From the NCBI RefSeq assembly GCF_900113575.1, contig NZ_FOPV01000016.1, positions 1 to 64,000 on the forward strand: 64,000 nt of DNA, given 5' to 3'. The stretch is from Nitrosospira sp. Nsp14 (GTDB taxonomy: Bacteria; Pseudomonadota; Gammaproteobacteria; Burkholderiales; Nitrosomonadaceae). Shown piece after piece: positions 1-64,000 of the stretch (the stretch's first letter is position 1; each line of letters opens with the position of its first letter). A program made the position numbers and the translations under genes. The notes under the pieces are model-generated. The model did no database searches. It had not been told where the DNA came from and worked only from the letters and a program-made list of their open reading frames with translations.

Positions 1-129
1 GTCGATGTCTTGCTTGCCAAACGCAATCTCTTCGAGGCCGAGTACTCTCTAACCGCTACCCACCGCCTCCATCTGGTATCCGTCGTGCAGCTCTATAAGG
101 CCCTCGGTGGAGGTTGGGGAACAGAGTGA
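1..129 (+). CDS. C-terminal end of an RND-type outer-membrane efflux factor (NodT/TolC-like), partial
   Basis: Frame 1 is open from the first base to TGA at 127-129 and encodes 42 residues, so the 5' part lies outside the window. The visible end carries regularly spaced Leu, Ala and Tyr residues and finishes with LYKALGGGW and a few more residues. This is the usual last segment of NodT-family outer-membrane factors, which form the outer-membrane channel of tripartite RND efflux pumps. The rest of the pump would lie upstream. The family call rests on this short tail only; the substrate cannot be judged. Confidence 0.7.
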   Translation, partial: VDVLLAKRNLFEAEYSLTATHRLHLVSVVQLYKALGGGWGTE

Positions 130-793
130 GCGGCGCTGTTGCAGGAAATGAAGCCAGCCACGCGGTCAGGCGGCGGCGAGCGGAAATTTAATTACTTTCG
201 TCAGCCCCCGTCAAATCTGCTTTTGTTCGCTCCAACGCTCGAAAGCACGAAGAACTCTGTCTGCAGGCGTGGCATCGTAGCTGCGCGTCAGGCAGATAAT
301 AGACCGCCGCTTACTCCACTGGCTGGTCGCGCGAGTTTCTCACCTGAGATTGGAATCGGCGCCATGCGATATGATCCAGCAATTCCGCTGGCTATCGAGA
401 AACACGAATTCCTCCGCGTCGAGTATTGCGAGCTACTCGAGGTAGTATACGGTGGCGCGAATTGGAACAATAATTGCCAGTCTAGCAGGGGACCAGCAAT
501 GTGATGTCAGGATTGTGGGTGGCGGCAGGCAACGGAGGCTCAATCCCTACTTCATTGTCACGATAGCAAGCGATTTCCGTTTTTCTCTCTCGGGTGGTGA
601 CCCCTGCGCGAGGACGTGCTGGACCGCTTGTTCCCGAAATGAGCATATGGTGGGAGGGTCTCCTTCTCCTCAGGTAGCTCTTTGGCATCTTGGGACAGAT
701 GAAGACGACTACTCAATCCCGTTATCGGGCGATGATAAACCAACGATAGACTTTTTTACCCTCTTTACCATGCGCCACCGATCTTTTTAGCGA
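130..793. other. 664-base stretch without a recognisable gene
   Basis: Between the efflux-factor stop and the ABC transporter start I see only short overlapping frames on both strands, with no family resemblance and no good ribosome-binding site. No tRNA, terminator or repeat was recognised. A TAG lies directly before the ABC start codon (788-790), so that gene does not extend into this region. It may hold the transporter's promoter or decayed sequence. Confidence 0.5.
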
Positions 794-2632
794 ATGCGTC
801 CCACCCGTTTGGAACAGCCGTCGGCAAATCGCAAAGACTGGAAAACCATCCGCTCCTTGCTGCCATACCTTTGGGAGTTCAAAGGCAGGGTAGTGCTCGC
901 GTTGGCGCTGCTCGTCATGGCCAAGCTCGCCAACGTTGCAGTGCCACTGGTTCTCAAGGAAATCATCGACGCGCTCGACCAGTCGCGCGCCCTTCTGACG
1001 CTGCCGATTCTACTGCTGCTAACCTACGGCGCGTTGCGCCTGTGCAGTACGCTGTTCGGCGAACTGCGCGATGCGGTATTTGCCAAAGTGACGCAACGCG
1101 CTATCCGCCGGGTGGCGATCCAGGTATTTAGCCATTTGCATGCGCTGTCTCTACGCTTCCACTTGCAACGCCAGACCGGAGGGGTTTCGCGCGATATCGA
1201 GCGTGGTACCCGCGGAATCTCCTTCCTGCTTAATTTCATGCTGTTCAATATTTTGCCCACTCTGTTGGAAATCAGTCTGGTGGCAATCATTTTAACCACA
1301 CGATACGACATCTGGTTTGCGGTGATCGTCTTCGTTACATTGGCGGCCTATATCGCCCTTACGCTGATCGTCACCGAGTGGCGCATGATTTTCCGGCGCA
1401 CGATGAACGACATGGACTCGAAAGCCAATACTCAGGCCATTGACAGCTTATTGAATTACGAGACGGTCAAATATTTTGGCAACGAAGCATGGGAAGCGCA
1501 ACGATATGATGTTCACATGCAGAAATGGGAAGCCGCGGCGGTACGCAATCAGACCTCCCTCGCAGCACTTAACTCCGGGCAAAGCGCCATTATTGCACTA
1601 GGAGCAACGTTATTACTCTGGCTGGCGGCCGATGGGGTGATCGAGGGCAGCATGTCACTGGGCGACCTGGTGCTCGTCAATGCGTTCATGCTCCAGCTAT
1701 ACATGCCTTTGCATTTTCTGGGCTTCGTTTACCGTGAAATAAAGCATTCCCTCGCTGATATGGAAAAAATGTTCAGCTTGCTTGCGGAGAAGGAAGAAAT
1801 AAAAGACAAACCAGGCGCAGGCGACCTTGTCCTGCAGGACCCCGCGGTACGTTTTGAAGATGTGAATTTCAGCTACGAACTCAATCGCCAGATTTTATTT
1901 GACGTCAGCTTTGACATTCCGGCGAGCCGCAATATAGCAGTGGTAGGGCATAGCGGATCGGGCAAATCGACATTGGCGCGGCTTCTTTTCCGCTTCTATG
2001 ATGTTACCGGCGGCGGTATCCTGATAAGCGGACAGAACATTAGTGATGTAACTCAGAGAAGTCTGCGCGCAGCAATAGGCATCGTTCCCCAGGATTCGGT
2101 CTTGTTTAATGACAGCATTTATTACAATATCGCCTACGGACGTCCTGATGCCCCGAGGGAAGAAGTTCTTGAAGCAGCAATGTCCGCGCACATACACGAT
2201 TTTATCGAAAGCCTGCCGGATAAATACGAAACAATGGTGGGCGAGCGTGGGCTGAAACTTTCGGGTGGCGAAAAGCAACGTGTCGCTATCGCGCGCGCGA
2301 TCCTGAAAAAACCGGCGATCCTGATCTTCGACGAAGCCACGTCGGCACTTGATTCGAAATCGGAAAAACTGATCCAGGCGGAACTGAAGCGTATCGCGTC
2401 CGATCGCACTACCCTGACAATTGCGCATAGGTTATCCACCATCGTCGATGCAGATCAGATTCTGGTCATGGACAAAGGCCGTATTATCGAACGAGGCACG
2501 CATAGAGAACTCCTGGCTGCAAACGGAACCTACGCCCATATGTGGGAATTGCAACAGCAGGAAGAACAGACGCAGCTGAAGTTATTGGATCATTCGCTGA
2601 CGCCCCCCCTCCCGCTGCGACCGCCAGCCTGA
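794..2632 (+). CDS. Atm1/ABCB7-type ABC exporter, fused permease and ATPase
   Basis: The protein has 612 residues in a half-transporter layout. The membrane domain spans about residues 25-330, with hydrophobic helices and the family segment LLNYETVKYFGNE near 217-229. The ATPase follows, with Walker A GHSGSGKST near 384, signature LSGGEKQR near 489, Walker B LIFDEA and the downstream H-loop IAHR. The length and the NYETVKYFGNE motif match the Atm1/HMT1 group of inner-membrane homodimers that export glutathione-linked sulfur or metal conjugates. An in-frame TAG just upstream fixes the start region, though no strong Shine-Dalgarno is visible. The last 43 bases overlap the 3' end of the convergent kinase gene. 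Family is well supported; the substrate is inferred. Confidence 0.88.
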   Translation: MRPTRLEQPSANRKDWKTIRSLLPYLWEFKGRVVLALALLVMAKLANVAVPLVLKEIIDALDQSRALLTLPILLLLTYGALRLCSTLFGELRDAVFAKVTQRAIRRVAIQVFSHLHALSLRFHLQRQTGGVSRDIERGTRGISFLLNFMLFNILPTLLEISLVAIILTTRYDIWFAVIVFVTLAAYIALTLIVTEWRMIFRRTMNDMDSKANTQAIDSLLNYETVKYFGNEAWEAQRYDVHMQKWEAAAVRNQTSLAALNSGQSAIIALGATLLLWLAADGVIEGSMSLGDLVLVNAFMLQLYMPLHFLGFVYREIKHSLADMEKMFSLLAEKEEIKDKPGAGDLVLQDPAVRFEDVNFSYELNRQILFDVSFDIPASRNIAVVGHSGSGKSTLARLLFRFYDVTGGGILISGQNISDVTQRSLRAAIGIVPQDSVLFNDSIYYNIAYGRPDAPREEVLEAAMSAHIHDFIESLPDKYETMVGERGLKLSGGEKQRVAIARAILKKPAILIFDEATSALDSKSEKLIQAELKRIASDRTTLTIAHRLSTIVDADQILVMDKGRIIERGTHRELLAANGTYAHMWELQQQEEQTQLKLLDHSLTPPLPLRPPA

Positions 2633-5600
2633 ATTTCAGGTCGCGATCCCTCGCCGGTTCTCATCGCCTGGATTATCTTGTGAATGTCTTCGGCATTGAC
2701 CGGCTTGATCAGGTGATAAGCAAAGCCAGCCTTCCTCGTCTTCTCGATATCATCAGGCTGCCCGTAGCCGCTGTAGGCTATCAGTATCGTGTCTTTCGTC
2801 TCCGCCATCTGCCGAAAGCAGCTGGCCAGCATTATACCGTCCGGTTCCGGCGTGCTTAGATCAAGCAACGCAGCCTGCGGAAGAAACGACGCGGCTTCCG
2901 TAACTGCGGAGGCCGAGTCGTAGGCTGTTCGCACTTCGTATCCGTATGAAGCCATCAGCATTGCCGTCGAATCTGCACTATCGACATTATCATCGACAAT
3001 CAGGATACGCCCCGCGCGAGGGACCGGCTCGCATTGAATGATTTGGGGCTTTTCGGCAGGGGTATCGGAGATGGGAAACCGCAGGGTGAATAGACTTCCG
3101 TGGCCCGCACCCTCACTGAAAGCTTCGATTGAACCGCCATGCAACGACACCAGCTGAGACACCAGCGCCAAACCGATACCAAGGCCGGCGCTCGACTTTC
3201 GCACCGCGCGCTCCTCCTGTGCAAAAAGGTCGAAGATCCGCGGCAGCATGTCCCTAGGTATTCCGATCCCGTTATCCTTTACCTGTAGCACCAGCTCCTT
3301 ATCCTCACGGTGGGCATCGAGCGAAATTTTGCCGCCCACGTCGGTAAATTTTGACGCGTTGGTAAGAAGATTCTCGACAATCTGAGTAAGGCGGACTGAG
3401 TCGCCATGAATAAGAAGCGGCTCATCGGCTATGGAAATCGTTAACTGGTGCTTGCGTTCATCGAGAAGCGGCTTCGTCGAATCCATGGCATGCCGCACAA
3501 CCTCTGCCATATCGACGGTTGCTTTCCGCAGAATCAGCGTCCCGCGGGTAAGCCGCGCAATGTCCAGGAGGTCGTCTACCAGATGGGTAATGTGATTCAC
3601 CTGACGCGTAATGGTTTCTCTCGCCCAAGTTACACGGGGATCGTCGGAGTTAACCAGTTGCAGGACCTGGGCGGCATTGCGGATGGGGGACAGCGGGTTC
3701 CGGAGCTCATGCCCGAGGGTGGCCAGAAATTCATCCTTGCGTCGATCGGCGTTACGAAGCTTTTCCTCCGCGTCCTTGTGGTATTGAATATCAACGCTGG
3801 AGCCTACAAAGCCGACGAGCCGCTCGCCCTCGAATCGCGGCACACCGACAAAACGCATCCAGCAATAACTGCCATCACCCTTGCGCAGCCTCAATTCGTG
3901 ATCGTAGCCTCGGCCACCTGCTTCCGCAGAGGCGCAGGTTGCCAGGTAATCTGGAAGATCCTCGACATGAACAAGTTCCTGCCATTTTGAGTCGAGCAGG
4001 TTTTCCGCGGCCCGCCCTGTATCATGGACAAAGCGCTGGTTGACGAATTCCAGCTTTGCTCCGAGTCCACTAATCCAGATAAACACTGGCGAGGTATCGG
4101 CAAGCGTACGGAACCGCTTTTCGCTTGCCCGGATCTCTTGTTCCGCTCGCTTGAGCATGTCTATCGGAGCGAAGGTAACCACCACCCCGCCGATATCGCC
4201 TTCGTCCGTAAAATAGGGCAGGATTCGGCGCAGGTAAAAATGTCCGTCAGAAGTATGAACTTCGAGTTCGCTCGCCACCCTGGACGCCTGCACCTCCCGC
4301 GCCGCTGAAAGGAGGTCGTTAGGCACTAAAGACGAAGCAAAATCCCCTATCGGACGCCCGATGTCCGAAGGAATGAGATTGAACAGGTGCCGGGACGCAG
4401 GCGTGAAACGCTTGATTACCAAGTCATTATTAAGAAACAGAATGGGGAATTCGCTGCTTGCCAGCAAATTCGCCAGGTCTTCATTTGCTATCTGCAGCTG
4501 TCCAACGGCCCGCGCGAGGTCGGAATTGACCGTGTTAAGCTCTTCATTAACGGATTGCAGTTCTTCTTTCGATGTCTCCAGTTCCTCGTTGGCAGACTGA
4601 AGCTCCTCGTTCATCGACAAGGCTTCTTCGTGTGCAATGCGAAGCTCGACATTATTCTTCTCAAGGGCTTCTATGGTCGCTTCAAGGTCCAGCCGTGTCA
4701 AACGCAGGTCGTCCTCAAGCTGGCGCCTGGCCCACGACTCAGTATCACTAACTGCCGGGTTCGGCCCCACATTGACATTTTCATACTCGAACGTGATTAG
4801 CAGAAGGCCCTCGCTCTCTTCACCAGCCTTAATAGCTCTAATCCTTAACTGCCGATCTACCCCCTGAGGTCCTGCTCCCGGTGGAAGCACGATGTCACCC
4901 GCATTGCCTTCTTTGCGAGCGGAGTGAATAACCGCGCGCAGAGCAATGCGCATCTCCTCCGATACCATGGACAGCAAATCCCGCGTTGCCGCTCCTTCCG
5001 GCTGCCATAGAAATTCACGCGTGGGGCCATAGAAGTACAATACGTGCGCTTCCCGATCGATCAGTACCGCAGTTGCAGAGCGCTGCTTCAGCAGGAGCTC
5101 ACGTACCAATTCCGAATGGGGCACGCGGCGCATCTGATCCGCCGCCGCAAGCTCCAACCCAAGCCGCGTTGGGGGTGCTTCAGCAATCAGCGGCAGCCGG
5201 AGCGGTACCTTATGCTTCATGGGTAAAGCGCGATAGATGCGGTGTTGCCTGTCGAACGGCGTAAAAAGCTCATGACACTCGCCCACTGCTTCGGATTTTC
5301 CGAGAAAAAGATATCCCTCAGTGTTGAGTGCGAAATGAAACATGCGCAGAAGCTTATCCTGTACTTCGGGTTTAAGATAAATCAGCAAATTGCGGCAGCT
5401 GATAAGGTGGACATGAGAAAATGGGGGGTCGGCAATAAGGTTGTGCTGCGAAAACATGATCTGTTCCCGAAGCTGTTTCTGCACCACAAATCGCCCCGTC
5501 TGGCTTCGGATGAAATATCGAGCCAGCAAGTTCGGCTTTAAAACCGTAGTAATGCTTTCTGGATAGCTACCTGAGCGCGCCACCTCGAGCGAGGCAGGGT

Positions 5601-6747
5601 CGAGATCGGAGGCGATAATATTCAGTTTAATGTTCAGCCCCCGCTTGCTTATGAATTCGAGCAAGGCAATGCCCATGCTATAAGCTTCTTCACCGGTAGC
5701 GCAACCCGCGACCCACACCCGCAGCGGCTGACCCGAATTGAGGTTTTCTACTATCCTCGGTAAAACCTCGCGCTCAAGCGGCTCCCACGCAGCGGGCTCC
5801 CGAAAAAATTCTGTTACTTTGATCAGGAAATCTGCCCCCAGCGCGAGGATCTCGGGTGGGTTTTCCTTAAGGTAGGCTGCATAGCTGTCGAGCGTCTGAA
5901 AGCCAAGCAATGCCATTCGCCGCTTTGTGCGCCGCATGATCATGCCTTCCTTGTACCCGCGGAAATCTCCTCCTCCTCTAGTGCCCAGAAGAGAGACAAT
6001 TTCCTTCAGAACCTCGGCTTCTCCCGCTCGCCGTTCGACAGGGTGCAATCCCGGCCACATCCCTGACCGGCTAATATATCCTGCTAGCGCCTCCCCCATC
6101 TTCTCGATGGGCAATACATAATCGACCAGCCCGGTATCGATCGCACTCTCCGGCATCCCTGGATGCTGGGCGGTTTCAGGCGCTTGCGCGATGACCATCC
6201 CCCCCACGGCCTTGATGGCCTTAAGGCCCACTGTGCCGTCATGATCAGCTCCGGTCAGCACGATGCAAATAGCCTTTTCCTGCTGCTCTTCCGCAAGAGA
6301 TATGAAGAGGCAGTCGATCGCCCGCGGCAGCGGACGAGGCGCGGGCATCGGCTCCAGGCGTAGAATGCCCCCTTTCAATAGCAGATAGCGGTTGGGCGGA
6401 ATAATGTATACCGTATCGGGCTCCACTGCAGTATCGTTGACTACCTGCAAAACCTTCATCGACGTGCTTTTCGCCAGAATATCCGCCAATTTGCTTTCAT
6501 AATCTGGCGCCAGATGCACAACTACCACATAGGCTGCGCCCATCGATGCGGGCAGAGAGCGAAATAAAACCTGCAACGCTTCCACCCCTCCCGCAGAAGC
6601 CCCAACGCCAACAATGGGAAATGATGGCTGTGCATTGGCGCTGGAATTTTCATCCAGCATCGACGCATCGGGCAACTCGCTGACTGTAAAAGGATTAGAA
6701 GCTTCCGTCTGAGTCGGGACGGATTTTTTTTCATCAGAAGGTGTCAT
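2590..6747 (-). CDS. CheB-CheR-PAS-histidine kinase-receiver hybrid sensor protein
   Basis: This 1385-residue soluble protein joins most of a chemotaxis adaptation module to a two-component kinase. In order: CheB methylesterase (about 43-230) with Ser51 in GASAGG, His78 in HLAP and Asp170 in GADHDG; CheR methyltransferase (about 235-510) with the SAM loop GCATGEEAYS; a long coiled coil rich in EEL repeats (about 660-770); two PAS domains (about 775-990); HisKA with His1013 in GHELRNP; HATPase with the N box, DNGIGIP and GLGIGLALV; and a receiver with VDDN, Asp1296 and LIKP. All catalytic residues of each module appear present. No membrane helix or input domain other than PAS is seen. No che genes or separate response regulator lie nearby, so output through its own receiver or a distant partner is likely. 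Fusions of this kind are known in soil and freshwater bacteria; the signal is unknown. Confidence 0.93.
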   Translation of the reverse strand: MTPSDEKKSVPTQTEASNPFTVSELPDASMLDENSSANAQPSFPIVGVGASAGGVEALQVLFRSLPASMGAAYVVVVHLAPDYESKLADILAKSTSMKVLQVVNDTAVEPDTVYIIPPNRYLLLKGGILRLEPMPAPRPLPRAIDCLFISLAEEQQEKAICIVLTGADHDGTVGLKAIKAVGGMVIAQAPETAQHPGMPESAIDTGLVDYVLPIEKMGEALAGYISRSGMWPGLHPVERRAGEAEVLKEIVSLLGTRGGGDFRGYKEGMIMRRTKRRMALLGFQTLDSYAAYLKENPPEILALGADFLIKVTEFFREPAAWEPLEREVLPRIVENLNSGQPLRVWVAGCATGEEAYSMGIALLEFISKRGLNIKLNIIASDLDPASLEVARSGSYPESITTVLKPNLLARYFIRSQTGRFVVQKQLREQIMFSQHNLIADPPFSHVHLISCRNLLIYLKPEVQDKLLRMFHFALNTEGYLFLGKSEAVGECHELFTPFDRQHRIYRALPMKHKVPLRLPLIAEAPPTRLGLELAAADQMRRVPHSELVRELLLKQRSATAVLIDREAHVLYFYGPTREFLWQPEGAATRDLLSMVSEEMRIALRAVIHSARKEGNAGDIVLPPGAGPQGVDRQLRIRAIKAGEESEGLLLITFEYENVNVGPNPAVSDTESWARRQLEDDLRLTRLDLEATIEALEKNNVELRIAHEEALSMNEELQSANEELETSKEELQSVNEELNTVNSDLARAVGQLQIANEDLANLLASSEFPILFLNNDLVIKRFTPASRHLFNLIPSDIGRPIGDFASSLVPNDLLSAAREVQASRVASELEVHTSDGHFYLRRILPYFTDEGDIGGVVVTFAPIDMLKRAEQEIRASEKRFRTLADTSPVFIWISGLGAKLEFVNQRFVHDTGRAAENLLDSKWQELVHVEDLPDYLATCASAEAGGRGYDHELRLRKGDGSYCWMRFVGVPRFEGERLVGFVGSSVDIQYHKDAEEKLRNADRRKDEFLATLGHELRNPLSPIRNAAQVLQLVNSDDPRVTWARETITRQVNHITHLVDDLLDIARLTRGTLILRKATVDMAEVVRHAMDSTKPLLDERKHQLTISIADEPLLIHGDSVRLTQIVENLLTNASKFTDVGGKISLDAHREDKELVLQVKDNGIGIPRDMLPRIFDLFAQEERAVRKSSAGLGIGLALVSQLVSLHGGSIEAFSEGAGHGSLFTLRFPISDTPAEKPQIIQCEPVPRAGRILIVDDNVDSADSTAMLMASYGYEVRTAYDSASAVTEAASFLPQAALLDLSTPEPDGIMLASCFRQMAETKDTILIAYSGYGQPDDIEKTRKAGFAYHLIKPVNAEDIHKIIQAMRTGEGSRPEIQAGGRSGRGGVSE

Positions 6748-6975
6748 ATTTCAACGAGCGTCGATAAAGAACTGAGAAGACGAAAATGCTACCAGCACGG
6801 AAGCGTCAACAAGAAGAGCATGCAGACGCCACCGGGGATATATTAAAGAGAGGTATTAATGAGGCGCAGAAGTAAATAGTGTCACAAGGCCTAAGTTCAA
6901 AACGTCTTCGACGCCGACTGGTGAACGTCAAGACGTGGGCAAGTCAAGATACTATAATGCCGGATATTTTATTGG

Positions 6976-7863
6976 GTGTCTAAAGTGTCAACTCCATCTT
7001 TCTCTGTGTTTCCTCAATACCTGATGCCAAAGCGGGCCATGACCGCCTTGGCGGGGCAAATCGCCAATGCTGATGCCGGGCGTCTTACGACTTTCATTAT
7101 CCGCAGGTTCGTCAAGCGCTACGGCGTGAACATGGAGGAAGCGGTCAACCCGGACATACAGAGTTACCGGACCTTTAACGATTTTTTTACCCGCGCGCTG
7201 CTTGCGGAAACACGACCAATCGCTAACACGGATTACATCTGCCCGGCAGACGGGATAGTAAGCCAGTTGGGCGTGATCTCGGGCGATGAAATATTTCAAG
7301 CCAAAGGGCACAATTATTCCGCCAGCGCACTGGTAGGCGGCGATAAGGTGCTCGCAGCAAATTTTTCTGAAGGGAATTTTGCGACGGTATATCTGAGCCC
7401 CAAGGACTATCATCGAGTCCACATGCCTTGCAAAGGCCGGCTGCTGCGCATGGTGCATGTTCCAGGCTCGCTGTTCTCGGTAAACCCTCTCACCGTTCGC
7501 GGCGTCCCCGGTCTCTTTGCACGCAATGAGCGCGTGATTTGCGTATTTGAATCGGATGAGGGACTGTTTGTTATGGTCCTGGTTGGCGCAACGATCGTAG
7601 GCAGTATTTCAACTGTATGGCATGGCGTCGTAAATCCGCCTCGTTCAGGCGAGGTACGGCACTGGCAATACGGCGCTGGTTCGCAGGATGTGGTGCTTGA
7701 GAAAGGCCAAGAAATGGGCCGGTTCCAACTCGGGTCAACCGTGATAATGTTGTTTCCAAAAAACAAACTGGTCTTTAATGCGCTCTGGAAACCCGGCCGG
7801 ACTGTGCGCTTCGGAGAGACGATGGGATCAAAAGTTGGAAGCAAAAGCCAGCATACTATTTAG
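6976..7863 (+). CDS. psd: phosphatidylserine decarboxylase proenzyme
   Basis: The 295-residue protein matches proteobacterial Psd, which converts phosphatidylserine to phosphatidylethanolamine at the inner membrane. The self-cleavage motif LGST is near the C terminus, with Ser254 expected to become the pyruvoyl group of the small alpha chain. Family segments FNDFFTR, CPADG and YHRVHMP are present. The start is GTG at 6976; a second GTG lies three codons later (6985) and cannot be excluded. A good -10 box (TATAAT, 6953-6958) lies just upstream, giving a short leader, but no clear -35 accompanies it. The gene stands alone, convergent with galU. Confidence 0.95.
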   Translation: MSKVSTPSFSVFPQYLMPKRAMTALAGQIANADAGRLTTFIIRRFVKRYGVNMEEAVNPDIQSYRTFNDFFTRALLAETRPIANTDYICPADGIVSQLGVISGDEIFQAKGHNYSASALVGGDKVLAANFSEGNFATVYLSPKDYHRVHMPCKGRLLRMVHVPGSLFSVNPLTVRGVPGLFARNERVICVFESDEGLFVMVLVGATIVGSISTVWHGVVNPPRSGEVRHWQYGAGSQDVVLEKGQEMGRFQLGSTVIMLFPKNKLVFNALWKPGRTVRFGETMGSKVGSKSQHTI

Positions 7864-7978
7864 CACACCAATTGGCAACCGCACGAACTCGCACATCCCA
7901 GCGCTTGGCTATTGAACGCTTGGGGTCTCCTCTTCTGGATACCCATGCTTTGCCAAGCAACTGGTTATGGAACGTCCT

Positions 7979-9013
7979 TCACGCGGTTTTCAGGATGGCC
8001 GGCTTTACTTCCACCCCCTCAACGAAATCGGAATTACAAGATCCCTCTTCCACCAACTGTCGCCCGATTCGTAGCAATATGTCGCGAAATTCGGCGCCCA
8101 CTTCTGGATGCTTCAAGCCGAATGCTACTGTCGCCTCCAAAAACCCCACCTTGCTTCCACAATCGTAATGCTTGCCTTGATAACGATAAGTCATTACCTG
8201 TTCAAGTTTAAGAAGACGAGAAATCCCGTCAGTAAGTTGAATTTCCCCTCCAATTCCAGGATCCAGGCTCGCAATGCAATCGAAGATCGCGGGGGAAAGG
8301 ATATATCGACCGACAATCGCCAAGGTCGAGGGGGCCGCTTCAGGCGCTGGTTTCTCCACCAAACTGCGGATTTTCATGCTGCGGCCCGTGGTGTCCTCGC
8401 CATGAGCATCGACTATTCCGTAGCGCCGGGTCTCCTCGCGAGACACCGTGCGTACCGCCACCAGGCTGGCGGAAAGTTGCTCATACTGGGAAATCATCTG
8501 AGCTAGTACAGGAGGCTGCCCGTCGATCAGATCATCCGGAAGCAACACCGCGAAGGGTTCATTGCCGACCAAATGCCGTGCACACTGAATGGCATGACCC
8601 AGCCCTCTAGGCTCTTCCTGACGAACAAAACTGAAACGAAGGCCATTGTGAGTCAATTGCCGCAGCGTTTTCAATGACGCATGCTTCCCTTGCGAGGCCA
8701 GCTCTGCTTCCAGCTCGACCGCCCGGTGAAGGTGGTCCTCGATGCTTCGCTTGCTGCGATGAGTGACAAAAATAATCTCTTCAATGCCAGCGGCCGCCGC
8801 TTCGTCGACTGCGTATTGGATCAGCGGCCGGTCGACGATCGGCAGCATTTCCTTGGCTATCGCTTTCGTGGCGGGGAGAAAGCGCGTGCCCAGCCCGGCG
8901 ACAGGGAAGACCGCCTTTCGCACCACCTTTGTTGATCTGCGGCTGGATGATGCAGTGTTGAGCGAAAGTACATCTTTTCGGTTTGCGACTACAGGTGCGG
9001 CGGAAATGCTCAT
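7979..9013 (-). CDS. galU: UTP-glucose-1-phosphate uridylyltransferase, paralogue 1
   Basis: The 344-residue protein is a GalU-type nucleotidyltransferase that makes UDP-glucose from UTP and glucose-1-phosphate. The signature [11 protein letters not shown] lies near residue 40, followed by KEMLPIVDRPLIQYAV, a VLLPDD motif and DCGSKVGFLEA near the end. It differs from the second galU in this window (39681-40577) by an N-terminal extension of about 30 Ser/Ala/Arg-rich residues and a different C-terminal tail. AGGAGA lies a suitable distance before the ATG. It sits alone between psd (convergent) and a cytochrome gene. Two copies may serve different polysaccharide pathways; this is inference. Confidence 0.93.
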   Translation of the reverse strand: MSISAAPVVANRKDVLSLNTASSSRRSTKVVRKAVFPVAGLGTRFLPATKAIAKEMLPIVDRPLIQYAVDEAAAAGIEEIIFVTHRSKRSIEDHLHRAVELEAELASQGKHASLKTLRQLTHNGLRFSFVRQEEPRGLGHAIQCARHLVGNEPFAVLLPDDLIDGQPPVLAQMISQYEQLSASLVAVRTVSREETRRYGIVDAHGEDTTGRSMKIRSLVEKPAPEAAPSTLAIVGRYILSPAIFDCIASLDPGIGGEIQLTDGISRLLKLEQVMTYRYQGKHYDCGSKVGFLEATVAFGLKHPEVGAEFRDILLRIGRQLVEEGSCNSDFVEGVEVKPAILKTA

Positions 9014-9115
9014 AAGTAATCTCTCCTGAGTTGTCGTACAACAGATAGTCTCCTCATGCGAGTATCTTCCGTGGTGATACCCTTTATGCCCCTTATCCCG
9101 AAAAACGAGTGCTCG

Positions 9116-10666
9116 CTAGAGTTGTCGCATATAGGCAACAAGATCCGATTTCTCTTCGTTTGTCAGCTTGAGCTGTAGCACCAGGTTAAAGAATTCGACG
9201 GTATCTTCGAGCGTGAGGAGGCGGCCGTCATGGAGGTATGGCGGACTATCCTTTATTCCCCGCAACGTAAAAGTTTTCATCGGGCCATCTCCAGGCTCGT
9301 TAAGGAACTGCTCGAGCTTGAGGTCGTGCATTTGATGATCAAGAAACGAAGGTGGCTGGTGGCAGCTCGAACACTGCCCTTTTCCGAAGAAAACATTCTC
9401 GCCACGCAGCTCTTTTTTCGTGGCCTTAGTTGGGTCGAGCCGTCCTCGGCTATCCAGTTTTGGTGCTGGCGGAAAATCCAGCATGTTCTGGAATTGCGCC
9501 ATGTGGCTCACGTGAATCCGGTCAATTACCGGAAAGCCTTTTTTCATGGCGTGGATCGGATCACCGTTGAAATAGGCCGTCCGGAATTCAAATTCGGTGA
9601 AATCTTCCACAGAACGCAAGCTGCGTTTTGAACCGTGGATTTGCTGGTTGAACAAGCCGCGCAAGCTGGTCGTGTCGAGGCGGAAACGCCGTTCCTGCGG
9701 CCTGATATCGGGGCTGAGGTGAAACTGCCCGGTGGTGTGGCCATTTACGTGGCAATCAAAGCACGTCACCCCAAGGCTGGCTTGCGCGCTTTTACGGTCA
9801 TCGGTCGGGTTGAATTCTTCCTGTGGCAGCGGCGTGAGTAGAATCTGAAGTCCGTTAAGCTGGACCGGAGTCAGAATATCTTTGAACAGGCGGTAGAAAT
9901 TGTTGATCGATACCACCTCTCCCCGCGACACATCCCCCAATTCGGGGCGATTTTGAAGAAAGATGGCAGGAGGAAATTCCGGCAGAAACGCATCCGGGAG
10001 GTCGAATTCAACATCAAACCGCTCCAGTCGAGGGAACATCCGTGTTTGCATCTGAGGAAAGACCTGCCCGCCCGTAGCCTGCTTCGGGTGCGGCAATGCA
10101 GGATAGGGAAACACGTTTTTGCTGCGAATTTCCTCAGGAGACATAGCGGCGAGCCGCTCCCAGCTCAGTCCCGCCGGCAACCGTGCCGTGGGGCCAACCG
10201 CGAGCGGTTTGCCCCGGGTCATCTTCGCCTCCTTGTCCAGACGGGGAGTCAGGTCATAGCGACGGTTGAGCAATTCCTGCTGCGTCCTCATCACCTTGGG
10301 TCGGTCCGCGACGTCGGCCTTCATGGTTTCCTCGAAGGTCTGCATCGGCCGCTTCGCGTTTAGGGGGTCGCGAAAGAAATCGAACCCCAGCACCTTTCCC
10401 TTATCGGGCTGATTATTGAAAGCCGGGGAAGCCGGCAGCGCATTCTGGGCGTCGAACACGGGGGAACGGTCGTGTTCATTTTTTTTCTGCTCCGGACGGG
10501 TGGTCGGTACCTCCCGAACTGTTTGAGCATTCTGAACGGCATCCCCCGAAGGCGCACCTGCAGCGGGAACGTTCTCGTTCTGACTACTTTGGCTTAAGGC
10601 GCTGTTCATTACGGTGCCGAAGCCGGCCAGCCCCACACTCAGTATCAGGACATTGATTTTTTTCAT
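9116..10666 (-). CDS. exported di-haem cytochrome c peroxidase-like protein with long N-terminal region
   Basis: The 516-residue protein starts with a signal peptide (about 1-25, ending ALS) and has two CxxCH haem c motifs, CFDCH at 302-306 and CSSCH at 432-436. The end, with FTLRGIKDSPPYLHDG and TLEDTVEF, is typical of the bacterial cytochrome c peroxidase/MauG superfamily. The first 300 residues hold no haem motif, are Pro- and Gln-rich at the start, and resemble nothing I recognise. The di-haem part is compact, with about 80 residues after the second haem. GGAGA precedes the ATG. It probably acts in the periplasm on peroxide or as a di-haem oxidase; the substrate is unknown. No maturation or partner gene is adjacent. 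Confidence 0.82.
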   Translation of the reverse strand: MKKINVLILSVGLAGFGTVMNSALSQSSQNENVPAAGAPSGDAVQNAQTVREVPTTRPEQKKNEHDRSPVFDAQNALPASPAFNNQPDKGKVLGFDFFRDPLNAKRPMQTFEETMKADVADRPKVMRTQQELLNRRYDLTPRLDKEAKMTRGKPLAVGPTARLPAGLSWERLAAMSPEEIRSKNVFPYPALPHPKQATGGQVFPQMQTRMFPRLERFDVEFDLPDAFLPEFPPAIFLQNRPELGDVSRGEVVSINNFYRLFKDILTPVQLNGLQILLTPLPQEEFNPTDDRKSAQASLGVTCFDCHVNGHTTGQFHLSPDIRPQERRFRLDTTSLRGLFNQQIHGSKRSLRSVEDFTEFEFRTAYFNGDPIHAMKKGFPVIDRIHVSHMAQFQNMLDFPPAPKLDSRGRLDPTKATKKELRGENVFFGKGQCSSCHQPPSFLDHQMHDLKLEQFLNEPGDGPMKTFTLRGIKDSPPYLHDGRLLTLEDTVEFFNLVLQLKLTNEEKSDLVAYMRQL

Positions 10667-11058
10667 GACTTATCTCCGTATCTGGTCTTGAACGCTGCCC
10701 CAGTGTGAATTACGCCAGACTGCTTGAGCTTGCACTCCTTGACTCGGGCCTGAGGCTGGAAGCGGACAAAATCGCGCTTTTGCCAATAATTGCATGCGAG
10801 AGCAGGCAGGTCTGTTCGCAAGCGCACACTATGATTCGCCAGCCCGTGTATATTGACGTGCCGGGGAAGATGAATCAGGGTTATCTTTCATAGGAAGCAG
10901 TGGCTCCGAATTACAGAAGCGCGACGGCCACCCTGAAAATGAGGGAAGAAAAGGGGACGAACCCGAAGGAAGGAAAATGACGTACGGCTAAAAGTATCGT
11001 GAGTCGTACTCGATTCCGGCGTACGGCGGGTACTATCAGGTAAGGAAGGAGGCAGGGA
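10667..11058. other. 392-base stretch without a recognisable gene
   Basis: This region separates the cytochrome gene from the DUF4870 gene, both on the minus strand. A 62-codon plus-strand frame at 10705-10893 has no ribosome-binding site or family resemblance and is not called. The only pattern noted is a repeated CGTACGGC. The cytochrome promoter should lie near 10670-10760 on the minus strand, but no convincing box pair was found. Confidence 0.45.
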
Positions 11059-11466
11059 CTAGGCCGGCATGGATTTACCGTCGGAGAGAGCCATCCAACC
11101 CCGGACGATGCGGTATGTTACCCAGATTCCCGCGCCCACTACCAGAATATATCCGATCGGAATACCGATCACCGTAGCGAAAAGCATTGCGGCCGTCACC
11201 AGCCAAAGCAGGGTGTACCAGAAGGTCCTTATCTGCCAGCCGAAATGCGAGTCGAGGTAGGTGCCGCGCACCTCATCGCGCTTTACGTAGTTGATGATGA
11301 CAGCAATGATCGATGGCCATCCGGTAAGAAACGCCGTAACGATGAGCGCCGGCCCCAGTATCCCCATCAGGATGCTGAACGCATGCAACAGATAAATGAA
11401 ATGTGTTAGACGAACGACACGGGGTGGGGGGACGGTGGACACAACTCGTGAGTCGGGTGCGGTCAT
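11059..11466 (-). CDS. DUF4870/Tic20-like small membrane protein
   Basis: The protein has 135 residues from ATG at 11466. A TTG five codons upstream is possible, but GGCGAG lies seven bases before the ATG and favours it. Three hydrophobic segments are visible, about residues 18-50, 70-92 and 96-116, separated by a charged stretch (YVKRDEVRGTYLDSHF). This pattern, with a conserved SHFxWQIRTFWY-type segment, matches the DUF4870 group of small inner-membrane proteins. No function is established for them. The neighbours do not suggest one. Confidence 0.78.
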   Translation of the reverse strand: MTAPDSRVVSTVPPPRVVRLTHFIYLLHAFSILMGILGPALIVTAFLTGWPSIIAVIINYVKRDEVRGTYLDSHFGWQIRTFWYTLLWLVTAAMLFATVIGIPIGYILVVGAGIWVTYRIVRGWMALSDGKSMPA

Positions 11467-11625
11467 TTTCGTACTCGCCAATTCGTGTCATTTGCAATAG
11501 AACCGGTTTAGTCGTTGTCCAGATCATTATCCGATTCCACAAATCGCCGGTATAAGCCTAAACCAACTTAGTACAATAAACAAAGCAGGTTTTCGCTTGT
11601 ATCCTAATTTTTTGCCATCGCGACA

Positions 11626-12429
11626 CTACCGGAGAGAAATCACCTCCTCTGCCGGATCTTCATAAACTTCCGGCGGTGGGTTGCCGTCGTAGATTAAATG
11701 CTTGCGCTGTTGCAGGTAGGCGTCGCGCACAAACAGGTATGGTTCCAACGCGGCTTCATCCCGAATGCGCATGGGCCCTGACAGCCGGGCGCGCTTTTCA
11801 ATCACGCCGAGCACTGTAATGGGTACGGTAACGGGCGCGCCTACAACAAACCAGCCGATCCAGAACATCGGATGGACAACTGCAGCGAAGGGAATTCCTG
11901 ACACGTCCCGATCAGTGCTAGGCCCAAGCAAAGGGATGAACAAATAGTTTTTTGCGTCCATCCCCCATACCCCGAGCGTTTGACCGAAATCCTCGTCGTG
12001 CGCAGGCAAACCCATGCGTGTAGCCACGTCGAAGAGTCCGGCTATGCCAACGGAAGAATTGACCGCAAAACGTAACGTATCCTCCGCTCCTTGACGCATT
12101 TTGCCCTGCAAAAACGCGTTGAGAAACACATTCGGATAGAGGAGGTTGTCATAAAAATGACCTATCGAGCGGCGCATGCGATCGGGCACAAACTGGATAT
12201 AGTAATCCGATATCGGCTCCAATATCTTCCGGTCGACCACATCAGTAAACACGTAGAACTTGCGGTTGACGTTCTCGTAAGGGTCACGCGTCTCGAACGA
12301 ATTGGCGTCCTTGCCGTTGGCGCCCGTAGTGGCGCAACCAGAAAACAGCATTACGCTGAATAGCAGCACGACAGTTGTAAGATATTTATGTTTCACGATA
12401 GATAAGAAGAAGTGGGCACGCCGGAGCAC
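11626..12429 (-). CDS. mlaA: MlaA/VacJ-family outer-membrane lipoprotein
   Basis: The 267-residue protein carries a lipoprotein signal with lipobox LFSGC and acylated Cys32. The MlaA segments DPYENVNRKFY, NLLYPNVFLNAFLQGK, RFAVNSSVGIAGLFD and DFGQTLGVWG follow. MlaA extracts mislocalised phospholipid from the outer leaflet of the outer membrane and passes it to the periplasmic Mla shuttle. The start is GTG at 12429, supported by GGGAG five bases upstream; an internal GTG at 12396 would also leave a full signal peptide but lacks a ribosome site. The other mla genes are not in the window, so it stands apart from its transporter. Confidence 0.93.
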   Translation of the reverse strand: MLRRAHFFLSIVKHKYLTTVVLLFSVMLFSGCATTGANGKDANSFETRDPYENVNRKFYVFTDVVDRKILEPISDYYIQFVPDRMRRSIGHFYDNLLYPNVFLNAFLQGKMRQGAEDTLRFAVNSSVGIAGLFDVATRMGLPAHDEDFGQTLGVWGMDAKNYLFIPLLGPSTDRDVSGIPFAAVVHPMFWIGWFVVGAPVTVPITVLGVIEKRARLSGPMRIRDEAALEPYLFVRDAYLQQRKHLIYDGNPPPEVYEDPAEEVISLR

Positions 12430-12590
12430 GTCCGCTCCCTGTGGAAAGCGGATATGCGGAAAATACCCTGATATTACTTTGAGACTATTTGAAGAGTAAA
12501 GAGATAATCACGCCTGAGCAGCAAATCACCTCTCGCCGCTTGTCGTATCGGCGCTACCGGTTGCCGTTGGTGGGGCCTATCGCGGGTTCA

Positions 12591-13757
12591 TCAGCCGCTT
12601 ACCGCGGTCATGTTCACTCGCCTCAATTCCTGAGCCACACTGCTTACAGCGCGAATAAAGTTTTCCACCTGCACGGAAGAATTGCTGTTGCCCAGACTTA
12701 CGCGAACCGCACAACGCGCGAGGTCCGCGTCCACCCCCATGGCTTCAAGGACGTGACTGCGGCCGGGATTTACGCTCGAGCATGCGGCACCACTTGCCAC
12801 CGCGAACCCAGCCCTGTCGAGACGAACGACCAGCGTGTCGCCTTCAATTCCGGGTAAGGCAAAATAACACGTGTTGGGTAATCGGGAGGCGCCCCATCCG
12901 AAGATTACGGCGCCCATCTCCAGCAAGCCCTGCTCCAGGCGCGCATGCATTTCAGTAATACGGCCGGCCATTTCGGACGTTCGTTTTTTTGCTAACTCGC
13001 AGGCGACGCCGAAACCGACAATGGCGGGAACGTTTTCCGTACCCGAACGCATGCCCTGTTCATGTCCGCCTCCATGGATGAGTGGCTTTAGCAGGAGCCG
13101 TTTATCTATGATCAGCGCTGCGGCACCCTTGGGGCCATAAACCTTGTGGGCGGAGATTGTAAGCGCGTGCACCTTGAGGGATGAAAAATCCACCGGAATT
13201 TTCCCAAACGCCTGCACTGCGTCAGTATGCATCCACGCGCCTCGCATGCGGAATTTTTCTGCAATTGCGGCCACATCCTGTATGACGCCAGTCTCGTTGT
13301 TCGCGAGCATGACAGATACCAGACCGGGCTGCTCTTCCAACAACGCTTGGTCAACGTCGCCTGTCTCCACACGTCCCAGGCTGTCAACGTCCAACCTGCG
13401 TAAGTTCCAGCCTCCATCGCGACCGCGGGCCAACTCCTGAGCCGTTCGGATTATGCATGGATGCTCGATCGAGCTTACCACGACGCGTGTTGGTTTAAGG
13501 TACCCAGCCGCGCCACGGATAAACAAATTGTTCGCCTCTGAACCGCCACTGGTAAAAATCACTTGTGACGGCTGAACCCCAACCGCGTCTGCGACTTGTT
13601 CCCGCGCAAAATCCACGGCACGGCGGGCTGCCATTCCGGGGGCATGGCGGCTGGAGGGATTGCCGAAATCACGCTGAAAATATGGCAGCATTGCCTCCAG
13701 CACGGCATCGTCCACCCCGGTTGTCGCGTTATGGTCGAAATATGTGTAAGTCATCAT
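12591..13757 (-). CDS. iscS: cysteine desulfurase, NifS/IscS family
   Basis: This 388-residue PLP enzyme takes sulfur from cysteine for Fe-S cluster and thiocofactor synthesis. The PLP-binding Lys205 lies in SAHKVYGPKG, the active Cys326 in SGAACSS, and His99 in the SIEHP motif. It follows iscR in the same direction after about 80 bases, so the two likely share a transcript. The usual iscU, iscA, hscBA and fdx do not follow; the next gene is mlaA. NifS-like proteins of this length can serve Isc or other acceptors, so the symbol is provisional, although pairing with iscR supports it. Confidence 0.88.
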   Translation of the reverse strand: MMTYTYFDHNATTGVDDAVLEAMLPYFQRDFGNPSSRHAPGMAARRAVDFAREQVADAVGVQPSQVIFTSGGSEANNLFIRGAAGYLKPTRVVVSSIEHPCIIRTAQELARGRDGGWNLRRLDVDSLGRVETGDVDQALLEEQPGLVSVMLANNETGVIQDVAAIAEKFRMRGAWMHTDAVQAFGKIPVDFSSLKVHALTISAHKVYGPKGAAALIIDKRLLLKPLIHGGGHEQGMRSGTENVPAIVGFGVACELAKKRTSEMAGRITEMHARLEQGLLEMGAVIFGWGASRLPNTCYFALPGIEGDTLVVRLDRAGFAVASGAACSSVNPGRSHVLEAMGVDADLARCAVRVSLGNSNSSVQVENFIRAVSSVAQELRRVNMTAVSG

Positions 13758-13839
13758 CCCGTGCTGCTAACGGCGAACGCGTCCGCCGCTTGGATTTTTT
13801 GCGAACGAACCTTCGCTTGGAGTTTCATGCCGGCAGTAA

Positions 13840-14310
13840 TCAAGCCAGAGCCGTTTCGCCCGGCTCTTTGCATGCTCTCATATCCTGCAATACCGCAATA
13901 TCCTTCACCTTCGGGTTCGAAACCAGCTGCTCCAGCGTTACCAGCGCAAGATAATCTCTTATTCTGGCATTGAGATTCGCCCACAGGTCATGGGTCATGC
14001 AGCGCTGGTCATTAAGACAGTTTTCTTTGCCGCCGCACTGAGTCGCATCGATCGGCTCATCCACGGCGAGAATGATATCGACCACTGACACTTCGCTCAT
14101 CGGCTTCGTCAGGCAATAGCCCCCACCCGGTCCACGCACGCTGCCCACCAGCTTGTTGCGCCTCAGTTTGCCGAATAATTGTTCCAGATAAGATAGTGAA
14201 ATTTTCTGCCTTTCGCTAATACCCGCCAACGTAACAGGCCCATCGGCGCTATGCAAGGCAAGATCAATCATGGCAGTTACCGCAAAACGTCCCTTCGTCG
14301 TCAATCGCAT
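13840..14310 (-). CDS. iscR: Fe-S cluster-sensing repressor IscR (Rrf2 family)
   Basis: The protein has 156 residues from ATG at 14310, chosen because GGAG lies about seven bases upstream and MRLTTKGR is the canonical start; a TTG four codons earlier is less likely. With this start the [2Fe-2S] ligands are Cys92, Cys98, Cys104 and His107, the same numbering as Escherichia coli IscR. The winged helix occupies about 1-65. IscR with a cluster represses its own operon; apo-IscR controls a second class of sites. The promoter upstream (14402-14430) is overlapped by a matching operator (14382-14406), which points to autoregulation. iscS follows. Confidence 0.95.
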
Positions 14311-14381
14311 TTTTTGCTCCAATAAGTATTCATACCGTGCTCTCCTGAAATATGGCTGGAAAATACCGGATTAGTTGGTTA

Positions 14382-14406
14382 ATACCCGACAACGCTAGTC
14401 AAGTAT
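14382..14406 (-). promoter_or_regulatory. predicted type-1 IscR operator before iscR
   Basis: Read on the minus strand, a 25-base imperfect inverted repeat has left half ATACTTGACT and right half TGTCGGGTAT separated by five bases. These halves fit the known type-1 (holo-IscR) site, which has ATA..YGACT and AGTCRR.TAT halves, at nearly every conserved position. The site overlaps the -10 box and covers the predicted transcription start, so bound IscR would block initiation. Confidence 0.82.
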
Positions 14407-14430
14407 ATAAAGCCCCTCTATTACGGTCAA
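14402..14430 (-). promoter_or_regulatory. sigma70 promoter of iscR-iscS
   Basis: On the minus strand TTGACC (14425-14430) is followed after exactly 17 bases by TATACT (14402-14407), a near-consensus pair. Transcription would start around 14395, about 85 bases before the iscR ATG. The -10 box is shared with the IscR operator. Confidence 0.85.
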
Positions 14431-14541
14431 CTATATTTTTGTTCAAGAAATTGATGTGAACCTGGCCGTCGATCAACTTTGTGCACGTTCCCGGCATCAC
14501 GCGTGCCCGACGCGTTCGCACTGGGCCGCACGACAGGCTCG

Positions 14542-15273
14542 TTAAGGCTGCATACGCTTTTCACATGCGCCGAGTATCCCGCGCAAAATGTTCACTTCTT
14601 CTTTTTCCAGCCGGGCGCGGGCAAGTAGGCGCCGTATCCTCTGCATCAAACGCTTGGGCTCGTGAGGATCAAGAAAGCCGGTAACAATTGCGACCTGTTC
14701 AAGGTGGCGGCAGAGCAGTTCGATCTCCTCGAACTCCGCCGCTGGGGCAACCGATGGAGAAAGGGAGCCAGGCTGGGGCAGCGCCATGCGCAATTCATAA
14801 GTCATCACCTGCACTGCGCTGGCGAGGTTGAGGGAGGAGTAGTCCGGATTGGCCGGGATATGCATGACGATTTGGCACTTACTGACTTCGGATGTGGTGA
14901 GGCCGGACATTTCCGTGCCAAAAACCACCGCCACCTGACCTTGCCGCGTACGATCGATCAATTCCAATGCCCCGCGGCGGGCATCGAAAACCTCAGGAGA
15001 CAAGTCGCGGGGACGAGCGGTAACGGCCGCGGCAAGAATGGTGCCGCTCAAAGCCTCGTCCAGGTTTGAGCAAACTTTCGCCTTGTTCAGTATGTCCCAC
15101 GCGCCGGCGGCGCGCCTTTCCGCCTCCTTGTCGGGGAAAGTCTTGGGATTCACCAGGTAGAGCGAATCGAGGCCCATCGTCTTCATCGCCCGCGCCACGG
15201 CCCCGATATTTCCCGGATGGCTGGGATGGCTTAGTACCACGCGGACTTTATCAAGCGGATAGGAGGGATTCAT
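14542..15273 (-). CDS. trmJ: tRNA (cytidine/uridine-2'-O-)-methyltransferase TrmJ
   Basis: The 243-residue protein is a SPOUT methyltransferase of the TrmJ type, which methylates the 2'-O of residue 32 in the tRNA anticodon loop. Typical segments are VLSHPSHPGNIGAVARAMK at the start, VFGTEMSGLTTSEV in the middle, and IPANPDYSSLNLASAVQV forming the knotted SAM-binding region. A charged C-terminal extension is present, as in TrmJ. Its start is only 38 bases from the divergent suhB start, an arrangement also common for trmJ (yfhQ) and suhB near isc genes in other proteobacteria. AAAGGA lies 14 bases before the ATG, which is rather far. Confidence 0.92.
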   Translation of the reverse strand: MNPSYPLDKVRVVLSHPSHPGNIGAVARAMKTMGLDSLYLVNPKTFPDKEAERRAAGAWDILNKAKVCSNLDEALSGTILAAAVTARPRDLSPEVFDARRGALELIDRTRQGQVAVVFGTEMSGLTTSEVSKCQIVMHIPANPDYSSLNLASAVQVMTYELRMALPQPGSLSPSVAPAAEFEEIELLCRHLEQVAIVTGFLDPHEPKRLMQRIRRLLARARLEKEEVNILRGILGACEKRMQP

Positions 15274-15311
15274 ATTAAAATTCGCATTCCTTTAATATTT
15301 GAAGTCAGCCT

Positions 15312-16136
15312 ATGCATCCCATGCTCACCATTGCGGTAAAAGCCGCACGACGCGCCGGTGGTATTATCAACCGTGCTGCGCAGAATCTCGATTTGCTGCA
15401 TGTATCGCGCAAAGCGCACAGCGATTTTGTCAGTGAAGTGGACGGCGCGGCGGAAGAAGCCATCATCGGAACGCTGCGGGATGCCTATCCCGATCACGCC
15501 ATTTTAGCAGAAGAGAGCGGTGCTCAAGGCGACGCGGGCAAATCCGAGTACCGGTGGATTATCGACCCGCTTGATGGCACGACAAATTTTCTTCATGGCT
15601 TTCCGCACTATTCGGTATCAATCGGGTTAATGCATAAAAACCTCTTGACCCAAGCGGTGGTTTACAACCCTTCCGCCAACGAATTGTTTACCGCAAGCCG
15701 CGGAGGTGGCGCATATTTGAACGACCACCGTCTGCGAGTGAGTAAGCGTGACAAGCTCGGCGACTGCCTGATCGGTACCGGATTTCCATTTCGCGAGTTC
15801 ACGCATGCGGAAGCCTACCTGTCCATTTTCAAGGACATCATGCCCAAGGTGGCGGGCATCCGGCGACCCGGTTCTGCCGCATTGGACTTGGCCTATGTTG
15901 CGGCGGGACGTTACGACGGTTTCTGGGAATTCGGGTTGTCACCCTGGGATATGGCGGCCGGTTGCCTGCTCATTACCGAGGCCGGCGGGCTGGTGGGCGA
16001 TATGGAAGGCAACGATACTTACATGCACAACGGCAACGTGTTGGCTGGCAATCCGAGGATCTTCGGCCAGTTGCTGCAAATCATCGCCCCACATTTGACC
16101 GAGGCGTTGAAGGCAACCAGCGAACGCAATCAATAG
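15312..16136 (+). CDS. suhB: inositol-1-monophosphatase family protein SuhB
   Basis: The 274-residue protein belongs to the Mg-dependent inositol monophosphatase family. The metal ligands are visible: Glu67-Glu68 in LAEES, Asp85 and Asp88 in IDPLDGTTN, and the later WDMAAG motif with the third Asp. In proteobacteria SuhB also joins the rRNA antitermination complex, so a structural role is possible beside phosphatase activity. It is divergent from trmJ. No ribosome-binding site is evident before the ATG. The downstream glycosidase gene has its own strong ribosome site and lies 150 bases away. Confidence 0.93.
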
Positions 16137-16287
16137 CGTCTTGCGCAACCCAAAGCTGGGCGCGACAGTTTGTGCCATCAGTCCCCTTTCAGTCGTGCTT
16201 GGTAATGACGATTCACGAACCACAGCAGCGGCCGGGCGCCTCAAGCGTGCCCAGGTCTAGCGCTTCCCAAAGAGGAGGAACGACGTA

Positions 16288-18999
16288 ATGACCACTCAGC
16301 CGGATGCGGAACGGCAAAGGCTGAAGAATCAGCAGCATCGTGCCGAGAACTGGCGTCTGTGGGGACCTTACCTCGCCGAGCGCGCCTGGGGAACCGTTCG
16401 GGAAGACTATAGTCCGGACGGCAACGCCTGGGGACACTTCGACCATGATCAGGCGCGCTCCCGCGTCTATCGCTGGAATGAAGACGGTCTTGGCGGTATT
16501 TCGGATGAGGCGCAACGGCTTTGTTTCGGTCTCGCTCTCTGGAACGGCCGAGATGTCATCCTGAAGGAACGGGCGTTCGGCTTGACCAACAACCAGGGAA
16601 ACCACGGGGAGGACGTGAAAGAATGCTACTTCTACCTGGACGCCACCCCCTCGCATGCATGGCTGCATTATCTTTATAAATATCCTCAATGCGCATTCCC
16701 TTATAAACGGCTAGTGGAAGAAAACGCCGGCCGTTCCCGCCATGAACCGCCGTTCAGCCTAATCGACAGCGGGTCATTTGCCGAGGGGCGCTACTGGGAC
16801 GTCGAGGTTTTTTACGCCAAGGCATCCCCCGAGGAACTGCATATCGAAATCGTGGCTACAAACCGGGGGCCCGATGAAGCCGTCCTGTGGGTGGTGCCCC
16901 AACTATGGTTTCGAAATGACTGGTCATGGCGGGATATGGATGCGCAGAAGCCCCTCTTGTATGCCATGGCACCCCCGGATGGCGCCGCGGCCTGGGCGGT
17001 TTCTGCGGAACACCCGCTACTGGGTACGTATCATCTTTATGGGGGGCAGCAGGCGGACCTGCTCTACACAGAAAACGAGACCAACAACGACAGGCTGTGG
17101 GGGCTCCCTAATGTCGGGCGTTACGTCAAGGATGCGTTTCACAGCTATCTCATTGATGGAGAGGCGACGGCGGTAAATCCGCAGCAACGGGGAACCAAAT
17201 TCGGCGCGGTACACAAGCTCACTGTTCCGCCGGGGCAAACATCTGCTATCGCATTAGTTTTGTCAGCCCGACCCAAGCCTGAGCCATTCAATTCTCACGC
17301 ACAAATTTTGACCCAACGGCTCGCCGAAGCAAATGCTTTCTTTACATCACTGCTGCCGGAAGCCACGGCTCACGATCACCGCATTCTCCGCCAGGCGCTG
17401 GCTGGGATGATTTGGAACAAGCAGTTCTATCACTATGACGTATCCACGTGGCTGAAAGGCGATCAGGCGATACCCCCGGCGTCGAGGCAAACCGGGCGCA
17501 ACCACGACTGGCGCCATCTCAGCGCCAATGACGTCATTTCCATGCCCGACGCCTGGGAGTACCCATGGTTCGCCGCCTGGGATCTCGCGTTCCATTGCAC
17601 CGTGATGGCACTGATCGACGTGGATTTTTCCAAGGATCAGGTAGAGCTGCTGCTGCGCGAAAATTTTCTGCATCCGGGCGGGCAAATACCAGCGGGCGAA
17701 TGGGGCTTCAGCGATGTGAATCCGCCTTTGCATGCCATGAGCGCTCTCAAGGTGTTCCGTGCGGAGCGAGTGCAACGCGGCCAGGGCGATATCGCTTTTC
17801 TCAAGCGTGTTTTGCACAAACTGTTGCTGAACCATACCTGGTGGATCAATCGCAAGGACGCCACGGGCATGAACGTATTTGAGGGGGGGTTTCTCGGGCT
17901 TGACAATATCTCTGTATACAACCGTTCCCAGCCATTGCCAACGGGCTATACGCTGAAACAAGCGGATGCGACTGGCTGGATGGCGATGTTCGCGCTGCAG
18001 ATCACTGTAATGGCGCTTGAAATTGCGGTTGAAGACCCCGCTTATGAAAGCATTGCTGTCCAGTCCTACAGCCAGTTTCTGGCAATCGCAAATACGCTTG
18101 CCGGCCACACCGGCGCGGGCGTATCCATCTGGGACGAGGCTGATGGATTCTTCAAGGATATTGTTATGGATCTGGAAGGCAGCGCACATCGCATCGATGT
18201 TTTTTCCTGGGTGGGCGTCATTCCCCTGTTCGCAAGTGAAGTGGTAGATGCGCGGCTGCTCGCCGGGCGGGACCGTTTTAACGCGCTGCTCTGGAAACAT
18301 AAGGGCGGCATGTTCGACGGCAGCGTGATCTGCGCCTGTCCCGTAACCACGAACGAACGGGGGGAACATTTATTGTCCGTTGTCACCCCCGCCATGCTGG
18401 TGAGGATCTTGGCCCGTGTTTTCGATGAAGATGAATTCTTTTCCCCATTTGGCGTGCGCAGCGTGTCGAAGCGCCATGCCGAGGGGCAAGACCTGGGGCA
18501 TATTCCTGGCATTGGCAATGCCATCATCCACTACGTGCCCGGCGAATCCGATTCACCGCTGTTCGGTGGAAATTCCAACTGGCGCGGCCCAGTCTGGATG
18601 CCAACCAACTATCTGCTGGTTCAGGCAATCGAAAAAATGTATCGTTACCTGGGCGATGCTTTCACCTTTCCCGCTCCCTGCTTAAATGGCTACGAGATTA
18701 ATCTCAAATACGCCGCGAATATGCTAGCCGAGCGCTTAGTCGACATTTTTCGCCGGGACGAATCCGACGTCATCCCGAATTTCCCCTTGAACAGTCCGCA
18801 CCAGACGGACCCGCACTGGTGCGACCTCCTGCTTTTCCATGAGTATTTCCACGGTGAAACCGGCCAGGGACTGGGCGCTGCCCACCAGACCGGCTGGACT
18901 GGTTTGGTAGCGAATCTGGTGATGCGCCGCTATCGAACGGAGATTCCGGAATTTTGGAGGCAGCAGGCGAACAATATTGCATGGGAATCTAGTCCCTAG
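16288..18999 (+). CDS. GH63-type glycosidase (MGH1-like domain)
   Basis: The 903-residue protein has an N-terminal beta-rich half and a C-terminal (alpha/alpha)6 barrel like bacterial glycoside hydrolase family 63 enzymes. Barrel landmarks are AWDLAFH with a candidate acid Asp432, NWRGPVWMP near 764-772, and EYFHGETGQGLGAAHQTGWTG near 852 with a candidate base Glu. No signal peptide is seen, so it is probably cytoplasmic. AGAGGAGGAA lies seven bases before the ATG, a strong ribosome site. GH63 members hydrolyse alpha-linked glucosyl or mannosyl compounds such as mannosylglycerate. The substrate here is unknown, and no synthase for such an osmolyte is adjacent. Confidence 0.85.
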   Translation: MTTQPDAERQRLKNQQHRAENWRLWGPYLAERAWGTVREDYSPDGNAWGHFDHDQARSRVYRWNEDGLGGISDEAQRLCFGLALWNGRDVILKERAFGLTNNQGNHGEDVKECYFYLDATPSHAWLHYLYKYPQCAFPYKRLVEENAGRSRHEPPFSLIDSGSFAEGRYWDVEVFYAKASPEELHIEIVATNRGPDEAVLWVVPQLWFRNDWSWRDMDAQKPLLYAMAPPDGAAAWAVSAEHPLLGTYHLYGGQQADLLYTENETNNDRLWGLPNVGRYVKDAFHSYLIDGEATAVNPQQRGTKFGAVHKLTVPPGQTSAIALVLSARPKPEPFNSHAQILTQRLAEANAFFTSLLPEATAHDHRILRQALAGMIWNKQFYHYDVSTWLKGDQAIPPASRQTGRNHDWRHLSANDVISMPDAWEYPWFAAWDLAFHCTVMALIDVDFSKDQVELLLRENFLHPGGQIPAGEWGFSDVNPPLHAMSALKVFRAERVQRGQGDIAFLKRVLHKLLLNHTWWINRKDATGMNVFEGGFLGLDNISVYNRSQPLPTGYTLKQADATGWMAMFALQITVMALEIAVEDPAYESIAVQSYSQFLAIANTLAGHTGAGVSIWDEADGFFKDIVMDLEGSAHRIDVFSWVGVIPLFASEVVDARLLAGRDRFNALLWKHKGGMFDGSVICACPVTTNERGEHLLSVVTPAMLVRILARVFDEDEFFSPFGVRSVSKRHAEGQDLGHIPGIGNAIIHYVPGESDSPLFGGNSNWRGPVWMPTNYLLVQAIEKMYRYLGDAFTFPAPCLNGYEINLKYAANMLAERLVDIFRRDESDVIPNFPLNSPHQTDPHWCDLLLFHEYFHGETGQGLGAAHQTGWTGLVANLVMRRYRTEIPEFWRQQANNIAWESSP

Positions 19000-19418
19000 G
19001 CTTTTTATTTGCGCCGCAACCCTGCTTGCTTGCCATTACATCTAGTATTACTCACACGCTTCCCCACCATTCAAGAAATCGGGCGGACTAGCCGATAATA
19101 TCGAGCCGGATTACTTGTACTCCACTATCTCCGAAGGATATCCAGATGCTAAAAATTCTTATAAGCGTAGAATCTCAGAGGCACCGGTACTGGGGTACCT
19201 CGTGTGAATTAGCTGGTAACCTCTCGCCCAGAGAAGCTACGTTAAAAAATCAGTTTCTTTCTCCGCATTGCCTAGCTATATATGTGGCAGCGGGGAGCTA
19301 CGCCGACTGTTACGGAGCGACTGCGGCAATGCTCCGCTGGGGCTAGGGAACGCAAACATACGCAGTAAATCATCGCGTTTAAAAAGCAAATCCGTTAGAT
19401 TTACATCGACGACCGCTC
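19000..19418. other. 419-base stretch before mutS, no recognisable gene
   Basis: No supported reading frame, tRNA or repeat. Two small inverted repeats could form hairpins: GGTAC/GTACC with a four-base loop (19186-19199), and CGGAGC/GCTCCG (19313-19318 with 19331-19336). Neither is followed by a T run, so they are not convincing terminators. The region should hold the mutS promoter and the end of the glycosidase transcript. Confidence 0.4.
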
Positions 19419-22103
19419 TTGCAAAAATACAACGAAGACAATGGCTTAAAAAGCCACACGCCCATGATGCAGCAATACCTGCGCATCAAGGCGCAGCATC
19501 CCGAGATGTTGATGTTTTATCGCATGGGGGATTTCTACGAACTGTTTTTCGATGATGCGGAAAAAGCCGCTCGGCTGCTTGACATTACCCTTACCCGGCG
19601 CGGCACGTCCGGCGGAGAACCGATCAAGATGGCGGGCGTGCCTTACCACTCCGCCGACCAATATCTTGCCAAACTGGTCAGGCTCGGAGAATCAGTAGTA
19701 ATCTGTGAGCAGACCGGCGACCCTGCGACCGCCAAGGGTCCCGTTGAGCGCCAAGTCACGCGCATCGTCACGCCCGGCACGCTGACAGATGCGGCATTGC
19801 TGGAAGAGAAACGCGAAAGCGTTATCGTTGCGTTGCAAGTGCACAAGGCAACGCTCGGACTGGCCTGGCTCAATCTGGCGGGCGGTAAATTCTGCGTGAT
19901 GGAGACAACGCCCGACAAACTGGCGGGCGAGCTTGAACGGCTAAAGCCTGCGGAAGTCCTTATCCCCGACTCGCCCGAAAGCCTTGACGGGTTAGACTGT
20001 GACAGCGTGTTCAGGAAAACCTGCCTTAAGCGCCTGCCTTTTTGGCAATTCGATGTCGAGGCCGCTGCCAGAATTCTTTCCCGGCAATTCGGCACGCATG
20101 ATCTTTCGGGTTTTGGTTGCGAGGGCTTGCATGCCTCGCTGGGAGCCGCAGGCGCGTTGCTGGAATACGCGCGCCTTACGCAGGGTACCAGCATCGCCCA
20201 TGTCGCGACGCTGGGTATTGAGCGGGACAGCGCGTACCTACGTCTGGATGCGGCGACGCGCCGTAATCTCGAAATTTCCGAAACGATACTCGGCGATGCT
20301 GCACCCACGTTGCTATCGCTGCTCGATACGTGCTCGACCAATATGGGAAGCCGACTGCTCCGTCACTGGCTGCATCATCCCCTCCGCGACCGTGCATTGA
20401 TTCGGAACCGGCTCGACGGCGTATCGTGGCTGATGGGTGAAGGTGGATCAGGACCGTACCTTGCGGTGCGCGCTTGCCTTAAACGGGTGGGCGACATCGA
20501 GCGCATTACCGCACGCATCGCGTTGAAATCGGCTCGGCCTCGAGACTTGTCTGGATTACGCGATAGCCTTAAACAGTTGCCGCAGGCGCTCGCGCTCATA
20601 GCCGAGATAAGGAGCGCCAACAGCGAACCCATTAACACGCCCATTGCCGTGCTGGCGAAAAAAATGGTCCCGGATGAAACGCTGACCGCACTACTGGAAA
20701 AAGCGTTGCGGGACGAGCCTGCGGTTATGCTGCGCGAAGGCGGCGTGATTGCCGATGGCTACGATGCAGAGCTGGATGAACTGCGCGCGATACAAAACAA
20801 CTGCGGTGAATTTCTGCTTCGACTTGAAGAACAGGAAAAGACGCGTACCGGGATACCCAGCCTCAAGGTGGAATATAACCGATTGCACGGTTTTTATATC
20901 GAGGTGACGCATGCCCACAGCGATAAAGTCCCATCCGACTATCGTCGAAGGCAGACGCTGAAGAACGCAGAACGTTATATCACACCCGAACTAAAGGCTT
21001 TCGAAGACAAGGCATTGTCCGCGCAGGGTCATGCCCTGGAACGGGAAAAATTCCTATATGCTGAATTGCTGGATACGCTTGCGCCCTATATTGTCCATTT
21101 GCAAGGGGCGGCGCAGAGCGTTGCAGAACTGGATGTTCTTGCGACATTTGCCGAACGGGCGCTTGCGCTGGATTACACCTTGCCGTTGTTTACTGATGAA
21201 ACAGCCATTGAAATTGAGGCGGGCCGTCATCCGGTAGTAGAAAGGCAGGTAGAGAACTTCATTGCAAACGATTTACGCCTAGGCGCAGGCCGCGGCGATC
21301 AAACACGGCAGATGCTCGTCATCACCGGCCCCAATATGGGTGGAAAATCGACCTATATGCGGCAAGCCGCGTTGATCGCATTGCTCGCCCATTGCGGTAG
21401 CTTTGTGCCTGCCGCCAGCGCGCGCTTCGGCCCTCTCGATCAAATTTTTACGCGGATCGGCGCCTCCGATGACCTGGCCGGTGGACGCTCCACTTTCATG
21501 CTGGAAATGAACGAGGCTGCCAACATTTTGCATAATGCCAGTTCACAAAGCCTGGTATTGATGGATGAAGTGGGAAGAGGCACGTCCACCTTTGACGGCC
21601 TTGCGCTTGCTTTGGCAATTGCCCAGTATCTGCTGGAGAAGAATGGTAGCTACACGCTATTCGCAACCCACTATTTCGAGCTGACTCAGCTCGCCGAGGA
21701 GTTCCCGCAAGTGGCAAACGTCCATTTGCGCGCCGTGGAACACAAGCATCGTATCGTGTTCCTGCATGCCATCAATGACGGCCCTGCGAGCCAAAGCTAT
21801 GGTCTACAGGTTGCCGCGCTGGCCGGCGTGCCGGCACCCGTAATCAAAACGGCGAGGCAATACCTTGCAAAACTTGAGAAGGACGCAATAGGAAGGTATC
21901 CGCAACGAGACTTGTTTTCGGATGCGGCGCCAGCCAGATGTGAAACTGGAGAAACCGCTGAAGCTTGGCAGAGGGGAGAAATTCTGGCACAGCATCCGGT
22001 CTTTACAATGTTGCGCGCGGTCCTACCGGACGAGTTGAGTCCGAAGCAAGCGCTGGACACGCTTTACGCCCTGAAAGACGCCGCAGAGAAGAAATCGCCC
22101 TAG
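19419..22103 (+). CDS. mutS: DNA mismatch repair protein MutS
   Basis: The 894-residue protein recognises mismatches and small loops. The mismatch-reading [11 protein letters not shown] motif (Phe and Glu that contact DNA) is near 38-48, then connector, lever and clamp domains, with the ATPase at about 610-800: Walker [10 protein letters not shown] near 637, STFMLEM, Walker [17 protein letters not shown] and the ATHYFEL segment. The start is drawn at TTG 19419. No ribosome site marks it clearly, and ATG at 19464 would cut conserved residues before HTPMMQQY, so the TTG is preferred. The neighbour slyD is convergent; no mutL is nearby. Confidence 0.96.
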
Positions 22104-22198
22104 CGCGGAGCAGCTTATTCTCTTGATGAGTCGGCAAGAATCCGGTCGAGTATCGGGACGGGGGACGGGAACCCGGTCCGGAAGGTTTTAAAAGCTTT

Positions 22199-22678
22199 TT
22201 AATGCTCGTGACCATGCGCCCCGTGAGCGTGCCCGTGCGCCAATTCTTCCGCGGTCGCGGCGCGGACTTCCGTAACCGTACAGTCGAAACGCAGGGTGAT
22301 TCCAGCGAGCGGGTGATTACCGTCCACTACCACCTTGTCCTCCGCGATATCCGTCACGGTATAGATCAACGCGTCATCGGAACCTTCTTCGCCACCTTCA
22401 AACTGCATCCCGACCTCCACATTGTCGGGAAAAAGGCTACGAGGCTCCACCCGAACCAACTCGCTATCGTACTCACCGAACGTGTTCTCCGGCTCCATTA
22501 GAACCGAGCAGCTATCGCCTACTTCTTTGCTGTGCAACTTTTCCTCTACCATAGGAAAAATGCCGTCATAGCCCCCATGCAAATAACTGATGGGGGCGTC
22601 GGGTTTTTCCATTACCTGACCGGTCAAATCAGATAATTCATAAGTTAACGACACCACGGTATCTTTTTCGATGCGCAT
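22199..22678 (-). CDS. slyD: FKBP-type peptidyl-prolyl isomerase SlyD with His-rich tail
   Basis: The 159-residue protein has the SlyD layout: an FKBP half-domain at each end (YELSDLTGQVMEK near the start, GNHPLAGITLRFD later) and an inserted IF chaperone flap between them. The final ten or so residues are His- and Gly-rich (HGHAHGAHGHEH), the nickel-binding tail found in SlyD proteins that help deliver nickel to enzymes. It should act in the cytoplasm as a folding helper. Convergent with mutS, about 95 bases apart. No nickel-enzyme gene is in the window. Confidence 0.93.
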   Translation of the reverse strand: MRIEKDTVVSLTYELSDLTGQVMEKPDAPISYLHGGYDGIFPMVEEKLHSKEVGDSCSVLMEPENTFGEYDSELVRVEPRSLFPDNVEVGMQFEGGEEGSDDALIYTVTDIAEDKVVVDGNHPLAGITLRFDCTVTEVRAATAEELAHGHAHGAHGHEH

Positions 22679-23002
22679 ATATTTGATTTAACCTTAATCA
22701 GTTACAGCGATATAAATAGAGCCGCAAAGACTCCCCTCCCGCTCAGGAAGATTGCAGACCCACCGGTTCAACCTCAAACCAATCTCTGCGTATTGGGGCG
22801 TTTGTTAGTGATTATGATCCAATATTAGTTCCTTTCCACTTTTTTGCCCGTCCCAGCAGCTCCATGGGGCTGCAGAGGCATGATTTTCCCGTCCCAGCAG
22901 TTCCGGGAGATTTCGCCAAGGCGTATTCGTCCGCACCTTCCATAACACGAACTGCTGAAGGAAATCGGGAAGCTCGCGCAGGAGCCCAGGAAGCCCAGGA
23001 AG
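22679..23002. other. 324-base intergenic region with a short direct repeat
   Basis: The region lies between rnhB and slyD, both on the minus strand, and should hold the slyD promoter. It contains CCCGTCCCAGCAG twice, at 22847-22859 and 22888-22900, 41 bases apart, each preceded by a T run. A near-palindrome GCAGC...GCTGC (22856-22873) overlaps the first copy. A CCCAGGAAG repeat lies close to the rnhB stop. No gene is supported. Confidence 0.45.
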
Positions 23003-23605
23003 CTACGGCTCACCCGAGCCCCCGAAGTTCGCCATCGATTCCCTGACCGGTGCAAAACTACGGCGATGCACCTCGGAGATCCCATGAATCCGTATTGCGG
23101 TAATGTGCTGCTCAGTGGAATACCCTTTATGTCGGTCAAATCCGTAATGCGGGAAGCGCTTGTGCAGTGCCAGCATCTCGGCATCACGCGCGGTTTTAGC
23201 CAGGATGGAAGCAGCGGAGATTTCGGGTATCAGGCTATCCCCCCTGACAATTGCGGTTACAGGACACTTCAGGCGAGGACGGTGATTTCCATCCACCAGC
23301 ACCCTCGCGGGAACGAACGACAAGTTCTCTACGGCACGTTTCATGGCGAGCAAGCTGGCCTGAAGAATATTTATCCGGTCTATCTCCCCGACTGATGCAA
23401 ATCCGATAGCCCAGGCAATGGAATTTGCCCTGATCGCGAGCGTCAGCCTGTTGCGCTGATCTTCACGCAACGTTTTGGAGTCGGCCAACCCATCGATTTG
23501 GCGGGCCGGATCAAGTATCACGCAGGCAGCGAATACCGGTCCGGCTAGTGGTCCCCTACCAGACTCATCCACGCCGCCAACCCAGTTGCATTCGTCCGAC
23601 AGCAT
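23003..23605 (-). CDS. rnhB: ribonuclease HII
   Basis: The 200-residue protein cuts RNA in RNA-DNA hybrids and removes single ribonucleotides from DNA. Catalytic Asp13 and Glu14 lie in [22 protein letters not shown] and [12 protein letters not shown] supply the other acidic residues. The HRRSFAPVR segment near the end is the usual C terminus of the family. It ends the long minus-strand run starting at rpsB, 49 bases after fabZ. In most betaproteobacteria lpxA and lpxB lie between fabZ and rnhB; here they do not. Confidence 0.96.
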
Positions 23606-23654
23606 TCCTAGCGATCCTGCTTTTGCTTACCTGAAAACATGCTCGTCGTAGCTC

Positions 23655-24107
23655 TCACTCGGCGGTTTTGGTCCGCATCGTGCACATCAACTCGGCCTCG
23701 GTGACAACGCGGCCATCCACTTCCGCCTGAACGGCGTATTTCCAAATACCGATTCTCTCACGCAGAATGGTGGCCTTGAGGATCAGTTGATCACCGGGCT
23801 GCACGGGTTTTTTGAAGCGCGCGCCGTCAATTCCGACAAAGTAATAGAGTGAATCGTCATCGGTCGTCAAGTTGGCGGTCCTGAGTGTCAGGATCGCGGC
23901 CGCTTGCGCGAGGGCTTCAATGATCAATACGCCCGGCATGACCGGGTAATGCGGGAAATGGCCCGAAAAGAACGGCTCGTTCATGCTGACGTTCTTGAGA
24001 GCCGATATGTTTTTTCCGGGTTCGCAGCATAAAACCCTGTCGACCAGCAGGAAAGGATAGCGATGAGGGAGATACTTCAGTATTTCATGGATGTTCATGG
24101 AGTCCAC
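23655..24107 (-). CDS. fabZ: (3R)-hydroxymyristoyl-ACP dehydratase FabZ
   Basis: The 150-residue hotdog-fold enzyme dehydrates 3-hydroxyacyl-ACP in fatty acid elongation. Catalytic His50 (FFSGHFP) and Glu64 (VLIIEALAQ) are present, and [12 protein letters not shown] is the typical start. It competes with LpxA for hydroxymyristoyl-ACP, which is why fabZ usually lies among lpx genes. Here it follows skp after about 95 bases and precedes rnhB, with no lpxD, lpxA or lpxB beside it. The first ATG (24107) and a second ATG three codons later (24098) are both possible starts. Confidence 0.96.
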
Positions 24108-24203
24108 GTTTAGCTTCCTGTTTCAGTGTCTTAAATAGCTCAAAAAGCCGGAGTTGCCGCCCCCGCTGAAATCCCTCGCCAAAGGCACATAACCCCCTGG
24201 CAG

Positions 24204-24743
24204 CTACTTGTCAGCCAAAGCTTTGATAACCTTTTCAGTGATGTCGATGCGCGGGCTTCGGTAAACAAGATCGCGCAGGGGCAGTATCAAGTCGTATTTC
24301 TCTGTCTCCGCGATTACTTGAATCACTTTCGTGGCGGTTAACTGGAGCGCGGCGACTTCGTCGTTCTGGCGCAGGCTCAGATCTTCGCGCATCTGTCGTT
24401 GAGCCCGCTGATATTCCCGGTTGAGGGTGGCAAGGTCCCGCTCCTTGTTGCGGCGCTCGCCCTCCGGCATGCTATTGCCTTCTTTTTCCAGCACGTCCTG
24501 CAGCGCCTTGGCCTGCGCAGTCATTTTCTTGAGTTCCTGGTCGCGCGGCAAAAACTCTTTCTCGATTTTCCTCAAGGCCCTTACCGCAGGTGCTGACTCG
24601 GCGAGAACTCTTTCAGTATCGACAACGCCTATCCTGATCTCATCCGCAAGCGAAGCAGCAGATCCCCAGGTGGACACAAAAATGATGCACACGGCCATTA
24701 ATATCCGTCCCGAATGTATCTTGTGCTTCAATTTAATCTCCAC
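24204..24743 (-). CDS. skp: periplasmic chaperone Skp/OmpH
   Basis: The protein has 179 residues from GTG at 24743. This start begins ten bases after the bamA stop and gives a basic n-region (KLKHK), a hydrophobic core and a cleavage region ending SLA before DEIRIG. A longer frame would overlap bamA and an ATG at 24698 would lose the basic residues. The mature part is a charged coiled coil (about 50-140), the tentacles that hold unfolded outer-membrane proteins in the periplasm. The placement straight after bamA is classical. Confidence 0.9.
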   Translation of the reverse strand: MEIKLKHKIHSGRILMAVCIIFVSTWGSAASLADEIRIGVVDTERVLAESAPAVRALRKIEKEFLPRDQELKKMTAQAKALQDVLEKEGNSMPEGERRNKERDLATLNREYQRAQRQMREDLSLRQNDEVAALQLTATKVIQVIAETEKYDLILPLRDLVYRSPRIDITEKVIKALADK

Positions 24744-24753
24744 ATTTGGTCGC

Positions 24754-27036
24754 TTAGAATTGCTGCCCGAATTGAAACTGGAAGCGCTGCAAATTATCCC
24801 CCGGCTTGTCATTCAACGGCTGTGCGACGCTGATTTTAAGGGGCCCCATGGGGGAGATCCAGGTGACGGCAATGCCAGCGGAATAACGCAGGCCCTCCTG
24901 CTCCGGCTTTACGCCCCCCGGCCCCCACACGGTACCCCCGTCCATGAAGGCGCTCAGTCGCACTGTTCGATCATTCCTCATTCCCGGCATTGGAAACAGT
25001 ACTTCGACGCTGCCAACCAGGCGCCTATTTCCGCCGAGGGCTCTGTTGTTCGCATCCCGCGGCCCCAACGAGCTGATATTGTAGCCGCGAACGGAAGTAT
25101 TGCCTCCGGCAAAGAAGTTCTTGAAGAAGGGGAGTTCGTGTCCACGGTAGCCATCGCCGTACCCCGCTTCTCCATTCAGCATCAGCGTAAAGGTGTCGGT
25201 AAGAGGATAATACCATCGAAGGTCGTAACTCACTTTGTAATAAGTCAGATCGCCCGCGGGCATGCCCACCTCGGCAAATGCGCGCTGGGTGGTGCCCGAC
25301 GTGGTCCAGATAGCGCTGTCGCGCCCGTCGCGCCGCCAGCTCGCAGTTACCGGAACGTTTATGGTACTGCTGCCGAACTCGTTCACGAAGTCAATATTCC
25401 GTTGCGGACTGTTGGGCCCGAGCTCGATCTTGGTGTTCTCGATCCCAAGGCCAGTCTGGATACTGTCATTCTCATTCAGCGGGATGCCGAAGCGCAAACC
25501 CACGCCCATTGTATCGGTATTAAAAACGTTCACAGCTGTCAACGAACTCGTATTAAGTACCCGCTTGTAAATATCGAAGCCGGCAGTGATTCCGTCCTTG
25601 GTAAAGTAAGGGTCGGTATAAGACAAGGAGTAGGTTTTATTGACCCTTCCAGTGTTGACCATGAGATTGACGAATTTGCCGGTGCCAAATATGTTGTCCT
25701 GAGCAACAGAGCCGCTCAATATCAACCCTTCCATATTTGAATAACCCGCCCCGAACATCACCGCGCCGGTGGGTTTTTCCTTAACCTCAACATTTACGTC
25801 AATCTGATCGGTGGTGCCCGGGACCGCCGGCGTTTCAAGATTGACGGCATTGAAAAAATTCAACCTGTCTACGCGCACCTTGGAGCGGTTGATCTTGGTT
25901 GTTGAATACCAGCCGCCTTCGAATTGGCGCATTTCCCGGCGTATGACTTCATCGCGGGTACGGTTATTGCCGGTTATGTTGATACGCCTGACGTAAACAC
26001 GGCGCCCCGGGTCTATAAAAAAAGTAAACGCAACCTGACGTTTTTCCTTGTCAAGTTGCGGGGAGGCGTTGATATTCGCAAACGCGTAGCCGTCATCGCC
26101 CAGCCGGTCGGTAATGAGCTTGACTGATTCGGTCAGCTTTTCGCGCGCAAACACCTGGCCCGGTGCAATCTTGATGAGCTTGCGCAACTCCTCTTCCGGC
26201 ACCAGCAATTCACCGGCTAGCTTGATCTCCGATACGGAATATTGTTCGCCTTCGGATATATTTACGGTGATGTAGATATCCTGCATGTCGGGCGTGATGG
26301 ATACCTGGGTGGAGTCGATACTGAATTCCAGATAGCCACGATTGAGATAGTACGATCTCAACGACTCCAGATCAGCGCCGAGTTTCTGCTTTGAATACTG
26401 ATCTTCCTTGGTGAACCAGGTGAGCAGACCGGGCGTCCGCAAAACGAACGCAGTGAGCAAGTCCTTTTCCTTGAACGCCTTATTCCCGACAATATTGATT
26501 TTACGTATCTTGGCGGTCTTGCCTTCATCCACATTGAAGTTGATCGCCACCCGATTACGTTCCATCGGCGTAGTGGTGGTTGTAATTTTCACCGCATATT
26601 TGCCGCGGCTGATGTACTGCTGCTTGAGCTCCTGCTCCGCCCTCTCCAGCATTGATCGGTCGAAAATACGCGATTCGGCCAGACCAGCCTGTTTCAGACC
26701 TTCCTTCAGCTTGTCTTTTTCGAATTCCTTGGCGCCGATGATGCTGATCTGCGCAATAGCGGGACGTTCCTCTATCACCACCACCAGGACGCCGTCCTCG
26801 GACTCCAGCCGCACATCCTTGAAAAACCCGGTGGCATAAAGCGCCTTGATGGCAGCGGCCGCTTTTTCATCATCGAGCGTGTCGCCCACCTTTACCGGCA
26901 GGTAACTGAATACGGTACCCGCCTCGGTGCGCTGTATCCCATCCACCCGTATGTCCTTGACGATGAATGGCTCGCGCGCCCACGAAGCCGAAGCGCAGAC
27001 GAGGGACACGAGCGCGACGAGATAGCGAACTTTCAT
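24754..27036 (-). CDS. bamA: outer-membrane protein assembly factor BamA
   Basis: The 760-residue protein has a signal peptide (about 1-20, ending SWA), five POTRA domains (about 22-420) and a C-terminal beta barrel ending in Phe (FQFQFGQQF), the usual C-terminal signature of outer-membrane proteins. The VRGY motif of loop 6, needed for folding activity, is in NTSVRGYNISSLGPRD. BamA inserts barrels into the outer membrane. It lies between rseP (two bases upstream) and skp (ten bases downstream), so it shares their transcript. A 439-codon frame on the opposite strand is a shadow of this gene and skp. Confidence 0.97.
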   Translation of the reverse strand: MKVRYLVALVSLVCASASWAREPFIVKDIRVDGIQRTEAGTVFSYLPVKVGDTLDDEKAAAAIKALYATGFFKDVRLESEDGVLVVVIEERPAIAQISIIGAKEFEKDKLKEGLKQAGLAESRIFDRSMLERAEQELKQQYISRGKYAVKITTTTTPMERNRVAINFNVDEGKTAKIRKINIVGNKAFKEKDLLTAFVLRTPGLLTWFTKEDQYSKQKLGADLESLRSYYLNRGYLEFSIDSTQVSITPDMQDIYITVNISEGEQYSVSEIKLAGELLVPEEELRKLIKIAPGQVFAREKLTESVKLITDRLGDDGYAFANINASPQLDKEKRQVAFTFFIDPGRRVYVRRINITGNNRTRDEVIRREMRQFEGGWYSTTKINRSKVRVDRLNFFNAVNLETPAVPGTTDQIDVNVEVKEKPTGAVMFGAGYSNMEGLILSGSVAQDNIFGTGKFVNLMVNTGRVNKTYSLSYTDPYFTKDGITAGFDIYKRVLNTSSLTAVNVFNTDTMGVGLRFGIPLNENDSIQTGLGIENTKIELGPNSPQRNIDFVNEFGSSTINVPVTASWRRDGRDSAIWTTSGTTQRAFAEVGMPAGDLTYYKVSYDLRWYYPLTDTFTLMLNGEAGYGDGYRGHELPFFKNFFAGGNTSVRGYNISSLGPRDANNRALGGNRRLVGSVEVLFPMPGMRNDRTVRLSAFMDGGTVWGPGGVKPEQEGLRYSAGIAVTWISPMGPLKISVAQPLNDKPGDNLQRFQFQFGQQF

Positions 27037-27038
27037 AC

Positions 27039-28406
27039 TTAACTGGGGATAAGCCGGACGACGTCGTTATAGATGGCAAAAGCCATCAGGGCGAATAACA
27101 GCGCCATCCCCACCTGTTGACCAATCTCGGCGGTTTTTGCAGAAAGCGGACTGCCCTTTATAATTTCGATCACATAATACATTAAATGTCCACCATCCAG
27201 TACCGGTATGGGTAACAGGTTCAGCACGCCGAGGCTGATGCTGATAAGCGCCAGAAAGCCGAGATATGGTGCCACCCCCATCTGGGCCGATTTCCCTGCG
27301 TAGTCGGCAATGGTTATCGGTCCGCTGACATTCTTCCAGGATACTTGTCCTGCCAGCATTTTCCCCAGCATCTGCAAGGTAAATACCGACGTTTCCCACG
27401 TTTTGCTGATTGCCCTAACCATGGCTGTGCCCGGCGCATAGCTGATCTCAACCATCAGTTTTTCGAATTCAGCTTGATCGATCTTCGGGCCGATGCCCAA
27501 CTTGCCCACTTTCTCGCTACCTTCCGTGGCCGTATCCGGAATAGCCTCGATACTTACGGTCTCACTGTTCCTCTGGATTCTCAACCTTAGAAGCGTGCCC
27601 GGATTGGCACGGATCTCCTGTACCAGCTCTTCCCATAATGCAATCTGCTTACTATTGACTTCCAGAATCCTATCCCCCGCGCGAAGGCCGGCCCGGCTGC
27701 CGGCGCTTTCGGGCGTCACCTGGGCAATGATGGGTTCCATATCCGGTTGATAAATGGTCAGGCCAATCTTTTTTAGAAAATCGCCATCAAGGTCATCAGG
27801 CTGGATACCTGTGACGTCCACCTGCCGCACATCGACGTGACCCAGTGGGTTGACAGTTTCCAACGTTACGGAAGACGATTGGTCGACCACATGCGACAAA
27901 AGCAGCCATCGGGCATCCTGCCAGGTGGTGACGGGGTCCCCCCCTATCTTAGTGATTGTCTCTCCGCGCTCGAAACCGGCAAACGCGGCGGGCGTCGCGG
28001 GTGGTACCGTACCGATAACGGGCTTTATGGCCGCCACGCCCAGCATGAACAGCAACCAGTAAAGCAAGATTGCCAACAAGAAATTGGCTGCCGGTCCGGC
28101 CGCGACAATGGCGAACCGGTGCGCTACGGGCTTGCGATTGAATGACTGCGGCAATTCCTGTGGCGCCACGCTGCCTTCGCGCTCGTCGAGCATCTTGACA
28201 TACCCCCCAAGGGGAAAGGCAGCGATCACCCACTCCGTTTGATCTTTTCCCCACCGCTTTGACAGCAACGGCTGCCCAAACCCGATGGAAAAACGCAGCA
28301 CCTTTACGCCGCACCAGCGTGCCATCAGGTAATGCCCAAATTCGTGAAATACGATCAGGAGACCGAGGGTAACGACAAAAGCGAGGGCAGTGGAAAAGAA
28401 AGTCAT
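27039..28406 (-). CDS. rseP: site-2 zinc protease RseP
   Basis: The 455-residue inner-membrane protease carries HEFGH (His21, Glu22, His25) in its first helix, two PDZ domains (about 115-210 and 215-300), and PVLDGGH in the third helix supplying the final zinc ligand. RseP cuts the anti-sigma factor RseA and remnant signal peptides. It is translationally tight with bamA (stop and start two bases apart). About 215 bases separate it from dxr, room for an internal promoter; on the minus strand GGAACT near 28586-28591 resembles a sigma-E -35 box, but a matching -10 is not clear. Confidence 0.96.
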   Translation of the reverse strand: MTFFSTALAFVVTLGLLIVFHEFGHYLMARWCGVKVLRFSIGFGQPLLSKRWGKDQTEWVIAAFPLGGYVKMLDEREGSVAPQELPQSFNRKPVAHRFAIVAAGPAANFLLAILLYWLLFMLGVAAIKPVIGTVPPATPAAFAGFERGETITKIGGDPVTTWQDARWLLLSHVVDQSSSVTLETVNPLGHVDVRQVDVTGIQPDDLDGDFLKKIGLTIYQPDMEPIIAQVTPESAGSRAGLRAGDRILEVNSKQIALWEELVQEIRANPGTLLRLRIQRNSETVSIEAIPDTATEGSEKVGKLGIGPKIDQAEFEKLMVEISYAPGTAMVRAISKTWETSVFTLQMLGKMLAGQVSWKNVSGPITIADYAGKSAQMGVAPYLGFLALISISLGVLNLLPIPVLDGGHLMYYVIEIIKGSPLSAKTAEIGQQVGMALLFALMAFAIYNDVVRLIPS

Positions 28407-28621
28407 TGCAACGTCAGTTGGGAGTGGCGCCCTGGGAACACCTGAATCGTCGGAAAAGTCGATATGCGATCGTACGCAAAGCAGGAGGATGGCAGCAGGA
28501 CGAAAAGGGTGGACGCCATTCCCAATTCCCCGCGCGGCGCATGCCCGGGGAAGTCGTCACCCGCAAGGAATGGTAAGACAAGCTAGTTCCAACCATAACG
28601 GCAACCAGGAATTCGAGTTCG

Positions 28622-29809
28622 TTACGCCAAGCACGCCAACCACTCATGAGCAGCTTCCCGTGCCAGACGATCAGCTGTCAGCACATCATCCAGCGTAGCC
28701 ATATCTGCATGGTCGACCGCATGCATTACCTCCTCTATCATTGCCGGGATCGCAGTAAATGGCATCCTGCGATCGAGAAAGGACTCTACGGCAACTTCAT
28801 TGGCAGCATTGAGCACAGCCGGAGCGCTTCCGCCCGTCTCCAGGGCTTGATAGGCAAGTCGCAAGCAAGGAAACCGTTTTAAGTCGGGCTCTTCGAAATC
28901 CAGCCGAGCCACCTTGAACATATCCAGTGGCGCTACTCCGGTTTCGATGCGTTCCGGAAAACCCAGCGCGTGCGCAATCGGCGTGCGCATATCCGGATTG
29001 CCCAGCTGTGCCAATACTGAACCATCCACATATTCAACCATGGAATGAATGATGCTTTGTGGATGAATCACAACCTGGATCTGTTCGGGGTCGGCTTCAA
29101 ATAGCCAGCGGGCTTCGATAACCTCCAGACCCTTGTTCATCATCGTTGCAGAGTCTACCGAAATCTTCCGCCCCATCACCCAGTTGGGATGAGCGCAAGC
29201 TTCTCCCGGCGTTACCTGTTCAAGCAGGCTCAGCGGCGTTTGGCGGAAGGGCCCCCCCGATGCCGTCAACAAAATGCGACGCACCCCGACCGCTTTCAGG
29301 TCTCCGGCGAAACCGTGAGGTAGTGACTGGAAGATGGCATTATGCTCGCTGTCGATCGGCAGCAAGGTCGCGTTGTTTTCTTTGACAACATCCGTGAAGA
29401 TGCGGCCGGCCATTACCATCGTTTCCTTGTTTGCAAGCAGGACCTGCTTGCCGTTGCGGGCTGCGGCAAAAGTGGGGCGGATACCCGCAGCTCCGACGAT
29501 CGCCGCCATCACCACGTCGACATCCGGCAAGGATGCGACTTTCTCCAGCGATTCGACCCCGCAAAGAACCTCAGTCGCGACATCCGCTCGCAGAATTTCG
29601 GACCGTAGCCATTCCGCGCTGGGCTCGTCCAGCAATACCGCATACCGCGGCTGAAACCGGAGGCATTGCTCCAGCATTTTTGCGGCGCCTTTATTCGCGG
29701 TGAGCGCAACCACACGGAACCGGTCGGGATGACGTGCGACCACGTCTAGAGTGTTTTCACCGATACTGCCGGTAGATCCAAGGATGGTGAGATTACGGAC
29801 AGATCTCAT
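28622..29809 (-). CDS. dxr: 1-deoxy-D-xylulose 5-phosphate reductoisomerase
   Basis: The 395-residue enzyme makes 2-C-methyl-D-erythritol 4-phosphate, the committed step of the non-mevalonate isoprenoid route. The NADPH site [15 protein letters not shown] is at the N terminus; [23 protein letters not shown] and [20 protein letters not shown] carry substrate- and metal-binding residues. The start overlaps the cdsA stop by four bases, so the two are translationally coupled. The product leads to the undecaprenyl chain made by uppS, two genes upstream. Confidence 0.97.
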
Positions 29810-30627
29810 AATTCGGACTGTAAAATTAGAAGGGATAAAATGGCGAGGGGCAGTGTCGATGTAAGCGCATCAATCCGGTCAAGTATACCACCGTGGCCCG
29901 GCAAAATATTCCCGCTGTCCTTTACGTCGGCCTGGCGTTTCATCAAGGACTCAAACAGGTCGCCGATAATTCCCATGGCAGTTAGCAGAAGCAACAGGGG
30001 CACAAGCATCCCGGCGAGCGCATCATTCCTCGAGCTGGTGCTCCATATCAGGGCATAAACCAGAACCGCGGCGAGCGCCCCAGCGACACCTTCCCAGGTC
30101 TTGCCCGGGCTGATCGAGGGCGCCAGCTTGTGCTTTCCCCAGGCGCGCCCCGAAAAATACGCGGCGGTATCCGATATCCAGATGGTGCACATGAAGCCGA
30201 GGAGAAGAAGCGGATCGATAGCGCGCAACTGGTATAAGGCAAGTCCCGTAGGCAATAGCACCAGCCAGCCCATCAACGCGAGGCCCACCCGGTTCCTGAC
30301 CCTATGCTTTGTCTTCAGGAATAATGGAACATACAAAATCCAAAACGCCACCGAGGCGAGATAAACCGGTTCTAGCGCTGTCGTATAGGGATTGGCCAAA
30401 ACCGCGTCGCCCAATACGAACAGCAGTTCTCCAGCCAGAAATATGGTGAATAAAAGGTAAAAGATGGAGTAATTCAGGGAAAATCGCGCCAGCCTGCTCC
30501 ATTCCCATACACCCGCCGCGGTCAAGGCAAGCAAGAGCACCATCCAGAAAACCGCTGATAGGTAGAACAGTGCTGCCAGAAACAGACACAACACAATGAC
30601 GGCGGTGAGAATCCTGGCCCTGAGCAT
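29806..30627 (-). CDS. cdsA: phosphatidate cytidylyltransferase
   Basis: The 273-residue protein is very hydrophobic, with about eight membrane segments. The CTP-transferase signature lies near the C terminus: [18 protein letters not shown] followed by [28 protein letters not shown] is the other family landmark. It turns phosphatidic acid and CTP into CDP-diacylglycerol in the inner membrane, the precursor of the phosphatidylserine used by Psd at 7 kb. It sits between uppS and dxr and overlaps dxr by four bases. Confidence 0.95.
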
Positions 30628-30675
30628 GACTATAAATATAAAGGAAGAAACAGGGCAGGTTGAGCAGTGGCGAAG

Positions 30676-31473
30676 TTAAGCCGTTCTCTTGACGGCGCCT
30701 TCTCTGTTGTGCGTGGCCTGTGCCAGCTGCTCGCTGGTGCGTCCGAAGCGACGCTCGCGCTGCTGGTAGGACTGAATGGCAAGCTCCAGTGCATTAGCAT
30801 CAAAATCCGGCCACAGCGTCTCAGTAAAATAGAGCTCTGTGTAAGCCAGCTGCCACAAGAGAAAATTGCTGATGCGGTGCTCGCCGCCGGTACGAATGAA
30901 TAAATCAGGTTCGGGCGCGTAGTTCAACGCAAAATGCTGCATTACGTCTTTCTCATCGAAACAGGTTGCAAGGTCTGGACGTTGTTCCAGCATCTTCCGT
31001 ACGGCCTGCATGATGTCCCATCGCCCGCCATAGTTGGCTGCAACGGTAAGGGTGAAGCGGTCATTTGCGGCGGTGAGCGCCTCACCGTTACGGATGAATT
31101 CGACTATTTTCGGCTCAAACTTCGATAAATCGCCGATGACTTTAAAGCGGATGCCATTCTCGTGCAGCTTGCTGACTTCCTGTTCCAGCACATTTATGAA
31201 GAGCTGCATCAGGAAGGCGACTTCGTCTGGCGGCCTGCGCCAATTTTCGCTGCTGAACGCGAATAATGTGAGGTACTCTACGCCGCGCTCCATACAGGCC
31301 TTTATGGCCGTGCGAACGGTCTCCACTCCGCGTTTATGCCCTGCCATTCTTGGCATGTAGCGATTTTTTGCCCAGCGCCCGTTGCCATCCATAATAATGG
31401 CAATGTGACGGGGAATGATGCCGGACTCAGGTATTTCTCGGGTTGAGCTGGTGAAACTGGTGATAGCGGGCAT
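30676..31473 (-). CDS. uppS: undecaprenyl diphosphate synthase (UppS)
   Basis: The protein has 265 residues from ATG at 31473. The frame continues upstream to a TTG at 31524, but the extra residues show no family similarity. The cis-prenyltransferase signature [12 protein letters not shown] (catalytic Asp near 29), FSSENWRRP and the late [12 protein letters not shown] segment are present. It builds the C55 lipid carrier for peptidoglycan and O-antigen. No strong ribosome site precedes the chosen ATG, so the start is the least certain part. Confidence 0.94.
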
Positions 31474-31596
31474 GAGAGGATACGATTGAGTTAAGGATGG
31501 TTCAGGAACTCTCAGAGGATTCAATCATTCATGAGCATCCGCGCTTCGCAGATCATCTGGCTTTCCCTCCGCATTGTAGGGTATTTTGAGCCTAGG

Positions 31597-32154
31597 TCAT
31601 ATTGCCATCAATTCGGCTTCCTTAATTTGCAGGGTTTTGTCTATCTCCGAGATGTACCGGTCGGTTAGTTTCTGGATTTCGTCCTGACCACGGCGTTCCT
31701 CGTCCTCCGCGATTTTCTTCTCCTTCAACAGGTCTTTCAGATGGGCATTTGCGTCACGGCGTATATTCCGCATCGCCACCCTCGCGTTTTCGGCCTCATG
31801 CTTGACAACCTTGGTGAGGTCACGACGACGCTCCTCAGTGAGCGGTGGCATCGGCACCCGAATCAATTCTCCCACGGTAACAGGATTCAACCCCAGGTCC
31901 GAATTCCGGATAGCTTTTTCAACCGAACTCAACATCTTCTTTTCCCATGGCGCAACGGTGATAGTGCGCGCGTCGGCCAGATTGATATTGGCGACCTGAT
32001 GGATGGGCGTGGGCGTGCCATAATAATCAAGCGTGATATGGTCCAGAAGTCCGGTATGAGCCCGTCCCGTTCTCACCTTGCCTAAGTCCAGCTTCAACGC
32101 CTCGAGACTCTTCTGCATTTTCTGTTCAGCGGCTTTCTTAATGTCGGCGATCAT
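31597..32154 (-). CDS. frr: ribosome recycling factor
   Basis: The 185-residue protein is full length for RRF, which with EF-G splits the post-termination ribosome. Family segments [56 protein letters not shown] and the final basic helix are all present. It lies between pyrH and uppS in the usual order. About 90 bases separate it from pyrH. Confidence 0.97.
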
Positions 32155-32244
32155 GATTTTAGGTTACAGAGATAGCGTAAAAGATACACTGAAAGTCCAT
32201 GGACTCCTGATAAATCGGGTTCAACCGTGATAAATGAAACCCTT

Positions 32245-32967
32245 TCAAACCTCTACGAGGGTTCCCTCATCGTCGCCCATTACGACCCGCCTTAACGCTC
32301 CTGCCTTGAAAATACTGAATACCTTGAGCGGTAGCTTCTGATCGCGGCATAATGTAAGCGCCGTCGCATCCATGACCTTGAGATTCTGTGCGATAGCGTC
32401 GTCAAATGACAATTTCTGATAACGTACGGCGTCGGGATTCTTTTTCGGATCATCCGTATAGACGCCATCGACCTTGGTGGCCTTAAGCACAATGTCCACG
32501 TTCATTTCCATCCCTCGCAACGCGGCAGCCGTGTCGGTAGTGAAAAATGGGTTGCCGGTGCCTGCGGCAAAGATCACTACCTTACCCGCTTCCAGGTAGC
32601 GGATCGCCTTACCACGGATGTAAGGTTCAACAATTTGATCAATACGCAACGCCGATTGTACCCGGCTGACGAGGCCGCCCCGGCGCATCGCGTCCTGTAG
32701 CGCAAGTGCATTCATTACGGTAGCGAGCATCCCCATATAATCAGCGCTGGCGCGATCCATCCCATCCGCGGCGGAAACCATGCCTCGAAAAATATTTCCA
32801 CCTCCGATTACGACCGCTACTTCTACACCCATGCCGTTGATGTCGGCAATCTCGGAGACAATCCGCTCGATCACGTGACGGTTGATACCATAACTGTCGT
32901 CGCCCATCAGGGCCTCCCCGGAGAGCTTCAGCAGAATACGCTTATAAGAGGGAGTCGTCATGGACAT
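32245..32967 (-). CDS. pyrH: uridylate kinase
   Basis: The 240-residue hexameric UMP kinase of the amino-acid kinase fold makes UDP. The phosphate loop [23 protein letters not shown] and [12 protein letters not shown] segments are typical. ATG at 32967 and a second ATG two codons later (32961) are both usable; the stop of tsf lies immediately before, so the two genes are almost joined. It follows rpsB-tsf as in most proteobacteria. Confidence 0.97.
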
Positions 32968-32968
32968 T

Positions 32969-33877
32969 TTAATTTGGTTGGGATGCTTTCTCTTCTTTCG
33001 CCTGGTTCACCTGAGCCATCACCTCGGCTGCGAAATCGCCGCTTTTCCTTTCGATGCCCTCCCCCACAACAAACAAGGTAAAGTTGTTCACTTTCGCAGA
33101 CTTCGACGCGAGCAACTTCTCCACAGTCTGATCAGGATTCTTGACGAAGGGCTGACCAAGCAGCGTTACCTCAGCCAGGTATTTAGCGATACGACCGTCC
33201 ACCATTCTGGCGACGATATCCGCAGGCTTGCCACTCTCTTCCGCCTGGGCGGTGTAAATCAGCCGTTCACGCGCCAGCAGCTCAGACGACACCTGATCGC
33301 CGGAGACGCAAATCGGTTTGCTCGCTGCGATATGCATGGCCAGATCCTTACCGAGCGTCTCGTCGCCTCCGGTGTAATCGACCATCACCCCGATTTTTGC
33401 CCCGTGCAGATACGAAGCAAGATTTCCCTGTGTTTGCTGGCGTACAAAACGCCTCACACTGATGTTTTCACCCAGCTTCATAACCAATGCTTGCCGGAAT
33501 TCATCGACGTTTTCGCCGCCCGGCAACGCTGCGCTCGCCAGTGCCTCCATATCCGCCAGGCTTTCCTTTGTCAACAATTTTGCAAGATCACGAGCGAAAT
33601 TAATAAAATCTTCGTTTCTGGCAACAAAGTCAGTCTCACAGTTCACTTCGACCAATGCGCCGCTCTTGCCATCAGGCACGATGTGCGCCGCGATCATGCC
33701 CTCCGCCGCTATACGACCCGCCGCCTTGCTCGCCTTGGCGCCACTTTTGATCCGTAGCAGGTCCTCCGCCGCCTTCATGTCCCCGCCGGTCTCACTCAAT
33801 GCTTTTTTGCATTCCATCATGCCCAAGCCGGTGAGGTCGCGTAACTCCTTCACCATCTGTGCGGTGATCTCAGCCAT
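32969..33877 (-). CDS. tsf: elongation factor Ts
   Basis: The protein has 302 residues from ATG at 33877, chosen because GGAG lies six bases upstream and [13 protein letters not shown] is the usual start; a GTG two codons earlier overlaps that ribosome site. N-terminal [12 protein letters not shown] and the core motif [14 protein letters not shown] are diagnostic. EF-Ts recharges EF-Tu with GTP. About 100 bases separate it from rpsB, and that gap could form hairpins that adjust its level relative to rpsB. Confidence 0.97.
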
Positions 33878-33984
33878 AGTCACTCCAGATTCAATTTATT
33901 AAAATAGGGCAGGTTTCGTTGCTCGCACTTTTGAAAAAAGGGAGCGGGAGCGCATCCTGCCGCGAGCCATCGGGATATAGTTTT

Positions 33985-34719
33985 TTAGTCTGCGGCCTCT
34001 TCCACTTCCTCAACGTCGTTTTTCACGATTTCCTGCACCATCTGATTACGCCCTTCCAAAATGGCATCGGCCACGCCGCGCACATAGAGCCGTATCGCCT
34101 GGCTGGAATCATCATTGCCGGGAATGACATAATCCACCCCATCAGGACTATGATTGGTGTCCACCACGCCGACGATGGGAATGCCGAGTTTGCGTGCCTC
34201 TGTAATGGCCCCTTTCTGATATCCCACATCAATCACGAACATGGCATCGGGCAGGCCCTTCATATCCTTGATGCCCCCCAGGCTACGATTGAGTTTCTCC
34301 AGCTCACGCTGAATATCGAGTGCTTCTTTTTTCGATAGCTTATCCAGCGTCCCGTCCTGCGCCATCGTTTCCATATCGTGCAGGCGTTTCACCGATTGTT
34401 TTATCGTTTTGAAATTGGTGAGCATCCCTCCTAACCAACGCTGGTCAACATAAGGAGAGCCGCACCGGGCCGCCTCCTCGCGTACGATATCGCGGGCCTG
34501 ACGCTTGGTCCCGACGAACAGGATAATGCCTCTGTTGGCTGACAACTGGCGGACATAGTTCATGGCCTCCTGATACATCGCCAAGGTCTTTTCCAAATTG
34601 ATGATGTGGATTTTGTTGCGATGGCCAAAAATATACTGAGCCATCTTTGGGTTCCAGAAACGGGTCTGATGTCCAAAATGAACGCCCGCCTCCAGCATCT
34701 GCCGCATAGTCACTGACAT
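33985..34719 (-). CDS. rpsB: 30S ribosomal protein S2
   Basis: The 244-residue protein matches S2: [22 protein letters not shown] at the start, [23 protein letters not shown], and [19 protein letters not shown] late. The tail is acidic, as usual. AGGAGA lies a good distance before the ATG. It is the first gene of the run continuing to rnhB. A strong promoter (34886-34915) and a leader of about 160 nt with several hairpins lie upstream; in enterobacteria S2 represses its own mRNA through such a leader. Confidence 0.97.
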
Positions 34720-34879
34720 GATTTCTCCTATAGGGTTGAGCCTCCATCCGCCATTGCCGCTCTGTTGAGAGCACCCTTTAAAAGACGGATGTGCGAAATT
34801 ACACCAGCATTCAAGCTGGCAAGCTAAATCTGGTTCGCGGAAACCTGACGGAAATAAGCGTCTTCGCGAACCAGGTTAG
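34720..34879 (-). promoter_or_regulatory. structured 5' leader of the rpsB-tsf mRNA
   Basis: The predicted transcript start near 34879 leaves a leader of about 160 nt. It contains a ten-base perfect inverted repeat CTGGTTCGCG/CGCGAACCAG (34830-34839 with 34865-34874), then CCAGC/GCTGG with a six-base loop (34804-34819), then GCTCT/AGAGC with a four-base loop (34759-34772), before AGGAGA and the start codon. Autogenous control by S2 is a reasonable guess from enterobacterial rpsB, but these hairpins were not matched to a described family. Confidence 0.55.
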
Positions 34880-34885
34880 CGCAAA

Positions 34886-34915
34886 ATTATACCATTTCTG
34901 CCGCCCCTCGCTCAA
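34886..34915 (-). promoter_or_regulatory. sigma70 promoter of the rpsB run
   Basis: On the minus strand TTGAGC (34910-34915) is followed after 18 bases by a perfect TATAAT (34886-34891), then a discriminator containing GCGC. A GC-rich discriminator is typical of stringently controlled promoters for the translation machinery. Confidence 0.75.
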
Positions 34916-35144
34916 TCAAGCTGTATACATACGTGTTTGAACAGCTACATGCGCCGCAGAACGCCAACAAATCGTTGTAGGGTTGCCGATGCGGCAGTGT
35001 AGGATGTGTCAGAAAAGTGCCGGCGGATCATTATGTGTGTCAACGAACATACCTGTAACGACAATTAAGGGAAACTAACAGCTCTTATGCGGCCTTAAAT
35101 ATAGATTTCGCATATTTTCCCCAAACAACGAAAAGGAGCTCACC

Positions 35145-35558
35145 ATGGAACGGGATACTTCCACAAATTCAGCCGATGATGCACAAGCCGCAGCGGAAAA
35201 CGTAGCGCATCGCGTAGGCTCGGCAGCTCAGCGCGTCGGCAATGCCGCGAAAACCGCGGGCAAACAAGTGGGGGCAGTCGCCAGTGACGAACTGGAGAAT
35301 CTCAGAGCCGACCTGGACGATCTCATTTCGCGACTCCCCAGTTTATCGGATATCGATTTAGAAAAAGCAAAGGATAATCTGATGCAAAAAATTGCCGAAA
35401 CCAAGGAAACCGCTCGGGACGTTGCCCACGACGCGCGGGAACAATTGGATCACGGTATCGAATGTTCCCGCGATTACGTCAAGGAACGTCCGCTCCAATC
35501 CGTGGGCTATGCCGCCGCAATTGGGTTCCTGGTAGGCTTGCTGACGTCACGCCGTTAA
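35145..35558 (+). CDS. DUF883/YqjD-ElaB-like membrane-anchored protein
   Basis: The 137-residue protein is a long amphipathic, Ala- and charge-rich helix followed by one C-terminal membrane segment (about 118-132, SVGYAAAIGFLVGLL) and a short basic end (TSRR). This is the DUF883 pattern. Escherichia coli YqjD binds ribosomes at the membrane in stationary phase, but that role has not been shown for this branch. AAAGGAG lies eight bases before the ATG, a strong ribosome site. The next two genes are yqjE- and yqjK-like, as in enterobacteria. Confidence 0.85.
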   Translation: MERDTSTNSADDAQAAAENVAHRVGSAAQRVGNAAKTAGKQVGAVASDELENLRADLDDLISRLPSLSDIDLEKAKDNLMQKIAETKETARDVAHDAREQLDHGIECSRDYVKERPLQSVGYAAAIGFLVGLLTSRR

Positions 35559-35598
35559 ATCCACGCCCCAGGCCCCAGCATATCAGTGAGACATCGCC

Positions 35599-35967
35599 AT
35601 GTTTGAGACCATCACAAAAGCCCGGCAGCTCGGAGCAATTGCCTTGGAACGCGTCGGCGAATACCTGGAGCTATTGAAGATATCGGCTGAGATTCAGGGG
35701 CAGAATTTGATGAGACGCGTCGTCGGTTACGCGGTGGCCGCACTCTTTGTTGTGTTAAGTTTTATTTTCCTGGGGCTGGCGGTCATCATTACCTGTTGGG
35801 ACACGCCCTATCGCGTGCTCTCTGCATGGAGCGTCGCGGGTTTGTATTCTTTAGTCGCCTTCGTGGTTTATATCGGGACTCCAAGCCGGGCCGATTCAGT
35901 TTCAGCTTTCGATACCGTGCGTGACGAGTTGCAGCAGGATATTAAACTGATGAAGGAGATCGTATGA
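35599..35967 (+). CDS. YqjE-like phage-holin-family membrane protein
   Basis: The 122-residue protein has an amphipathic N terminus and two strong membrane segments (about 36-62 and 74-94) joined by a short loop, then a charged tail. This fits the YqjE group (Pfam phage holin family 6). It lies 40 bases after the DUF883 gene and overlaps the next gene by four bases (ATGA), so the three are probably one transcript. The function is not known; despite the family name there is no phage context. Confidence 0.8.
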   Translation: MFETITKARQLGAIALERVGEYLELLKISAEIQGQNLMRRVVGYAVAALFVVLSFIFLGLAVIITCWDTPYRVLSAWSVAGLYSLVAFVVYIGTPSRADSVSAFDTVRDELQQDIKLMKEIV

Positions 35968-36314
35968 GCGACGCTCTCGAAGACGAAAGAAATGCGCTGT
36001 TGGAGCGAATGCATGCCAGCCGCAAAACTTATCGCTCCGAGTTGACTCATGCGAAAGAACAGGTGCAAGCCCCCATCGACGACGTATTTCCCCGCAGCGA
36101 GACGTTTAAATTTATCAAGCGCCATCCGTATTATGCTTCGCTAGGATTGTTTGCTGCATTGTCCATCATGCCGCGCATGCCACTGCGCAGGGCAGTAAAA
36201 AGCGGTGCGGTCCTGGCAGCAGGCATGCTCGGCAGCAGTGCGAAAACTTTAGTGATGCGCCAAGTACTGCCGTCAATGGTGCGCTCGTTGCGGTCGCGCA
36301 GCCGTGTACGATGA
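35964..36314 (+). CDS. YqjK-like small basic protein
   Basis: The 116-residue protein is charged at the start, with a moderately hydrophobic stretch (about 58-90) and a very basic end rich in RSRSR. It is third in a yqjD-yqjE-yqjK type set, begins inside the stop of the yqjE-like gene, and contains the RHPYYASLGLF segment that links it loosely to YqjK-like proteins. The function is unknown. Family assignment leans on position as well as sequence. Confidence 0.65.
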   Translation: MSDALEDERNALLERMHASRKTYRSELTHAKEQVQAPIDDVFPRSETFKFIKRHPYYASLGLFAALSIMPRMPLRRAVKSGAVLAAGMLGSSAKTLVMRQVLPSMVRSLRSRSRVR

Positions 36315-36406
36315 ATTCGACCGACGCCTCAAACCCTGCCGTTGCGCAACCAGCAGATGGGGCAAAACAAGCTAGATATAATCCTCGCGGTTTTCCAAGG
36401 AGAACT

Positions 36407-36487
36407 ATGATGGGTAAATATTTTCTTGCTTGACTTCTGGGTGTGCCTGCAGTTGTACTCATTTTCGTCTATCTCCTGCTGAATTAA
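36407..36487 (+). pseudogene. 26-codon membrane micro-protein interrupted by in-frame TGA
   Basis: AAGGAGA sits a few bases before tandem ATG codons (36407 and 36410). The frame reads MMGKYFLA, then TGA at 36431-36433, then LLGVPAVVLIFVYLLLN and TAA. Changing the TGA to TGG (Trp) gives one coherent single-pass membrane peptide with an aromatic residue at the membrane edge. TATAAT lies upstream at 36376-36381. The strong ribosome site argues that the frame was functional. It follows the yqjK-like gene and precedes the EF-hand gene. A sequencing error at one base would also explain it. Confidence 0.5.
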
Positions 36488-36496
36488 CCGATTTCG

Positions 36497-36799
36497 ATGC
36501 CATACTCAACTTTAAAACATAAAATGATTCTGGTGCTGGCGGCCACAGTCGCAGGCGTTCTATCTGCGCCCGTTCAGGTCCATGCGGAAAAACCGCAGGC
36601 CAAGCAAGAGAAAATAACGCCGCCGCTGGAATTTTACGACACCGATGAGGATGGCTACGTAAGCGCAGAGGAAGCCGCCAGTCAGAAAATGCCCGCCAGA
36701 ACTTTTGAAAGTCTCGATGTTGACCGGGATGGGCGGTTAAACAAGGATGAGTTTGGTGAAGCGCCACCCATGCGCTTGAAAGAAGAAATTTCCAGATAA
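36497..36799 (+). CDS. exported two-EF-hand calcium-binding protein
   Basis: The 100-residue protein has a signal peptide (basic KHK, hydrophobic core, cleavage near VHA at about 30) and two EF-hand loops, DTDEDGYVSAEE near 48-59 and DVDRDGRLNKDE near 74-85. Loop positions 1, 3, 5 and 12 carry the expected acidic residues, so calcium binding is likely in the periplasm. No strong ribosome site precedes ATG 36497; ATG 36524 would shorten the signal peptide. No target is suggested by the neighbours. Confidence 0.82.
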   Translation: MPYSTLKHKMILVLAATVAGVLSAPVQVHAEKPQAKQEKITPPLEFYDTDEDGYVSAEEAASQKMPARTFESLDVDRDGRLNKDEFGEAPPMRLKEEISR

Positions 36800-36936
36800 A
36801 CTGGTAGCTTGCCGCCAAGCTCTACAGCGGATCGGGATTCCACACTTGCGCTGTAAGCGCTGCCCCATACCGCAACAGTGGGACAATGCACGAGCATTCG
36901 CATACGCGACTGTGGCATTTCCGCTACAATGTGGGC

Positions 36937-37554
36937 ATGAATCCGACAATCGCAACTGACGCGTTCGATAACGGCGTTGGCAGAAATGCCGAAAATAAGC
37001 CCGGCGATAACGGCAATATTTTTCTCGTCGGAATGATGGGGGCGGGGAAAACCACCATCGCCAAACTTGTTGGGGATCTACTCGAAAAAGCAGTTTACGA
37101 CTGTGATCGCGAGATTCAGAAAAGGACCGGTGTCAGCATCCCGGTTATTTTTGAAATAGAGGGAGAAAGCGGTTTTCGCAAGCGCGAAACTGAAATGCTC
37201 ACCGAACTGGTGAAAAGCCGGAACATCGTGCTGGCTACGGGGGGAGGTGCAGTGCTGAGCCGGGAAAACCGCGACATGCTCAGAGGCAATGGCACTGTGG
37301 TTTATTTGCGGGCGACTATCGATGATTTATGGCGGCGAACGCGGCAAGACAAAAACCGCCCGCTGCTGCAAACCCCCGATCCACGGATGAAGCTGGCTGA
37401 ACTTTACGCGCAACGCGATCCGCTTTACCGCGAAACCGCCCATATAATTGTCGAGAGCGGCAAGCGAAGCGCGCGCAATCTCGCGCAACTCCTGGCGCAA
37501 CAATTATCAGCATGCTCGGGTTTCGAGCACATGACTGAAAACAGAATCAAATAA
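36937..37554 (+). CDS. aroK: shikimate kinase
   Basis: The protein has 205 residues from ATG at 36937. The frame reaches back 17 codons to 36886, but those residues are unlike the family. Walker A GMMGAGKTT is near 32-40, followed by DCDREIQKRTG, FRKRETEML and the glycine motif ATGGGAVL, all typical of shikimate kinase, which phosphorylates shikimate for aromatic amino acids. There is an unusual N-terminal stretch of about 25 residues before the P-loop. TACAAT lies only six bases before the ATG; if used as a -10 box the mRNA would be leaderless. aroB, the usual partner, does not follow. Confidence 0.93.
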   Translation: MNPTIATDAFDNGVGRNAENKPGDNGNIFLVGMMGAGKTTIAKLVGDLLEKAVYDCDREIQKRTGVSIPVIFEIEGESGFRKRETEMLTELVKSRNIVLATGGGAVLSRENRDMLRGNGTVVYLRATIDDLWRRTRQDKNRPLLQTPDPRMKLAELYAQRDPLYRETAHIIVESGKRSARNLAQLLAQQLSACSGFEHMTENRIK

Positions 37555-37707
37555 AACGGATCGATCCGCCTGTGCGAATATCGAATACCTCTTTCCATAC
37601 GCTGGACGTTCATCATTCCAAACGAAAGACGCAGAAATTGCAGTTCCTCAGCGGCATGTTGCGTACAACCGGGCTATTTCCAGTCCTCCCCCGGCTGGAA
37701 GAATCGA

Positions 37708-38241
37708 TTATTCATCCATTGGCGGGTGGTCTGGGAACAAGACATCGGTAAAGCCAAACGAGCGGAAATCAGGAATACGCATGGGATAAAGAATGCCTTC
37801 CAGGTGGTCGCATTCGTGTTGTACCACGCGCGCATGAAATCCCTCCACGCTCCGTTCGATGGGTTTTCCGTACTGGTCCGAACCGCGGTAGCGTAGCCGT
37901 CTAAAGCGCGGAACCATGCCGCGCATGCCCGGAACACTGAGACAGCCCTCCCACCCCTGTTCCATATCGTCGCTCAGCAGTGTTATTACCGGATTCAGCA
38001 GCACGGTATAAGGAACCTCCTCGGCGCCAGGATAGCGTGGATTTCGCTTCACGCCAAAAATTACCACCTGGAGACCGACGCCAATCTGGGGGGCGGCAAG
38101 GCCCGCGCCGTCGAGCGCTTCCATGGTGTCATGCATATCCACAATGAGCGCCTCGAGCTCGGGAGTGCCGAATTCCTGCACCTTCCTAGCGACCTCAAGC
38201 AAGCGGGGGTCGCCCATTTTCAAGACAGGTTTAATCGGCAT
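37708..38241 (-). CDS. def: peptide deformylase
   Basis: The 177-residue metalloenzyme removes the formyl group from new proteins. The three motifs are intact: [10 protein letters not shown] (45-54), EGCLS with Cys100, and QHECDHLEG with His142, Glu143 and His146. The start overlaps the end of the upstream phosphorylase gene by 11 bases, so the two are co-transcribed. The usual partner fmt is absent, so this may be a second deformylase or a relocated one. Confidence 0.95.
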
Positions 38242-38977
38242 CGAACTCCACCACGCGTTCCAGTACCTCCCTGACCCGAATCATCGCCCCCTGCAGAACA
38301 GCATGCGCATCTTCCAGCCGGATGGCGTGAGCGCTCGTTGCACGGCCTGCAGCGTGGTTCGCTACCACGGCAATGGTGGCGTAACAAAGGCCCAGTTCCT
38401 TCGCCAAGGCGGCTTCAGGCATGCCAGTCATACCGACCATATCGACTCCATCCCGTTCCAGCCGGGCGATTTCAGCGGCGGTTTCCAACCGCGGCCCCTG
38501 GGTTGCGCCATAAACACCGCCATCAATCACCTGCTCCTGGGCACGCTTGGCCGCCTCTAGCAGGCGCTTGCGGCTCAATTGACAGTAAGGCTCTGTAAAG
38601 TCTATATGCGTTACGGGTTTGTCCACTCCCTCGTAAAAGGTGTATTTGCGTCCGTGAGTATAGTCGATAATCTGATCTGGAATTGCAAGCGTGCCGGGAG
38701 CCAGATCGGCGCGGATTCCGCCCACCGAAGCGACCGCTATGACGCGGGTAAGGTTTAAGGAGTACAACGCCCAAAGGTTGGCGCGATAATTTACCTCATG
38801 CGGCGGTATGGTGTGACCATAGCCGTGGCGGGCGAGGAACACAACGCGTTTGTCGCCAATGCTGCCAAAGGTAAGCGGACCCGATGGCTCGCCATAAGGG
38901 GTGGTCACTATACGCCGGTGCGATATTTCAAGGCAGCCAAGCTGGGTCATACCGGTACCGCCGATAATTGCGAGCAT
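38231..38977 (-). CDS. MTAP/MTIP-family nucleoside phosphorylase, probably methylthioinosine-specific
   Basis: The protein has 248 residues from ATG at 38977, chosen because LAIIGGTGM is the family start; 61 extra upstream codons show no similarity. Phosphate-binding GGTGM and [18 protein letters not shown] are present. In 5'-methylthioadenosine phosphorylases two Asp near the C terminus (TDYD) bind the adenine amino group. Here the equivalent segment reads ANHA with Asn207 and Ala209, which would instead suit a 6-oxopurine. The neighbour at 39121-39669 recycles hypoxanthine. Together this suggests S-methyl-5'-thioinosine phosphorylase activity in polyamine by-product salvage. The substrate is inferred. 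Confidence 0.82.
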
Positions 38978-39120
38978 TTTTTTAGTTAAGGAACCTAGAA
39001 TTTTTGACGGGCACAGGTGACGGAACGGGGCGGAAGCCGACCATCCAAAAACTTCTGCAGGTTGTGCAGCTCGCATCAGCACTATTCCTCGCTGCCAGAT
39101 TCCGGAGTTGGTCCGCCAAA

Positions 39121-39669
39121 TCACCCTCTCATGGCATATATGGCAGGCAGGTTCCGCCACGCGCCATGAATATCCATACCGAACCCAAACGCATAGCGAT
39201 CCGGCAACCTGACACCGATAAAGTCTGCCCGAGCAGGTTTTGGGCGACCGATATCCTTATCGGCAAAAACAGCGCTGTAAAACGCCTTGGCGCCATGACT
39301 CATGACTTTTTCGCGGATTGCGGCAAGTGTCACCCCTTCATCGAGTATATCGTCCAGCACCAGCACCACCCTATTCTTCAGCTCTTCTTCATGCGGCGAG
39401 ACTTTCCAGGTAATTTCCCCGCCCCGAATCTCGTTATTATAGCGGCTGACATGGAGATAATCGAAGTTGAGCGGAAACTCAAGCAACGGCAGGAGTTGTC
39501 CCGTGAACACTACTGCTCCACCCATCACGCTCAATATGAGCGGGTATTGGTCCGACAGAGCCGCAGTAATATCTTGGGCCATGCGCTTTACGATGCCCGA
39601 AACCACGTCAGCAGGAATTATCTGCTCGGCCGCCGACAAAATATGTTTTGCTTCTTCGGAAGACAGCAT
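39121..39669 (-). CDS. hpt: hypoxanthine-guanine phosphoribosyltransferase
   Basis: The 182-residue type I phosphoribosyltransferase carries the PRPP loop VVLVLDDILDEGVTL near 99-113 and the late RYAFGFGMDIHGAWRNLP segment of bacterial Hpt-like enzymes. It makes IMP or GMP from the free base and PRPP. It follows galU by 11 bases and precedes the nucleoside phosphorylase (143-base gap) on the same strand, so the phosphorylase product could feed it directly. Confidence 0.92.
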   Translation of the reverse strand: MLSSEEAKHILSAAEQIIPADVVSGIVKRMAQDITAALSDQYPLILSVMGGAVVFTGQLLPLLEFPLNFDYLHVSRYNNEIRGGEITWKVSPHEEELKNRVVLVLDDILDEGVTLAAIREKVMSHGAKAFYSAVFADKDIGRPKPARADFIGVRLPDRYAFGFGMDIHGAWRNLPAIYAMRG

Positions 39670-39680
39670 AAGGATGGGGA

Positions 39681-40577
39681 TTAGCAGGAGCCCTCAGGCA
39701 GACAGAGGTTCTGATATCGCGCATCGAGATAATGCGCAAACTCCTTGCCGACCTCAGGATGTTCGAGCGCCAAAGCTAATGTCGCCTTCAGGTAACCTAT
39801 CTTGCTCCCGCAGTCGTAACGCGTACCTGCAAACTCGTATGCCAGCGCCCGCTCCTCCTGCAATAGCGAAGCGATGCCATCTGTGAGTTGAAGCTCACCC
39901 CCTGCACCAGGCTGGATTTTTTCGAGGTGCGAAAAAATTTTGGGCGTCAGTACATAGCGGCCAACTACGCCAAGAGTGGATGGCGCGTCTTCGGGCGCAG
40001 GTTTTTCGACTATGCCGATGATGGGATGCAACCGCTTCATTCCCGGCCCGCATTTAACGATTCCGTAGCTGCCGGTTTCTTCCTGCCCCACATTTTGCAC
40101 AGCCAAAATCGAACACCCATTTTGTTCATATCTATGGCACAGTTGCCCAATGATCGGCTCTTCACCAACCAGCAAGTCATCGGCCAGCAGGACTGCGAAA
40201 GGAACATTCCCCACCGCCGGACGTGCGCATAGAATGGCGTGGCCTAAACCTAATGGAGCGGACTGGCGGATATAAATGCAGGAAATATTTTTAGGTAAAA
40301 TGTTTCGCAGCATTTCCAGGGTATCGCTTTTACCCTTCGCTTCCAGCTCGGCTTCCATTTCGAAGGCTTTATCGAAATGATCTTCAATGGCGCGCTTGTG
40401 ACGTCCGGTTATGAAAATCAGTTCCGTTATGCCGGCAGCAATAGCTTCCTCAACCGCGTATTGGATCAGTGGCTTATCAACGACCGGCATCATTTCCTTT
40501 GGACTTGCCTTGGTAGCGGGCAAGAAACGGGTACCCATACCTGCAACAGGAAAAACAGCCTTGGTAATCTTGGGCAT
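39681..40577 (-). CDS. galU: UTP-glucose-1-phosphate uridylyltransferase, paralogue 2
   Basis: The 298-residue protein is a standard-length Gal[17 protein letters not shown] at the N terminus, [27 protein letters not shown] and [13 protein letters not shown] near the end. Compared with the copy at 7979-9013 it lacks the N-terminal extension and is closer to typical family length. It lies between ligA and hpt on the same strand, 27 bases after ligA, so it may be read from the smc-zipA-ligA transcript. This is the more likely housekeeping enzyme; the division of labour is a guess. Confidence 0.94.
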
Positions 40578-40604
40578 GAAAAAACCTCGCGAGAATGGAA
40601 AAAT

Positions 40605-43960
<3,356 letters not shown>

Positions 43961-43964
43961 GCTT

Positions 43965-46900
43965 TCAGGTCGCCATGGCCGCGTCGCTCAACCGGACAGC
44001 CTCTTCGATCTCCACGGCCACCACTCGCGATACGCCCTTTTCCTGCATGGTAACGCCGATCAATTGGTGCGCCATTTCCATCGTAATTTTGTTGTGGCTG
44101 ATAAAGATAAACTGGGTTTGGCGCGACATTTTGCGCACAAGATTGCAAAAACGTTCGGTATTGCTGTCGTCGAGAGGGGCATCCACCTCATCCAGCAGAC
44201 AAAACGGGGCGGGGTTGAGTTGAAACAAAGAGAACACAAACGCCAATGCTGTTAATGCCTTCTCACCCCCGGAAAGCAGATGAATGGAACTGTTTTTCTT
44301 GCCTGGTGGCTGCGCGAAAATTTGTATGCCGGCATCCAGAATTTCCTCGCCCCTCACGATCAGTTTCGCTTGTCCGCCGCCGAACATGGTGGGAAACATT
44401 TCTTCCAGATGGACATTAACCTTGCCTACAGTTTCCAGCAGTCGTTGTCGCGTTTCTCGGTCTATCTGACGAATTGCACTTTGCAGGGTCTCGGACGCTT
44501 CCTGCAAATCCTGCGACTGCGAGTCCAGATAAGTCTTACGTAACCGGCACGACTCTAATTCATCAAGCGCCCCTGGATTCACCGCTCCCAAGGCTGCGAT
44601 TTCCGAAGTCAGCCGGGTAATCTCGGCTTGCAAGGCCGAAGGCTTCGTTTTTCCGAGTATTTCTATGAGCTCCCGCTCATCAGTCCCGGAATCTTTTAAA
44701 TGTTCTGCAAACTGATTCTCGGTGATTCGCGCTTCTTGTTCCTTAAGCCGGACTTGGCCGATAGCTTCCCGCAGCGGCGGTATTTTTTGCTCCGACGTCA
44801 TGCGTGCCTGCTCAATTTCGCGCAATTCACCCGCAACCTCTTCAAGCGCATTGCGCGCCATCGCCAAGCGTTGCTCACGCTGATCACGCTGCTCGAGCCT
44901 TTCCTGCAGGAGGGAATTCAGTTGAGTCTCGTCAAAAGTTATTTGCTCGGCCTGCAATTTCTCCAGATGCGCCTTGAGCTCAACAATGTTATCGTCGATA
45001 AGCCTGATAGAGCTGACCACCTCCGCGATTTTGTGCTGACAGTTTTTTTCCTGAAACACCGCTTCCTGCAATTCCCTGCCGGCATTCTGTACAAGCTGCC
45101 GCTGTGCGTTCAGAAACTGTTCTGCGATCTGCCTCGCTCTTTTTTCCTCATGCACCTGGCGTTCTAAAACGGCAAACTCAGCTCGATATGCCGTCAGTTT
45201 TTTTTCAGCATCAACCTTGCGGGATACTTCTCCTCGGGCTTGGTGCTCGATTTCGGCAAGTTCGCTTTCTATTTGCTCGGACCGCTGGTTCGTCCGTTCC
45301 GCCAATTGTGCAAGCTTTAACGCCTGCATCTCTGCATTGTGATGCTGTTGCTGAAACTGCCCGGTCTCGGCGCGCAAGCGTGTTACAGATGTTTCAAGCT
45401 CGGCGTACCTTTCTTCTGCCTCCTGCAGCGTGGATATTCCAATTGATCGCTCCGCCCTAAGGCCATCCATTTCCATCTTGATCTCGCCAATCTCCCGTTG
45501 CCGAGCCAGCACGCCATGCAACTGCGAGTCGGGGGCATAATAGGTCAGGCTGTGGCGGGTAATAATGTTGCCTTCACGCGTTACCAGCATTTCGCCGGGA
45601 GAAAGCCCTGCGCGCTGGACAAGACCCACTTGCATGCTTTCCGCGACAAATATCCCTCTCAACCATTCGGCCAGTACCATTCGAAGTTCTGCCCGATCGT
45701 ATTTCAGATATTGTTGCAGAGGAGTCAAAAGCGCTTCTCGTTCCGGCACCTCCCCGGCTTTTGCGGCTGATTCCCGTTGCTCCGCTTGCGCTCCCAGCCC
45801 ATTTGACTCGAACAGCGCGCATTTCCCCGGCGGCGGGTCGCCCGCCCACTCATCCGATAATTCCAGTCGCTCCAGCTCCGCACTGTTCAGGCGCTCGCGC
45901 AGCACTGCTTCAAGCGCGTCTTCCCATCCCTTCTCGATCTGAATACCCTCCCACAAGCGAGGTAAGGCATCAAGACGATGCTTGCTCAGCCATGCGCTCA
46001 ATCTCTCGCTGCCTTCGAGACGATGCTGTAAGCGCTGGAGAGCCGTAAGCCGAGCTTCAGCCTTGATAATCTGCTGCTCCAAAGCCTGGACCTCGCGACC
46101 TAGCTGATATTTCTCCTCGCTTGCACCTTCCAGCAAATTCTCGGTCTGAGCCAACGTCTCCCGTTTCTGTAAAAGGACCGCGGCGGCATCCTCGGCGCGC
46201 TGGTGCAGGCACGATAATTCGTCAGCGCCAGGCTGTGACAAGGCGTCGCGCTCGGTAACAAGCCGCAGGCGACGCGATTCGAGCTGGCCGAGGTTTTTTC
46301 CCGCATGGTCGCGATGACTTTCTTCCAGGCGCCCGGCCTGCTCAACCAGCAGCAGCCTGCGCTGCGTTTCAGTTAACTTTTCCTGGCACGTGCGAAAGGT
46401 CGCGTCAGTCTCCGGTAATTTTTCATTCTCCACCGCAGCCTTTTTCTTACCCGCCTCCCGAGCCAGCATCGCCTGGTCAAGCTCCTCGCGCCAGCGCCTT
46501 AAACTGTCGGCGGCATCTTCCGCTTGCCTTACCTTGTGCTCAAGCTGGTCCCCTATTATTGCTATTTGCTGCCCGATACGCTGGCGATTTTCACGCAGGT
46601 GCCGGATCTGCTGTTCTATATGCGCCACGTCCGCGTTGACCGCATAAAGCTCGCCTTGCGCCTCATGCACGCTGTCAGTGGTGGCATAATGCGAAGTGCG
46701 TTTTTCCTCCAGGCATTTTTCGATGCCGCGCAACGCGGCAGTTTCCGCTTCCAAGGCCGTTTGCAGTGACCGGTACTCCTTTTCGGCTAGCGTACGCCGC
46801 ACCGCCGCTTCCTGCTTGCGGGCGCACCACAATAGATTTTGTGCCTTGCGCAACTCATTGGTCAGATCCTGAAAACGGGCGGCAACCCCCGCCTGTTGCT

Positions 46901-47525
46901 CCAGACGGACCAACTGCTTTCCCAGTTCGTGGCAAATATCGGTTAAACGCAGAAGGTTTTCCCGGGTATCGGCAAGACGCAACTCGGTCTCGCGGCGGCG
47001 CTCCCGGTATTTGGAAATCCCGGCGGCTTCTTCCAGATATACACGCAGTTCCTCCGGTTTCGCCTCGATAATGCGTGAAATCATTCCCTGCTCGATGATG
47101 GCGTAGCCGCGTCCGCCGATGCCCGTGCCAAGAAAGATATCTGCTACGTCCCGGCGGCGCACATGAATGTTGTTGATGTGGTAAGTCGACTCGCCATCCC
47201 GTCGCAAGACCCGTTTAATGCAAATTTCCGCATAGCTCGACCACTGCCCCGCGGCTTTGCCATACCTGTTGTCGAAAATCAACTCCACGCTCGCGCGCCC
47301 GATCGGTTTCCGATTCACAGAGCCGTTGAAAATCACATCTTGCATGGACTCGCCGCGCAATGCGGATGCCCTCGACTCTCCCAGAACCCAGCGCACCGCG
47401 TCGATAACGTTGGACTTACCGCAACCGTTTGGTCCTACGACGCCGACGAGATCGCCCGGAACCGGGATGTCAGTGGGATCGACAAACGACTTGAAACCGG
47501 CGAGTTTGATATGGGAGAGACGCAA
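43965..47525 (-). CDS. smc: chromosome segregation ATPase SMC
   Basis: The 1186-residue protein has head-coil-hinge-coil-head order: Walker A GPNGCGKSN at 31-39, a long coiled coil, a globular hinge near 510-660, a second coil, then signature LSGGEKALTALAFVF and Walker B FCLLDEVDAPLDDSN near the end. It organises and separates chromosomes with ScpA and ScpB, which are not in the window. The start is TTG at 47525, followed by RLSHIKLAGFKSF, the family's usual opening. No ribosome site is visible. A perfect palindrome GTTTGCAAAC lies just upstream at 47532-47541. Confidence 0.96.
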   Translation of the reverse strand: MRLSHIKLAGFKSFVDPTDIPVPGDLVGVVGPNGCGKSNVIDAVRWVLGESRASALRGESMQDVIFNGSVNRKPIGRASVELIFDNRYGKAAGQWSSYAEICIKRVLRRDGESTYHINNIHVRRRDVADIFLGTGIGGRGYAIIEQGMISRIIEAKPEELRVYLEEAAGISKYRERRRETELRLADTRENLLRLTDICHELGKQLVRLEQQAGVAARFQDLTNELRKAQNLLWCARKQEAAVRRTLAEKEYRSLQTALEAETAALRGIEKCLEEKRTSHYATTDSVHEAQGELYAVNADVAHIEQQIRHLRENRQRIGQQIAIIGDQLEHKVRQAEDAADSLRRWREELDQAMLAREAGKKKAAVENEKLPETDATFRTCQEKLTETQRRLLLVEQAGRLEESHRDHAGKNLGQLESRRLRLVTERDALSQPGADELSCLHQRAEDAAAVLLQKRETLAQTENLLEGASEEKYQLGREVQALEQQIIKAEARLTALQRLQHRLEGSERLSAWLSKHRLDALPRLWEGIQIEKGWEDALEAVLRERLNSAELERLELSDEWAGDPPPGKCALFESNGLGAQAEQRESAAKAGEVPEREALLTPLQQYLKYDRAELRMVLAEWLRGIFVAESMQVGLVQRAGLSPGEMLVTREGNIITRHSLTYYAPDSQLHGVLARQREIGEIKMEMDGLRAERSIGISTLQEAEERYAELETSVTRLRAETGQFQQQHHNAEMQALKLAQLAERTNQRSEQIESELAEIEHQARGEVSRKVDAEKKLTAYRAEFAVLERQVHEEKRARQIAEQFLNAQRQLVQNAGRELQEAVFQEKNCQHKIAEVVSSIRLIDDNIVELKAHLEKLQAEQITFDETQLNSLLQERLEQRDQREQRLAMARNALEEVAGELREIEQARMTSEQKIPPLREAIGQVRLKEQEARITENQFAEHLKDSGTDERELIEILGKTKPSALQAEITRLTSEIAALGAVNPGALDELESCRLRKTYLDSQSQDLQEASETLQSAIRQIDRETRQRLLETVGKVNVHLEEMFPTMFGGGQAKLIVRGEEILDAGIQIFAQPPGKKNSSIHLLSGGEKALTALAFVFSLFQLNPAPFCLLDEVDAPLDDSNTERFCNLVRKMSRQTQFIFISHNKITMEMAHQLIGVTMQEKGVSRVVAVEIEEAVRLSDAAMAT

Positions 47526-47660
47526 TTTGTCGTTTGCAAACAGTTATAATGTGCAACCCGGAAAAACGACCTCTTTAGTCACTTAGTCATTTCTGAAGGG
47601 ACGTGCCGATGGACGTACCTGCGGGCAGACCATTCTAACCGATTTGACCGAGATAAGAGA

Positions 47661-48080
47661 ATGCCAAGTAGCCCTACAAAAACCCTGGAAATGTTTCCAA
47701 ACCCGACGCCCAAGCGGGATTACCAGATACACATGGAAATTCCCGAGTTTACCTGCCTATGCCCCAAGACGGGACAACCGGATTTTGCCACCCTGATTCT
47801 TGATTACATTCCCGACAAGAAATGCGTCGAGCTCAAGAGTCTCAAGCTCTACATTTGGTCATATCGCAATGAAGGAGCATTTCACGAGGCGGTGACCAAC
47901 CGTATCGTCGACGACCTCGTTGCCGTTTTGAAACCCCGATACCTGCGCCTTGCGGCAAAGTTTAATGTGCGTGGGGGCATTTTCACCAATGTCGTGGTGG
48001 ACCACCGAAAGGCGGGATGGGAACCACTGCCGGCGGTTGATCTGGCGAAGTTCGAGCACGCGTCGCCTACACGAGGATGA
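47661..48080 (+). CDS. queF: NADPH-dependent 7-cyano-7-deazaguanine reductase, short form
   Basis: The 139-residue protein is a unimodular QueF, which reduces preQ0 to preQ1 in queuosine synthesis. Cys34 in [11 protein letters not shown] is the nucleophile and Asp41 the general acid; [21 protein letters not shown] carries the NADPH motif and substrate Glu. It is divergent from smc with about 135 bases between. TATAAT at 47545-47550 could serve it, but no -35 box is convincing. No other que gene is nearby. Confidence 0.96.
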
Positions 48081-48298
48081 GAGCAGGTTTTTATTAAGGG
48101 ATCGGTCCTGAGCCATATCCCGTCCTTCCCAATTCTCATGGCACGTCAGGAAAAGTGATATCTTAACCTGTACCTGATCCGTGCCCTAGATGCGCAACCT
48201 CACAGCATTTTGCGCTGTTCGGTTCAGCTTTTTGAACGAACTGGTTATCCTAACGCATCTGTCGGGTAACCTCGACATTAAGAAAAATTAGAATAGAC

Positions 48299-49762
48299 AT
48301 GTCGATTCCCCTACGCAGCACCCGCACGTCAATTAGCGCCCTGTTCCTCAGCTTGGCACTCATGTCGGGGGATATCGCCTTTTCGGCTGAACCCACCGAA
48401 CCAGGACGCGCATCGCTACCGTATAACAGCGTGGAACTGCCCGAAACCAATCCCGTCGTCGAAAGCGATTTCGGCACGACCGATTCGGACATGGATAATA
48501 GCAACATGGACGCGCACACCCGACCGGCGGATCTATGGGAACGAATACGTCATGGTTTCGCCATGGCTGAACTGGACAGCACTGAGGTACGACACAACGA
48601 GGATTTCTACGCAAACCGCCCGCAATATCTGAAGCGCATTATTGAGCGGAGCAGGCGCTATCTCTTTCATATTGTCGAGGAAGTGGAGCGACGCGGCATG
48701 CCCGCCGAAATCGCGCTGCTGCCGATGATCGAGAGCGCCTTTAATCCGACAGCATATTCCAATCGCCGTGCGGCCGGAATATGGCAGTTGATCCCAGTGA
48801 CTGGAACGACTTACGGATTGAAACAGAACTGGTGGTACGATGAACGCAGAGACATCATCGGCGCTACCCGTGCTGCGCTCGACTATTTACAAAATCTCTA
48901 TGGCATGTTCGGCGATTGGGAATTGGCACTGGCCTCATACAACTGGGGCGAGGGTGCGGTGGGCCGCGCGCTGGTGAAGAACCGCAACAAGGGACTCCCA
49001 ACCGATTTCCGTAACATGAAGCTTCCGCCTGAAACCCGGAACTATATTCCCAGGCTGATCGCGATAAAAAATATCATCTCGAACCCGGCAGCATTCGGTA
49101 TCGAGCTTGAATCCCTGCCCAATCAGCCCTACTTCGAGCAGGTTTCAGCAAAACGTCCTATAGATGTACGGCTGGCGGCATGGTTGGCGGACATCTCGGT
49201 TGATGAGTTCAAGGCGCTGAATCCGGCGCATAATCGACCCGTCATCAACACTGACGGATTAGATGCCCTGTTGATCCCAGTAGATAAAGTTGAAATATTT
49301 GCCGAGAATCTGCGAAATCACGATCGGCCGTTCGTGTCCTGGCAAGTCTATCAGGCAAGAGACGGCGATAACGCCGCAGAGATCTCGAAACGGTATGGAA
49401 TCAGCTTGCGAAAGCTGAGGGAAGTGAATGATCTGGGCAGAAGCGGCGAGATGATACCCGGTCAGACATTGCTGGTCCCTGGTAATGGAAGCGCCGGGAC
49501 CGCCGATATTTCGACGATGGCGAGTAAACCTGCGACGCCAAGATTACTCGAGCGCCACTTTATACATCTGGTGCGTGGGGATGACAGTTTGCATGAAATC
49601 GCTAGGCGCTATGGTGTCACTGTAGAGCAGATCAAGGCATGGAATGGAAATCCGAAACACCTCGTCATAGGCAAAAAACTCATCCTCCACCTTCCTGCCT
49701 CCACCGGAACAACTCCATCTGCGCCAGCAAATCGCAGCACTTCCCAAAAGAAACGAGCGTAG
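48299..49762 (+). CDS. mltD: membrane-bound lytic murein transglycosylase D with two LysM domains
   Basis: The 487-residue protein has a signal peptide ending near FSA (residue 30), a transglycosylase domain (about 115-260) with catalytic Glu145 in LPMIESAFNP, AAGIWQLIP and ALASYNWGEGAVGRA, and two LysM peptidoglycan-binding repeats (about 345-395 and 418-465). It cleaves murein glycan strands in the periplasm. No lipobox is obvious at the signal cleavage site, so it may be soluble or peptidoglycan-bound rather than a lipoprotein. The tail is Ser/Thr-rich and basic. Confidence 0.95.
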   Translation: MSIPLRSTRTSISALFLSLALMSGDIAFSAEPTEPGRASLPYNSVELPETNPVVESDFGTTDSDMDNSNMDAHTRPADLWERIRHGFAMAELDSTEVRHNEDFYANRPQYLKRIIERSRRYLFHIVEEVERRGMPAEIALLPMIESAFNPTAYSNRRAAGIWQLIPVTGTTYGLKQNWWYDERRDIIGATRAALDYLQNLYGMFGDWELALASYNWGEGAVGRALVKNRNKGLPTDFRNMKLPPETRNYIPRLIAIKNIISNPAAFGIELESLPNQPYFEQVSAKRPIDVRLAAWLADISVDEFKALNPAHNRPVINTDGLDALLIPVDKVEIFAENLRNHDRPFVSWQVYQARDGDNAAEISKRYGISLRKLREVNDLGRSGEMIPGQTLLVPGNGSAGTADISTMASKPATPRLLERHFIHLVRGDDSLHEIARRYGVTVEQIKAWNGNPKHLVIGKKLILHLPASTGTTPSAPANRSTSQKKRA

Positions 49763-49769
49763 CGAGCGG

Positions 49770-49786
49770 CCTGCCTGCCTGCCTGC
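49770..49786 (+). repeat. short tetranucleotide tract (CTGC, four copies)
   Basis: Seventeen bases of period four (C followed by CTGC four times) lie between the mltD stop and the end of the convergent PEP-CTERM gene. It is outside both coding regions as drawn and has no evident role. Confidence 0.6.
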
Positions 49787-49818
49787 TAACTATCAAATCC
49801 CGGATCCAGCGAGAGTCC

Positions 49819-50843
49819 CTAATTATCCGGTAATTCCGGAAAGCTTGCCAAACCCCGCTTCCGATAACGCACGACACACATTCCGACGAGTCCAAATGCT
49901 ACCAGGGCCAATATGGCTGGTTCCGGAACGGTACCAACTTCGGTTGGAGGGATGGGGCCGTCGTTTTCCCCGCTTGGGCCGTCGCCACCGCTACTTGGAC
50001 CCGTACCGCCATCTCCATCCCCCCCTTCGGGCCCAGCGCCAGGGCTGCCACTATTACCGGAGCCACCCCCGCCGGGACCGCCACCCCCACCGGGACTGCC
50101 GCCACCCCCCCCGGGTTATTGCCGCGATTGGGGTTTGTACCGTCAACGACAACACCGCCAATACCTCCGCCCGTCACGATCCCACCTCTGCCGAATCGGG
50201 TACCGGGCCCATTAAACCCAGTGCTGACGAAACCTGTATCCGCGCACAGGCTTTCGTGCCAACCGTGTTTGTTTGACTGCTCATTGTGCCATTGCACGCA
50301 AGCGTCGCGCGGGCCTCGTCGTACTCCAGCCGGTGCTTGTGCTGTAGCCGACCCAGTATCGTGGATTCTCTCAGAATGTTCTTCGGAAGGCTCCCACACG
50401 GCTGTTACGATACCCAACAACGCGAGGAAGTCGATGACCTCATTCTCGTCGTTGTCTAAAAGGGCGATTTGATCTGCGTCGCCAGCATCGTTCGGCAAAA
50501 AACCAAATGCGGGAAATCTCGTCAGATTTCCGTCGGGCCATGGCAAGCCAGAGGCCGAAGGGAACTCAAAAAGCAGAGCGAAGCCGTGTTGCGAATTCCC
50601 CAACGACAGAACCTTCTCATCGCCGGGTGGCCTTCCTAAATACGAACTGACGAGCAAAAGCGCGATCATCTCATCGGTTTTCGAGGCAACTCCAGAGATG
50701 GAGCTAATTCCCCTGTCATCGCCGCTCTCATCCTGGGCAAGCGTTATATCGTTGTAAGCCAGTGGAATCGCGTAAGCGCCCATGGAGATTAGCATTAATA
50801 AAAAAACGGCTCCGGACTTTAACAAGAATGGGGACATCTTCAT
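49819..50843 (-). CDS. PEP-CTERM secreted protein with frameshift at a run of eight G
   Basis: From ATG 50843 the frame encodes a signal peptide (MKMSPFLLKSG ... GAYA, about 25 residues), a mature region of about 190 residues I do not recognise (two Cys near 180-200), and a Gly-rich stretch. As sequenced, this frame runs on to a stop at 49899 with an atypical Ala/Val-rich end. In the next frame, entered by one extra G in the eight-G run (50105-50112), the Gly/Ser-rich linker continues and ends with VPEP at 49918-49929, a hydrophobic helix (AILALVAFGLVGMCVV), basic RYRKR and a stop at 49819. That is a full PEP-CTERM sorting signal, cut by an exosortase. Either the gene is frameshifted, the run length is misread, or the run switches the anchor on and off. 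Confidence 0.78.
50105..50112 (-). repeat. homopolymer of eight G in the PEP-CTERM gene
   Basis: Eight consecutive G on the coding (minus) strand, within a Gly-codon-rich region that also has a seven-G run (50020-50026). The number of G here decides whether the PEP-CTERM tail is in frame: eight puts it out of frame, nine or six would put it in frame. Confidence 0.9.
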
Positions 50844-51445
50844 GATGTGCTGGGCCTTGCGTATACCAATCCCAAGTGAACCAACGCTCGAGCTAGGTTC
50901 AGCCGTATTAACAGATTATTGCGCCTTCGCAGGTGAACGTTTCGACCATCCCTGGTGCTACCTGACGCATCACGTCCATGTACCCATCGTAGCAACTTTA
51001 GCAACCGGGACAATTGGACCTTGGTACATCCCCGGCCAATGGACGAGGGGACGCAAGGTGGGACTCACTGTTGAAGCTTGAGTATTTTTCGCATCGTCAA
51101 CTGCAACAGCGATGCCCACCGAATCCTTGCAAACAGGATCCGTTGAGTGAGAGTCGCAACGTGAAGCTATGAGGGGGGTTATCTAATAGATGGGAGAAGA
51201 ACACTTCGGACCAAAGTCCGCACGAAAGCGAAAGCAGTAACAAGGATAACGCCGAATTCAGCTTTGGATCTAAGGGAAATATACTGCCTATGCTTCAATC
51301 CGTAGATCCTTGCTCATCCGCAAACTTTGATAGGTCCTTGCTAGGCCCCTTCGGTGCCCCCTCGCAGCAGGTGGCATCAAGGAGCACTGAGCACTATCGT
51401 TGATCCTCCGCCGACAAGTACGAGCCGTGCTTGAGGTCTTATGGT
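50844..51445. other. 602-base stretch without a recognisable gene
   Basis: It separates the PEP-CTERM gene from the pirin gene, both on the minus strand. Short frames on either strand lack ribosome sites and family resemblance. A GGAC/GTCC hairpin with a four-base loop occurs near 51208-51221, and TCCTTGCT is repeated near 51308 and 51333. No tRNA, insertion sequence or terminator was recognised. The promoter for the PEP-CTERM gene should be near its start, but I could not place it. Confidence 0.45.
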
Positions 51446-52351
51446 CTATGCCCCGGTGCCTCGTGGTTGTCCCATTCGGCCGCTTTCAAAATCCAGGATT
51501 GCCTGTTTGATCTCTTCCGCCGTATTCATGACAAACGGACCGCTGCCGCTGATCGGCTCGTCAATTGGCTCGCCAGCAAGCAGCAGTATGGATGCTTCAC
51601 TTGCGCTTTCTATATTGATGTGGTCGCCAGCGCGCTCAAACAAACCAACCTCTGCAGTATCAACCGTTTCTCCGCTGCTTACGCTTACTGAGCCCTTGCG
51701 CACTACCAATATCGCGGTGTAACCCTCGGGGATCGGCAGGGATAATTTGGTAGGCGTTGTGAATTGAATATCCCATAAATTGATGGGTGTAGACGTCTGC
51801 GCCGGTCCTCGAACCCCAAGACATTCTCCCGCAATGACCCGCACATGCCCGCTCGCGGCGGGAAGAGCCACGGTGGGAATTTGATGGTCAGTAATGAGTT
51901 GATAGCGCGGCGGCAACATTTTGGCCTTCGCAGGCAAGTTAACCCACAGCTGCATCATCTCGAGGACGCCGCCCTTTCGCGCGAAATCGTGACCGTGAAA
52001 TTCTTCATGAATAATACCGGAGGCTGCGGTCATCCATTGCACATCTCCCGGACCAATTTTTCCGCCCCCACCAGAACTGTCACGATGTTCCACTTCGCCG
52101 CTGTAAACGATAGTTACCGTTTCAAAGCCGCGATGGGGATGGGGACCCACGCCCAGGGATTTCTGTGTCGGGGGAGATTCGGTTGGGCCAGCATAGTCAA
52201 GAAGCAGAAATGGGCTGATGGTCGGCCCCAAGCCTGGATAGGCGAAAAGCGTCCGCACAGGAAAGCCGTCCCCTACCCAGTGCTGATCTGCACCATGCAA
52301 AACACGCGCCAGCGTCTTGGACGCTCCTCCAGTCCGCAGATTCGGTAACAT
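51446..52351 (-). CDS. pirin family protein
   Basis: The protein has 301 residues from ATG at 52351, supported by GGGAG six bases upstream; a GTG seven codons earlier is less likely. It is a double-cupin pirin: the metal-binding GPHPHRGFETVTIVYSG and HEEFHG segments of the first cupin are intact, and EMMQLWVNLP follows. Bacterial pirins include quercetinases and modulators of other enzymes, and the role here is unknown. It lies about 20 bases after the SMR gene on the same strand, so the two are probably one transcript. Confidence 0.92.
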   Translation of the reverse strand: MLPNLRTGGASKTLARVLHGADQHWVGDGFPVRTLFAYPGLGPTISPFLLLDYAGPTESPPTQKSLGVGPHPHRGFETVTIVYSGEVEHRDSSGGGGKIGPGDVQWMTAASGIIHEEFHGHDFARKGGVLEMMQLWVNLPAKAKMLPPRYQLITDHQIPTVALPAASGHVRVIAGECLGVRGPAQTSTPINLWDIQFTTPTKLSLPIPEGYTAILVVRKGSVSVSSGETVDTAEVGLFERAGDHINIESASEASILLLAGEPIDEPISGSGPFVMNTAEEIKQAILDFESGRMGQPRGTGA

Positions 52352-52372
52352 GATGTTCTCCCATATTTGCAC

Positions 52373-52714
52373 CTAATGAAGCTGATTAATCGCCGACTTC
52401 GAAAACACATTCAACACAACCACCCCTGCAACGATCAGGGCCAGTCCAACGACAGCCGGACGATCGAGTGATTGCCCAAGAACGATCCAGGCAATCAACG
52501 TGATGAGCACGATGCCTACACCCGACCAAATGGCGTAGGCGACTCCCACAGGCATCGTTTGCAACGTGAGCGACAAGAAGAAGAACGCCGTGGCATAACC
52601 AGCGATGACGAGTAGCGAAGGCCAGAGTTGGGTAAAGCCAGCGCTTGACTTCAATGCCGACGTAGCCACGACCTCACTGATAATCGCAAGTGAAAGGAAT
52701 AGCCATTGATTCAT
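52373..52714 (-). CDS. small multidrug resistance (SMR) transporter, EmrE/SugE group
   Basis: The 113-residue protein has four membrane helices and the key EmrE positions at the same numbers: Glu14 in [10 protein letters not shown], Tyr40, Tyr60 and Trp63 in AIWSGVG. It would exchange cationic drugs, quaternary amines or guanidinium for protons as a dual-topology dimer. ALKSS after the Glu fits the multidrug (EmrE/QacE) branch somewhat better than the guanidinium (SugE/Gdx) branch. It is followed by the pirin gene. TATAAT-like sequence lies upstream without a clear -35. Confidence 0.93.
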
Positions 52715-52898
52715 CTTGATTCCTGAATAAGAAAAATCAGTTTAATTATAGTAAGGAAAACGCTGACCCGGGCGTATACGGAACCCTCCAAACCGCAATA
52801 TGTGCCCTACCGTACCGACCCCCCATCGTTTCCTTTCAATACTTGAGGTCGAGGCGATTTCAAGAGGGAAGCGTCTGTAATTTTGAAAAGGGGGGAAC

Positions 52899-54056
52899 TT
52901 GGTGCGACTTCGTTTTATTCTCGCGATGATGTTGTCCGGTGTTTCCGTTGTCAGAGCTGCAATACCTGACGACTCCTATATCGCCGGATATGCTGCGGGT
53001 GTGCTCAAGCAGGGCTTCAGGATCTATCATCCGTCATTGAAGGTGCAGCACGGCATAATTATGATCCAGGCGGAAACGATACCCGCGGACGAGCGCGCCA
53101 AGGTGTTGCAAGCATTATCGGAGATACCTGGCGTTACGGCGGTAAGAGTAGAGCAAGGCGCCGCTCCGCAGCCTATCGCTGCTGCTCCACAGTCTATCGC
53201 CGTTGCCCCTGCGCAAGATGAAGCGCAAGCAAAGGCAATTACCGAAGAAGGCATACCGGCAGCGGGCGCGGTCCTTCTCCCGACCGGCATGCTCCCGGAA
53301 GACCATCTGTTCAAGCCCCTGCTCGCAGACCCGCGGTGGGCACATTTTTCCGCTGCCTACCGTAATTATGTCGGCAACAACATCGACGGGAATAATAATG
53401 GGGCGGTGAGTTTTGGTGAAACCATACCCTTCTACCGGGCAAATTTAGGCAGATACGCAGCGCAGTGGGAGGTGGGTTTGCAGGCCGCCGTCTTCAGCGA
53501 CTTCAATCTTGGGGCGCCATCCTCGGACCTGATCAATACAGATTTTATTGCCTCCGCTTATGCCAGTGCTAGAACAGGCCAGGCGTCGGCTTTTGCCCGC
53601 GTCTATCACCAAAGCTCCCATCTCGGTGACGAGTTCCTGCTGCGAAGGCTGACCGACGTGGAGCGCATCAATCTAAGCTATGAAGGAGCCGATCTCAGGC
53701 TTTCCTATGAGCTTCCCTATGGGTTACGGGTGTATGGCGGAGGAGGCGGGATTTTTCACAAGGAGCCGTCCACACTCAAGCCGTGGATGATACAGTACGG
53801 TATGGAGTACAGAAGTCCGTGGCGGATCGTGTTCGCGTCAATACGCCCGGTTGCCGCGGTGGATATAAAAAACCATGAGCAAAACAACTGGAATGCCGAC
53901 GTGTCAGCACGAGCCGGAATCCAGCTGGACCGGTTTCAATCTTTCGGCCGCAGGCTTCAGTTCCTTGTTGAGTATTTTCATGGCAACTCTCCCACCGGCC
54001 AATTTTTGCGGCAGCGCGTCGACTATCTGGGAATTGGGGCGCACTACCACTTTTAG
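52899..54056 (+). CDS. DUF1207 outer-membrane protein with N-terminal BON-like domain
   Basis: The 385-residue protein has a signal peptide ending near VRA (residue 20), a small alpha/beta domain like BON (about 24-85), an Ala/Pro/Gln linker with a repeated APQxIA unit, then a beta-barrel-like region from about 125 with the DUF1207 opening LPEDHLFKPLLADPRWAHFSAAY and a C-terminal aromatic end (GAHYHF). It is likely an outer-membrane protein. The start is TTG at 52899 or GTG at 52902; GGGGGGAA just upstream serves either. The function of the family is not known. Confidence 0.82.
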   Translation: MVRLRFILAMMLSGVSVVRAAIPDDSYIAGYAAGVLKQGFRIYHPSLKVQHGIIMIQAETIPADERAKVLQALSEIPGVTAVRVEQGAAPQPIAAAPQSIAVAPAQDEAQAKAITEEGIPAAGAVLLPTGMLPEDHLFKPLLADPRWAHFSAAYRNYVGNNIDGNNNGAVSFGETIPFYRANLGRYAAQWEVGLQAAVFSDFNLGAPSSDLINTDFIASAYASARTGQASAFARVYHQSSHLGDEFLLRRLTDVERINLSYEGADLRLSYELPYGLRVYGGGGGIFHKEPSTLKPWMIQYGMEYRSPWRIVFASIRPVAAVDIKNHEQNNWNADVSARAGIQLDRFQSFGRRLQFLVEYFHGNSPTGQFLRQRVDYLGIGAHYHF

Positions 54057-54277
54057 AATGACCCATCTCAACACCATCGTGAAAAGCCGTAAGCGCATCG
54101 TACCTCAACGATAAACGGAGCTAATTGCGGTCCCCGCTGGTGGAAAGTGAAGTAAATATATTCCACTGATAAATTCCTAACAACCTGACGGGCCACTCCA
54201 ACCTTCCAGCTTGGCCTTATTCCGCATTCGAGCGAGGCGTATACTAGGTGCCTATCCAGAATCGTCATTTCTAGCGC

Positions 54278-56050
54278 ATGCCCAGCACCATCTCCCGCGA
54301 CTTCTCCCCACGTGCTTTCGATACTCTCACTGGTTACGGCATCCATCCTGTGCTGGCGCGGGTCTATGCCGCTCGCGGCATCGAAGAACCCGGACAACTT
54401 GATGTGGACTGGTCTCGGTTGGCTCCCTTCGAGGGCCTGAAAAATGTTTGCCAGATGGCCAGATTTATCGCAGAAGCAATTGCTGCGCGCAAACGCCTGC
54501 TGATTATCGCGGACTATGATTCGGATGGGGCCACGGCGTGTGCCGTTGGTATACGCGCCCTGAGAAAGTTCGGCGCGAACGTGGACTATCTCGTTCCCAA
54601 TCGTTTTGAGTATGGATATGGCCTCACGCCTGAGATCGTCCGGCTCGCCGCCGACGTCGCCGGCCCGGATATATTGATCACGGTGGATAACGGTATCGCC
54701 AGCGTGGAAGGGGTGGCCGAAGCCAGGCGGCTCGGTATGCGGGTGCTGGTGACCGACCATCATCTTCCAGGAGATGAACTACCCGACGCCTTGATTGTGA
54801 ATCCTAACCAGCCGGGCTGCGGTTTTCCCAGTAAGCATCTTGCCGGCGTCGGCGTAATATTTTATCTCATGCTGGCCTTGCGAGCGGAATTGCGAGCCAA
54901 GGGAGCGTTTGCCTCCGGTAAGGAGCCTAATCTCGCCAGCCTGCTTGATCTCGTCGCGCTCGGCACGGTAGCGGATGTGGTGAAACTCGATAATAACAAT
55001 CGCATTCTCGTGCATCATGGACTGCGGCGTATTCGCAATGGTCGCGGCTGCGCAGGAATTAATGCCCTGCTGCAGGTTGCACAGCGCGATTTCTTGTGTG
55101 CCTCCGCCCACGATCTGGGTTTTGCACTGGGGCCGAGATTGAATGCCGCGGGACGGCTGGAGAATATGTCGCTGGGCATCGACTGCCTCATCACGGACGA
55201 CAAATCCCATGCTTTGCAGATAGCGCTTCAACTTGATTCACTCAACCGTAAACGGCGGGAAATTGAAGCAGACATGCATGCCAGTGCGCTCGCGCTGCTG
55301 GCGGATGCGCTGCCAGGTCAATACCCGGCGGACGAGCAAACTCAGTCGTCAACCATCCACGGCCTGAGTCTGTTCGATTCCGGCTGGCATCAAGGCGTGA
55401 TCGGGATTTTGGCTTCACGCATAAAGGACAAATACCACCGCCCGGTAATCGCATTCGCGCCTGGCAATAATGATGAAATAAAAGGATCGGGCAGATCTAT
55501 TCCAGGATTTCATCTACGGGATGCGCTGGATCTGGTCTCAAAACGCCACCCTGGCCTTTTGCTCAAGTTCGGCGGGCACGCGGCCGCAGCTGGGCTCACC
55601 TTACGTGCTTGCGACTTCGAAAAATTTCGTCAAGTCTTTGAGCAGACTGCGCAGGCGTTGCTCGCGCCTGCCGATCTTAAGCATGTGATTGAAACCGATG
55701 GCGACCTCGACGAATCGGAAATAAATCTCGAACTGGCCGTGCAGCTCACGCAACAAGTGTGGGGACAGGGTTTTGCCCAACCCGCGTTCCGTACCCGCTT
55801 CCGTGTAGAAGATCAGCGTGTGGTGGGACAAAAACACCTGAAACTCAAGCTGAGAAAATCTAATACCACTACTGATAATCGTCATGGCCTGTCAGAAAAA
55901 CCGGCACGCCCGTACGATGCCATATTGTTTTCCTCAACGAGTACGTTACCAGAGGTAATTGATGCCGTTTACCGATTGCAGGTGAATGAGTTCAATGGCA
56001 ACTCTACCCTGCAATTCATCGTGGACCATTGGTCGCCCGCCGATATATAA
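54278..56050 (+). CDS. recJ: single-stranded-DNA-specific exonuclease RecJ
   Basis: The 590-residue 5'-3' exonuclease has the DHH-family metal motifs: ADYDSDGATA near 78-87, ITVDNGIAS, and VTDHHLPGDELP with the DHH triad near 158; the DHHA1 domain with GGHAAAAGLT is near 435 and an OB fold closes the protein. It acts in recombination repair and after mismatch excision. No ribosome site clearly marks ATG 54278, but similarity begins directly after it. mfd follows on the same strand after about 150 bases. Confidence 0.95.
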   Translation: MPSTISRDFSPRAFDTLTGYGIHPVLARVYAARGIEEPGQLDVDWSRLAPFEGLKNVCQMARFIAEAIAARKRLLIIADYDSDGATACAVGIRALRKFGANVDYLVPNRFEYGYGLTPEIVRLAADVAGPDILITVDNGIASVEGVAEARRLGMRVLVTDHHLPGDELPDALIVNPNQPGCGFPSKHLAGVGVIFYLMLALRAELRAKGAFASGKEPNLASLLDLVALGTVADVVKLDNNNRILVHHGLRRIRNGRGCAGINALLQVAQRDFLCASAHDLGFALGPRLNAAGRLENMSLGIDCLITDDKSHALQIALQLDSLNRKRREIEADMHASALALLADALPGQYPADEQTQSSTIHGLSLFDSGWHQGVIGILASRIKDKYHRPVIAFAPGNNDEIKGSGRSIPGFHLRDALDLVSKRHPGLLLKFGGHAAAAGLTLRACDFEKFRQVFEQTAQALLAPADLKHVIETDGDLDESEINLELAVQLTQQVWGQGFAQPAFRTRFRVEDQRVVGQKHLKLKLRKSNTTTDNRHGLSEKPARPYDAILFSSTSTLPEVIDAVYRLQVNEFNGNSTLQFIVDHWSPADI

Positions 56051-56203
56051 GCCGACATCAAGCGCCGAGTCTGCCGTTTACAGGAACGCAAAAAGTTTTT
56101 CTCCCCATGATTTGTGTGGGTATTGACATATAATGTCGATCTTTTTTAAAGTGCCGCCCCAAACTCGGGGGTTTGCCGCACATTTACGATCGTACCGCAA
56201 GCG

Positions 56204-59200
56204 ATGTCTTTCAAGCTGACCGTCCCGCCCTCTGGCTCCACGATTCGATATGGCCATTTCGATGGTTCCGGCGATTCGCTCGCGCTCGCCCAGCTGGCAA
56301 AGCAAGCCAAACCCATCGTTATCATCACGTCCAGTGCGCTCGATGCACAGCGGCTGCTGGAAGAAATTCCCTTCTTCGCACCTGAACTGAGCACCCGCCT
56401 GCTGCCAGATTGGGAAACATTGCCCTATGACACCTTCTCTCCTCATCAAGATCTGATATCCGAGCGGCTCGCCACGCTTTATCAACTCATGAGCGGCGCG
56501 TGCGACATCCTCATTGTTCCCGTCACCACCGCGCTGTATCGCATGCCGCCACCAGAATATCTCGCGGCCCATACCTTTTTTCTCAAGCGCGGCGATACGC
56601 TCGATCTGGCCTCGCTCCGCCGGCAGATGACTTTGGCGGGTTACAGCCACGTCACCCAGGTGCTCTCGCCCGGCGAATACAGCGTTCGGGGCGGCCTGGT
56701 TGACCTGTTCCCCATGGGCAGCTCCCTGCCTTATCGTATCGACCTGCTGGATAACGACATCGAAACGATTCGCACATTTGACGTGGATACGCAGAGAAGC
56801 GTCTACCCAGTCAGCGAGATCCGCTTGTTGCCTGCGCGCGAGTTTCCCCTTGATGAGGAAGGCCGCACCCGTTTCCGTGGCAGCTTCCGTGAAAAATTCG
56901 AGGGCGACCCATCAAAAAGCCGTATTTATAAAGATATTAGCAAGGGTGGAACACCCGGCGGGATCGAATACTATCTGCCGCTATTTTTCGATCATACGGC
57001 GACCCTGTTCGACTATGTACCGCCAACCATGCTCCTGTGCCTGCACCGGGAGATATATCCCGCAGTCGAAAACTTCTGGAGCGACACTCAGGCGCGTTAC
57101 CAGATGCTCCGCGGCGATAGTGACCGGCCGCTGCTGAAACCGAGCGAGCTATTCGTAACAACGGATGCGTTCTTTGGAGCGTTAAAGCCTTACTCGCGCG
57201 TCGAGCTCCAGCTGGGCTCCCAAAACCCGACAATAAGAGCCGAGACCGGGCCGCTCCCTCCTCTCCAGATCGACCGCCGCGCTGATCATCCGGCAGAAAA
57301 ACTTTCTGCATTCATAACGGATTTCACCGCCGCCCCCAATGCACGTGTATTACTTCTGGCAGAAAGCGTTGGCAGGCGCGAACTGATCGCAGACCATCTC
57401 CGGCAATACCACCTGAGTCCCGATATCTGCGAGGGGTACGCGCAATTTCTGACAAGCGGGTCAACCTTCATGCTTGGGGTAGCGCCCTTGCATAATGGTT
57501 TCGTCTGCCCAGGTGAAGGGCTCGCCTTCATCACGGAGAGCGAGCTATACGCCCGACATCTGCATGGCCGACGCGAGCGCGATTCCCGTAAAGCGTCCGC
57601 TGTGAGCGATGCAATGCTGCGAGATCTCTCGGAGATCAATCCGGGTGATCCAGTCGTACATGAACAACATGGCATCGGCAGATACCGTGGCCTGGTAAGC
57701 ATGGATATGGGTGACGGTGCGACAGAATTCCTGTCGCTTGAGTATGAAGGGGGCGATAAGCTGTATGTACCAGTTTCGCAGCTGCATCTTATTGGAAGAT
57801 ACAGCGGCGCGTCTCCCGAGGCCGCACCGATGCACAAACTGGGCAGTGGTCAATGGGACAAGGCCAAACGGAAAGCGATGCAGCAGGTCCGCGATACCGC
57901 TGCGGAATTGCTCAACCTATATGCTCAGCGCAGCGCACGCCAGGGTCATGCATTCCGTTTTGGCCAGCACGATTACGAAGCGTTTGTCGAGGGCTTTGGT
58001 TTCGAGGAAACACCCGATCAGGCTGCCGCGATCGACGCGGTCATCGAGGATCTGAGTTCGGATAAACCCATGGACCGGTTGGTCTGCGGCGATGTGGGTT
58101 TCGGCAAAACCGAGGTGGCCCTGCGGGCTGCTTTTATTGCGGTGGCTGATGGCGGACAAGTAGCCCTGCTCGTGCCCACGACGTTGCTGGCGGAACAGCA
58201 TTTTCAGAATTTTTCTGACCGCTTCAGCCTGTTAGCCGACGAGTGGCCGGTAAAAATTGCCGAGTTGTCGCGTTTCCGTTCTTCTAAAGAGCAAACTCAG
58301 GCACTGGCAGGACTGGCGAAGGGTGAAATCGACATTGTTATCGGCACCCATAAGCTTATCCAGAAAGGCGTGAAATTCAAAAACCTGCGTCTGGTGATCA
58401 TTGACGAGGAACATCGCTTTGGCGTGCGCCACAAGGAGCAATTGAAAAGTCTGCGGGCGGAAGTGGATGTACTCACGCTCACGGCCACCCCTATTCCCCG
58501 CACCCTTGCCATGTCGCTGGAAGGGCTGCGCGAATTTTCCGTGATCGCGACTGCGCCGCAGCGAAGGCTGGCGATCAAAACCTTCGTCAGCCGTTTTTCT
58601 GAGGGCGTTATCCGCGAGGCCTGCCTACGCGAACTGAAACGTGGCGGTCAAATTTATTTTCTGCACAATGAGGTTGGCACCATTCAGTCGATGCACGACA
58701 AACTGGTCCGGCTCCTTCCCGAGGCGCGTATCAACATCGCCCATGGGCAAATGCGGGAACGCGAGCTGGAACACGTGATGAAAGATTTCTATCAGCAGCG
58801 CTTCAACCTGCTGCTCTGCACGACGATCATCGAGACCGGTATCGACGTCCCTACTTCCAATACCATCATCATCAATCGAGCGGACAAATTCGGCTTGGCG
58901 CAACTGCATCAATTACGCGGCCGCGTCGGCCGTTCACACCATCAGGCCTATGCATACTTACTAATCCCCGAGGAAGAGGCGCTTGGCGCCCAGGCTCGAA
59001 AACGCCTCGAAGCGATCCAGACGATGGAAGAGCTGGGCGCGGGCTTTTATCTTGCCATGCACGATCTGGAGATCAGGGGAGCGGGGGAAGTACTAGGCGA
59101 ATCGCAAAGCGGCGAGATGCAGGAAATCGGTTTCAATCTCTATTCCACAATGCTCGATGCTGCCGTTCGCGCATTGAAAGAAGGCAAAGAACCGGATATC

Positions 59201-59650
59201 CAGCATCCACTTCGGGTTGCTACCGAAATCAACCTGCATGTCCCTGCATTACTGCCGGAAGACTATTGCAGCGACGTACATGAACGCCTGATCCTGTACA
59301 AGCGTATGGCCAACTGCACCAATGACGAACAATTGGACGAGATTCAGGTAGAATTGACAGACCGCTTTGGCCTCTTGCCAGACCCCGTCAGGGCATTACT
59401 CGATTGTCATCGCTTGCGTATTGCAGCGACACCGTTGGGAATTACTCGTATAGAAGCAACGCCTGACTACATCCAGGTGCAGTTTACGCCTAATCCACCT
59501 GTCGACCCCGGGAGAATCGTGGCGTTCTTGCAACGCAGTCGTGACCATCAGCTATTCGGCCCTGACCGCCTGAAAATAAAAACTCAAATTGCCGCGGTCC
59601 GTGACCGTGTAACTCGGATAAAAAGTCTGATTGCTGAGTTAACCACGTAA
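56204..59650 (+). CDS. mfd: transcription-repair coupling factor Mfd
   Basis: The 1148-residue protein removes stalled RNA polymerase and recruits UvrA. In order: UvrB-like N-terminal module (about 10-330), the RNA-polymerase-binding CarD-like domain (about 480-550, GDPVVHEQHGIGRYRG), the RecG-like translocase with Walker A GDVGFGKTE near 629 and DEEHRFGV near 733, the ARGRVGRSHH-like QLRGRVGRSHHQAY motif, and the C-terminal UvrA-gating domain. An AT-rich stretch containing TTGACATATAAT (56126-56137) lies about 70 bases upstream and probably holds the promoter, though the spacing of boxes is ambiguous. Confidence 0.97.
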   Translation: MSFKLTVPPSGSTIRYGHFDGSGDSLALAQLAKQAKPIVIITSSALDAQRLLEEIPFFAPELSTRLLPDWETLPYDTFSPHQDLISERLATLYQLMSGACDILIVPVTTALYRMPPPEYLAAHTFFLKRGDTLDLASLRRQMTLAGYSHVTQVLSPGEYSVRGGLVDLFPMGSSLPYRIDLLDNDIETIRTFDVDTQRSVYPVSEIRLLPAREFPLDEEGRTRFRGSFREKFEGDPSKSRIYKDISKGGTPGGIEYYLPLFFDHTATLFDYVPPTMLLCLHREIYPAVENFWSDTQARYQMLRGDSDRPLLKPSELFVTTDAFFGALKPYSRVELQLGSQNPTIRAETGPLPPLQIDRRADHPAEKLSAFITDFTAAPNARVLLLAESVGRRELIADHLRQYHLSPDICEGYAQFLTSGSTFMLGVAPLHNGFVCPGEGLAFITESELYARHLHGRRERDSRKASAVSDAMLRDLSEINPGDPVVHEQHGIGRYRGLVSMDMGDGATEFLSLEYEGGDKLYVPVSQLHLIGRYSGASPEAAPMHKLGSGQWDKAKRKAMQQVRDTAAELLNLYAQRSARQGHAFRFGQHDYEAFVEGFGFEETPDQAAAIDAVIEDLSSDKPMDRLVCGDVGFGKTEVALRAAFIAVADGGQVALLVPTTLLAEQHFQNFSDRFSLLADEWPVKIAELSRFRSSKEQTQALAGLAKGEIDIVIGTHKLIQKGVKFKNLRLVIIDEEHRFGVRHKEQLKSLRAEVDVLTLTATPIPRTLAMSLEGLREFSVIATAPQRRLAIKTFVSRFSEGVIREACLRELKRGGQIYFLHNEVGTIQSMHDKLVRLLPEARINIAHGQMRERELEHVMKDFYQQRFNLLLCTTIIETGIDVPTSNTIIINRADKFGLAQLHQLRGRVGRSHHQAYAYLLIPEEEALGAQARKRLEAIQTMEELGAGFYLAMHDLEIRGAGEVLGESQSGEMQEIGFNLYSTMLDAAVRALKEGKEPDIQHPLRVATEINLHVPALLPEDYCSDVHERLILYKRMANCTNDEQLDEIQVELTDRFGLLPDPVRALLDCHRLRIAATPLGITRIEATPDYIQVQFTPNPPVDPGRIVAFLQRSRDHQLFGPDRLKIKTQIAAVRDRVTRIKSLIAELTT

Positions 59651-60058
59651 CGAGCCTGACTTAAAGGCTGTTCTATTCGTCACTTCAATGCTGGGACGGC
59701 CTTGCGATATGAGTCTGGGCGGTGTAAGTCCATCCGCCAATGAGACCCTTGGCCGGTTCTTCTCAGGCTCGTGCTGGGGGGCTCCAGGTCTCCTCCAGTA
59801 TGGTATGGTACGCGGTACAGCACTACATTTCTTGCGCCTCCTGCCCTAGCTCGACCCGGCAGATTACTTTCGAGCTGGTTGTAAGTTTTGAATTGCGTTG
59901 TCACCCTGTCGAATAACACGAAAATGCCTCTAAATCCGCGATATTGCTCGGTATAAATATAAAAAACTCTAATCGCAATTGCCGCTTTTCGGATAAGTAC
60001 TCTGCATTTCAGTCGTAACTTGTCCGTTAAACAGACTATTTGCAAAAAAGCGTATTCA
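59651..60058. other. 408-base stretch with an inverted-repeat-bounded segment
   Basis: No gene is supported between mfd and the cyclase gene. The first 121 bases are bounded by a perfect nine-base inverted repeat, CGAGCCTGA at 59651-59659 and TCAGGCTCG at 59763-59771, and hold an internal GGCGG/CCGCC pair and GGCC pairs, so the transcript could fold. No T run follows. The rest is AT-rich and should hold the promoter of the cyclase gene. Confidence 0.45.
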
Positions 60059-61693
60059 ATGATGTTCAAAAGCATCAAGAGCAAGATTGTCGTGTTCGCG
60101 GTCATGGCAACACTTGTGCCGTCGCTAGGGCTGGGGCTGCTCTCGTTCAGGCAAAATGAGGCGCAGATCAACGATAATGTCACACGTGAGCTCCGCGCTC
60201 TCACCAATTACGCTATCCGTGAAATAGAACTCTGGGTCGAGAAGCGGGTACACGAGACGCAGGTAACATCCGCCTCCATCGTAGTGATTGAAGGGTTGAC
60301 CACAGTTAGCCGACCGGCGAACACAAGCGGCAAAAATCGGGCTGCCGTGGCTCGCTATCTGCGTTCAGTACAAGAAAAACTCGACACAATATTGGAACTG
60401 ACGGTAGTGAACACGGCCGGAGAAGTCGTAGCCAGCAGCGCAGAAATGCCTACGTCCGTGACGATCCCCAGCAACTGGCTGGAAACACGCGTGATTGTTC
60501 CACCTCATTGGGATAAGCAATATCACGCGCCGACACTCAGCATCGCGGTTCCGGTGTTGTCATATGGCGATGTACTGATAGGTACGATGGTTGCGGTACT
60601 GGACCTGCGTAACCTGAAACCTTACCTGAAAAGTGCAACCAAATCCCCCCCTGGGGAAGTGCTGCTGCTTGATTCGGACGGCAGAACATTGATCAGCAGT
60701 TATGCCAACATGGACGAACTGGCCCAACTGGATCCCGCGTTACTAAGCCGCCTTCGATCACAAACCGGCAACTCGATTGCGTTTCAGGGTTTAACACATA
60801 AGCAGGTCATCGGATTGGCAGACGGCGCCAGCGAACTTTCGGTCACGGTCCTGGCGGAACGGGATCGCGCCGAGGTCTATGGCGCTTGGATCGAACTGCG
60901 CAATATCTTTCTAGGGCTGGTGGCCGCCCTCGTGCTAGTCGTGACTGCCGTGGCATTCCAGATGGGTCGTTCGATCGTGGTGCCGTTAAGACGGTTGATA
61001 CGCGCCGCTGACCGTATTGCCGCTGGCGATCTTGAGGTGCGACTCAGCGCAACGCGCCGCGACGAGCTCGGTCATCTTACACAGGTATTCAACCAGATGA
61101 CAGACCGCCTCCGCCGCAACCACGCGGAGATCATGGCAGCCAATGAAGCGATGCAACAACAGAATCAAGTGCTCAAAACACTTTCGATAACCGACAGTCT
61201 GACTGGCCTGTATAACCGAAGCAAGCTCGATTCGATCTTGACAGATCAGCTCGCGCGCTTTAACCGCAACCATCGGCCATTCACGTTGCTGATGCTGGAT
61301 ATCGATCACTTCAAGACACTCAACGATACTTATGGCCATGTCGCCGGCGATGAAATCCTCACCGCTGTAGCGCGGATACTTCTTCAGTCCATACGCAGTA
61401 TTGATTACGCCGCGCGTTACGGCGGGGATGAATTCATTATTATCCTTACCGAAACTTCAGCAGAGTTGGGCTGGAAAACTGCGGAGAGAGTTCGTACCCA
61501 GGTGGAAGCCCTGCATCCGACTGTGAAAGGCTCGGCAGTCTCCCTGACAGTCAGTATCGGCATAGTTGAATCTCAGCCGGAGGACACAATGCCGACAGAG
61601 GTATTCGCACGAGCTGATCACGCGCTCTATGAGGCGAAGCGCGCTGGCCGCAACCGTGCTTATTGTCCTCTTTTGGCAAAAACCGAAGCTTAG
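60059..61693 (+). CDS. membrane-bound diguanylate cyclase with HAMP and GGDEF domains
   Basis: The protein has 544 residues from ATG at 60059 (a second ATG follows at 60062; a TTG 13 codons upstream is unlikely). A membrane helix (about 8-30) precedes a periplasmic sensor region of about 250 residues, a second helix near 285-305, a HAMP domain, and a GGDEF domain (about 375-540). The active motif GGDEF is exact at 455-459, and an RSID inhibitory I-site lies five residues before it, so cyclic di-GMP production with product feedback is expected. No EAL domain is present. The sensed signal is unknown; the periplasmic part looks like a Cache-type domain. Confidence 0.92.
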   Translation: MMFKSIKSKIVVFAVMATLVPSLGLGLLSFRQNEAQINDNVTRELRALTNYAIREIELWVEKRVHETQVTSASIVVIEGLTTVSRPANTSGKNRAAVARYLRSVQEKLDTILELTVVNTAGEVVASSAEMPTSVTIPSNWLETRVIVPPHWDKQYHAPTLSIAVPVLSYGDVLIGTMVAVLDLRNLKPYLKSATKSPPGEVLLLDSDGRTLISSYANMDELAQLDPALLSRLRSQTGNSIAFQGLTHKQVIGLADGASELSVTVLAERDRAEVYGAWIELRNIFLGLVAALVLVVTAVAFQMGRSIVVPLRRLIRAADRIAAGDLEVRLSATRRDELGHLTQVFNQMTDRLRRNHAEIMAANEAMQQQNQVLKTLSITDSLTGLYNRSKLDSILTDQLARFNRNHRPFTLLMLDIDHFKTLNDTYGHVAGDEILTAVARILLQSIRSIDYAARYGGDEFIIILTETSAELGWKTAERVRTQVEALHPTVKGSAVSLTVSIGIVESQPEDTMPTEVFARADHALYEAKRAGRNRAYCPLLAKTEA

Positions 61694-61715
61694 GGGCATT
61701 CTGACATTGTTAACC

Positions 61716-62555
61716 TTATGGCTTGCCTACCTGTGCTTCCACCAACGTGTTCAATACCCATCCTGCGCCGCCATCGGCTGTACTTACGTGAAGCCAGTCG
61801 CCGCGATAGGACTCGGCTGTCATCAGCGAATCGCGTTTCAAGGTCTTGACCACAACGGAGCTCAAGCCCGGCTTCTGTCGCAAATTGCTGTTGCTGGTCG
61901 CGCGCAGCGGAATAGGAACCTGGAACGAAACGGTGACCTGATCCGAAGCCTTGCGCATGCGGTTGCTCGTTATCATATCTATAAACTGACGCGCCTGAGC
62001 AGCATGGTCCATGGCAGCGGCATAGTTTTCTTCCCCGTACGAAGCGGTAGCCGCATTTAGCAGCCGCTGTGCCTGCATTTGTAGTATCTGTTCGGACCCG
62101 GCGATTGGCGACGATTTCAGGTTTCCCATCACCATTTCAACTTCGGCAATAGCCGAGGCGGCGGCAGGGCGTGTGGCCAAACGTCGCAGCTTTACCTGGG
62201 CCTGAGCAGCTTGACTGCTGGTTTCCTGCAATGTCTTGGCCTGATCCTGCTGCCTGACCTGTTGACTGCGGATATGCGCGTCTTTCTCTGCCAGCACCTT
62301 CTGCAGGCGTTCAATTTCCTGATGCTGCGCGTCTTTTTCCGCGAGGAGCTTTTCAAGTTCGATTTCACACGGTGCCTTCGCCGACGGTTCCGCAAGGGGA
62401 GCAGCTACGATCGGCTCTGGCTCGGGCTCCGAACCACTCGGTTTGGTAGGAATGCTGCAGCCTGCAATACTTAGGCCAAGTAACAAAAGAATTGTCCGGC
62501 CTGGGATATGCCCCAGCCCGGCGTCCACCACGTTGCGTTGGTTAAAAAATCCCAT
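61716..62555 (-). CDS. lipoprotein with coiled coil and bacterial SH3 domain
   Basis: The 279-residue protein has a lipobox SIAGC with Cys33, an acidic Pro/Glu linker (EPEPEP), a coiled coil with a repeated LxEKDAxxxEIxRL-type unit (about 63-120), and a C-terminal SH3b domain (about 205-275, VPIPLRATSNSNLRQKPG ... GWVLNTLV). Such proteins usually hold the cell wall or another envelope protein. The gene is convergent with the cyclase gene, stops 22 bases apart. No specific function is recognised. Confidence 0.78.
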   Translation of the reverse strand: MGFFNQRNVVDAGLGHIPGRTILLLLGLSIAGCSIPTKPSGSEPEPEPIVAAPLAEPSAKAPCEIELEKLLAEKDAQHQEIERLQKVLAEKDAHIRSQQVRQQDQAKTLQETSSQAAQAQVKLRRLATRPAAASAIAEVEMVMGNLKSSPIAGSEQILQMQAQRLLNAATASYGEENYAAAMDHAAQARQFIDMITSNRMRKASDQVTVSFQVPIPLRATSNSNLRQKPGLSSVVVKTLKRDSLMTAESYRGDWLHVSTADGGAGWVLNTLVEAQVGKP

Positions 62556-62740
62556 GGACTTGCTTATCTCCCAATCTCCCGCGGTTTTTACGCATCGGAT
62601 GCACGGTTACCGATCAAATAATTTCTGGAATGCGGTCGAAATTCCCGCAAACACAGCCCTGTTCCTTCGTACCCATCCAGACCCGGAAATTACCGGCGGC
62701 TGTAGAGGTGCTCAAGCTCGGTTTTACTTTACCTTTCCCT

Positions 62741-63961
62741 TTACTCATCGGCGCTGGCCAATGGAGTCACCCTGCCGGCAGCGAGCTTGGCCCGCTCCCT
62801 TGCCTCGACGGTATCAATACCGTTCGCCAACGCCACACCCATGCGACGCTTGGCGAATGACTCGGGCTTTCCGAACAGTCGCAGGTCAGTTCGCGGCACG
62901 CGCAATGCTTCGTCTACTCCGGTGAAGGTAATCGCGGGTTTGTCCATCTGTCCATAAATTACGGCGCTTGCGCCCGGTTCCCGCAGGCGCGTATCCACGG
63001 GCAAGCCAAGAATCGCGCGTGCATGAAGCTCGAATTCGCTCTGAACCTGACTGCACATCGTTACCATGCCGGTATCATGGGGACGCGGACTGACCTCGCT
63101 GAACCACACTTGATCCCCCTTCACAAATAGCTCCACGCCAAAGATCCCCAAGCCGCCAAGATTGGCCGTAATCGCTGCCGAGATCTGGCGCGCCCGCCGC
63201 AACGCCAGCGCGGACATTGCCTGCGGTTGCCAGCTTTCCACGTAATCACCTTCAATCTGAACATGACCGATGGGTTCGCAATATTGCGTTTCCACTCCGC
63301 CGCTGACGTCCAGTGCGCGTATCGTAAGCTGAGTTATTTCATAGTCAAAGGGGATAACACCCTCGACAATTATCCGTCCCTGGTTTACCCTGCCGCCACT
63401 CACAGCATAGTTCCAGGCGGACTCGACCTGTTCCGGGCCGTTTATAGTGGATTGGCCTTTTCCGGATGAAGACATTACCGGCTTTACGATGCAAGGAAAG
63501 CCGATGCCAGCTTCTGTTGCGGCGCGCAGTTCTTCCAGGGTGCTGGCAAAAACATATGGTGAAGTAGGCAAGCCAAGTACCTCTGCCGCAAGTCGACGGA
63601 TTCCTTCGCGGTTCATGGTGAGCTGCGCAGCGCGCGCGGTTGGGATGACGCGAGCGATTCCCAAGCGCTCGATCTCTATCAGCATGCTTGTGTCAAGGGC
63701 CTCGATCTCTGGCACGATAAGATGTGGCCGCTCATGTTCCACCAATTCCCGCAGCGCAGCGCCGTCTGCCATATTAATGACATGGGCGCGGTGCGCGACC
63801 TGATGCCCGGGCGCGTTTGGGTAACGGTCCACCGCAATGGTTTCGATACCCAATCGTTGCAATGCGATGATGACCTCTTTGCCGAGTTCACCGCTGCCGA
63901 GCAACATGACCCGTGTCGCCGAACGACTGAGAGGTGTTCCGATATTAAGCGGGTTGACCAT
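62741..63961 (-). CDS. purT: formate-dependent phosphoribosylglycinamide formyltransferase PurT
   Basis: The 406-residue ATP-grasp enzyme makes formyl-GAR from formate and ATP in purine synthesis, an alternative to folate-dependent PurN. The N-terminal [37 protein letters not shown] for ATP binding, [18 protein letters not shown] and [14 protein letters not shown] are diagnostic. The C-terminal domain ends with [16 protein letters not shown], as in the family. It stands alone at the window edge, with 39 bases remaining beyond the start. Confidence 0.96.
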
Positions 63962-64000
63962 AAAAAATACCCTGTTCCAGCAACCACCTTCAAACGCTGG

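Follow-up and report, generated by a model that had tools for sequence, protein, structure and literature searches.

Why does a gene that encodes a secreted protein and a complete surface-sorting tail carry the two in different reading frames, and is this a switch, an error or a loss? The question is raised by a locus of Nitrosospira sp. Nsp14, whose assembly (G000) comprises 3.36 Mb in 54 contigs, and from which the window analysed here, a stretch of 64,000 nucleotides, covers bases 1-64000 of contig C10. On the minus strand, at 49819..50843, the frame read-out and syntenic orthologs define a disrupted PEP-CTERM gene. Its N-terminal part belongs to a frame-0 open reading frame (ORF) of 314 residues (49899..50843, minus strand) which, from the ORF list and the sequence, encodes a signal peptide and a mature domain followed by about 69 out-of-frame residues rich in Val, Ala and Pro. 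The signal-peptide-like N terminus, MKMSPFLLKSGAVFLLMLISMGAYA, is read from 50769..50843 (minus strand), and the N-terminal part was assigned to no family by Pfam or PADLOC. A Gly-rich linker and the PEP-CTERM tail, 98 residues plus a stop, make up a second ORF (49819..50115, minus strand) in the -1 frame, which includes ...TEVGTVPEPAILALVAFGLVGMCVVRYRKRGLASFPELPDN and is open from a TAA at 50118-50116 to the stop at 49821-49819. The sorting tail itself (49861..49932, minus strand), VPEPAILALVAFGLVGMCVVRYRKR, lies in the -1 frame relative to the N-terminal part, contains VPEP, a helix and RYRKR, and matches PF07589 with 26.1 bits in the genome search and 24.4 bits in hmmscan (cut-off, 20.7) and TIGR02595 with 19.1 bits (cut-off, 16). 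The arrangement proposed in an earlier note on this DNA, an N-terminal part and a complete tail in adjacent frames, is thus borne out by the ORFs and by both above-threshold matches. Conserved neighbours are a LysM/MltD-type lytic transglycosylase gene (48299..49762, plus strand) and, on the opposite flank, a gene for a pirin-like protein (51446..52372, minus strand); 4.5 copies of the tetranucleotide GCCT occupy positions 49769-49786 of the window, between the MltD stop codon and the end of the disrupted gene.

The gene has the hallmarks of PEP-CTERM/exosortase sorting (EpsH, XrtA; Haft et al., 2006, PMC1569441), with a signal peptide at the N-terminal end and a PEP motif, hydrophobic helix and basic cluster at the C-terminal one, in a genome with two exosortases (PF09721 matches of 263.7 and 241.4 bits) and a complete-looking XrtA/EPS locus. 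It differs in that the tail and the secreted part are read in different frames, which leaves the product as assembled without a sorting signal; in 15 syntenic orthologs, by contrast, the tail is in frame with the N-terminal signal peptide. Exosortase cleavage of such tails was put forward by Haft et al. as their hypothesis.

The position of the break can be narrowed to a few bases. Because the tail frame is closed at the TAA at 50118-50116, the break must lie there or 3′ of it, and the frame evidence confines it to 50105-50118, an interval composed of TAACCC and a run of eight G (G8; 50105..50112, minus strand, read as C on the plus strand), without singling out the run. The earlier note had placed G8 within the frame-switch interval and had calculated that one added G would yield a 341-residue product; coordinates and frame arithmetic are both correct. 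Its further proposal, that gain or loss of a G switches the anchor on and off, holds insofar as the anchor is out of frame, the interval contains G8 and the lesion is single, but is not supported for G8 as a dedicated switch. The run sits in the first unit of an imperfect 18/21-bp tandem repeat encoding PGGGG units (50062..50115, minus strand) and leaves the length of that unit unchanged: read from 50115, units 1 to 3 are CCC GGG GGG GGT GGC, CCC GGT GGG GGT GGC and CCC GGC GGG GGT GGC, with every unit in the tail frame and of the same length. Moreover, the sole gap in the MAFFT alignment of orthologs with a length not divisible by three is AA-CCC, one base before CCC. Repeat register and alignment gap together imply that G8 is already of in-register length and place the missing base, most simply, just 5′ of the run, which makes TAACCC (50113..50118, minus strand), the tail-frame stop followed by a CCC codon, the most parsimonious site of a one-base lesion. 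As the gap was placed in low-complexity sequence, a lesion between AA and CCC is a preference, not a proof, yet register and alignment both point upstream of the run, and neither upholds G8 as the necessary lesion. Nor is G8 unusual for a Gly-rich linker, since synonymous shuffling of the linker's own codons produces a run of at least eight G in 41% of cases (P = 0.41). Were the run to gain one G, the frame would nevertheless be restored, so that reversion by slippage is possible.

Comparison across the genus places the break in a wider setting. Pooling the copies recovered in protein, MltD and queF searches, the syntenic locus holds 15 intact copies, two out of frame (the source gene and its ortholog in genome G021) and one short remnant (G016), while the same searches revealed no copy in four other genomes. 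The gene lies between the LysM/MltD and pirin-like genes or, where MltD is absent, beside queF, and nearly all 15 intact orthologs have the Gly-rich linker. In the two nearest relatives (G015 and G022), 65% identical in the N-terminal part, the gene is intact and has no G run at the corresponding site, so the tract is not conserved. The earlier note had reasoned that orthologs with an intact frame and no homopolymer would point to an error rather than a switch, and a comparison of run lengths finds the nearest orthologs to be of exactly this kind. In-frame G runs occur in the linkers of only two orthologs, those of G017 (G8) and G007 (G10). The G021 gene, from a genome assembled in one contig, has its PEP-CTERM tail shifted out of frame by a tandem duplication of 52 bp within the Gly-rich linker (L008:2140-2245; 2.0 copies, 96% matches; 52 = 1 mod 3), a break that is independent of that in the source gene and affects the same linker. 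This duplication and the runs in G017 and G007 identify the linker as a site of repeated length change in which G8 itself is not conserved.

The loss of frame appears to be recent. Relative to the ortholog in Nitrosospira sp. Nsp2, dN/dS is about 0.28 in the N-terminal part (0.204/0.729) and about 0.31 in the tail (0.171/0.546, over 35 codons only), from which the tail, as judged from its sequence, is coding and until recently evolved in its own frame as a protein. Signs of a pseudogene, namely several lesions and relaxed selection, were not found: there is one lesion, and dN/dS is about 0.3 in both parts. The gene resembles a recent pseudogene or loss-of-tail allele of a large paralogous family, many tails of this genome being already detached, but differs from one in having no second lesion and a tail conserved like the N-terminal part.

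Whether the run tells of something more general was considered from all 37 runs of at least eight G in the source genome, each read in its context: about 29 lie in intact genes, 4 are intergenic, 1 is ambiguous and 3 are at frame breaks. The intact genes include those which we take, with names assigned from sequence, to be rne, murA, sucA, yidC, gpmA and pyrC (the last with G9), and the assembly has G9 and G10 calls at other sites too. The three broken genes (G8 at C10:50105, C35:46058 and C8:110882) all belong to the PEP-CTERM/exosortase system and are all broken in the same sense. One is a HAF-repeat PEP-CTERM gene (C35:46058-46065; L087:11058-11065), two of whose orthologs have an intact frame and G6 at that place; the other, in the XrtA/EPS locus, is the TIGR03016 outer-membrane gene (C8:110882-110889; L330:4883-4890), a core gene of the XrtA locus that 21 other genomes of the genus carry without interruption. 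For both, ortholog alignment sets the indel inside the G run. Among coding G8 runs of the source genome, breaks thus affect 3 of 4 in PEP-CTERM/exosortase genes versus 0 of about 28 elsewhere (hypergeometric p ~0.0008, calculated by hand); genus-wide, about 87 in-gene long G runs were classed by a dicodon frame score as 80 in frame and 7 broken, the PEP-CTERM/exosortase system accounting for 4 of the 7 broken and 3 of the 80 in-frame runs (Fisher p = 5e-4). Both tests were framed after the pattern had been noticed and the p values are therefore descriptive.

Several further sites came to light in this survey. Three genes outside the PEP-CTERM system are broken at G9 or G10 (L221 near 1998, L218 near 2002 and L196:1501), namely a response-regulator-like ORF, an ADP-ribosylglycohydrolase-like ORF and an ORF without assignment; two of these sites are G015:C1:227237-227246 (L221) and G021:C1:2632641-2632650 (L218). 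A HAF-repeat PEP-CTERM gene of G007 (C14:143910-143919; L212:2001-2010) is broken at G10 and has a second lesion near the tail. Between two tandem PEP-CTERM genes, an intergenic tract of G reads G9, G11 and G7A in three genomes (L283, L284 and L285; G000:C8:38619, G022:C1:2022584 and G015:C4).

Do these breaks exist in the cell, or is the true sequence one base longer and the gene intact? The earlier note saw a one-base sequencing or assembly error as the main rival, and the intact orthologs, the 54 contigs and the liability of draft assemblies to miscount G runs would all suit it. A random error is nonetheless unlikely, for about 29 coding runs of eight or more G in the same assembly lie in intact genes and error does not choose genes by function, whereas the three broken ones all belong to one functional system (the hypergeometric p given above, by hand and post hoc). 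What survives of that rival is that nine G may have been systematically called as eight, which would explain the common sense of all three breaks, but G9 and G10 are called elsewhere, and among roughly 100 scored in-frame runs breaks at homopolymers are otherwise absent. Generally poor homopolymer sequence quality was likewise rejected, the other inspected candidate breaks, at shorter runs, having other causes: they are gene ends (window 2603, L331), neighbours of known breaks or a HAF pseudogene (L060), and L330:17486 is a gene boundary as read from the ORF list alone. Overall, we regard an error of either kind as improbable.

If the break is real, the cell might still read through it. Programmed recoding, by -1 ribosomal frameshifting on G_GGG_GGG or by slippage of RNA polymerase, would provide some full-length protein, and the break has a sense compatible with a -1 shift, the zero frame CCG GGG GGG GTG containing what is formally a slippery heptamer; the breaks in the HAF and TIGR03016 genes have the same sense. 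All-G heptamers, however, look poor in Escherichia coli, where G_GG.G_GG.U without a stimulator had the lowest frequency measured, 0.018% (PMC4066793), no stimulatory structure is apparent at the site (fold z-score, +1.08), and the intact orthologs need no recoding. With a poor heptamer, an absent stimulator and intact genes in relatives, the locus departs from programmed -1 frameshifting on each count, and we consider recoding very improbable.

Slippage during replication is a more serious contender. G8 would gain or lose a G, cells would switch back and forth between a form with the tail, processed by exosortase, and a form without it, and other genes of the PEP-CTERM system would behave likewise. 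The three G8-associated breaks in the same sense, the placement of the indel within the run in the HAF and TIGR03016 genes, the single lesions, the excess of this system among broken long G runs genus-wide (post hoc and descriptive, as stated) and the differing lengths, among three species, of the tract between the two tandem PEP-CTERM genes all speak in favour. Like known homopolymeric-tract contingency loci (Orsi et al., 2010, PMC2831843), the source gene encodes a surface protein and has a single lesion, with a homopolymer inside the interval to which the frame change is confined; it differs from them in that the nearest orthologs lack its run, which is in register with the repeat units, the alignment gap falling upstream, and in that the run comes late in the gene, where a shift would cost only the anchor, whereas tracts near the gene start have been argued to be the best for switching (Orsi et al., 2010, PMC2831843). 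The same authors found poly(G) of more than two bases to be generally underrepresented. Further points against slippage are that PEP-CTERM genes elsewhere carry long G runs in frame (those of G017 and G007), that several other long runs common to G015 and G022 have kept a constant length, and that detached PEP-CTERM tails are common in the source genome without homopolymers. A full-text search of one literature collection for PEP-CTERM together with phase variation, judged by titles and term counts, returned nothing on phase-variable PEP-CTERM genes. Phase variation by slippage is, in our estimation, unlikely; the broader proposition that short G tracts in this strain form joint contingency switches of the PEP-CTERM/exosortase system, with at least three genes simultaneously off by one base at G8, is more doubtful still.

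The wider repertoire of the genome offers a plainer context. It has 76 PEP-CTERM tails above the Pfam cut-off, of which about one in five lies in a short open frame, and the detached tails that were inspected belong mostly to HAF-repeat genes broken without a homopolymer; the idea that every detached tail lies at a homopolymer was accordingly rejected, most being decayed HAF-repeat genes without runs. The repertoire clusters with many HAF-repeat genes on C23 and C35, where a good part is detached or decayed.

The explanation that we favour, held with about even confidence, is a real, recent and lineage-specific one-base frame break in the Gly-rich linker that joins the secreted domain to the PEP-CTERM tail. 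Counted in its favour are the 15 intact syntenic copies, the independent break in G021, the AA-CCC gap and the otherwise clean homopolymers of the assembly; counted against plain decay is that three same-sense, G8-associated breaks in one system are more orderly than decay predicts. The gene would now yield a secreted protein with a Val/Ala-rich end in place of the exosortase signal, and the break would be one step in the continuing turnover of a large PEP-CTERM repertoire, in a linker that is mutable because of its low complexity. The loss may have occurred during culture, and any reversibility would be incidental; since the adjoining G8 permits such incidental reversion by slippage, the allele may flicker. 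A real recent loss with incidental reversibility fits with the fewest assumptions, and nothing indicates selection for, or upkeep as, a switch.

For the family, if there is no switch, the locus is a caution that Gly-rich linkers naturally carry G runs and that PEP-CTERM repertoires decay fast. Were switching to be shown, a soil nitrifier would be seen to vary exopolysaccharide-linked surface and flocculation traits, and if G tracts do act jointly on the PEP-CTERM/exosortase system, the exopolysaccharide-associated surface of a free-living ammonia oxidiser would be phase-variable.
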